36,343 bases of DNA. It comes from a virus. The DNA lies in IMG/VR virus record IMGVR_UViG_3300027710_000070, positions 1 to 36,343 of that record; one strand, given 5' to 3'. Positions within the stretch are counted from its first letter, which is position 1, and each line of letters begins with the position of its first letter. This document shows positions 1-36,343 of the stretch, piece after piece. A program made the position numbers and the translations under genes. A model generated the notes under the pieces. The model had not been told where the DNA came from, made no database searches, and worked only from the letters and a program-made list of their open reading frames with translations.

Positions 1-2
1 TT

Positions 3-245
3 GACAGCACCGTGGCATTAACGACGAGTGAATGGGCAATCATTCAACCGTTGTTTAATGCCTACGTTGACCATGAGAACGCCATACGTTTAGAAGCGTC
101 CCGTGGTCTAGGCTTAGATGTGTTTGGTCGCTCGGTGAGTGAATTAGCAGGGGCAATCACCCTGCTTGAAACGGATTTACCGCGTAAGGCGTTTTATCAG
201 GCAATGGTAAGTGTGGGTAATTTAGATGTTTATTCAACTCAGTAA
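3..245 (+). CDS. C-terminal fragment of an unrecognised phage protein (cut by window edge)
   Basis: The frame is open from the left edge of the window, so this is probably the end of a longer gene; a GTG at 12 is the first possible start inside the window. The visible 80 or so residues are mixed and helical in character, with no motif I recognise. It lies directly before a hub-like gene and the spike gene and overlaps the next gene by 20 bases (226-245), so it is probably part of the same baseplate/tail operon. Function is not assigned. Confidence 0.6.
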   Translation, partial: DSTVALTTSEWAIIQPLFNAYVDHENAIRLEASRGLGLDVFGRSVSELAGAITLLETDLPRKAFYQAMVSVGNLDVYSTQ

Positions 246-1107
246 TAACGTAATACTGCCAACAAGTCATTTATTGTCGGCGGTATTGCGTACCGACTTA
301 GTGCCTGTACCTGTTTCCTTAGAACTTGAGGTACGGCATGATGACGAATTAGCAAAACAATTAGCCGAAGGTCAAAAAATATTTGTCACTGGCAAAGCCG
401 TTGAATTGCAAATCATCAAGTCTCAAATTAAACAAAGCCCACAAATACCCGATAGGGGCATGATCCAAGTGACGGCGGTCTTGTCGTCCTGCGTGGCTAT
501 TGGTTACAGGCGGCAAAAGGCAGTCATTCTTAAAAGTAATTCTCTGGGCGCAATTTATAAAGCCTGTGGTGCAAAGGTCAGCATTAAAAATGATTTTACT
601 GTGCCATTGTTTGTGTCGTTTCTAGGGCAAGTCCCGTCTGAGATGATTGCCAAGGTATTGCAAGAGGAGGCCGCTGTGGTGCGTTTAAGTGGCAAGCAAT
701 TGGATTGTGTACGTTTGGCCGATTTAATGAAGCAAGCCCCCAAGTTAAGCCTCCCTCAAGGGTTTGGCGAGCAAATAGCCAGCGGATTTTTAGAACGGCA
801 TTTAGTCCCCAGTTTTTATTCAACGGGCGACAATCGGGCAGTCGTTAAAGGCAACACCAAGAAAGTACGCGCTATCCAGTACACACCACGGCATAGCGAA
901 CGTGCCGCCAATAACATGACCTCGGCACTCATCACCAAGCAAGTGCTTAACCTGAGCTATAACGATGATTACCAAGCGGGTGATGTGTTTAATATTGGCG
1001 GTGTAGCAATGGCCATCATCACGGCGGCACACGTTTATGAAACGGAAAATGAAGGAGATGGCGGCAATCAATACACGCGCTTATGGCTAGGGGAGCTAGA
1101 AACATGA
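226..1107 (+). CDS. Baseplate hub-like protein (gpD/gp27/gp44 type candidate)
   Basis: A 293-residue protein. The N-terminal part (VLRTDLVPVPVSLE, about residues 20-33) reads like the opening beta-rich domain of phage hub proteins, and the C-terminus ends in a beta-rich segment (YTRLWLGELE). There is no catalytic motif. The assignment rests mainly on position: the next gene is a clear OB-fold spike and the two overlap by ATGA (1104-1107). Hub followed by spike is the usual order in contractile tails. In such phages the hub trimer joins the tail tube to the spike at the centre of the baseplate. The ATG at 226 overlaps the preceding gene, which suggests translational coupling. The family call is inference; a different baseplate protein is possible. 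Confidence 0.5.
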   Translation: MFIQLSNNVILPTSHLLSAVLRTDLVPVPVSLELEVRHDDELAKQLAEGQKIFVTGKAVELQIIKSQIKQSPQIPDRGMIQVTAVLSSCVAIGYRRQKAVILKSNSLGAIYKACGAKVSIKNDFTVPLFVSFLGQVPSEMIAKVLQEEAAVVRLSGKQLDCVRLADLMKQAPKLSLPQGFGEQIASGFLERHLVPSFYSTGDNRAVVKGNTKKVRAIQYTPRHSERAANNMTSALITKQVLNLSYNDDYQAGDVFNIGGVAMAIITAAHVYETENEGDGGNQYTRLWLGELET

Positions 1108-1724
1108 TGATGTTTGGTAAGTATCCTGCCGTAGTGATGAGTTATGACGGTGGTACACGATTAGCAAAGGTAAAACTAGAACCGTTAGATGAAGGTGCGG
1201 ATACCGCACTCGATGCAGAGTTACTTTATCCCTTGGGTGATAAATCCAATACAGCGATTGAAGTATTGGCCAATGACCCTGTTTGGGTAGAGTTTGAAGC
1301 AGGTGATCCACGGTACCCGATTATTGTCGGTTATCGGAATAAGCGAGAAGGCAATGATGATTCGACAAGGCGTTATCATCATCATGGCAGCATTGAATTG
1401 TTGGCAGACAACATCATCAAGATAAAAGGTGATGTGAAGGTGATTGTTGAAAGCCAAACGGTAGAAGTACATGCAACCACGGTAACAGTGACGGCAACCA
1501 ATACCAATATTGCCAGCCTTGTGAATATCACGGGTAATACATCCATTACAGGCAATTTAGCGGTAGCAGGGGCAATCAGTGGTACGGGTGGCTCAGGTGC
1601 GACGATTGCGGGTAACGTGACTGTCTCAAGTGGTGATGTTGCGGCGGATGGTAAGAGCTTGAAAGGGCATACTCATTCTTATACCGATAACGGGGCAGGG
1701 ATGACAACAGGCGCACCGTCATAA
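1104..1724 (+). CDS. Baseplate spike / tail-puncturing protein (gpV/gp45-like)
   Basis: About 206 residues. I chose the ATG at 1104 because GGGGAG (1090-1095) lies 8 bases upstream and the codon forms an ATGA overlap with the previous stop; an in-frame ATG at 1083 is less likely. The first 70 residues form an OB-fold-like domain with GGTRLAKVKLEPL and VWVEFEAGDPRYPIIVGY. Then comes a T/V/N-rich beta-helical stretch of short repeats (ITGNTSITGNLAVAG). The C-terminus has GHTHSYTDNGAG, an H-x-H like the apical iron-binding motif of P2 gpV-type spikes. Such proteins tip the tail tube and pierce the outer membrane. It is the last gene before the first GTAACCC leader. Confidence 0.8.
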   Translation: MMMFGKYPAVVMSYDGGTRLAKVKLEPLDEGADTALDAELLYPLGDKSNTAIEVLANDPVWVEFEAGDPRYPIIVGYRNKREGNDDSTRRYHHHGSIELLADNIIKIKGDVKVIVESQTVEVHATTVTVTATNTNIASLVNITGNTSITGNLAVAGAISGTGGSGATIAGNVTVSSGDVAADGKSLKGHTHSYTDNGAGMTTGAPS

Positions 1725-1725
1725 C

Positions 1726-1765
1726 GTAACCCTTACCAATTACCCCATTCTCAGCAAGCGACAAT
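1726..1765 (+). promoter_or_regulatory. Candidate late promoter, GTAACCC family, copy 1
   Basis: GTAACCC at 1726-1732 starts two bases after the upstream stop codon. A -10-like hexamer GACAAT lies at 1760-1765, one base further downstream than in most copies of the family. There is no recognisable -35 box, so an activator binding at GTAACCC is inferred. Predicted transcription start is near 1771, about 28 bases before the portal ATG at 1799. Confidence 0.5.
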
Positions 1766-1798
1766 ACACACAAGTCTTAACTTATGTGTATTGTCGCT
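1757..1798 (+). promoter_or_regulatory. Long inverted repeat covering the ribosome-binding region of the portal gene
   Basis: A perfect 14-bp stem: AGCGACAATACACA at 1757-1770 pairs with TGTGTATTGTCGCT at 1785-1798. After one mismatch a further AAGT/ACTT helix leaves a CTTA loop. The 3' arm ends exactly at the base before ATG 1799 and covers the whole Shine-Dalgarno window, where no purine-rich site is visible. There is no T-run, so it is not an intrinsic terminator. The predicted transcription start lies at the end of the 5' arm. Confidence 0.7.
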
Positions 1799-3349
1799 AT
1801 GCCACCTAAAAACATCCCCCCACAAGCCGCAATTCCTAAGCCTACGTGGAAAGAACGCGCTAAAAACCTTTTCATCGGCAAAGAAGACACGCCCGAAGCA
1901 GGCGCATTAGCCAATATCGACTTGATGGATGTTGAGCCAGTTTCTACGTCAATTTTGCTAGGCGGCAACAGCGAGGCGCGAAGCCGTCAACAAATTTACG
2001 CAAAATACCAACAGATGCAACAAAACTCTTTCATCAATGCAGGATTGCGTTTACACGTTACCGCAGCACTAGGTGGACACGAAAGCAAAGGCGATGTGAT
2101 TTTTATTGAATGTACGCCCGAAGCCGAAAAAGACCCGAAGAAAAAGCAAATCATTGACGATTTAAACCATGACCTAAAAGACCTACTTAATAAAAACATC
2201 TATACGCTGGCGTTTAACGCCATATCATGGGGCGATGGTTACGGCCGTGTCTATACGCAAGATAAAGTCGGTGTCACCGATATGTTATGTGACGAAATGG
2301 TCTTGCCGCCATTAGTGCAACCCTTTGAGCAAGGCAGTCGAACCGTCGGCTTTGTCGTTGGTACGGCGACTAATTCCAGTGGCGTTAAGCTATCCACTAC
2401 GCAAATGATACGGGTAAAAATGCCGCGCACGCTCTACACGCCGCAAGCACGGGTGATGCAAAAAGCCTTTAAGACCGCGATTTTAGAAGATGACTCGTCT
2501 AACTTGCCGTATTTACCATCATTAGTTGGCGGTAGCTTTTTAGAAGGCATAGAAGACCCTTTCAACCACTTGATTATGTCGATTAGTGGCATGGTAGGCC
2601 AACGGATTCAAGATGGCATTGATGAAGCGTTACTAACGGTCAATATGCAAGATATGACTCACGAACAGCAAAAAGCAACAATGCAGAATCTTGAACAAAT
2701 GTTTGCAGAGACAGCCGCACAAACAGCTAAGGCGGTGAAAGAGGGACGTTCACTGTTAGGCAAATTACGCCGTTTTATCCCTGTTTGGAGTGACAAGCAA
2801 TTAGTGCAATTACAAGGCGGTACAGGTTCACAACGGACAGGCAGTATCACCATTGATGATGTGATGTTTCATGCCAAACAGTTATCAGGCGGTCTAGGCA
2901 TTGACTTGGCTATGCTGGGCTTTGCGGATTTATTGTCGGGTGGCTTAGGGGATGGTGGTTTCTTTAGAGTCTCGGCACAAGTGGCTGAACGCTCACGGAT
3001 GATCCGCAATGCTGTCACTCAGGCCGTCAATGATTTGATTGATATTCACCTCTACAAAAAAAGCGGTCTTGCCTTCAGTGATAACGACAGACCTTGGGCT
3101 ATTAATTTTTACTCAGGCATTAGCGCACAACAAAAAGAAACCCAAGACACCAAGTTATCCATGATGAATACAGGCGGTATTTTGATTCAAACCTTGGCGC
3201 AATTAAAAGAATTAGGCTTATCACCCGAAGTCGTTAAACACCTGTTATCCACGCAGATGATGATGGATGAAGATTCGGCTGATTTAGTCGCCAAAGGATT
3301 AGCCAATGCCAAACCACCTGAAGGCCAAGACAGCACAGGGGGTGAGTAA
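1799..3349 (+). CDS. Portal protein
   Basis: A 516-residue protein. I prefer the ATG at 1799 (MPPKNIPP) to the in-frame ATG at 1784, because 1784 lies inside the stem of a long hairpin. The central region contains NIYTLAFNAISWGDGYGRVY, like the portal clip/wing region of large myoviruses. A long amphipathic helical part (about 275-330) follows, then ADLLSGGLGDGGFFRVSAQVAERSRMIRNAV, which resembles the helical tunnel-loop and crown region. Portals form the dodecameric DNA channel at one head vertex and dock the terminase. Position supports this: the terminase large subunit is two genes downstream. The stop overlaps the next start as TAATG. No alignment could be run, so the family name rests on pattern and context. 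Confidence 0.75.
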   Translation: MPPKNIPPQAAIPKPTWKERAKNLFIGKEDTPEAGALANIDLMDVEPVSTSILLGGNSEARSRQQIYAKYQQMQQNSFINAGLRLHVTAALGGHESKGDVIFIECTPEAEKDPKKKQIIDDLNHDLKDLLNKNIYTLAFNAISWGDGYGRVYTQDKVGVTDMLCDEMVLPPLVQPFEQGSRTVGFVVGTATNSSGVKLSTTQMIRVKMPRTLYTPQARVMQKAFKTAILEDDSSNLPYLPSLVGGSFLEGIEDPFNHLIMSISGMVGQRIQDGIDEALLTVNMQDMTHEQQKATMQNLEQMFAETAAQTAKAVKEGRSLLGKLRRFIPVWSDKQLVQLQGGTGSQRTGSITIDDVMFHAKQLSGGLGIDLAMLGFADLLSGGLGDGGFFRVSAQVAERSRMIRNAVTQAVNDLIDIHLYKKSGLAFSDNDRPWAINFYSGISAQQKETQDTKLSMMNTGGILIQTLAQLKELGLSPEVVKHLLSTQMMMDEDSADLVAKGLANAKPPEGQDSTGGE

Positions 3350-4260
3350 TGGGTGTTTTTGATGTTGCTAAGGCGAAAGTGCAAGGCGCGACAGGGCAAG
3401 TAGGCAATGCCAATAGTGCGCTAGGCAATGCAGAAGGCGGCGCATTAAGTGCCGCCAGTTCGGGGCTAGGCAAGGTATTAAATAATGATTATGTGAAAAC
3501 AGGACTAGGTGCATTTAATCAAGCCACGGGGCTAATGGATAACGTGAAGGGATTAATAGGTGCGGCAAAGAGCTTTTTAGCCGACCCATACCAAGTAGTC
3601 CCTAATCCATTACTGGGCGGATATAGCCGTAAAGAAACCAAAAAACTCGCACAAATTGCCTTTAAGACCGCCTATGCAAAGAATAATCTGTTTTTGGTGC
3701 GATTATTTGATAAAAACTACCCCATGCGAACGCCTAAAGGAGAGATAAATAATTATTTAGCAGGAGTCCCCGAAGAGGTGCGCGTATCGTGGGACTTATT
3801 GGCGATGGGTGTCAGTTTTAACCCGATCTCGATTACTGGCGATGCGGTTAAATTGGGGTTGTTGCAGGGGGATAGCATTCAACAATCGGAGCGTGTTGAA
3901 ATACGGATGACATTTTTAGACAATACAAAAGGCACAATCAAACGGTATTTGTCCGAAAAGAAAAAGCAAATGGTCAATCGTGATGGTACAGGCAATTCAC
4001 CATCAAGCTATGTTTTAGAGTTGTTAATTATTCATCTTGACCAAACAGTCGGTGTAACAAAAATAGGCAACAAGTCAATCGGCGTGTTTGACTTAGATAA
4101 TTTAACCCGTGATAGTTACATTAAGCATTGTTATCAAGTGCGCGTTTCATCGTTAGATATTGACTTGAATAAACGTGAAGACAGCTTGCAAGAGTTACAA
4201 GTGACGTTTACTGAGGTTGATTCTTTTATGACCCCTAATTGGGGTCAAGATGGCAGCTAA
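3349..4260 (+). CDS. Tail tube / baseplate tube-initiator-like protein
   Basis: A 303-residue protein whose start overlaps the portal stop (TAATG). Residues 1-85 are Gly/Ala/Asn-rich and probably flexible or helical. From about residue 95 the protein is beta-rich: NNLFLVRLFDKNYP, EVRVSWDLLAMGVSFNP, and it ends with SLQELQVTFTEVDSFMTPNW. A beta-sandwich with a terminal VTF strand is typical of tube-fold proteins such as T4 gp19, gp48 and gp54. In general layout it resembles the gene at 34271 (both have an N-terminal linker and a beta-rich tube-like body), so the two could be tube and tube-initiator or baseplate paralogues. It is the middle gene of the portal-terminase operon. The exact role is inference. 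Confidence 0.45.
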   Translation: MGVFDVAKAKVQGATGQVGNANSALGNAEGGALSAASSGLGKVLNNDYVKTGLGAFNQATGLMDNVKGLIGAAKSFLADPYQVVPNPLLGGYSRKETKKLAQIAFKTAYAKNNLFLVRLFDKNYPMRTPKGEINNYLAGVPEEVRVSWDLLAMGVSFNPISITGDAVKLGLLQGDSIQQSERVEIRMTFLDNTKGTIKRYLSEKKKQMVNRDGTGNSPSSYVLELLIIHLDQTVGVTKIGNKSIGVFDLDNLTRDSYIKHCYQVRVSSLDIDLNKREDSLQELQVTFTEVDSFMTPNWGQDGS

Positions 4261-5803
4261 GAAAAGAGGATTATTAGATGATCCGCGTTGGTGGGACTTT
4301 ATTGAGCGATATGCCTATGACTTAGGCCGTTTTGCCGTTGAAGTCTGTGGTATGAATGACATTGAGAATAAAGCACCCACTTGGCAACAGTTTGAGCTAT
4401 TCGATTTAATTCAAGAAAACGGATGCAGGGTGTCGGTATCATCAGGCCATTCAACGGGTAAAACACGCTCGGCTGGTATCGTGGCGTTATGGCATTTATG
4501 TTGTTACGCCAACAGCATTATGATGTTTACCGCGCCGCAGATTACCCAATTACGCAATCAAGTTTGGAAAGAAATTACCATCTGCTACAACTTAATGATG
4601 CAAAGTGATTTTGCATGGTTAGCAGAATATATTGAGATTAAAGCCGAAAGTGTGACTATAAAAGGCCACGCAAAAACATGGTACATCTTAGCCAAAACAG
4701 CACCCAAAGGCGCACCCGAAAACTTAGCAGGATTGCACGGTGATTGGTTGTTTATTTGGGCGGATGAAGCGTCAGGTGTTCCCGATGCGAATTTTGGGGT
4801 AATGGGCGGCGCATTATCGGATAGACGTAATCGCATGGTGCTTACCAGTCAGCCAACGCGCAATAATGGATTTTTTTACGACACGCATCATCGACTCGGC
4901 AAGCAGCAAGGCGGCGTTTGGGATAATTTAGTGTTTAGCAGCGAAGAATCCCCCATTGCCGATGAGCCTTTTTTACTAGAAAAACTAATCCAATACGGCG
5001 GACGTGATAATCCTGAATATCAGATTAAAGTTTTAGGCCGATTCCCTGATAGAACCGACATTTACTTAAATAGTGAATCACAGCTTGATCCGTGTTTTGG
5101 GCGTAAAGCCATTACCGAAGGCATGAATTATGGCTATCTCATTTGTGTGGACGTAGGTGCAGGTGAGTACCGAGATTATTCTGCCGTGATTGTGGTGCGA
5201 GTGAGTGGGTATGGCGAATATGGCGATGAAGCAAGGCGCATGGAGTTAGTCGATGTGCCACTGTTTAGCAATAGCCGTGATTTACAGTTTTTAGGCGGTA
5301 AAGTGTTGGATGTGTTTACTCAATATGAAAACGCCACGGTGTTGGTCGATAGGGGCGGCATGGGTGTTGCCGTTTGCCAACAATTAGAAACATTGGGCGT
5401 ACCAGTTACTCGCGTCAATTGGGGCGACCCTTGCCACAATAACGACTTACGCAAGAGATTCTTTAACCAACGGGCGCAAGCCTTGTACACGTTAGCGAGA
5501 GCGATTAAAGAGGGGCGTGTCGGCTTTTTAGATGAAAGATACCGCACCCAATTACTGCAACAAGGCTCAAGAATACCTTACACCTTTGACGAAAAAGCAC
5601 GTTATAAAATCATGGATAAAGCGGCGATGCTCAAAGACGGCATAAAATCGCCCGATATGTGGGACGCATTAAGCTTTGCCTTTTTAGAAAGTGCGTATTA
5701 CACCTTGTCAGAGGAAGGACGCAACAAGGTACAAAGTCATCAAAAGACTGATAAAGCCAACATTCGAGCAAAATTAAAGGCCGCTTTAGCAGCAAACCCC
5801 TAG
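4250..5803 (+). CDS. terL: Terminase large subunit
   Basis: A 517-residue DNA-packaging motor. The ATPase Walker A is GHSTGKT at residues 66-72. Walker B with catalytic acid is LFIWADEAS around 165-172, and VLTSQPTRNNGFF afterwards fits the coupling motif. The C-terminal RNase H-type nuclease has its acidic residues in YLICVDVGAGEYRDYSAVIVV (about 297-316), in ATVLVDRGGMG, and in SPDMWDALSFAFLES near the C-terminus. The enzyme cuts concatemeric DNA and pumps it through the portal. The start at 4250 lies 11 bases inside the preceding gene with GGGG just upstream, so the two are probably translationally coupled. No small subunit gene is recognisable beside it. Confidence 0.93.
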   Translation: MAAKKRGLLDDPRWWDFIERYAYDLGRFAVEVCGMNDIENKAPTWQQFELFDLIQENGCRVSVSSGHSTGKTRSAGIVALWHLCCYANSIMMFTAPQITQLRNQVWKEITICYNLMMQSDFAWLAEYIEIKAESVTIKGHAKTWYILAKTAPKGAPENLAGLHGDWLFIWADEASGVPDANFGVMGGALSDRRNRMVLTSQPTRNNGFFYDTHHRLGKQQGGVWDNLVFSSEESPIADEPFLLEKLIQYGGRDNPEYQIKVLGRFPDRTDIYLNSESQLDPCFGRKAITEGMNYGYLICVDVGAGEYRDYSAVIVVRVSGYGEYGDEARRMELVDVPLFSNSRDLQFLGGKVLDVFTQYENATVLVDRGGMGVAVCQQLETLGVPVTRVNWGDPCHNNDLRKRFFNQRAQALYTLARAIKEGRVGFLDERYRTQLLQQGSRIPYTFDEKARYKIMDKAAMLKDGIKSPDMWDALSFAFLESAYYTLSEEGRNKVQSHQKTDKANIRAKLKAALAANP

Positions 5804-5806
5804 CGT

Positions 5807-5845
5807 GTAACCCTGCCAAAATCAGCCAATCACACAAGACATAAT
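5807..5845 (+). promoter_or_regulatory. Candidate late promoter, GTAACCC family, copy 2
   Basis: GTAACCC at 5807-5813, followed by TGCCAAAAT and the -10-like CATAAT at 5840-5845 at the standard family spacing (26 bases between the elements). CATAAT matches 5 of 6 bases of the sigma-70 consensus. Predicted start is near 5852, about 21 bases before the fibre ATG at 5873. Confidence 0.6.
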
Positions 5846-5878
5846 GCACACAGGTTTATTTAGGATTGCGTTATGTCT
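5837..5878 (+). promoter_or_regulatory. Inverted repeat with the fibre start codon in its 3' arm
   Basis: AGACATAATGCA (5837-5848) pairs with TGCGTTATGTCT (5867-5878) over 12 positions with one T-G wobble. The ATG of the fibre gene (5873-5875) is inside the 3' arm, and the weak Shine-Dalgarno TAGGA (5861-5865) sits in the loop. The 5' arm contains the -10 hexamer, so only RNA read through from the terminase operon could form it. Confidence 0.65.
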
Positions 5879-7690
5879 ATCATCATTTCCCCCGTTATTA
5901 CCAATGCAGGTTTAGGCGTTTTCACCCCATTGGCGACAGGCATTGAGTTTACGTTTACCCATGTGGCGGTAGGTACTGGCACAAGTGCGGCTAGTGCGGC
6001 GAGCACTGCCTTAGAAAACGAGATAGCTCGATTCCCGATAGCAGGGGGTGGCATGGTCACGGGTGGGCAAGCGGCATCTATCAATGCGTTAATTGCTAAT
6101 CATGCGAACGCCAATCCGCAAAATTATGACATTAGCGAAATCGGTTTTTATGGTAATGATGGTGCAAGCAATGCGGTTTTATTTGCTATTTATCGCCAAA
6201 ATACGACGATTATTAGTAAGGTGTCTGGTGCTGATATATCGCTCCCCTTTGTGCTGGGATTGGCCGCATTACCTGTCAATAATATGACGGTGTTAATTGA
6301 TACTAATACCAGTCAGACGTTGGCGTTATTAGGTCAACATACCGCGTCTAATCATCCACATACGCAATATAAACGCACTTTAGACAATACTGAGCGGTTG
6401 AAAATTGCAACGGCGGTTGATGCAGACGAAGCAATTAGAAAAGATGAATTAGATGCGCTACGGTTGCGGTTAATTGCAAACGGGATTGATGCGGATTTAG
6501 CGGTTACAAACAACGCAACAGGATTAGATTTTAACAATGATCAATTTAAAGTCGCTGGTGTTTGGTACTTTGACCATGCTTTGAATACGTCAACAGAAGA
6601 TACGGCTGGCATCATTACGGTAAAAAAAGTAGGAAACAAAGCGTATCAGCATGAGATTTTAGAAAATGGTCAGGCGGCCAATAGGGTTTTTACAGGCGTT
6701 CAATGGTTGCCGTGGGTATATCAAACTGGCGCGATACAAGGGGTGGTTACGTTTATTCCTATTGATGATTATGCTGACTTAAATGACTTTAATACTGTGG
6801 GTTATTTTATTTTTAGCACTAGCGATAATGTTGGTCATGCCCCGCCAACATACGGATTAGAATCGGATTACGAAATGGAAGTGTTGTTATCAGGCGGAAA
6901 TCTTATTCAAATTGTGAAAAATATAACAACAAATTCAAGCTTTATTCGTGCAAGAAATAACATCGGAGTTTGGTCTAATACATGGTTTTTGACTCCGCCA
7001 ATTCAGAATATTGTTACAAATGCCAATTTAGACAACATTCGCTCAGAGGGCGTGTATTTGTGTACAGGGTCTCAATTCCTTTATGGATACCCTTCTTTGT
7101 ACGACACAAATGACGTTTGTATTTTGTATGTCGAAAACTCAAATACATTACAAACTGTGGTGCAAGTTATCCATAGAATTAAACATGATGATAATGTAGA
7201 CCATATTGATATGCAAAGTAGGTCATTAATTGATGACGGGACTAACACTTTTTATTCTTGGAGTAGTACATATGATAATGATGGTATAACATCATATTTT
7301 CTAAATGGTGACAAATTTCAAGGATTATTTGATTATTTGGATATTGTTGGTTTTTCTTATGTTGATTTGGATGGTTTCAAAACACTTATTAACGTGCGAG
7401 AAGGTCAACATCATTATATACTTCGTAATTATAATTTGAATAATGTGACGCAGGAAGGGATTTATATTTTCACCCTTAACGATAATATAGAAAACATTCC
7501 GTCTATTTTTACCGATGCAAATCATTTTTGCTTTTTATTGGTAATACAGCACAGCTCTAGTCAAAAAACCGCCCAAATTATATTCCAAGGGCATAGCAAC
7601 GAAATATCATCAGAGGTATATATCAGGCATCAGTCTCCTGCTGACTGGCAAAATCACGTTACGCCTCCTGATTGGGTGATTGTTCCCTAA
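5873..7690 (+). CDS. Tail fibre with collar-type N-terminus and knob-like repeats
   Basis: A 605-residue protein. Residues 1-160 (FTHVAVGTGTSAASAAS, DISEIGFYGNDGASNAVLFAIYR) match the phage tail-collar fibre N-terminal domain that fixes the fibre to the baseplate. A linker with NHPHTQYKRTLDNTERLKIATAVD follows. The C-terminal half holds three similar units beginning near residues 299 (DLNDFNTVGYFIF), 384 (NLDNIRSEGVYLC) and 519 (NLNNVTQEGIYIF). These have the L-N/D-x(3-4)-G-Y/I pattern of pyocin-knob/tail-fibre repeats and probably bind host receptors. The DNA from about 6780 to 7560 is visibly more AT-rich than its neighbours, as expected of exchanged host-range segments. It is first in its operon behind leader 2. 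Confidence 0.82.
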   Translation: MSIIISPVITNAGLGVFTPLATGIEFTFTHVAVGTGTSAASAASTALENEIARFPIAGGGMVTGGQAASINALIANHANANPQNYDISEIGFYGNDGASNAVLFAIYRQNTTIISKVSGADISLPFVLGLAALPVNNMTVLIDTNTSQTLALLGQHTASNHPHTQYKRTLDNTERLKIATAVDADEAIRKDELDALRLRLIANGIDADLAVTNNATGLDFNNDQFKVAGVWYFDHALNTSTEDTAGIITVKKVGNKAYQHEILENGQAANRVFTGVQWLPWVYQTGAIQGVVTFIPIDDYADLNDFNTVGYFIFSTSDNVGHAPPTYGLESDYEMEVLLSGGNLIQIVKNITTNSSFIRARNNIGVWSNTWFLTPPIQNIVTNANLDNIRSEGVYLCTGSQFLYGYPSLYDTNDVCILYVENSNTLQTVVQVIHRIKHDDNVDHIDMQSRSLIDDGTNTFYSWSSTYDNDGITSYFLNGDKFQGLFDYLDIVGFSYVDLDGFKTLINVREGQHHYILRNYNLNNVTQEGIYIFTLNDNIENIPSIFTDANHFCFLLVIQHSSSQKTAQIIFQGHSNEISSEVYIRHQSPADWQNHVTPPDWVIVP

Positions 7691-7728
7691 TTGATAACTG
7701 ACGATGACTGACACAGGACGGATTACCC

Positions 7729-8001
7729 ATGCTCACAGAAGCTAGACTTTACGCTTTAATTCGTTCGCTTGCCCAAACGACCCCTGCATGGGCAACCGCG
7801 ATTCGTTATCACACCAAACCCGATGAGCGTTTTGACTTAACGCTTGTTGCGCGGCGCGTCTATGGTCTGCCTGATGAGTGGCCTGTCATCATGGCGGCGG
7901 CTGGCTTACAAAGCGTGGATGAACCTTTGAACGAACAGTTATTGGTATTACCGACACTGGAACAATTGCAACGGCTTAAACGCAATGCAGGGGTAATCTA
8001 A
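7729..8001 (+). CDS. Small LysM/gp53-like baseplate or tail protein
   Basis: A 90-residue protein. The core D-x-L-x(3)-A-R-x-V-Y-G-x(4)-W-x-V-I-x-A-A-x-G-L, ending L-L-V-L-P, follows the pattern of LysM-like tail proteins (P2 gpX, the LysM part of T4 gp53). In these the YG...W...I..AN motif precedes a closing strand. Such proteins help hold the baseplate wedge or tail together. GGACGGA about 10 bases before the ATG serves as Shine-Dalgarno. There is no GTAACCC element in the 38-base gap before it, so it is probably read from the fibre promoter. The next gene starts in the TAATG overlap. Confidence 0.55.
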   Translation: MLTEARLYALIRSLAQTTPAWATAIRYHTKPDERFDLTLVARRVYGLPDEWPVIMAAAGLQSVDEPLNEQLLVLPTLEQLQRLKRNAGVI

Positions 8002-9134
8002 TGGCTCTTAAACCACTGACACAAGCGGAACAGGATGCCATTCTCAAAGCTTTTGGCGGTGGTAAGTCTAACTTTAAGCAGGGTGCAAGTCAGCGTAAAG
8101 CTTTTGACGAAAATCGCCGAGATAAGGCAGGTGAAGACCCATTAAGCATCATTTTGAGTGTTGATGATGTCAAAGGGCAATACGACACCTCACGCACGCT
8201 AATGACCACGATCGGCGGCAAACAGCGTGAGATTACAGGTGCAGACTTAGAAGCCTTTCGTCGAAACATCGACACGGTACGCAAGGCATTTAAGCAGGGT
8301 ATTACCGCGAATCAGGTGCTCGATCTCAGTCTGAAAATGGATTTAGATAACGCCAAAGAGCAAATTCATACGGCTATTCCTGTCAGGTACAAAGGCGATG
8401 TTTTGCATTTTATGACGAACGCATGGATTGAATCGGACGTTAAACAGCATTATGTCATGGTGAAGTTTTTAGACTTAGGCGCAATCGCTACAACACCTAT
8501 CCCGTTATTAACCGCGACTAAAACCGTAGCACAAGGTTATTTAGCCTTTGACTGTGATTGTGGCCGTCACACCTTCTGGTATCGCTATATTTCGACCATT
8601 GGCGGATTTAACGCAGGTCGGGCGGAAACAGGCTTTCCCAAGATTCGTAACCCTCATTTGTCAGGTGTGGCGTGTAAGCATGTTTTGCGGGTGATGTTTT
8701 CGCTCAATCAGGCATTGGCCATTAGCAAAATTAAAGAGATGGTCAAGATTGTGCGGGCAAGTGCCAAGCCATTAGAAGAGTTACCCGAAAACCAACTCTC
8801 AGCCAAAGAAGTCAAAGATGCCGCTAAACGCCAAGTAGAGAAAGCACACCATGACCGCAATCAGGTTAGGCGTAATGTTGATGATCCTGTTAAGCAGCGT
8901 AAGGCTAAAAAAGAGGCTGAGAGGTTTGCTAAGGCCGCACAAACGGACGCACAAAAACAACGTGCCGAACGTAAGCGCATTATTGCTAATGGCTCGCCAA
9001 TGGAGAAATTGAATCTACGGCGTGACCTAGAAAACAGAGTGAAAACCTTGCAGCGAGAGTATGGCCAGACAAGCAATGAAAACTTGCTCGATGCAATGGA
9101 AAACTTACAAAACGATATTAATAGGTTGATTTAA
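8001..9134 (+). CDS. SWIM-type zinc-finger phage protein
   Basis: A 377-residue protein of unknown role. A SWIM-like metal site is visible: C185-D-C187-G-R-H, then a 37-residue insert, then A-C225-K-H227, giving C-x-C-x37-C-x-H. SWIM fingers are known from bacterial SNF2 helicases, MuDR transposases and other DNA- or protein-binding proteins; the insert is longer than usual. The part before it (about residues 100-180) is beta-rich. After residue 260 the chain is highly charged, K/R/E/A-rich and predicted coiled coil. It starts in the TAATG overlap with the LysM-like gene and is followed two bases later by the transglycosylase gene, so it may be a minor virion or tail assembly factor. Confidence 0.6.
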   Translation: MALKPLTQAEQDAILKAFGGGKSNFKQGASQRKAFDENRRDKAGEDPLSIILSVDDVKGQYDTSRTLMTTIGGKQREITGADLEAFRRNIDTVRKAFKQGITANQVLDLSLKMDLDNAKEQIHTAIPVRYKGDVLHFMTNAWIESDVKQHYVMVKFLDLGAIATTPIPLLTATKTVAQGYLAFDCDCGRHTFWYRYISTIGGFNAGRAETGFPKIRNPHLSGVACKHVLRVMFSLNQALAISKIKEMVKIVRASAKPLEELPENQLSAKEVKDAAKRQVEKAHHDRNQVRRNVDDPVKQRKAKKEAERFAKAAQTDAQKQRAERKRIIANGSPMEKLNLRRDLENRVKTLQREYGQTSNENLLDAMENLQNDINRLI

Positions 9135-9136
9135 TC

Positions 9137-11932
9137 ATGTCAGACATTCGTATTGATGATGACGGTTTTTTAGTGGGCGATAATGATCCAGCTAATCCAT
9201 CACCCGACACTCAAAATACTGCCGAAAACGCACTGCTAAAAGCCGTGCAAGAAGGCAATAGAGCAATCGTGAGTATTTTGCGCGAAACGCAAGGCTTGCA
9301 ACGGGACACGCTCAAAGCAACACAAGAAGCCAAAAAAAGAACAAGAACAGTCAGAGCAACGCCGCCTATTGTGCCGCCTTCTCCTGCGCCAAGAGTGAAT
9401 TTAGTACACCCCAATAGACCGCCTATTGTGCCAGTTGTGCCAGCACCACGAGTAAACTTAGTACATCCAAACAGGCCACAACCCACACCGCCTATTGCGC
9501 CTCCTGTGGTAGATACTGCCCGACTTAATCCTGATCGTGCTAATGAAGCTCCAAACGCCCCAAATAGCGAACCATCACAAGACGCAAATAACAATAAAAA
9601 CGCCGCCGAACGCAGCGCGACTTCTCGCATTACGGACAGCTTAAAAGACCTAAGCAATACACTGACTGTCAACGCCAACACCGACAGAATCGACCCAATG
9701 GTTGACGCTATCAAAGAGGCGGGTAGCGTTATTACTGTAGGCATTGATGCAGGTAAAAAAGTATTAAGTGTCGGTAATACGCTGATTGCGAAACCTGCTA
9801 TGGCATTAGGCCGTGGGATTAAAGGCTTAATCAAACCTAAAACGGATGCAATCAATTCGCCTACCGCTTGGTATAAAAGAATATGGCGCACACTGGTACA
9901 GGGCAACCGTCAAGACCAAACTCAACACAACCAAGAGCAACGGCGTTTAGATGAGATTGCCCGTGGTCAAGGTAGCGGCGGAGGGAGTGACAATAGCAGC
10001 CTATTAATGGTGCTTGGTTTGGGATTGGCTGGACTGTTGGCGGCTATCAAGAACATTAAAATTCCCTCATTAGATGAGCTTAAAAAGAAATTTAAAGAGT
10101 TAGGCACTGATAATGAGTCGCCAATTCCAATAAGTCGTATTCCTAAACTACCTACCCCTGCATTGCCGCCTACACGTTTTCAATCGTGGATGACAAAACT
10201 GGGCGAAACGAAAGTAGGCAAGGCATTAGGCACATTTGCTAAAAAAATCCCTTTTATTACCAGTGCATTAGAAGCAGGTGCAGGCGGCATTAATGCGGTC
10301 AATATCGACAATGATAAAAACTTAACGGACACTGAAAAAGAACGCGCACAATCGGCTAATGCAGGCAAAACAGTTGGTGCTATTGGCGGGGGTTTGGGTG
10401 GTGCAACGGCTGGAATGGCGGCAGGTGCGGCGATTGGATCAGCCTTCCCTATTATCGGAACAGCTATCGGTACTGTTGTTGGTGGTCTTGTTGGTTCTTG
10501 GCTAGGAACAACAGGCGGCAGAATTGTCGGCGAAAAGGTTGGCGGTTGGGTCGATGATCTAGCCAATGCTGATATTGCAGGGCGAATGGGTAATGCGTGG
10601 GATGCGTTTCTTACGCCATTGACCCCAATGTTTGCCGAGATTAAAAACTGGACTGTTAGCACTTGGCAAAAAACACAAGATGCCGCGCTTGGAATGTGGG
10701 AATCCGTCACGATTGACGCTAAAGCCACTTGGTCAACAATAACGAGTAGCTGGGATGGACTGATTGCCAATGTTTCGTCAGGTTTTGAATCAATAGCTAC
10801 CACTGCAACGGAATTTAACGACTGGTTTAAGAAAAAAACAGGTATTGATATTGGAAAGGGTTTAACAGGCGCAAAAGATGCGGTTGTTGATACGGTAAGT
10901 CGTAATGTTGTGCCAGTAGTCGTAGGGATGGGGGAATCTCTAGCGATTAACGCAAAGGCGAATACTGAAAAACTCAAAGAAAATGCTGCAAGTTTTGGTC
11001 AAGGCATAAAAGACGCACCACTTGTTCAGGCTTTAGGCAAGTTAGGTGAAGGCTTATCAGGTGCGGCGTTTGCCTTAACTCAACCAACGGACAAGGAGAA
11101 AACATCAAAATCAACACAGGCCAATTACAACAAAAACAGCGCGATTATCAACGATGCAGCAAAAAGAAATGGTTTAACGCCACAATTTATGGCAGGTGTC
11201 GCCTACACTGAAAGCTCTTTTAAAGGTGGCAGCACAAAAGCGAACAGTTCAACAGCTACAGGACTTTATCAATTTGTTGATGATACTTGGGCAGACCAAG
11301 TAGCGCGTAGTAATGCCCCCGAAGCACAGCCATACAAAGCACAAGCGCAAGCGTACCTTGCTGATAAAAATAAGGGAGTCCCACGGTCAAAAAGAAAAGA
11401 AACCTACAAAGCTTTATTGTCAGCACGAAGCAATGACCAGCTAAATGCCGTTATTGGTGGGCAGTATCTTAGACAAGGATTAGATGCGCTTAAAAAATCG
11501 GGCGTTTCTAATCCTTCTATGGCTGAGGTTTATGCCTACCACCACGACGGCAACGCCAAACGGGTGATTGATGCACGTCATGGCGACAAATCGGCTTTAG
11601 CGCAATTAGAGCAATGGGGTACTAAGTTAAACACGGGAGCGGCTTATGCTAAAAATACTCAAGCACCAACAGTCACACCTAAAGCAATTGCCACGCCCAC
11701 GGCGAACATGGCCACAAACAGTGTGCCAAGCATGAAGGCCGCACCCGTTAATGCCGTTCCTGTGCCGAATGTGCAGTCGATTCAATCCGTGCAGGCTAAG
11801 GAGCAACCGACACGGCTCAATAGCACGCCAACGCCGATTAAAGTGTCATTTGCCAAGCCATTAGTGGGGCAGAACGTGAGTGATCGAGGGATAGCGCATA
11901 TCTTGACGGGTGGCATAGGTGAAACGGTGTAA
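9137..11932 (+). CDS. Multidomain tail protein with lytic transglycosylase domain
   Basis: 931 residues. Residues 1-60 look coiled-coil (ENALLKAVQEGNRAIVSILRET). A Pro-rich linker at about 72-135 carries a duplicated RVNLVHPNRP block. A hydrophobic helix (SLLMVLGLGLAGLLAAI, about 285-302) is followed by a long glycine-zipper stretch, about 411-475 (GGGLGGATAGMAAGAAIGSA and onward), able to enter membranes. Residues about 665-820 form an SLT-type transglycosylase fold: GLTPQFMAGVAYTESSF with probable catalytic Glu692, TGLYQFVDDTW, and VYAYHHDGNAKRV. A low-complexity T/P/V-rich tail closes it. It probably cuts peptidoglycan during DNA entry; it may act as tail lysin, ejected internal protein or tape measure. 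It ends its operon: its stop is part of the next GTAACCC element. Confidence 0.78.
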   Translation: MSDIRIDDDGFLVGDNDPANPSPDTQNTAENALLKAVQEGNRAIVSILRETQGLQRDTLKATQEAKKRTRTVRATPPIVPPSPAPRVNLVHPNRPPIVPVVPAPRVNLVHPNRPQPTPPIAPPVVDTARLNPDRANEAPNAPNSEPSQDANNNKNAAERSATSRITDSLKDLSNTLTVNANTDRIDPMVDAIKEAGSVITVGIDAGKKVLSVGNTLIAKPAMALGRGIKGLIKPKTDAINSPTAWYKRIWRTLVQGNRQDQTQHNQEQRRLDEIARGQGSGGGSDNSSLLMVLGLGLAGLLAAIKNIKIPSLDELKKKFKELGTDNESPIPISRIPKLPTPALPPTRFQSWMTKLGETKVGKALGTFAKKIPFITSALEAGAGGINAVNIDNDKNLTDTEKERAQSANAGKTVGAIGGGLGGATAGMAAGAAIGSAFPIIGTAIGTVVGGLVGSWLGTTGGRIVGEKVGGWVDDLANADIAGRMGNAWDAFLTPLTPMFAEIKNWTVSTWQKTQDAALGMWESVTIDAKATWSTITSSWDGLIANVSSGFESIATTATEFNDWFKKKTGIDIGKGLTGAKDAVVDTVSRNVVPVVVGMGESLAINAKANTEKLKENAASFGQGIKDAPLVQALGKLGEGLSGAAFALTQPTDKEKTSKSTQANYNKNSAIINDAAKRNGLTPQFMAGVAYTESSFKGGSTKANSSTATGLYQFVDDTWADQVARSNAPEAQPYKAQAQAYLADKNKGVPRSKRKETYKALLSARSNDQLNAVIGGQYLRQGLDALKKSGVSNPSMAEVYAYHHDGNAKRVIDARHGDKSALAQLEQWGTKLNTGAAYAKNTQAPTVTPKAIATPTANMATNSVPSMKAAPVNAVPVPNVQSIQSVQAKEQPTRLNSTPTPIKVSFAKPLVGQNVSDRGIAHILTGGIGETV

Positions 11933-11967
11933 CCCTTAAAAAAGCACCCACGGGCAAGCCTTACACT
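11929..11967 (+). promoter_or_regulatory. Candidate late promoter, GTAACCC family, copy 3
   Basis: GTAACCC at 11929-11935 contains the TAA stop of the preceding gene. The -10-like TACACT at 11962-11967 is at the standard spacing, with an A-run between the two. Predicted start is near 11974, about 29 bases before ATG 12003. Confidence 0.6.
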
Positions 11968-12001
11968 GAGTACATATTTTGTATTTTATGTAAGGCATTG
12001 C
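11954..12001 (+). promoter_or_regulatory. Inverted repeat in leader 3, ending one base before the start codon
   Basis: GCAAGCCTTACA (11954-11965) pairs with TGTAAGGCATTGC (11989-12001): 12 bp with one bulged A. The 3' arm covers the AAGG ribosome-binding site and ends one base before ATG 12003. The 5' arm lies upstream of or within the -10 hexamer, so it would be missing from promoter-initiated RNA. Confidence 0.6.
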
Positions 12002-12002
12002 C

Positions 12003-13079
12003 ATGAGATTAAATGACCCGCTTTTCCCTGCAACTTCAACCGACCCATCATTAACTGACAAAGTGTTAGGTGTAGTCGGTGGATTGGTCAAATTAATGAC
12101 GTTGCAGCAGATTAAAAATATTGTTGATAGCTCCGTTACTGTCGAAAATGTTCTCACGTCAACAAGCACCACTAGCGCGTTATCAGCCAATCAAGGTAAG
12201 GTTTTAAAAGCCGCAATTGATGCTATTCCTGCGCCAACAACTCCTATTACGGTGGTTGATGCACTTAACTCAAATAGTACAACTAGCGCGTTATCCGCAG
12301 CACAGGGCAAGGCTTTGGAAGATACAAAAGCCCCTTTAGCAAGTCCTGCTTTCACAGGCAACCCCACCGCCCCTACTGCTACGTCTGAGACTGACAACGA
12401 CGAGATAGCGACAACCGCTTTTGTCCACGATATTACAGACGCAATTGTTACCGCTCTAGGCGACAAATGTCCTTTAGTTGAAGGTAAAGTCCCGTCCGAG
12501 AATCTGCCTTCTTATGTGGATGATGCCTTAGAGTTTGCTAATTTAGCAGCGTTTCCCGTGACGGGTGAAGGCGGAAAAATTTACATAGCGGCGAATACTA
12601 ATTTAATTTACCGCTGGACAGGTTCGACTTACGTGCTAATTGGCGACGGGACAAGTGTTGATGTTGTTGGCGTGGGGGCTAATGCCTTTCCTCGTTATGA
12701 TATTGCTCAAACTTTGTCGGATGTCGCTAAATCCCAATTGCTCACCAACATTGGGGCTAAAAAGTCCTACAACTTACTCAATAAAACCGCCTCTTACACC
12801 TTAGCTTTAGCTGATTTTCAAAACGATGTTGATTTGTACGACAAGGTTTATCTGCGGATGAATCTCGCTACTGCCAATAACGTGACCGTTGATACATCAT
12901 TGACAACATTACCAAACTTAACTGAAATTAGCATTAGAAACGTGGGGACGGGCTTCACCACCTTAGTTGCTAGTGGTACTACATTAAACGGAATTTTAGT
13001 GTTTAACACTGTCAATGAAGTCAAGACGCTGATTAAAGTCGGGGTTAATGAGTGGGATGTGGTGGGAGCATTAACATGA
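12003..13079 (+). CDS. Second tail fibre protein
   Basis: A 358-residue protein with modules common in phage fibres. There are two copies of a short repeat, STSTTSALSANQGKVLKAA (about 55-73) and SNSTTSALSAAQGKALEDT (about 90-108). The SPAFTGNPTAPTAT...ATTAFV fibre repeat follows (about 115-145). A beta segment with GGKIYIAANTNLIYRWTGSTYV comes next (about 185-210), then a beta-rich C-terminal domain. The last base-triplet TGA overlaps the next ATG. It starts after a leader with hairpin and AAGG. Its N-terminus differs from the collar fibre at 5873, so it may attach elsewhere or form the shaft for the lectin-like product of the next gene. Confidence 0.8.
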   Translation: MRLNDPLFPATSTDPSLTDKVLGVVGGLVKLMTLQQIKNIVDSSVTVENVLTSTSTTSALSANQGKVLKAAIDAIPAPTTPITVVDALNSNSTTSALSAAQGKALEDTKAPLASPAFTGNPTAPTATSETDNDEIATTAFVHDITDAIVTALGDKCPLVEGKVPSENLPSYVDDALEFANLAAFPVTGEGGKIYIAANTNLIYRWTGSTYVLIGDGTSVDVVGVGANAFPRYDIAQTLSDVAKSQLLTNIGAKKSYNLLNKTASYTLALADFQNDVDLYDKVYLRMNLATANNVTVDTSLTTLPNLTEISIRNVGTGFTTLVASGTTLNGILVFNTVNEVKTLIKVGVNEWDVVGALT

Positions 13080-13663
13080 TTAGTGGGGTTTTGTGCCAAC
13101 GAAAAGCAGCAGTTGTTGAGCGTTGGTTTAAGTTTGACGGCAATCTATTAAACAATGGGAGCTTGGCGTGTACTGCTACATTAGTGAGCGGAAGTGTGTC
13201 TTATAGCTCATCAAATGCGAATGCAGGACAGTCAATAGTCCCAAGCGGTGCTCAAATAACTACGACACCAACTTATGCTCTTGGCACTGACTTCTACATT
13301 GAGTTTTACGCAACATTAACAGATAACGGTATTTACAACACGATTATAGGATCATCTGGAGCTGGAATACTTATAGGGAAGACAAGTTTTGGTGGTGGAA
13401 AAATACAGGTTAATGTGTACGGCAACCCCGGGGGGGGATTTGATAGTGCGTTGCCTTGGGCTGATGGATTAAAGCATAAATTCAAAATTACGTTTATTTC
13501 AGGGGAGATTAAATTATATGTTGATGACATATTAAGAGACACAGGAACAACTAATATAACTAATTTTCTTTATGCAAAAAGTGAGATTGTTTTGTTTTAT
13601 GGCGTTGGTTCATCGGGCGGCTACTACGACGATTTAATTATTCATCGTAATGTTGTTCCGTAA
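13076..13663 (+). CDS. LamG/concanavalin-like tail adhesin
   Basis: 195 residues from ATG 13076, which forms an ATGA overlap with the fibre stop and has GGTGGGAG (13061-13068) upstream. The sequence ERWFKFDG...NNGS, DFYIEFYATLTDNGIYNTIIGS, HKFKITFISGEIKLYVDD and YYDDLIIHRNV is the familiar strand pattern of LamG / concanavalin-like sandwich domains. These bind sugars and often tip fibres or their adhesins. A run of eight G residues at 13430-13437 encodes part of NPGGGF and could vary in length. The TAA stop lies within the next GTAACCC element. Probable receptor-binding or fibre decoration protein. Confidence 0.72.
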   Translation: MISGVLCQRKAAVVERWFKFDGNLLNNGSLACTATLVSGSVSYSSSNANAGQSIVPSGAQITTTPTYALGTDFYIEFYATLTDNGIYNTIIGSSGAGILIGKTSFGGGKIQVNVYGNPGGGFDSALPWADGLKHKFKITFISGEIKLYVDDILRDTGTTNITNFLYAKSEIVLFYGVGSSGGYYDDLIIHRNVVP

Positions 13664-13698
13664 CCCCACCCAAACAGCGACAGACCATCCATTACACT
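13660..13698 (+). promoter_or_regulatory. Candidate late promoter, GTAACCC family, copy 4
   Basis: GTAACCC at 13660-13666 contains the upstream stop TAA and continues as CACCCAAACA, identical to the start of copy 7. The -10-like TACACT at 13693-13698 is at the standard spacing. Predicted start is near 13705, about 31 bases before ATG 13736. Confidence 0.62.
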
Positions 13699-13729
13699 AA
13701 CGCCTAACCCTCATTGAGAGATAGGCGTT
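13699..13729 (+). promoter_or_regulatory. Inverted repeat in leader 4
   Basis: AACGCCTA (13699-13706) pairs perfectly with TAGGCGTT (13722-13729). The loop holds GAGAGA, a possible ribosome-binding site, and the 3' arm contains AGG. ATG 13736 follows six bases later. Most of the 5' arm lies upstream of the predicted transcription start. Confidence 0.55.
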
Positions 13730-13735
13730 TTTATC

Positions 13736-14641
13736 ATGCCCAAGACTTCTAAAATCACGTTTAACGTAAACGAGCTACAACGCCAACACACAGGCCAACG
13801 GCGATGCTATGACAATGTCGGCTTGGCACGCCTCATCAATTCACCTCAGATTCAAGAGCGCGTCAGCAAAGGCGACCTGATTGGCTATTATGGCCATTGG
13901 CCGCGTAAAAAGTTTGGGATGCAGCCGCAAGAAGGCGGTATGGATGGCAGCAAGCCGATCACCTTAAAACCTGCTATTCGCACCACGTTCTTAGAAGCTG
14001 ACAACAAAGGCAACCTCACGCATCAAACCGAGTTTTTAGACACCCAAGAAGGCAAAGATGCCTATGACTTGTTTCAAAACAAAGTTGGTGGCTTTAGTGC
14101 GGCAATGACAACCGCACCCAAAGGCGTGACCGAGATCCCTGTCCGTTTTTATGGCTTTGATTATGTCCTTGAGCCTAACTTTAGCGGTAATCGTGGCTAT
14201 ACGATGGCTTTTGATAGCGCGCCGAATGATCCATTGATTTTAGAGCGTTTTGATTCAATCAATGATGATGGCGATACAGGTGAGTTGATTCACGTTTTTG
14301 ATAGTGTTGAAGAGGAGGTGTTATATCAAAATCAGGTCATGGGTGACTTGTATCGTCGCCTACAAGGTGACTATCGCCATGTTTTAGACAGTGCAGGTGC
14401 AATGTCAGGCGAAAAGGCGCACTTAGAGCAAACCATTCAAGAAATGCTAGATAAGCAAGCCAAGCAGGGTAAACGTAGCAGCCGAAGTCCTATTTTTATT
14501 GATGAACGGAAATTGTCACGTTTTGATGAGGCGAATTCATTTAAGACGGCGGATTTGGTGAGTCTTGATATGGACGATGATAAAGATATTCGCGCCGAAA
14601 AAGCCAAGATTGCACAGGCTAAACGCCGTTATGGGTACTAA
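13736..14641 (+). CDS. Probable prohead protease or scaffold-type head protein
   Basis: A 301-residue protein. Residues about 1-150 contain GLARLINSPQIQERVSKGDLIGYYGHW, then AIRTTFLEADNKGNLTHQTEFLDT and NKVGGFSAAMTT. The order of a His in an LTHQ context and a Ser in a GGFSAA context is compatible with a herpes/T4-type head maturation protease, but I cannot prove the catalytic residues. The C-terminal half is acidic and helical (EEEVLYQNQVMGDLYRRLQGDYR) and ends in a charged tail, like a scaffold. It begins a four-gene operon of virion-type proteins. It may process the capsid protein encoded at 28394. A non-enzymatic structural role is the alternative. Confidence 0.45.
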   Translation: MPKTSKITFNVNELQRQHTGQRRCYDNVGLARLINSPQIQERVSKGDLIGYYGHWPRKKFGMQPQEGGMDGSKPITLKPAIRTTFLEADNKGNLTHQTEFLDTQEGKDAYDLFQNKVGGFSAAMTTAPKGVTEIPVRFYGFDYVLEPNFSGNRGYTMAFDSAPNDPLILERFDSINDDGDTGELIHVFDSVEEEVLYQNQVMGDLYRRLQGDYRHVLDSAGAMSGEKAHLEQTIQEMLDKQAKQGKRSSRSPIFIDERKLSRFDEANSFKTADLVSLDMDDDKDIRAEKAKIAQAKRRYGY

Positions 14642-14643
14642 TC

Positions 14644-15402
14644 ATGGCTGATTTATTTCTACCCGTGAAAGTTGGTTTAGGCGAATACATGGGGCGGTTT
14701 AAGCAATCGTTTGCGGTCACTCATAACGACACGAACGCAGTACAAGAGTTTTCTACGCGCCCCCTAGAACAGAGTATTGTTTTTGCTCCGTCACGCATGG
14801 GTGATGCCATTGAAGAGATATTGAGTGCGTGGCGCAGAAATACCAATGAAAACGGCAAAGCACAAAGTACCGCTTTTTTGCCTGTCATGGCGATTGCTGT
14901 TGCCCGTGACTATACGCCCGCATCGCCCGGTCAAGGCATGATGTTGGGTGATGCGATTGATATTAAAATTCCCAATTATCCCGACGAACGCAATCTAAAA
15001 CTAGAGTTGATCCGTGGTCAATTGCGCGTACAAGTCGTCGTGATTGCCGCCGATGACAGTACCGCTAAAAGCTTAATAGCGCGGTTTTGTCATTTTGTGC
15101 GCCGTTATGATAACCGTGGGTTTGATGCGGTTTATCCACTCGCAGGCGTTAATGAGGCTTGGTTTAACACTTGGGATAGTCAAGACCTTTATCCTTCGGC
15201 TGTCACCATCGCCCAGACCAACCTAGCCATTCAAAAAGTGGACTTGATGTTGAACATCGCCATCCCGATGGTTTACGGCGCGGCCAGTGGTCAACCCAAT
15301 AGCGGTATCGGTACAGGAACGCCAAGTGATCCATTCGGCTTACCTGTGTTAACGCAAATCAATGTACGGCAATTAAATATGTCCGATAAGGAGTTGGTAT
15401 GA
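14644..15402 (+). CDS. Virion-type protein, unrecognised (neck/tail terminator candidate)
   Basis: 252 residues with mixed alpha/beta character. VFAPSRMGDAIEEILSAWRR near residue 46 is an amphipathic helix. The central part (KLELIRGQLRVQVVVIAADD) is beta-rich. The C-terminal tail is Gly/Pro/Ser-rich and flexible (GAASGQPNSGIGTGTPSDPFG). The size and context (between a head protease-like gene and two small coupled genes) suggest a head-tail connector or tail terminator, but I see no diagnostic motif. It starts two bases after the preceding stop and overlaps the next gene by ATGA. Confidence 0.65.
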   Translation: MADLFLPVKVGLGEYMGRFKQSFAVTHNDTNAVQEFSTRPLEQSIVFAPSRMGDAIEEILSAWRRNTNENGKAQSTAFLPVMAIAVARDYTPASPGQGMMLGDAIDIKIPNYPDERNLKLELIRGQLRVQVVVIAADDSTAKSLIARFCHFVRRYDNRGFDAVYPLAGVNEAWFNTWDSQDLYPSAVTIAQTNLAIQKVDLMLNIAIPMVYGAASGQPNSGIGTGTPSDPFGLPVLTQINVRQLNMSDKELV

Positions 15403-15929
15403 GTGAACCCCTAAGAATCCGCGCCATTGTGCAGGGTTATCAAGGCGATATGTTGTGTATTTATGCGGCGATGGACGAAGCCAGTGGTTTATTGCTCATC
15501 GACCGTGCCGAAAAGTTTGATGAAAACATGGAGATTACGCCTGATTTAACCATTTTGACCAATGTGCCATTGTTGCCTAGTTGGACGATGTTTTTTAAGG
15601 AAGATCAGCTTAAACAGGCGATTGATGCGTACCACACCTTAACAGGCAATGGCTTATTGGACATTGAATCGAATATGCAGCGTTACAATCCTGTGGGCGC
15701 GATTCAAGTTAATGGCATGAAGGAAAGCGGTATCGAGTACCGTTTTAGTGAGTTAAATAATGGTCATGTTGGGATATTGATATGCGCCTTGTTTGCCGAA
15801 AAACAGCGCAATATTCGAGCGAGTTTAGCCGCACAAGTGAATATGCTGAATCCACCGACCCCATTACCTTACGCGCAACAGCGAGAGAGTTTTGTGGTTA
15901 AGCCTATGAGTGTCGGCTACTTTTTTTAA
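15399..15929 (+). CDS. Small virion-type protein, unrecognised
   Basis: 176 residues. The ATG at 15399 overlaps the previous stop (ATGA) and is preceded by a strong AAGGAG. The protein is mixed alpha/beta, starting RIRAIVQGYQGDMLCIYAAMDEASGLLLIDRAEKFDE in its first strand-rich segment and ending with VVKPMSVGYFF. No enzymatic motif is visible. The tight coupling to 14644 and 15941 implies joint production; a connector or tail completion role is a guess from position only. Confidence 0.65.
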   Translation: MSEPLRIRAIVQGYQGDMLCIYAAMDEASGLLLIDRAEKFDENMEITPDLTILTNVPLLPSWTMFFKEDQLKQAIDAYHTLTGNGLLDIESNMQRYNPVGAIQVNGMKESGIEYRFSELNNGHVGILICALFAEKQRNIRASLAAQVNMLNPPTPLPYAQQRESFVVKPMSVGYFF

Positions 15930-15940
15930 GGTGAATCATC

Positions 15941-16420
15941 GTGCTCAATAATGTGCCGTTAGCAATCAGACGTTCGGTTCGGGCGGTGACGCTGAATCAC
16001 CCTAACCGTATGACGTGTACCGTTTATCGAAAGGTGGTGACTCGTATCGCACCAACAATGATAGGGGGATTGCCTACGCTGGGCGGTTTAGGCGTGCTAG
16101 AAGATGATGATGAAGCAGATTTTGAATATCAGTCATTGGGTGATGGCTGTGTGGTGATGTTAGGGACGTATCAGGGCGGCTTTAGAAGTGATGACAATTC
16201 ACTTTTAGACAATCCCAATACCTCACAACAAGAGGCATTGCTTGAGCCTTTAGCGGATGATGGCTTTGCACCTAAAAAGCATGATTTAGTGAGCATTGTC
16301 ATTGGGGATGCCTTGTTGCCTTATGAGATTACTGAGATTACAGGCACTGTCAATATTCCGCCTTTTACGCAAAAGTACGTTTTACAATTGAGAGATGAGT
16401 TGCTTTATGTCGCGCCTTAA
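15941..16420 (+). CDS. Small virion-type protein, unrecognised (head-tail joining candidate)
   Basis: 159 residues from a GTG start at 15941, preceded by AAGGTGA about 7 bases upstream. The first strand-rich part is RMTCTVYRKVVTRIAP. A variable acidic loop follows (EDDDEADFEYQ), and the C-terminus is beta-rich (LLPYEITEITGTVNIPPF...YVLQLRDELLYVAP). The layout (N-terminal helix, then beta-barrel-like strands) is common to small joining and tail completion proteins, but nothing here is diagnostic. It is the last gene of its operon; a solitary type I-F CRISPR repeat in antisense orientation begins six bases after its stop. Confidence 0.6.
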   Translation: MLNNVPLAIRRSVRAVTLNHPNRMTCTVYRKVVTRIAPTMIGGLPTLGGLGVLEDDDEADFEYQSLGDGCVVMLGTYQGGFRSDDNSLLDNPNTSQQEALLEPLADDGFAPKKHDLVSIVIGDALLPYEITEITGTVNIPPFTQKYVLQLRDELLYVAP

Positions 16421-16425
16421 AAAGA

Positions 16426-16448
16426 TTTCTAAGCTGCCTATACGGCAG
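16426..16448 (-). ncRNA. Solitary type I-F CRISPR repeat unit (candidate RNA anti-CRISPR)
   Basis: Read on the minus strand, this is the last 23 bases of a type I-F repeat: hairpin CTGCCGTATAGGCAG (5-bp stem CTGCC/GGCAG, GTATA loop) followed by the 8-base handle CTTAGAAA. It is base-for-base identical over these 23 bases to the intact repeat at 32922-32949. The first five bases of the repeat (GTTCA) are replaced by other sequence. No partner repeat lies one repeat-spacer unit away on either side. It occupies the gap between the stop at 16420 and the GTAACCC leader at 16487. Phage solitary repeat units of this kind are known as RNA anti-CRISPRs (Racrs) that mimic crRNA and sequester Cas6f/Cas7f; assignment here is inference. 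Confidence 0.7.
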
Positions 16449-16486
16449 AATCGTAAAAGTATCAGCTTTGACTAACAGCGTAAAGC

Positions 16487-16525
16487 GTAACCCTAAAAAA
16501 AGTAACGTCTTTAATCATTTACCCT
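16487..16525 (+). promoter_or_regulatory. Candidate late promoter, GTAACCC family, copy 5
   Basis: GTAACCC at 16487-16493, an A-run (TAAAAAAA), then the -10-like TACCCT at 16520-16525 at the standard spacing. Predicted start is near 16532, about 31 bases before ATG 16563. It drives the polyvalent-protein operon. Confidence 0.58.
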
Positions 16526-16554
16526 AGTCGTAACTTAAAAATCTTACGACTAGG
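16523..16554 (+). promoter_or_regulatory. Inverted repeat in leader 5
   Basis: A perfect 11-bp stem: CCTAGTCGTAA (16523-16533) with TTACGACTAGG (16544-16554) and a 10-base loop. The 3' arm contains AGG of the ribosome-binding site AGGTG, eight bases before ATG 16563. There is no T-run typical of a terminator. The predicted transcription start is near the end of the 5' arm. Confidence 0.65.
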
Positions 16555-16562
16555 TGTTTTCT

Positions 16563-19500
16563 ATGTCAGCTTTACTCTCTCAAATTAACAATGCCGCGCA
16601 CCAAGGCGCATTTGGCCATAACCCTCGCTCTGAACCCACACTTGCCCAATTAGCCGCAGGTAACTACAAAAAAGGCGTAGTGATGGTGAAAGGGCTAAGC
16701 ATTGCCATTGAAAACCCAGCCTACACCTATCGCAAAGGCATGGATAAATCAGGCAAAGAATGGATGTGCTTGATGCAGGCACATTATGGCTATATTCAGG
16801 GTCATAAAGGCAATGACGGCGATGAAATGGATGTATTCATTGGCAATGTGCCTGAAAACGACACGGTTTATATCGTCAATCAAAAAACAGCAGACGGCTA
16901 TTTTGACGAGCACAAAATCATGCTGGGCTTCCTGTCACAACAGCAAGCCGTTGACACCTACCAACACTGTTTTGAGCGTGGTTGGACGGGTTTAATGAGT
17001 GTTGTGCCTTGCACGATGACGCAATTCAAGTGGTGGTTAGCCAATGGTGATAAGTCACGGCCTGTCACCTTAGACCGCTTGCCCTACGCAGGGTTAGAGC
17101 GTTTGGATAGTGTGATTTGGGGCGGTAATGACGGGTCAGACTTAGCCAGTCATAGCGGTCAAGTACATAAATTGTTGTACCAGATTCGCCAATGTGATGA
17201 CACGCACCAAGCCTTAGAGCCATTGTCTTATAACGATTTAGTGCAAGAACTTGGCAATCAAGGTTTTATTTATGAAAGCTATGATGCGTTAGTTGTTGAG
17301 TACAACAAATTAGAGAAAAAAGCCAAGCAGCTACTCATGGTCATGCAAGGTGCAGCCAGTACCGTTAAGCCAATGGGCGTGACCGTGGGCAAGCCATTAA
17401 CTAAGGGCGGTGTTGCTAATGTCGTCGCATGGTTTGAGATGGATGATGGTCAAGCCGTTGGTGTGTTTTTTCATAATCCTGATAAAACGCCTAAAAAGAT
17501 TGACCCCACGGACGAGATGATTAGCTGCAAATGGGTGCTGAACAAAAAAGATATTACCATTGCCGTTGCGCCTGAGCAGGGAAAGGATTTGATTATTCGC
17601 ACGGTAGCCAAGCGTATTATGCAGTTGGTTGAAAAGAACCATGACCGTTTTGTCAAAGCGAATGGTGACAAGGCCGCACTGAACCAAACAGAACAAGATT
17701 TAACGGCGCAAGTGGCTGACAAGCAAGCGACCTTGAAAAGTTTGCAAAATGACGTTGCCGCGTTGCAGGCGAAGAAGGCCGAAAAAGATGCTTTTAATCT
17801 GACTTTACAGCAGAAAACAGATGAAGATGCTTTAGCTGAAAAAGTGAAAGCACTAACTAAACAGGCTAATGATTTTGGTAAAGCTAAAGATGGATTTTTA
17901 GGGGTTCTACTTCAACCTATTGATACTAAAAAAGCTGACAAATTATTTAAAGAGGCTCTAGGTGGTGAATGGTGTTTTACTGTTTACCAAGGTTTTGTAG
18001 GGGTATCAATTCCAAAACTTGGCATTTTGTATTCTAAAGGTGATGGCACATATTCGTTTAGCAATGAAACAGGGATGAGTAGTGATGATCCTCAGTTAGT
18101 TTATCAGGGCATGTTAGATGATAAAGGCTATCAGCAAGCAAGGCTTGTTAAAAACCTATCCCAATTATTGATTGATATTGAGGCTGATAAATTTTCAGAT
18201 ACAGAGCTATTAAGTAAAGAGCCTTTGCTGAAAGATGGTTATTCACTTATTGGCGGTGAGGGCGCACAAGAAAGTACCATTAAAGCAATGTACAAAACTG
18301 CGTTTCAAAAAATTGAAGCAGCCAAGATAGGCAATAAACCCTACAGCGAAAACATCACCGATGCTTTAGTCGCTAAATATGGTTGGGCTGTTAGTGATTT
18401 TGTCAGCAGCATTAAAAAATCATTTAGCGGTATGGCTGCGGCTGGTGAAATGAGCGATGGCACACGCAATTTAACTGCTACTGTTTTAGGTAATGGTCGT
18501 TGGATTGGCATTGAAGATGTTAAGGCCGCTACAGGTGGTAGTCACGTATTAGAAACCGAAATGGATATGCGTCCATACATGACCGATGCCGAAGGTGGTG
18601 CTAAGGCGTTCAATGACTTAGTAGAGGCTTATGTAGCTAAACGGCGTGAGGAGGTTAAAGCCCCTGTCTTAAAAACCACAGGGAAGCTATCAACGCCACA
18701 AGAGTTAGTGCAAGTTGCTATGTCGCGTAAAGAGGGTAATAAAGCGTTTGTAGAATTGGGCGAGGTAACGGCTGATGTTGCCCAAAAAGTCAAAGATGCT
18801 ACGGGCGAAGATGTGACTGGATGGGTACATGGATTGGATGAGGCTGCTGTACGACATATTTTAAAAGAGCATGGTGATCCTGCTGTAGAAGATCCTCGCG
18901 GTCAGATTGCTATTACTATGGCGGATATTGAGCAAATCGATGAAGTAGTAAACAATCCAGATTCTGTTGAAGAAGGAGAAATATTGCCTGATGGCACGAA
19001 GACAGTATTGTCCAAAAAAGCAATGAATGGCAGCGTGACTATTGTGCAGGAAGTAAGATTAGGGCGTAAAAAATTAGCAGTAAAAACGCTGTGGAAAGTT
19101 CGAAGCGTGCCGCCTACTACAGCCGAAGCTGGCTTGGTGCATACGTCCGAAACGTCCGCTCGCAACTCTCCACAGACAATTGAAACTATAACACAACCGC
19201 CACAAAGCGCAACCGAAGAACGTCCCTCAAACTGGCGCACGAACCTTGCCAATGCCCGTGCCGTTGCCAAGTCTTTAGGTTTAGAGACTAAGGGTAAGAA
19301 GTTGGTTGATTTGGTAGGTGAGATTGAAAAAGCTCAAACAACACAAAAAAGCGCGCCTGTACCTGAGCCTGTTCAAGCCCCTGTTATTCCTGAGCCTACG
19401 CCTGCCGTAGTGCAAGCAGAACCCACAGATGAAGGATACATGACGGCATCAAATGGTACGCAGTATAAATTCGAGATACGTCCTTACAACAATGGCTTTG

Positions 19501-20051
19501 GCGTTTTTGTTAAGTCAAAACACGCAGACGGTCGAGAATTTGACCAGTTGTATGCGTCAAGAAAAACAGAAGAAGATGCTCAAATGTCCGTAAACCAAGC
19601 TAAGAATCTATATCTTGATATTCCTTTGCCTAGTGGCACTTATCGACAAGGCACTTTCAATGGAAAAAAATATGAGGGTTTGTCTGAATCAACGGCAAAA
19701 ATAGAAGCGAAAAAACGCAATCACGGGATTGATGCGGGCAGCGAGTGGGTTGTAGTTGATGACTCTAGCAATAAAGGAAAGTTTGCCATTGAATTGCGCC
19801 AAGAAATTAAAGTAGAACAACCCGTAAGCGAGCCAGCTACACCCACCCAAGAAGACCAAGACCGTGAATTCTTGCTGTCTGCCATCGACGAAAAAATCAA
19901 CATCTTAGATGCCGCTAATGTCAATAAATTAGCCGAGCTATCGAAAGTCTATACCCAAGGTGACATGAACGGTCTGATTAAACAGGCCAAACAAGTTGCG
20001 ATTGATGCCGTTAAACGCAGCGTGGCCAATGCTACTGCGAAAATGAATTAA
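16563..20051 (+). CDS. Polyvalent protein: pyrophosphatase-like domain plus MuF_C/BECR nuclease-like domain
   Basis: 1162 residues from ATG 16563 (AGGTG upstream); a GTG at 16554 lies in the hairpin and is less likely. Residues about 20-170 resemble the inorganic-pyrophosphatase-like domain of phage polyvalent proteins: GYIQGHKGNDGDEMDVFIGN, with an acidic DGDEMD cluster. A coiled coil follows near 380-430. Residues about 720-845 follow the MuF_C / BECR nuclease plan: KAFVELGEVTADVAQKV, TGEDVTGWVHGLDEAAVRHI, KEHGD, RGQIAITMADI, and closing strands TVLSKKAM and LAVKTLWKV. A P-rich linker (about 930-955) and a helical C-terminus end the protein. Polyvalent proteins are co-injected with DNA in other phages to counter host defences. 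It sits 14 bases before the DarB-like gene. Confidence 0.7.
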   Translation: MSALLSQINNAAHQGAFGHNPRSEPTLAQLAAGNYKKGVVMVKGLSIAIENPAYTYRKGMDKSGKEWMCLMQAHYGYIQGHKGNDGDEMDVFIGNVPENDTVYIVNQKTADGYFDEHKIMLGFLSQQQAVDTYQHCFERGWTGLMSVVPCTMTQFKWWLANGDKSRPVTLDRLPYAGLERLDSVIWGGNDGSDLASHSGQVHKLLYQIRQCDDTHQALEPLSYNDLVQELGNQGFIYESYDALVVEYNKLEKKAKQLLMVMQGAASTVKPMGVTVGKPLTKGGVANVVAWFEMDDGQAVGVFFHNPDKTPKKIDPTDEMISCKWVLNKKDITIAVAPEQGKDLIIRTVAKRIMQLVEKNHDRFVKANGDKAALNQTEQDLTAQVADKQATLKSLQNDVAALQAKKAEKDAFNLTLQQKTDEDALAEKVKALTKQANDFGKAKDGFLGVLLQPIDTKKADKLFKEALGGEWCFTVYQGFVGVSIPKLGILYSKGDGTYSFSNETGMSSDDPQLVYQGMLDDKGYQQARLVKNLSQLLIDIEADKFSDTELLSKEPLLKDGYSLIGGEGAQESTIKAMYKTAFQKIEAAKIGNKPYSENITDALVAKYGWAVSDFVSSIKKSFSGMAAAGEMSDGTRNLTATVLGNGRWIGIEDVKAATGGSHVLETEMDMRPYMTDAEGGAKAFNDLVEAYVAKRREEVKAPVLKTTGKLSTPQELVQVAMSRKEGNKAFVELGEVTADVAQKVKDATGEDVTGWVHGLDEAAVRHILKEHGDPAVEDPRGQIAITMADIEQIDEVVNNPDSVEEGEILPDGTKTVLSKKAMNGSVTIVQEVRLGRKKLAVKTLWKVRSVPPTTAEAGLVHTSETSARNSPQTIETITQPPQSATEERPSNWRTNLANARAVAKSLGLETKGKKLVDLVGEIEKAQTTQKSAPVPEPVQAPVIPEPTPAVVQAEPTDEGYMTASNGTQYKFEIRPYNNGFGVFVKSKHADGREFDQLYASRKTEEDAQMSVNQAKNLYLDIPLPSGTYRQGTFNGKKYEGLSESTAKIEAKKRNHGIDAGSEWVVVDDSSNKGKFAIELRQEIKVEQPVSEPATPTQEDQDREFLLSAIDEKINILDAANVNKLAELSKVYTQGDMNGLIKQAKQVAIDAVKRSVANATAKMN

Positions 20052-20065
20052 GAAGGGTTAAGACG

Positions 20066-23000
20066 ATGAAAACTGATTACGAAAAATTTAAGATTTTAGG
20101 CACAATTTCGGCATTACTCCGCCAATTAGAAGAGCCAAGTGCCAAGCCTGAGCTTGATATGTTTGGTGAGCCTATCGCTTCACCCAATAAGACGCTCGAT
20201 GTCACCCGTGTCGATGTCAAAGACATTAAAGTTGATCCTAAAGCCTACCAATTCCGTAGTGAAGTTGGCCATGACGGTACGGACAAACGCTTGAATGAAG
20301 TCAAGGCGTGGGATGACTTACGCGCAGGGGTCATGGTGATACATGAGCGTCACGATGGCCAACAGTTTATTGCCGATGGCCATCATCGTATTGCCTTGGC
20401 GAAGAAATTGGGTGTCGATGGGGTGAATGCCTTTGTCTTGAAAGAAAGCGAAGGGCATACCGTCGATGATGCCAAATCATTAGCCGCCTTAGTCAATTTG
20501 GCCAACAATAACGGCACAGGTGTTGATGCCGCTAAATTGTTCCGCAGCAATGCTAAGGGCAAACGTCCAGAACAGTTAATGGAAGACTTAAACCTCCCCA
20601 AAAATCAAGCCATTAAAACGGGTGTTGCTTTGGCCAAACTCTCCGACGATGTGTTCGGTTCGGTGGTCAATGGTGTGATTGAAGAGCGTGATGGTGCGGT
20701 CATTGGTGATACGTTTAGCAGTCCAGAGGAACAACAAGCCGCCTTAAAGCAATTCATGCGTGTACGTCCTGCTAACCAAGAAGAGTCTCAAGTCTTAGCA
20801 CAACAGATTAAATTAGCAGGATTCTCTAAGGCGCAAGCATCCGATAACTTTGACTTGTTTGGTAGCGAGTTAGATACTGATAGTTTGTTAGGCGAACGGA
20901 CACGGCTAATCGTGGCATTAGGCCGAGCCTATAAAAAAGATAAAACCTTGTTTGAAACACTGGGGATCAATGCCAGCAAAATTGAGCAAGCAGGTAATCA
21001 ACTGGATAAGGAAACCAATTCCAAGCTCAGTAATGAAGCAACCGTCATGCAGTCATTGCTTGGTGAGCAGATTTACACTAATCCAAAAATGAAGCAGGTC
21101 TTAGACCAATACGCCACCGAGCTAAAAGACAATCCGAATGGTATGGCCACTATTTTGGCCAAGCTTAAACAAGCCTTGCCACAGGTGATGAGTAACGCTA
21201 AACCCGTGTTTGACGATGCGGGTAACGCGGATTTTGAAGCCTTTATGTTGATTGCTGAGGCGACCCGTTTATTAGAAACACTTAGCGTTGATAGCGATGA
21301 TTTTTTCACACAGTTGATGCGTTTACAGGCGATTATTGCTCAATTAGAGGGCTTAAATACTAGCCCGCCCAAGAGCCAAGATAGCGAACCCGATCATGAG
21401 GAACGTGTGACCCGTGGCAAACGTCAAAAAGCCAATAATGCCGCCATTGCCTTGTTGAAGAAAATTGATAGTGGTGAAGCGGAAGTGACACCTGAAGCCA
21501 AAGCCATTTTAGCCAAATATAGCGGTGGTGGTGGTAACTTAGTCAATGCTGACGGGACGATGGGGAGTGATTATGAATACTACACGCCTAAACCCATTGC
21601 GAAGGCGATGTGGTCATTGTTGGGTGAGTTGGGCTTTGCGGGTGGCAAAGTCTTAGACCCTAGTGCAGGCGTAGGCGTGTTTGGTAGCAATGCTCCGACC
21701 AATGCCGTGGTTGACTCGATTGAGCTAGACCATACATCGGGTCGAATCAATCAAATCCTAAATAGTAGCGAAAAGCAGAAAATCGTTATTTCGCCCTTTG
21801 AAGAAGTTGCCGCTAAAACACCTGATAATCTCTATGACGTGGTAGTGACGAACGTGCCGTTTGGTGACGTGGGTTCACGGGGCGCAAATCGCTTTAAGGA
21901 CAAACGCTACAGTGATAAGCCGCTAGACTATTACTTTATCTTACGGTCTTTAGAAAAGCTCAAGTACGGCGGTTTAGCGGCCTTTATCGTGCCGCCACGG
22001 ATTGTTAGCGGTAAAGAAAAGATCAATAACGACTTACGCTATAACGCTTCGTTAATGGCTGAATTCGTTGGCGCGTATCGTTTGCCGAATGTGGTGTTTG
22101 CCAATGCAAATGCTGACACCATTACCGATGTTGTGGTGTTCCGTAAATTCGCTAAAGATAGCACTGAACAAATTGAAGCCCTGTTAAGCCAAAACACGGA
22201 TGTATTGCGTGAATCAAACGTCTTGTTTGATGATTTCCTACAAGGGGATTATTTCAAAACCGAAGGTCATCGTTTTATCTTGGGTGAGTTTCAAGCCAAA
22301 GACCCTAATAAGTACCGTGATGTTGACCGTGTGATCCACCACGGGAGCATGACCGATATTGCTAAGTTACTGACAAAGTTTCCTGATAGTCGAATCAATT
22401 GGGCATTGCTGAATACCTCGCCAACTTTGCCGATTATTTACCGTGAAGGCGACACGTTGGTACACGGTGGCCAAACCTTACAAATGCGTGCGGGCGATTG
22501 GGTCGTTAAGCAATCGGACATCGAGCAAGACGCAGAAATGGCGGTATTAGGTTCAACACTAGCGACTCCAGCCGTTGCGCTCGCCAATGCCATGACTTAT
22601 GCCGATGGTAAGCAGTACCATGATTATTTAGTGCGCTTGGGTCGTTTTGACGATGTTTCTGACTGGCTAAAAGACGTGAATACTTCGGTGTTGCTTGTTG
22701 CGGAAAACACCCGTGCCGCTTACTGGCAAGCGATTACCGCAGGTTTCGCCGTGCAAAATGCCTTTATTCGCCACGGTGAATTAAAAGAAGAAGGGCAAGA
22801 GCAATTTAACTATAACGCCACCTATCCCTTTATTAGCAAAGCCTTGTTAGATAATGTCCCCATTATCCGTAGTCCGTCCTCCAAGCTGGATAAAATAGCC
22901 AAAGGCGCATTAGGCCGTGCTAAGGGCGTGGTACTGAAAGAGGGTTTATCTAAATTATGGCTGGGTGAAAGCAACACGATTGCCGACTTAGATGTACAAG

Positions 23001-26000
23001 ACCTAACCTCTTATCAGCAATATGAAAAGCTCATGTATGGCACAACAGGCCAAGCCAAGTTTGTCCCTGTTGTTGAGATGAAAAAAGTCATGGGTGATGA
23101 CTTTGACCCAATGACCAGTGATGACTGGTGTTTAAGTGCCGATGGTCAAGGCGTACTTCATGCGGATGATTATTTTGTTGGTAACTATAAAGCCTTTTTA
23201 GACACCCTTGATAGCCAGCTTGATACTGTGACCGATGAGGCGGTGCGTACTAAGTTACTCCGTCAAAAAATGATTGCCGATCATCGGGTGCGTAAAACCG
23301 ATGTCGAAAAAATGTCATTTAACTTGCACTCACCGTTTGTCGATATTCAAACCAAGGTGGAGTTTTTACAACGCTACATTAACCCGTCATTCCGTATTGA
23401 ATATGACGGTGATGAGCCTGTGATTGCCATTCCTGAAAGCGTCCGTAAAGAAGGCGAGCGTGGTCGAAACCTTGGCCGATTTGTCGAGTACCTGAAAACA
23501 GGCCGTGCCTTTACCTTGACCAGTAGTAAAGATGCTGAAGATGATCCAGAGATGGAGAAAGCCCGCCTCAAGTCGCTAATGGACACCATCGAGAAGGCAG
23601 AGGCACAATTCGAGGTATGGGTTAAAGCCAATCCTAAAGTCATCGCCTCATTACAAGCCAAAGCGAATAATCCAGAGATTTTAGATTTTATTGAAGTAGA
23701 GGCCACATCGAGCCTTGAGATTAAAGGCTTTAATCCAAAAACAAAAAGTCCAGACTTTGCAATGCACGGTTATCAAAATGCCGCTGTGCGTAAAAATGGC
23801 CGTCATTTTGGCGGTATTTTGGGCTTGGATGTGGGCTTAGGTAAAACATTGACGGCCTTAGCCTCTGTGCAATATGTCCATAGCATCGGGGCAAAGAAAA
23901 AGACAATGGTGATTGTGCCTGCCTCGGTATTATCCAATTGGAAAAAAGAAGCCACTTTTGCCTATGAGAACTTAGACGATTGCTTGTTTGTTGGCTTGCG
24001 TCAAAACAAACAGGGCAAGGACACGGTTAGTTCGTCGGCTTATGATGAAGACCTAAATGTGGTGCTTGAAAATCGTCACAAGAAAATCTTCTTAACGCTT
24101 GAAGCCTTTGCCAAAATTCCATTACGTGAAAAAACGAAGTCATTGTACTTAGAGCACTTGGCGGAAACCGATGATCGTTTTGATGTCTATGGTAAAGACA
24201 GTAAAAAGGCACAAGAGCGAGCCAAAGGTGCAGCCGCACAAGCGGTAGAAGACATTGGTGAAAAGTCTGGTGCCGTGCCATTCTTTGAAGACATGGGTAT
24301 TGATAGTCTGGTGATGGACGAAGGCCATGTTTATAAGAACAGCCGTACCACTAACGAATTTAAGTCGGCTAAATTTTTAGCCTCACCGACCATCTCGCAG
24401 CGTGGTGCAGACGCGAATATTAAATGTTGGGTCGTCCGTGGCGATAATGCCAAAGGTGATGGTGTCATGGTGTTGACTGCGACCCCGATTACTAACAGCC
24501 CACTCGAAATTTACAATATGTTGTCGTTGGCTGTTGGTGAAAAACAGGTCAACAAAGGCATGTTGGGGATTAAAGGTGTTGACGAGTTTATGGAGGCATT
24601 TGCCGATATTTCCGAAGAAGAAAGCGTCAACATCGTCGGTGAACCTAAGCTATACCGTACCTTTACAGGCTTGCGTAATGTCGAGTTATTGCGCTCGATG
24701 TTACATAGCAATGCCAACATTCGTACTGCCAAACAAGAAAACCTGAAAATTCCAGAGGCCGATGAAGTCAAAGTCGGTGTTGCCTTGGGCGATCCTGCCG
24801 AACGCTGTTTACGCCGATTGTCTGCCGTGTATGCCTTGGCGCGTGACTTTGAAAAAGGCAATCTACACAATGAAGACGAGTTAAAAATGCTTATGGCGGC
24901 TCAAGCGGATTTTAACGAGCCGATTAAACTGTTAGCGCACCCATTCAACCTGATTAAGAAAATGACCGATGTCATCATAGATCAAGATGTGGGCATGGAT
25001 AAAGCAACCCGTTGGACATTCTTGACCCCACAAGCCGCACTTGCTCAGAAAGTCGTGGATGCCTTTAATAAAACTAAGCAAAACGTCAAACAGGTGCGTT
25101 TAAGTCCATTGCAAAGTGAAGACGATGTTCTGTCTCACACCACGGACAAGGACGAAAATGGCGAGTCTTACGATGTCTTAAAGGTGATGATTCGTGCCGT
25201 CATCGAAAAAGACGGCGTGATTGTGTTGCCGACAACTAACTTTGACGTGACGGGTAAGTTTTTAGAGATTGCCGCTAAAATGGGCTTAGAGATAGATACT
25301 AATCTGTCACCTAAAGTCGCAGCCATGATCGAAAACTTTAAAAAGGAAAATGCCCACTCACGCAATGGTACGATCAAAGTGAAGCAGATTATTTTCTGTG
25401 ACTTGCTAGTGATGCACCACAAGTTAAAAGTCATCTTGAGCCAACAATGTGGTATTCCAGCCGATAAGATTGCCATTATTAACGGTACATCCATTAAAGA
25501 CCCCGTGGATATGCAAATTATCCAAGACGGCTTTAATGCCAATGATGACGAAAATCAGTATCAAATCATCATTGCCAATGAAAAAGCCGAAGTGGGTATC
25601 AACCTACAGAAAGGCACGCAGGCGATTCATCACTTAACGATTCACTGGACACCTGACAGCCTACAACAACGTAATGGTCGTGGTGTGCGTCAAGGTAATC
25701 ATGTGGAGAAGGTCAGTGTCTATTACTACGATGCGAATGGTACGTTTGATGAGTACAAGCGTAACCTCGTCAATAAAAAGGCGGATTGGATTAGCCAAGT
25801 AATGACCAATGGCGGCGGCAATAAAGTACAAATTGCGAACGGACTCAGCAATACCGACTATGAAACCATGATTGCCTCCATTGGTGATGCTGACGCACTC
25901 CGCAAAGCGCAAGAAGAAAAAGAGTCTAAAGAAAAGGATCAACGCGCCCAAACGAGCAAGAAAACACAATTGCAGCAATTGAATACCATTGACTCACAGA

Positions 26001-27784
26001 AAGAGCAGCTTAAACGCCTAAACGATACAGGTGAACAAGTAGCGACTCTGTATAAAAAAGCCTTTGATCTCTATGCCGTAATGCGTAAATCAAGAACTGC
26101 GGCCAACAATGCGGATGCAAGCCCTGCATTTAGAAAACGTGCTCAAGCCCGTTATGAGCAAATCAAAGTCCAGTATGATGAAATTGCTAAAACGATTCGT
26201 GGGTCAGTGGTTTTTAGGGACTGGAAAAAAGACTTGATTGATGTCGATAGTGCGTTAAGCGTGGCCACCACTCGCTATAAAACAGCCGATGTATGGTCTG
26301 AAAAAGAACGTATTCAATATGCGTTTAATTCGGTTGTAGAGGGTTCGGAGTTGGACATTAGCATTGCCACAGAAAAGAAAATCTCTGAAAGCATGATCGA
26401 GCAAGCGGTGAAGTCATTTGCCGATGCGGATAATGGCTATCACCCATCACTAGCAGACGCTTATAACAAAGGCGAAGCGATACTGATTGGCAATACGATT
26501 GCCGAAGCAGGGACGTTTGCCTATGACAAGCAGGGTGATTTGTGGGTACTAGCGAAACGCAATTCATTCTATTTTGTGCGTGGTGTGGCTGAAAAATTCC
26601 AAGCCAGAGGTCAAGAATTATATCGTTTTGATGACTACCAGAAATCAAATGGCGGTCGCTTTGGTAATGAGTTTAATAGCTTTGCACAACTCATTACCCG
26701 TCACGATCCTGACTATCAACAAACCTTAATCAAAGCAGCAGCGATTGACGATGACTTGTCTCGCAAAACAGGGTTTAGAAACCCAGATAAAAAGTTCTTG
26801 TTGGCCGATTACAACCCAGAAGTGGCGGCTTATCATCAAGTGAAGTCTAGGGTGTGGTATAGCGCAAAAGACTATACATTACCGTTTGGCTTTCCTTATG
26901 TGGCTGACTCCATTAAGTATTTTGATGAGTCGGTATTAAATGAGATTCGCCACGATCAACATGTGAGTATTGATGTTGAAGGCTCTGGACAATATACCCA
27001 GTTTGCATTTAAAGCGGGTAGTGCATTTGAAGTAGATGGTATCGAGCCGATTCGGGTATCAGAAGATAACCCTGTTACTTTGGAAAAAACAGCCCTTGCA
27101 TTGATTGATTTTGCCAGTGCCAACCGATTAGAAATAAAAGGATTGTTAAGTTTTCTGATAATGAACGGTGTAGGTAATGCGAATAAAGTCGATTATATTG
27201 ATCTGTTGGCTTTGCGGTTAGATGGTGCAAAACTCAAACAGCAGGTTTTTGCTGAGTTAGATAAATTACCGTCAATGCCCAATGTCTTTAAAACGAAAAA
27301 AGAGGCGGATGACTGGCTAGTTAAGGAAGTCCCGATCATGGTTGTCGCCAATAAGCAGACAGCATGGTGTTTGGATGTATTTAGTTTGACGATTTTCGAC
27401 ATCGCTAAACTATTACATTTAGAGCTTGATGAGTTATACCAGTACGTGACCGAGGAAGCCCCTGTCATTCCTGAGCCTGTTGCCATTGAACCTGTTAAGC
27501 AAGACAGTGGTATTGCGGCATTGATTGCATCACAGGAAAAATGGGGATTAGTTGCTTTAACCGATGCAAACAAGCCTAGCTCGAAAGAGGACAGCCCAAC
27601 GTATCGAATGAAGGATAGGATTAAGGATATTTCTACAACGCTATCCCGTAAGCAGGCAGGATGGCACGGTAAAACCGCCTCATGGACAATTACAACCGAA
27701 GTATGTGCTCGATTGTTTGAAGGCTATCCTGACCAAATGAAAGACGTTGCTATCATTGCCCCACAATACAGTGAGCTGAAGTGA
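20066..27784 (+). CDS. DarB-like giant anti-restriction protein: ParB-like, DNA methylase and SF2 helicase
   Basis: 2572 residues, uninterrupted. A ParB/sulfiredoxin-like domain is at about 45-130 (FIADGHHRIALAKKLGVDGV). An N6-adenine methylase is at about 500-720: SAM motif VLDPSAGVGVFG near 530 and catalytic VVTNVPFG near 594, a variant of NPPF. A SNF2/DEAD-type helicase is at about 1230-1900: LGLDVGLGKT (Walker A, near 1255), VMDEGH (near 1416), TATPITNS (near 1471), and motif V/VI GINLQKGT...QQRNGRGVRQGN (about 1844-1878). Coiled coil 1930-2000 follows, then a less defined C-terminal region. P1 DarB, of similar build, is packaged in the head and protects injected DNA from type I restriction. 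AGAAGGG precedes the ATG. Confidence 0.9.
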   Translation: MKTDYEKFKILGTISALLRQLEEPSAKPELDMFGEPIASPNKTLDVTRVDVKDIKVDPKAYQFRSEVGHDGTDKRLNEVKAWDDLRAGVMVIHERHDGQQFIADGHHRIALAKKLGVDGVNAFVLKESEGHTVDDAKSLAALVNLANNNGTGVDAAKLFRSNAKGKRPEQLMEDLNLPKNQAIKTGVALAKLSDDVFGSVVNGVIEERDGAVIGDTFSSPEEQQAALKQFMRVRPANQEESQVLAQQIKLAGFSKAQASDNFDLFGSELDTDSLLGERTRLIVALGRAYKKDKTLFETLGINASKIEQAGNQLDKETNSKLSNEATVMQSLLGEQIYTNPKMKQVLDQYATELKDNPNGMATILAKLKQALPQVMSNAKPVFDDAGNADFEAFMLIAEATRLLETLSVDSDDFFTQLMRLQAIIAQLEGLNTSPPKSQDSEPDHEERVTRGKRQKANNAAIALLKKIDSGEAEVTPEAKAILAKYSGGGGNLVNADGTMGSDYEYYTPKPIAKAMWSLLGELGFAGGKVLDPSAGVGVFGSNAPTNAVVDSIELDHTSGRINQILNSSEKQKIVISPFEEVAAKTPDNLYDVVVTNVPFGDVGSRGANRFKDKRYSDKPLDYYFILRSLEKLKYGGLAAFIVPPRIVSGKEKINNDLRYNASLMAEFVGAYRLPNVVFANANADTITDVVVFRKFAKDSTEQIEALLSQNTDVLRESNVLFDDFLQGDYFKTEGHRFILGEFQAKDPNKYRDVDRVIHHGSMTDIAKLLTKFPDSRINWALLNTSPTLPIIYREGDTLVHGGQTLQMRAGDWVVKQSDIEQDAEMAVLGSTLATPAVALANAMTYADGKQYHDYLVRLGRFDDVSDWLKDVNTSVLLVAENTRAAYWQAITAGFAVQNAFIRHGELKEEGQEQFNYNATYPFISKALLDNVPIIRSPSSKLDKIAKGALGRAKGVVLKEGLSKLWLGESNTIADLDVQDLTSYQQYEKLMYGTTGQAKFVPVVEMKKVMGDDFDPMTSDDWCLSADGQGVLHADDYFVGNYKAFLDTLDSQLDTVTDEAVRTKLLRQKMIADHRVRKTDVEKMSFNLHSPFVDIQTKVEFLQRYINPSFRIEYDGDEPVIAIPESVRKEGERGRNLGRFVEYLKTGRAFTLTSSKDAEDDPEMEKARLKSLMDTIEKAEAQFEVWVKANPKVIASLQAKANNPEILDFIEVEATSSLEIKGFNPKTKSPDFAMHGYQNAAVRKNGRHFGGILGLDVGLGKTLTALASVQYVHSIGAKKKTMVIVPASVLSNWKKEATFAYENLDDCLFVGLRQNKQGKDTVSSSAYDEDLNVVLENRHKKIFLTLEAFAKIPLREKTKSLYLEHLAETDDRFDVYGKDSKKAQERAKGAAAQAVEDIGEKSGAVPFFEDMGIDSLVMDEGHVYKNSRTTNEFKSAKFLASPTISQRGADANIKCWVVRGDNAKGDGVMVLTATPITNSPLEIYNMLSLAVGEKQVNKGMLGIKGVDEFMEAFADISEEESVNIVGEPKLYRTFTGLRNVELLRSMLHSNANIRTAKQENLKIPEADEVKVGVALGDPAERCLRRLSAVYALARDFEKGNLHNEDELKMLMAAQADFNEPIKLLAHPFNLIKKMTDVIIDQDVGMDKATRWTFLTPQAALAQKVVDAFNKTKQNVKQVRLSPLQSEDDVLSHTTDKDENGESYDVLKVMIRAVIEKDGVIVLPTTNFDVTGKFLEIAAKMGLEIDTNLSPKVAAMIENFKKENAHSRNGTIKVKQIIFCDLLVMHHKLKVILSQQCGIPADKIAIINGTSIKDPVDMQIIQDGFNANDDENQYQIIIANEKAEVGINLQKGTQAIHHLTIHWTPDSLQQRNGRGVRQGNHVEKVSVYYYDANGTFDEYKRNLVNKKADWISQVMTNGGGNKVQIANGLSNTDYETMIASIGDADALRKAQEEKESKEKDQRAQTSKKTQLQQLNTIDSQKEQLKRLNDTGEQVATLYKKAFDLYAVMRKSRTAANNADASPAFRKRAQARYEQIKVQYDEIAKTIRGSVVFRDWKKDLIDVDSALSVATTRYKTADVWSEKERIQYAFNSVVEGSELDISIATEKKISESMIEQAVKSFADADNGYHPSLADAYNKGEAILIGNTIAEAGTFAYDKQGDLWVLAKRNSFYFVRGVAEKFQARGQELYRFDDYQKSNGGRFGNEFNSFAQLITRHDPDYQQTLIKAAAIDDDLSRKTGFRNPDKKFLLADYNPEVAAYHQVKSRVWYSAKDYTLPFGFPYVADSIKYFDESVLNEIRHDQHVSIDVEGSGQYTQFAFKAGSAFEVDGIEPIRVSEDNPVTLEKTALALIDFASANRLEIKGLLSFLIMNGVGNANKVDYIDLLALRLDGAKLKQQVFAELDKLPSMPNVFKTKKEADDWLVKEVPIMVVANKQTAWCLDVFSLTIFDIAKLLHLELDELYQYVTEEAPVIPEPVAIEPVKQDSGIAALIASQEKWGLVALTDANKPSSKEDSPTYRMKDRIKDISTTLSRKQAGWHGKTASWTITTEVCARLFEGYPDQMKDVAIIAPQYSELK

Positions 27785-27794
27785 GATTAAGAAA

Positions 27795-28241
27795 ATGACT
27801 GTTACAGACGAAAAAATGACGAATTACGTGTTTAATCCAGCGTACATTGAAGAGGTGTATAGCAAGTATCAAGAAAAGCTCAAAGCACAGGGTAAAACCT
27901 TATTGCAGGTGTCGCCGCCGATTATTGCTGCACGGTTGCGTAAGAACCCCAAGGTGTACTTAGAATATGGTGTGTACTGGTGGGCATTAAAGCATCTTCT
28001 AAACGAGCAAGGCTTTAACTTTGGTAGCGAAACCGATTCAATCTTGGCCGCACGTTATTGTGTTTTTGATGCTAAGGGTGACATGGACAAGGAACGAACG
28101 ATTGTCGCCGCCGATGAGTTTGCTACGGAGTATCGTGCGACGTTCTTTGTTGGGCATTGTCAGTTTGACTTGAGTGGCGATGGTGATGAGGATTATCGCT
28201 ATAGTTTGTTTGATGAGGATATGGAACGCCTCGGTAATTAA
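27795..28241 (+). CDS. Small protein following the DarB-like gene, unrecognised
   Basis: 148 residues, acidic, with no membrane segment or signal. It contains IIAARLRKNPKVYLEYGVYWWALKHLLN near residues 45-72, rich in aromatic residues, and an acidic end (SGDGDEDYRYSLFDEDMERLGN). An alternative start ATG lies at 27816. It starts ten bases after the DarB-like stop and is followed by an intrinsic terminator, so it is the last gene of the polyvalent operon. It may be a partner or packaging factor of the large proteins; nothing in its sequence proves this. Confidence 0.65.
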   Translation: MTVTDEKMTNYVFNPAYIEEVYSKYQEKLKAQGKTLLQVSPPIIAARLRKNPKVYLEYGVYWWALKHLLNEQGFNFGSETDSILAARYCVFDAKGDMDKERTIVAADEFATEYRATFFVGHCQFDLSGDGDEDYRYSLFDEDMERLGN

Positions 28242-28264
28242 GTCGCGTTTTTACGTTAGTCACT

Positions 28265-28290
28265 AGCCCACCCTGAAAAGTGGGCTTTTT
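28265..28290 (+). terminator. Intrinsic terminator after the polyvalent operon
   Basis: AGCCCAC (28265-28271), an eight-base loop CCTGAAAA, and GTGGGCT (28280-28286) followed by a run of five T (28286-28290). This is a typical rho-independent terminator, one of only two in the window; the other, at 32835, shares the TGAAAA loop. Confidence 0.9.
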
Positions 28291-28306
28291 AATACCTTCA
28301 AATCCT

Positions 28307-28349
28307 GTAACCCTCCCAAAAGCACCCTTTTTATTGTGTCAGCATAACT
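28307..28349 (+). promoter_or_regulatory. Candidate late promoter, GTAACCC family, copy 6 (divergent)
   Basis: GTAACCC at 28307-28313 followed by TCCCAAAAGC, as in other copies. The -10 hexamer at the standard position is not recognisable; GCATAACT (28342-28349) is the nearest candidate, displaced by several bases. The distance from GTAACCC to the start codon is also longer (87 bases against 66-76). Confidence 0.4.
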
Positions 28350-28397
28350 CTATCCAAACGGTTTTCGTTTTTAACAAACAAAAGGTATGAGTTATGC
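28342..28397 (+). promoter_or_regulatory. Inverted repeat with the capsid gene start codon in its 3' arm
   Basis: GCATAACTC (28342-28350) pairs perfectly with GAGTTATGC (28389-28397), and the latter contains ATG 28394-28396. The loop contains a small AAACG/CGTTT hairpin and the AAAAGG ribosome-binding site. As an RNA structure it would hide the start codon and leave the Shine-Dalgarno in the loop. Confidence 0.5.
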
Positions 28398-30058
28398 CAC
28401 GTATTTACGCAAGCAAAGCAACCGCCGAAATCGGTAACTATTTCGATGCAGCACAAGCACGATTAAAAGATGGTGCAAAAAACACTAAAGAAGTATTTGA
28501 CTCCGTGCAACAAGACAACGCCGTTGCGACACCTGCCGCCTTAGATGGTTTATACGGCAAATTGCATGAAGGCTTTCATCAAGGTGTGTTTGATTCCGTG
28601 ATTCAAGGTATGAATAGATACCACAAGGAACATGGTTGTGATGCACCTGCCGATATTATCGAGCAGTCTTTACACAATGCCATGACTTCACAAATGGCAT
28701 TGAAAGACCTAGGTATTCGCCTTGACTCTGTATCTGAGTCACACATGGACGTTTATTCCTTACAACCCAATCGTGCAACTGTTTCAATTCTCGCATCATT
28801 TGCAGAAGCTATCCCGTTTGCTGGATTCTTCCCTGCCGACATTCGCTCTAATGAAGCCAAAAGCATTATTTTGAATAATCGTGCTCGAAACAATTGGGGT
28901 GGTTACAGTGCCGATGGTTCGGTCGATGGCACATCAAATGGTAATCCTTATGTCATGCCCAATCGCTTAGTGGCATTAACCACGTCTAACCAAACCGCTT
29001 ATACAGGCACAGCCCGTGCTAAATATGTTGCTGGTAGCCGTACCGTAATGGATGGTGCAAGTGCTGGTTTGACATTGGCTGCTGGTCGCACATCTATTCT
29101 AGTGAATGGCTTTGAAGCGGCACGCGATACCCGTGTTGGTAGCTTGGGTGGTACAACCCCAATTAGCGGTATGATTCTAATTGGTGCAACCAATCACGCT
29201 GTTAGTGGTACAGTAAATAATGACACGGGCGCGATTGCCGTTACCTTTGCGCCTGCATTGCCAAATAACACCGAAGTCGTTGCCGAAGTCATTGTTGACT
29301 ACGAACGCAATCCTTCAGTGATCCCGTCTTTTGGTTTTGAAGCCGAAGCCTTTAGTTATTTTGCTTATGGTCATCGTGCTTTGACAGAATTAACTATCGA
29401 CAGTCAAAGTCAAGTGCGTAATGAAATGAACTTAGACCCAGCGTCTAATAGTTTGTTTAGTTTGCGTACTCAACTCACCAATGAACAGCATTATCACGCC
29501 TTGCAGTTAGGTTTGATGGTCTCTGCAAATAACCGTCAGGTACATGACTTTAACTTGGCCGCACAGTTTGCCGCTAAAAATATCTCTGAAATTTTTGGCG
29601 ATGTTGAACAAACCTTGTTTGTGCTTGACCAGCAAATGATTAACGACACCTTAGATCACGGCATTACGCATTTATATGTGGGCGATCAACTTGGCGGCAT
29701 TATCGCGGGACTACCTAGCACGATGCTTGTGAAGTCAGGTGTCGCGTCCCGTGCAGGTATTTATCGTATTGGCCGTTTGTTCAACAAATATGAAGTCTAT
29801 TACACGCCTAAAATCGTGACAGGTGACAAAGCGGCTGGTACTGCAACTATGTTGTGTGTTGGTCGTTCTAACGATGTAGGCCGTAGCCCGATTGTCATGG
29901 GTGATTCTGTTGCGCCGATGTTTATTCCATTAGCGACAAACTCCGACTTGATTATGAAGCAAGCGTACTACCAACGCAGTTTCTTGCAGTTGAATAAACA
30001 CATGGCCAGTGCCAAAGGCTTTGCCCGTGTTGAGTTTATTAACCTGCCAATGCTTTAA
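28394..30058 (+). CDS. Probable major capsid protein
   Basis: A 554-residue protein with no enzymatic motif. An N-terminal helical, charged region (about 1-100) could be a scaffold-like delta domain. Beta-rich sequence follows: VSILASFAEAIPFAGFFPADIRSNEAKSIILNN, an insertion rich in G/T/V (about 185-310), then FGFEAEAFSYFAYGHRALTELTIDSQSQVRNEMNLDP and a long C-terminal part with helices and strands typical of HK97-fold subunits. The size, the place directly before a sheath operon and the strong ribosome-binding region (AAAAGG) fit the most abundant virion protein. The call is inference from composition and context. It could be cleaved by the protease-like product of 13736. Confidence 0.65.
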   Translation: MPRIYASKATAEIGNYFDAAQARLKDGAKNTKEVFDSVQQDNAVATPAALDGLYGKLHEGFHQGVFDSVIQGMNRYHKEHGCDAPADIIEQSLHNAMTSQMALKDLGIRLDSVSESHMDVYSLQPNRATVSILASFAEAIPFAGFFPADIRSNEAKSIILNNRARNNWGGYSADGSVDGTSNGNPYVMPNRLVALTTSNQTAYTGTARAKYVAGSRTVMDGASAGLTLAAGRTSILVNGFEAARDTRVGSLGGTTPISGMILIGATNHAVSGTVNNDTGAIAVTFAPALPNNTEVVAEVIVDYERNPSVIPSFGFEAEAFSYFAYGHRALTELTIDSQSQVRNEMNLDPASNSLFSLRTQLTNEQHYHALQLGLMVSANNRQVHDFNLAAQFAAKNISEIFGDVEQTLFVLDQQMINDTLDHGITHLYVGDQLGGIIAGLPSTMLVKSGVASRAGIYRIGRLFNKYEVYYTPKIVTGDKAAGTATMLCVGRSNDVGRSPIVMGDSVAPMFIPLATNSDLIMKQAYYQRSFLQLNKHMASAKGFARVEFINLPML

Positions 30059-30071
30059 GGCGGAGTAAGTT

Positions 30072-30353
30072 ATGTCGGCTGTCAAAAAGAAAAGTCCTGT
30101 TTTAGTCAAGTCAACACCTCAAGCGGTAGCGACTTGGCCGCGTGAAGTTGTTGTCAAAAACAACACGCCTTTTCGGTTTGTTGAAAAGGTTAAAAGCGTC
30201 ATTTTGACAGCCCATAGCGAACAGGCGGTGATGGTATCTGAGTCAGAATTAATGCGAATCAAGCACAATTTTATGCAGTTAAACCTGTTGAATAACTGGA
30301 ATGGCGGCTTAACTGTGGTTGATTCTTTGGGAGAAGAAAATGGCGATGTTTGA
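30072..30353 (+). CDS. Small protein between capsid and sheath genes, unrecognised
   Basis: 93 residues, basic at the N-terminus (SAVKKKSPVLVK) and otherwise mixed. GGCGGAG about 7 bases before the ATG is a strong ribosome-binding site. It overlaps the sheath gene by 14 bases, so the two are probably coupled. Size and place suggest a head or neck accessory protein; no motif supports a named family. Confidence 0.65.
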   Translation: MSAVKKKSPVLVKSTPQAVATWPREVVVKNNTPFRFVEKVKSVILTAHSEQAVMVSESELMRIKHNFMQLNLLNNWNGGLTVVDSLGEENGDV

Positions 30354-32052
30354 ACGTCAAATCGGTGAACAGTCGGGGATTCAATTAAACCCCACGGTTG
30401 ACCGTACCGATGGTGTTGCAGGCTTTGGAGATCAAACGGCGGCAATTGTTGGTAGTTTTAATAGGGGTCGTATTGACCGTCCGTTTTGGGTGGATTCCCA
30501 AACTTTACGGGCGCGTTTAGGTGCGGTGGTATCGTTAAACAAGTCTTTATTGAACGAAGCCTATTTACACGTATATGAAGCCTTGCAAAATGGCGCACAA
30601 CAAGTATTGGTCAGTCGTTTAGTGCGTGAAAATGTAGTCAATGACTTTGTTGTGATTCAGGTGGATGCCACCGCAGGCGCATTACAAACCGAAACGGGCG
30701 AGCCTATTTTAAATAGTGCAGGTGCAGCGATTACTGTCGGTAATACTGCCATTATCACCACATCCGCCTCTATTTCTACTGGCTTTGCTGATGAATTGGC
30801 AATTGCGTTTAAGCTTAAAGACGGCATTAACGAAGGCTTTGTTGTTCGTGCTAATTTTGATGCTTATGACGATGTAGATGCGTGGAATGATGCGCATACT
30901 GTATTTAATCCAAAATCGTTGCGTATTACCATTGAGATTTTAGATAAAACCAGTCTGCAAGTGCTTTATCGTGCCGTAGGTGCGGTGAATCCTGATTCTG
31001 TCGATGAGTTTAATCAATCTCGTTATATCGGTGACTTAGCGAGTGATGTTTTCGTCTTTAGTGCAGGCAACTTGCCCAATGCAAGTTATCAGGAGGCTTT
31101 AGAAGATAGCACGATGGGTCTTATGCTGGATGGCACGCGCTTGTTTGTACGTAAATCAGTTGATCCGTTTAATCACATTGATACCACTTACACTAATAGC
31201 GAATTAGATACTGCTGTCAATGCCTTGCGTTATACCAATGAAGATTTTGGTTACATCATGGGCGGTGGTACGCAGTCTGTCCCGTTATTAACGCGCTTAA
31301 TAGCCTTGTCTTATCATACCGAAACGCTTTTAGCGATTGATGTGCCTAGCACCAAAACCGAAGAAGAAGCAATCACTTGGGTAACAGCCCTTAACGTCGA
31401 TAATTTCTTAATTTCTTGCTACTGGACACCGCTCAAGTGTGACGAACCGTTGAATGGTGGCAAACAGTCATGGGGTAGTAGTGGCGCACAAATCGGTTTG
31501 CGCTGTAATCGTAATGCACGATTGAACAGCTTAGGCTTTGCCCCTAAAAACAATCCGATTGCAGGTAAAGATTGGCCGTTGCCGCGTAGTGGTATCACTC
31601 AATTACGTACACCAACAGCAAACCAATTAAGCGCATTGGCTAAGGCCAAAATCAATCCTGTGATTTTGGATAAGTTTAGTGATGGTAGTCGTTATACCTT
31701 CCGTGACTCACTGACAATGGCACGCACGTTAATCAGCAAGAAAAAACTGATTAGTGTCGCTGAAATGTCAGCACACTTAAATCAAATGGTTGTTCGTATT
31801 GGCAAAGACCATATTCAAAAAGGCATGACAGTGGCTATTGCTCGTTGTCGTGCTCAAATTGAACGTCTTTGTCAAAATGCTGAGGCTAGTGGCTGGTTAG
31901 TACCGAGTCGTGACCCTCAAATGTTTGGATTAACTCATGTGCTTGAGATTAAGCCAAATGAAGCACACCCGAACGACTGGATGGATATTCGTTTTTCTGT
32001 GTCGTTTGACGGGGTTGCCCGCGTCCTAATTATTGAACAAACCATTACCTAA
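30340..32052 (+). CDS. Tail sheath protein
   Basis: About 570 residues. I chose ATG 30340 because GGGAG (30329-30333) is six bases upstream; a TTG at 30319 in the same frame is less likely. The N-terminal part (GVAGFGDQTAAIVGSFNRGRIDRPFWVDSQTLRARLG) followed by YLHVYEALQNGAQQVLVSRLVRE is the classic sheath signature: lead-in strand, the 'variable gain' segment and the helix with 'ALQNGA...V.RL'. The middle (GYIMGGG, LLAIDVPSTKTEEEAI) and C-terminal domain (DWMDIRFSVSFDGVARVLIIEQTI) also fit. Sheath subunits wrap the tube and contract on infection. Confidence 0.88.
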   Translation: MAMFERQIGEQSGIQLNPTVDRTDGVAGFGDQTAAIVGSFNRGRIDRPFWVDSQTLRARLGAVVSLNKSLLNEAYLHVYEALQNGAQQVLVSRLVRENVVNDFVVIQVDATAGALQTETGEPILNSAGAAITVGNTAIITTSASISTGFADELAIAFKLKDGINEGFVVRANFDAYDDVDAWNDAHTVFNPKSLRITIEILDKTSLQVLYRAVGAVNPDSVDEFNQSRYIGDLASDVFVFSAGNLPNASYQEALEDSTMGLMLDGTRLFVRKSVDPFNHIDTTYTNSELDTAVNALRYTNEDFGYIMGGGTQSVPLLTRLIALSYHTETLLAIDVPSTKTEEEAITWVTALNVDNFLISCYWTPLKCDEPLNGGKQSWGSSGAQIGLRCNRNARLNSLGFAPKNNPIAGKDWPLPRSGITQLRTPTANQLSALAKAKINPVILDKFSDGSRYTFRDSLTMARTLISKKKLISVAEMSAHLNQMVVRIGKDHIQKGMTVAIARCRAQIERLCQNAEASGWLVPSRDPQMFGLTHVLEIKPNEAHPNDWMDIRFSVSFDGVARVLIIEQTIT

Positions 32053-32064
32053 GAGGGGTGATAT

Positions 32065-32814
32065 ATGAGCTTGCAAGAAATGTTGGTTGGTCGTTTATAT
32101 ACGCCGCAACAAGTTAAAGACATTCAAGACGGTAAAAAGCCATTAAAGAACCGTTTAGACGGGGCGAATGATGGCAAAGAAATGAATGTCACCTTAGATA
32201 AAATGGTGGCCATTGCAGCGATGGCAGATATTCGCACCAAGGCGGCCTATGCCGTTCAAACATGGGCAGAAACGGACGATCTGGACAAAGATGAATCGTT
32301 GTATGACCGTTTAGATGCGTTGATTAGTGCCATTGCCGATGGGGGTATTGATTTAGACGGTGATGCCAGTACCGACGATACCGATGATGTGTATATGGTG
32401 GCCATGCAAGCAGCCAGTGATTACATGAGTGCTTTAGGTGCGGATGATAACGACCTAGAAACTTTGTTTAATAGCAAAGATGATGGTGCGCGTGATGAAG
32501 CGGCAAATCGTTTACTTGAATTTTTAATGCAAGCTCTAGGCGATGATGAAGATGCAGCCGAGCAAGCCGTTAAAGCCTTTGCCTTTGATATGGATAGTGA
32601 TGGTAGTGTTTTTGACAGTGCCAACTTCAAGAAAACGGTTGGTATCCGTGATGGCAAAAAAACCATACTGAAAAAACGTCTCGGCACAAAGTTAAAACGC
32701 ACGCCTAAGCAAAAAGCGGCATTGATGAAGGCGCAACACAAAGCGCACTCAGGCGCGGCTAATTTGCACCGTCAGAAGTCGTTAAATATTGGCCGTAAGG
32801 CGGGTTTGTATTAA
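32065..32814 (+). CDS. Acidic virion-associated protein with basic C-terminus, unrecognised
   Basis: 249 residues. The centre (about 75-190) is strongly acidic and D/A-rich (DLDGDASTDDTDDVYM, ALGDDEDAAEQAV). The last 55 residues are K/R-rich (KKRLGTKLKRTPKQKAALMKAQHKAHSG). This split charge is seen in scaffolds, internal head proteins and DNA-mimic-like proteins, but no family is recognisable. GAGGGGTGAT before the ATG is a strong ribosome-binding site. It closes the capsid-sheath operon; an intrinsic terminator follows 20 bases after the stop. Confidence 0.65.
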   Translation: MSLQEMLVGRLYTPQQVKDIQDGKKPLKNRLDGANDGKEMNVTLDKMVAIAAMADIRTKAAYAVQTWAETDDLDKDESLYDRLDALISAIADGGIDLDGDASTDDTDDVYMVAMQAASDYMSALGADDNDLETLFNSKDDGARDEAANRLLEFLMQALGDDEDAAEQAVKAFAFDMDSDGSVFDSANFKKTVGIRDGKKTILKKRLGTKLKRTPKQKAALMKAQHKAHSGAANLHRQKSLNIGRKAGLY

Positions 32815-32834
32815 CGATTAATGTGTTGGTAATG

Positions 32835-32865
32835 AAAAAGGGTTGCTGAAAAGCGACCCTTTTTT
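32835..32865. terminator. Bidirectional intrinsic terminator
   Basis: AAAAAGGGTTGC (32835-32846), loop TGAAAA, GCGACCCTTTTT (32853-32864), with an A-run before and a T-run after the GC stem (one T-G wobble). It can terminate the sheath operon on the plus strand and, by its symmetry, a transcript of the CRISPR-like mini-array on the minus strand. Confidence 0.85.
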
Positions 32866-32949
32866 ATTGCTGCCTATGCGGCAGTGAACGTGGGTATACA
32901 AGATGTTATTATGGGTAGCATTTTCTAAGCTGCCTATACGGCAGTGAAC
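32862..32949 (-). CRISPR. Phage-borne type I-F CRISPR mini-array with one 32-nt spacer
   Basis: On the minus strand the 28-nt repeat at 32949-32922 begins GTTCACTGCCGTATAGGCAG and ends CTTAGAAA, matching type I-F repeats. It is followed by a spacer of exactly 32 nt (32921-32890), the I-F standard. A second repeat at 32889-32862 keeps GTTCACTGCC-GCATA-GGCAG but has a degenerate end (CAATAAAA), as in terminal repeats. Cas6f cleavage would give a normal crRNA: 8-nt handle, 32-nt guide, 3' hairpin. A minus-strand -10-like TATAAC (32978-32973) lies about 24 bases before the array, and the bidirectional terminator follows it. No cas gene is in the window, so host Cas proteins would be required. Confidence 0.85.
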
Positions 32950-32972
32950 GTAATTTTCACACAAAAAGACGA

Positions 32973-32978
32973 GTTATA
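32973..32978 (-). promoter_or_regulatory. Possible -10 box for the mini-array
   Basis: TATAAC on the minus strand, in an AT-rich stretch, would give a start near 32966 and a leader of about 16 bases before the first repeat. No convincing -35 box is seen, so this is tentative. Confidence 0.3.
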
Positions 32979-33004
32979 AAAGTAATTTAACCCACATTTT
33001 AAAT

Positions 33005-33043
33005 GTAACCCCACCCAAACATCCCTAAAAACCCCATCACAAT
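33005..33043 (+). promoter_or_regulatory. Candidate late promoter, GTAACCC family, copy 7
   Basis: GTAACCC at 33005-33011 and -10-like CACAAT at 33038-33043 at the standard spacing. The predicted start near 33050 lies four bases before the first in-frame ATG (33054), so translation should begin at ATG 33081. The inverted repeat found here (ATATGAA 33052-33058 with TTCGATAT 33075-33082, one bulge) is weak and lies fully downstream of the start, so it does not follow the leader model. Confidence 0.6.
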
Positions 33044-33044
33044 A
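33005..33044 (+). repeat. 40-bp promoter repeat, copy A (copy B at 35124-35163)
   Basis: 37 of 40 bases are identical to 35124-35163 (differences at offsets 8, 18 and 30). Both copies run from GTAACCC to just past the -10-like hexamer CACAAT. The identity stops at the inverted repeats, so it is confined to the putative promoter. Confidence 0.85.
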
Positions 33045-33080
33045 CCATTTAATATGAATTTTGTTTTGAGTGATTTCGAT

Positions 33081-33596
33081 ATGAACACCCCTTTATTGTT
33101 TGATATTAAAAACTTGTCCACAGAAGCCGACAGCATGAAGCGGCTAATTGATATGTTTTCGATGCTCGGCGAAACACTGGTAACTCACGATGTTGATAAA
33201 GCCTTAAAACGTAGTGCAGGCATTACTTATAAAGAAGTCTCTTTAACCTTTGCTGATAGCCAAACAGTGACGTTTTCAATCAAACAAACGGGCGATATTT
33301 GGAAAGTTAAACTCAATAACAAGCAAATCACCTTACGCAATCAAGACGCGCATAAGCCTGAAGCCGTGATCCAAGAAATTGCTCAAAAAATCAAAGCAGG
33401 GCGTACCGCTTACCAAAAAGCTGAAGCCGCTAAAACCAAAGCCGATGATGTGGTGCAATCTGTCAAACAGGCAGGGCTTAAAAATACTCAAAAGATGCGA
33501 GTGGCTGCATTAACGGAACAGGCCAAAGCTCTGGATGATGTGATTACCGAAACGCAGAAGATCAAGGCAGAACTTGAGACGGAGTTGGGAAAGTAG
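33081..33596 (+). CDS. Small DarA-like / polyvalent-type protein (tentative)
   Basis: 171 residues from ATG 33081; I prefer it to ATG 33054 because the predicted promoter start would leave no leader for the latter. Residues about 40-100 (YKEVSLTFADSQTVTFSIKQTGDIWKVKLNNKQITLRN) form a clear beta sheet reminiscent of the N-terminal domain of DarA-type anti-restriction proteins. The C-terminal 70 residues are an Ala/Lys/Gln-rich coiled coil. The presence of a DarB-like gene in the same genome makes an internal head protein plausible. The family name is recollection, not a search result; a chaperone-like or structural role remains possible. Confidence 0.4.
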   Translation: MNTPLLFDIKNLSTEADSMKRLIDMFSMLGETLVTHDVDKALKRSAGITYKEVSLTFADSQTVTFSIKQTGDIWKVKLNNKQITLRNQDAHKPEAVIQEIAQKIKAGRTAYQKAEAAKTKADDVVQSVKQAGLKNTQKMRVAALTEQAKALDDVITETQKIKAELETELGK

Positions 33597-33652
33597 GGGC
33601 TGGGAATTCATCGCCCGGCACATCAAACCGATGGAAAGAAGAACAGCATAAT

Positions 33653-34123
33653 ATGTCTTTTGCTCAAGTTACAGAGCATAAAGGCAAGCGGATTTTGCAG
33701 TTCATTAACGATATTGATAGCGGTAAAAGCAAATGGCATAAAATTATTTTGGGCGAGTTGTCTCCTCGTGCAACGACTAAAATGGCTTCATCGCTTGGGC
33801 TAGTTCTTGCTAAACCTTTGCAGATTTTCATTAAAGACACTGTTCTTCATGCGCGTAATCGTAAACATACATTAACCAATAGTGATTGGATGCAATATCC
33901 TGAATTGTTGGAGTTATTCGATGAGGTAGATTACGGCAAGCCTTCGCTCAATCCTGACTTACTTAGAGTGGTGCTTAAAAGAAAACTATCGGCTAATCGT
34001 TGGCAAGGAGGAGTTGCAGACTTAGCATTAAAAGGGAAAGAACCAAAAATGCTGTCGGTGACGTATTTTATTGGGAATGATAAGGAGATAGAAGCGTGGT
34101 GGCAGCAAAACAAAAAGCCCTAA
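33653..34123 (+). CDS. Stand-alone BECR-type nuclease candidate
   Basis: 156 residues with the layout of phage BECR (barnase-EndoU-colicin-RelE) domains: WHKIILGELSPRATTKMASSLGL, then IFIKDTVLHARNRKH, LTNSDWMQYPELLELFDEVDYG and beta strands closing with PKMLSVTYFIGN. The H...K-H...W...P spacing is what suggests the fold; His and Lys could be catalytic. Such domains are usually parts of polyvalent proteins, as in the gene at 16563; here it is alone. No immunity gene is recognisable next to it. GGAAAGAAG precedes the ATG by 11 bases. It may be a moron or an injected toxin domain. The assignment is moderate. Confidence 0.45.
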   Translation: MSFAQVTEHKGKRILQFINDIDSGKSKWHKIILGELSPRATTKMASSLGLVLAKPLQIFIKDTVLHARNRKHTLTNSDWMQYPELLELFDEVDYGKPSLNPDLLRVVLKRKLSANRWQGGVADLALKGKEPKMLSVTYFIGNDKEIEAWWQQNKKP

Positions 34124-34135
34124 TACCATCTGACT

Positions 34136-34262
34136 GTTTGGAATCACACCAAACCTGCATTAAAGCTCTATCAGTACGCATCAGGGCTGTTTGTAATGTA
34201 GCACTATTCATGTTGTGCTGCAAATTATCTAACTGGATAAACCACGTATTTTTTGTGGGAGG
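34136..34262 (+). promoter_or_regulatory. Structured leader of the gene at 34271, with strong ribosome-binding site
   Basis: The 147-base gap 34124-34270 has no GTAACCC. It holds GTTTGG/CCAAAC (34136-34141 and 34149-34154), GTAGCAC/GTGCTGC (34198-34204 and 34215-34221) and CCAC/GTGG just before the ribosome-binding site GGGAGG (34257-34262), eight bases from the ATG. There is no T-run terminator. The role of the hairpins is unknown. Confidence 0.45.
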
Positions 34263-34270
34263 ATAACTAA

Positions 34271-35119
34271 ATGCCAGTACCATTAGGCAGTGATTGGGGC
34301 GCAGAAGGTAGCGGCCTAAATAAACACTTAATTGCTAAAATTTACCCTGTTCAGCAAAAAGAAAATAGCGAAGAGTATTTTTACTCCGAGGCAGATTTAA
34401 TGGTTGCCGCACCATTAACCGATGGCAATATAGATGTGACGCTTAACTGGCAAAGTGCGTTTGAAAATTCAGGCACAGATTCTAAATTGCCCGCCATTAG
34501 CCAGTTACTGCAAAGTGGCCAAGCCAGTGTGATGCTCAATTTAATCGCTGGACTATTTCCTAATGATCCTGATAGCAAGATTGGTAAAGTCAATGCAGCC
34601 TTAAAAGAAACTGCTAAACAGGCAGAGGTGCTGAAAGGACGCACAGGGATTACCAAGCTCAATAGTTTGCAAGTGTTTACAGGGCTACCACCGATTAAAA
34701 TACCCATTACGATGTATTTTAGGGCGTGGGCAGACCCAATGAAAGAAGTCGAAAGCCCTATTAACCAATTGTTTGCATGGGCATTGCCACAAGATTTAGC
34801 CAATAGTAGTGTGTTGGCAGGGGCTTTAGAACAAATTTTAGAAGGCAAAGTCCCCTACTTAAACACGGTATTCCCGTCAACTATCCCTCGTTTTGTTGCC
34901 TTAGAATATGGCGGTCGCACCTATAAACCATTGGTGATTGAAAGTATTGGCCATCCTTTAGTGTTGCCACGGTCAAAAGACGGGGCGATGTTAAGCGCGT
35001 CGGTGCAATTAACGCTGTCCACGTTGACTGCATGGGGTAAGGCGGATTATGAACGGGCAACTATTGGAACTTTTAACATCCCAGTCGCAGGAGTTGGAAC
35101 GATTACGGAAGCTTTTTAG
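34271..35119 (+). CDS. Tail tube or baseplate tube-like protein
   Basis: 282 residues. N-terminal VPLGSDWGAEGSGLNKHLIAKIYPVQ is a strand-rich opening. The middle holds a helical region (SKIGKVNAALKETAKQAEVLKGRT). From about residue 130 it is beta-rich: LNSLQVFTGLPPIKIPITMYFRAWADP, VFPSTIPRFVALEYGGRTYKPLVIESIG, ASVQLTLSTLTAWG. This reads like a tube-fold or baseplate protein of contractile tails, in the style of the gene at 3349. GGGAGG eight bases before the ATG is a strong ribosome-binding site. It precedes the genes that look like tail assembly factors. Which tube-like protein is the main tube cannot be told without alignment. Confidence 0.5.
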   Translation: MPVPLGSDWGAEGSGLNKHLIAKIYPVQQKENSEEYFYSEADLMVAAPLTDGNIDVTLNWQSAFENSGTDSKLPAISQLLQSGQASVMLNLIAGLFPNDPDSKIGKVNAALKETAKQAEVLKGRTGITKLNSLQVFTGLPPIKIPITMYFRAWADPMKEVESPINQLFAWALPQDLANSSVLAGALEQILEGKVPYLNTVFPSTIPRFVALEYGGRTYKPLVIESIGHPLVLPRSKDGAMLSASVQLTLSTLTAWGKADYERATIGTFNIPVAGVGTITEAF

Positions 35120-35123
35120 TCAT

Positions 35124-35162
35124 GTAACCCAACCCAAACACCCCTAAAAACCTCATCACAAT
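35124..35162 (+). promoter_or_regulatory. Candidate late promoter, GTAACCC family, copy 8
   Basis: GTAACCC at 35124-35130 and -10-like CACAAT at 35157-35162 at the standard spacing; nearly identical to copy 7 throughout. Predicted start is near 35169, about 21 bases before ATG 35190. Confidence 0.62.
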
Positions 35163-35163
35163 A
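35124..35163 (+). repeat. 40-bp promoter repeat, copy B (copy A at 33005-33044)
   Basis: Second copy of the near-identical promoter segment (3 differences in 40 bases). The two copies flank the DarA-like gene, the BECR candidate and the tube-like gene. Confidence 0.85.
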
Positions 35164-35188
35164 AACGCATCTCATTAGGTGCGTTTAT
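35161..35188 (+). promoter_or_regulatory. Inverted repeat in leader 8
   Basis: A perfect 9-bp stem, ATAAACGCA (35161-35169) with TGCGTTTAT (35180-35188), one base before ATG 35190. The loop holds the AGG of the ribosome-binding site. The 5' arm ends at the predicted transcription start, so promoter-initiated RNA would lack it. Confidence 0.65.
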
Positions 35189-35189
35189 C

Positions 35190-35903
35190 ATGCTGTTAAT
35201 CCCCCCAGTCCAGTTACCACACGCCACATACCAACTACGCGAGCTAACCATTGGTGAAGCCATTGGCCTCGTCAAAATGAACCCCACGGCACATGAACAC
35301 ACGATTAGCCAGTTTTTGGCCTGTGTGCTCACAGGCAATGGCCGTGCCTTAACCGTGCAAGAACGCTATTTGTTAGTTGCTCAATACATCTCAGCAACGT
35401 GTGTCGGTGAAGCTGATTTCCCTATTGGTGATACCGCCAAGTATTCCGACTACCTCCGCATGAATAAACCATTAAGCCTCGATTTTATCGCCTTGGGCTT
35501 TGAAGAAACATGGTGTGTACATCCTTTATATGGCTGGCAAGCCGAAGCCTTAGAGGATTTGTGCCATACATGGCAAGACTGGATTTTTGGTTGCATGGCC
35601 GCGCAATTAGCCACAGCCAATGAAATGCACGAAGGCGAGTTACCCACCATTGAGACACCAACCGCCGCCTATCAATCATGGCTCAAAGAACGGATCACCG
35701 TTTTTAAAGCCTATCCCGAACGTGACTTTGCCGAACTGTATCACGCCTTTTTGTGGGGCATCGAGCAGCTTAATTGCTACTTTGAATTCGGTTTTGATAA
35801 CGAAGGCTTAGTGTGCTTGCACAAGGAGGGAACAGGTGTTGCACCTGCCCGATTTCAAGTATCCGACTGTCTCACACCCACAGCAATCCGCTTTGGTCGA
35901 TAG
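35190..35903 (+). CDS. Probable tail assembly chaperone-type protein
   Basis: 237 residues, helical, with Cys and Trp unusually frequent for a phage protein (ETWCVHPLYGWQAEALEDLCHTWQDWIFGCMAAQLA). The N-terminus PHATYQLRELTIGEAIGLVKM has the 'LRELTVGEA' opening found in phage tail/baseplate assembly proteins. A second gene overlaps its end in another frame, a layout typical of tail assembly chaperone pairs. It begins behind leader 8. The role is inferred from the opening motif and context. Confidence 0.5.
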   Translation: MLLIPPVQLPHATYQLRELTIGEAIGLVKMNPTAHEHTISQFLACVLTGNGRALTVQERYLLVAQYISATCVGEADFPIGDTAKYSDYLRMNKPLSLDFIALGFEETWCVHPLYGWQAEALEDLCHTWQDWIFGCMAAQLATANEMHEGELPTIETPTAAYQSWLKERITVFKAYPERDFAELYHAFLWGIEQLNCYFEFGFDNEGLVCLHKEGTGVAPARFQVSDCLTPTAIRFGR

Positions 35904-36138
35904 TTGGGTCAGTGCGGCCTTGTCGTTGTCGAATAGCTCAGGACTTGTAACCCTGTCCTATAGCGAGGTTTTGCGTATGTCATTATCTGACTTGAGCGAC
36001 ATCTTCGACAGCCAAGGCTTTAAGCAATTGCAAAAAGCGAAAGAGGCTGAAAATCAATTATTGATAGCCCCCTTAGAACGGCTCAATGAAGTGATTAGAG
36101 GATTAAACAATTTAGGCAAGGCATTGAGCCACCGATAG
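35836..36138 (+). CDS. Small overlapping protein, possible second tail assembly factor
   Basis: 100 residues from GTG 35836, with the excellent ribosome-binding site AAGGAGGG (35823-35830) five bases upstream. It overlaps the previous gene by 68 bases in the +1 frame. The second half is helical (DSQGFKQLQKAKEAENQLLIAPLERLNEVIRGLNN). Because of the strong site, independent initiation is likelier than frameshifting. A GTAACCC at 35947 lies inside it. Confidence 0.65.
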   Translation: MLHLPDFKYPTVSHPQQSALVDSWVSAALSLSNSSGLVTLSYSEVLRMSLSDLSDIFDSQGFKQLQKAKEAENQLLIAPLERLNEVIRGLNNLGKALSHR

Positions 36139-36149
36139 AGAGAACCATC

Positions 36150-36343
36150 ATGGGTACATCGTTAAACAACATTCATACCGTCGCTATTGCACCAACAACC
36201 GCAGCCGCTACATCCGAAGCCTTTGAATTACGCGCCACGGGCAGTATGCAAAACCCAATCAACTACTCAGCGATCAGCAGTCCGTTAGGCAATGGCGAAG
36301 AAGTCGCCGTACAGATTTGGAATGAAGCCGATCAAGGATGGCA
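36150..36343 (+). CDS. N-terminal part of an unrecognised phage protein (cut by window edge)
   Basis: The frame opens at ATG 36150 (MGTSLNNIHTVAIAP), with GAGAGAA about 8 bases upstream, and runs off the window. The visible 64 residues are Ala/Thr-rich at first and then beta-like (NGEEVAVQIWNEADQGW). It follows the preceding gene after 11 bases and is therefore in the same tail operon. Function is not assigned. Confidence 0.6.
   Translation, partial: MGTSLNNIHTVAIAPTTAAATSEAFELRATGSMQNPINYSAISSPLGNGEEVAVQIWNEADQGW

Follow-up and report, generated by a model that had tools for sequence, protein, structure and literature searches.

Described viral mini-arrays and the present locus

Viral mini-arrays use the repeats of their hosts and mostly target related viruses (PMC11656645), and they have been tested in competition between two archaeal viruses (PMC6858448). 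Those of the archaeal viruses SPV1 and SPV2 contain one or two spacers, lack cas genes and carry host-like repeats and a leader (Medvedeva et al. 2019, PMC6858448), and those of bacteriophages and prophages comprise a single spacer with a host-type repeat in a phage genome without cas genes (PMC11656645). As the phage mini-arrays known at that time were leaderless, spacer gain by recombination was proposed for them in 2019 (PMC6858448). The prophage arrays of Clostridioides difficile are served by host cas genes located elsewhere (PMC6079278), and the type I-F CRISPR-Cas of ICP1 lies in a phage at a locus which holds other cargo in other strains (PMC11656645). The locus described here is comparable with the mini-arrays in spacer number, host-type repeats and the absence of detected cas genes, with the C. 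difficile arrays in its presumed reliance on host cas genes, and with ICP1 in type and in its variable cargo site.

The window, i.e. the whole stretch of DNA analysed, is a 36,343-base fragment from a viral record, and contains on the minus strand (32862-32949) two type I-F repeats around a 32-nt spacer. The array has one spacer between host-type repeats in a viral genome, with cas genes not detected, as in the mini-arrays above. Viral mini-arrays are known as a class; what is notable here is the presence of a leader, in contrast to the leaderless phage mini-arrays of PMC6858448. The array is a one-spacer mini-array in a cargo hotspot of a P1-like phage, probably derived from an Agitococcus-type I-F array and probably directing the host Csy/Cas3 machinery against a competing mobile element.

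Phage carrier and absence of detected cas genes

The window encodes a portal (phrog_1497), a terminase-like protein, a tape measure, a tail sheath (phrog_1036) and a PmgG-like head protein, together with three antirestriction relatives (DarA, Ulx-like and Hdf-like). The portal, sheath, DarA, Hdf, Ulx and PmgG families bear out the phage setting given in the preliminary description of this DNA, and the carrier is assigned as a P1-like contractile phage, related to a phage found in Agitococcus. Its portal is most closely related to those of IMG/VR contigs (72-97% identity), and shares 72% identity with one encoded on a contig of Agitococcus lubricus DSM 5822.

PADLOC gave no match among the 10 window proteins tested, and tblastn of Cas1, Cas2-3 and Csy1-4 from A. 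lubricus found none in the window, both in agreement with the earlier statement that no cas genes are near. The array therefore appears to be unaccompanied by cas genes in this window, which is a fragment of the phage genome, the rest of the phage lying outside it.

Two other features of the window were observed. A 2572-residue ORF (20066-27784) near the Ulx-like gene has relatives in other P1-like contigs with 41-44% identity. In the tail fibre genes at 5873-7690 and 12003-13079, conservation among close relatives is confined to the N-terminal ends, as expected for host-range modules.

Repeats, spacer and predicted crRNA

The array comprises the following elements:

32922..32949, minus strand: CRISPR repeat 1, leader-proximal, canonical I-F, Rfam CRISPR-DR4; GTTCACTGCCGTATAGGCAGCTTAGAAA
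32890..32921, minus strand: spacer of 32 nt, exactly between both repeats; ATGCTACCCATAATAACATCTTGTATACCCAC
32862..32889, minus strand: CRISPR repeat 2, terminal, last 7 nt degenerate, hairpin intact; GTTCACTGCCGCATAGGCAGCAATAAAA

Repeat 1 matches the Rfam family CRISPR-DR4 (RF01317) at 28 of 28 positions with 49.1 bits (gathering threshold 35; E = 9.8e-9) and is the only Rfam match of the window at gathering threshold, so the match is far beyond chance. Repeat 2, which falls below the CRISPR-DR4 threshold when taken alone, differs from repeat 1 in one loop base (T-to-C) and in several of the last seven bases. The match and the repeat period of 60 nt (28 + 32) confirm two minus-strand I-F repeats flanking a 32-nt spacer, as first described, with an intact first repeat and a second one changed past the Cas6f cut. 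Identical copies of repeat 1 occur in I-F arrays of other genomes of the host family, and the array itself was observed in a single metagenomic contig.

RNA fold prediction gives the hairpins of both repeats a 5-bp CUGCC/GGCAG stem with a 5-nt loop, and the predicted fold of the array shows both hairpins and a downstream stem formed by the inverted repeat at 32831-32868 (z = -3.6). Cas6f cuts I-F repeats after G20, and the last seven bases of repeat 2 would therefore lie outside the mature RNA. Repeat 1 would yield the 8-nt 5' handle CUUAGAAA (as RNA, CTTAGAAA), and the expected crRNA, consisting of this handle, the spacer and the intact hairpin of repeat 2, is exactly 60 nt long. As the degeneration of repeat 2 is confined to bases beyond the Cas6f cut, a normal 60-nt crRNA is possible from the array, and the claim that the parts for one standard crRNA are present (handle, 32-nt spacer, intact second hairpin) holds as far as the sequence can tell.

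The same anatomy bears on the proposal that the RNA is an RNA anti-CRISPR (Racr) or crRNA decoy, flooding host Cas6f and Cas7f or the Csy complex and thereby blunting immunity. Mimics of the I-F repeat are known in phages (PMC10651486), and the array resembles RacrIF1 and the solitary repeat units (Camara-Wilpert et al. 2023, PMC10651486) in encoding a phage I-F repeat RNA that Cas6f would presumably recognise; it also lies beside an antirestriction gene, and a solitary exact I-F repeat is present in another viral contig. However, a Racr is by definition a lone repeat unit, and mini-arrays are excluded by the published finder (PMC10651486). A solitary unit has no partner within 100 bp, and here the second repeat is 60 nt off. 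With its spacer of exactly 32 nt, its proper 5' handle and its 3' hairpin, the present RNA should assemble into a normal complex, and RacrIF1 itself gave a functional crRNA once a repeat and a spacer were added (PMC10651486). The decoy role suggested earlier is thus weakened, as the anatomy of the array corresponds to a functional crRNA rather than to a lone repeat unit, and it is considered quite unlikely.

The I-F system of the host type

The nearest relative phage is carried by A. lubricus, in which cas1f, cas2-3, csy1, csy2, csy3 and csy4 all score well above the NCBIfam cut-offs, and the cas operon adjoins an array of 62 repeats with spacers mostly of 32 nt. The A. lubricus repeat differs from the phage repeat in the hairpin loop only (GCACA versus GTATA, respectively). 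From this I-F system and the occurrence of the phage repeat in arrays of the family, the phage lineage is predicted to infect bacteria with a matching I-F effector. The host type of the phage is identified as Agitococcus or a close relative of it that has a complete I-F system, A. lubricus being the carrier of the related phage. The 118 spacers of the genus Agitococcus matched these phages no better than shuffled spacers did.

Other I-F elements were observed in these genomes and contigs. In A. lubricus, two degenerate I-F repeats surround a short spacer on the minus strand between cas2-3 and csy1 (L047, 6115-6200), a position like that of the CreA RNA in the Acinetobacter I-F CreTA, so a CreTA module is probable in Agitococcus. 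In a viral contig of 170 kb (L051, 3673-3700), an exact I-F repeat occurs singly, with no partner in a pattern search and no leader-like sequence upstream, and is a candidate RNA anti-CRISPR. Another genome of the family has an I-F locus in decay (L105, 1501-1648), with a broken csy4-like frame, an intact leader and two to three fading repeats.

CreTA exists in the Acinetobacter I-F system as a mini CRISPR-like element giving a crRNA-like RNA (PMC10097628), and the phage RNA might likewise be a regulatory or antitoxin guide, leading Csy by partial pairing to repress a phage promoter or a host one, either that of the cas operon or that of a CreT toxin. The degenerate repeats between cas2-3 and csy1 of A. 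lubricus give this some footing. CreA, however, lies inside the cas locus, has degenerate repeats and partly matches a target nearby, unlike the present array, whose repeat 1 is canonical. Neither the A. lubricus cas region nor the window contains a CC-flanked match to a spacer prefix of 8 or more, and in the phage loci examined the longest prefix match is as long as the one obtained with shuffled spacers. The array does not show the characters of a CreA guide, the cas region compared being that of A. lubricus and not of the phage's own host, and such a regulatory role is regarded as very improbable.

Leader and probable terminator

The array is bounded by the following elements:

32950..33000, minus strand: truncated I-F leader, repeat-proximal ~50 nt, presumed array promoter, assigned by leader homology
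32831..32868, strand not assigned: inverted repeat with 17-nt arms, 88% complementary, probable bidirectional terminator

In register with the repeat, the phage leader shares 41 of 50 positions with that of a genuine array of 30 repeats in another genome (G192) of the genus of A. lubricus, and 35 of 50 with the A. lubricus leader; an ungapped alignment to the A. lubricus leader, with a one-base shift at the repeat border, has 37 identical of 52 positions. The local alignment of the phage leader scores 62, and the highest value among 1000 dinucleotide shuffles is 34. In a profile built from 18 I-F leaders, the phage leader scores 17.4, which is the top position of the window and higher than all 966,558 control positions (maximum 14.9). 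A few of the 18 leaders are imperfect (e.g. L053 and L104), which weakens the profile slightly, and more weight was thus placed on the G192 comparison. The ~50 nt upstream of repeat 1 can be identified by this homology as a captured I-F leader of a host array.

Promoters of CRISPR arrays reside in the leader. The "possible promoter" of the preliminary description found no match in a sigma-70 scan upstream of the array, but it gained a recognisable I-F leader which is presumed to hold it. An IHF consensus near -97 is present in 12 of the 13 host leaders examined, and none was found within 250 nt upstream of the phage array. IHF is reported to be critical for folding the I-F leader for Cas1-2/3 (PMC12259127). 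The phage leader lacks the IHF site of an adaptation-competent I-F array; the array is therefore probably fixed while still transcribed, and new spacers by normal adaptation are unlikely.

The inverted repeat shares 7 nt with the end of repeat 2 and forms a strong stem in the fold of the minus-strand RNA. It probably serves as terminator for both the upstream plus-strand gene and the minus-strand array. The bidirectional terminator proposed earlier is supported by this stem, but a simple terminator scan does not include it in its list.

Insertion site

The backbone genes on both sides of the array are as follows:

32065..32814, plus strand: phrog_1053 protein (E = 3.7e-42), left backbone neighbour, adjoining the tail sheath gene
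33054..33596, plus strand: Hdf-like antirestriction protein (phrog_1620, E = 1.6e-27; PF18788, DarA_N domain), right backbone neighbour

Between these two genes the window contains only the terminator, the array and the leader. In a phage contig of A. lubricus (L048), the gene for the sheath (83% identity) is likewise followed by that for a phrog_1053 homologue (72%); 9.8 kb of cargo then precede the genes for an Hdf-like homologue (73%) and a PmgG-like protein. Homology to L048 extends on the left up to 32818 and begins again on the right from 32999. In Xanthomonas phage Rb1 and related loci of Pseudomonas, Paraburkholderia and Nevskia, the PmgG-like gene directly follows the phrog_1053 gene. 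As this site is occupied in L048 by the ~9.8 kb of cargo, the array can be placed in a variable cargo hotspot between phage backbone genes.

The cargo of L048 (658-10423) encodes an LRR-Roc-COR protein with a GT4-conflict domain, a PLD-like protein, a BRO-N protein and two reverse-strand genes, and is possibly an undescribed defence module. In the window, a 156-residue ORF (33653-34123) between the Hdf-like and PmgG-like genes has no family match; the corresponding interval of L048 is too short to contain it, so that it may represent a second, small cargo gene.

An assembly chimera was judged unlikely, as the insert consists of leader and array alone between backbone segments collinear with L048; the clean boundaries and the hotspot between phage backbone genes speak against an assembly graft.

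An IMG/VR search with the neighbour protein and the sheath found no relative spanning the array site (the hit in L013 being a 17-residue match), and the I-F repeat was not found in the related viral contigs, most of which do not cover the region. Conservation of the repeat in related phages, which had been named as a check on the array, was not found, as the sole relative covering the site (L048) carries unrelated cargo there; this cargo speaks for recent acquisition at a hotspot and not against function.

These observations also bear on the possibility of a neutral relic, i.e. a piece from the leader end of a host array, acquired through recombination, that is decaying without selected function. 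The array has a single known copy, its target was not found in the searches described below, its repeat 2 is degenerate at the 3' end, its leader is truncated, and it is absent from the sole relative covering the site. However, all parts for a mature crRNA are intact, the array abuts a terminator, and the insert comprises nothing but the array and ~50 nt of leader, the phage genome being otherwise compact. A neutral relic is thus considered unlikely.

Search for the target

No protospacer was found by blastn of the spacer in 50,697 phage and 72,556 plasmid records, where the best matches, covering 53-84% of the spacer at E values of 0.9 or above, are consistent with chance. In IMG/VR, no exact 20-mer of the spacer was found, and the full-length comparisons started from its 16-nt halves all had 9-14 mismatches. 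The back-translated guess VGIQDVIMG gave no target, ten related viral records contained no protospacer, and the window of the carrier phage contained no second match.

The spacer might instead be aimed at host DNA or a chromosomal anti-phage island, aiding infection, for which the ICP1 CRISPR against PLE is a precedent (PMC11656645). In 349 genomes of the host family, however, there was no match with up to 3 mismatches, nor with the five flipped-out positions (every sixth) left free, and this possibility is given hardly any weight.

Most environmental phage spacers have no database match, and the missing protospacer is therefore uninformative about function, leaving the use against a competitor unproved. 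The check proposed in the preliminary description, a search of the spacer for protospacers, came back empty for phages, plasmids, IMG/VR, the 349 family genomes and the ten related viral records. Its suggestion that the phage redirects host Cascade against a competing phage or a host locus is favoured by the crRNA-competent array, but no collection searched gave a protospacer, and it is kept as a proposal.

Proposed mechanism

In the mechanism proposed for the mini-array, a unit of leader, repeat, spacer and repeat would have been derived from a host I-F array and inserted in the cargo hotspot. During infection or lysogeny, the leader would drive a minus-strand transcript ending at the terminator, from which host Cas6f/Csy4, cutting after G20 of each hairpin, would release the 60-nt crRNA CUUAGAAA-spacer-GUUCACUGCCGCAUAGGCAG. 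This crRNA would load the host Csy complex and send Cas2-3 to DNA carrying a protospacer with a CC PAM, the most likely target being a rival phage or another mobile element, with superinfection exclusion as the outcome. Without the distal IHF site, the array would probably be fixed and take up no spacers by normal adaptation. Transcription, Cas6f processing, Csy loading and targeting by the array are what we infer from its parts; use against another element is the most likely function, and the antirestriction protein encoded by the neighbouring gene is counted in support.

A more specific account is offered tentatively, in which the phage took the leader-proximal end of a host I-F array, keeping the promoter and losing the IHF site, so that a heritable guide is expressed but can not be overwritten through adaptation in the host and is swapped as hotspot cargo. 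If this is true, a crRNA would be an exchangeable cargo gene of phages, swapped with protein-coding conflict genes at one hotspot.

Comparison with known systems

The leader and the repeat indicate the origin of the array, both pointing to an Agitococcus-type I-F array, and its position in a hotspot where a relative has conflict-type genes suggests crRNAs to be tradable like other phage weapons. The locus offers a concrete, testable case of a bacterial phage using the CRISPR system of its host through a single guide.

Racr and a CreA-like regulator are poorer fits to the locus than a mini-array. RacrIF1 is a solitary repeat, whereas the two repeats and 32-nt spacer found here would be expected to give a full Csy complex. 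ICP1 carries a full cas set and an adaptation module, while no cas genes were detected with the present array. The prophage arrays of C. difficile are of type I-B, and the block of related competing phages was proposed there, as it is here. Spacers of phage mini-arrays mostly match related viruses (PMC11656645) and those of SPV1 and SPV2 match sister viruses, while no match was found for the present spacer. The phage mini-arrays known in 2019 have no leaders (PMC6858448), while the present array has ~50 nt of one, and its cut before the IHF site suggests capture by recombination followed by fixation. SPV1 and SPV2 differ from the present carrier, a tailed phage with an I-F array and a truncated leader without an IHF site. 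Judged by its parts, the array has the anatomy of the archaeal SPV type, placed in a tailed phage and with its leader truncated.
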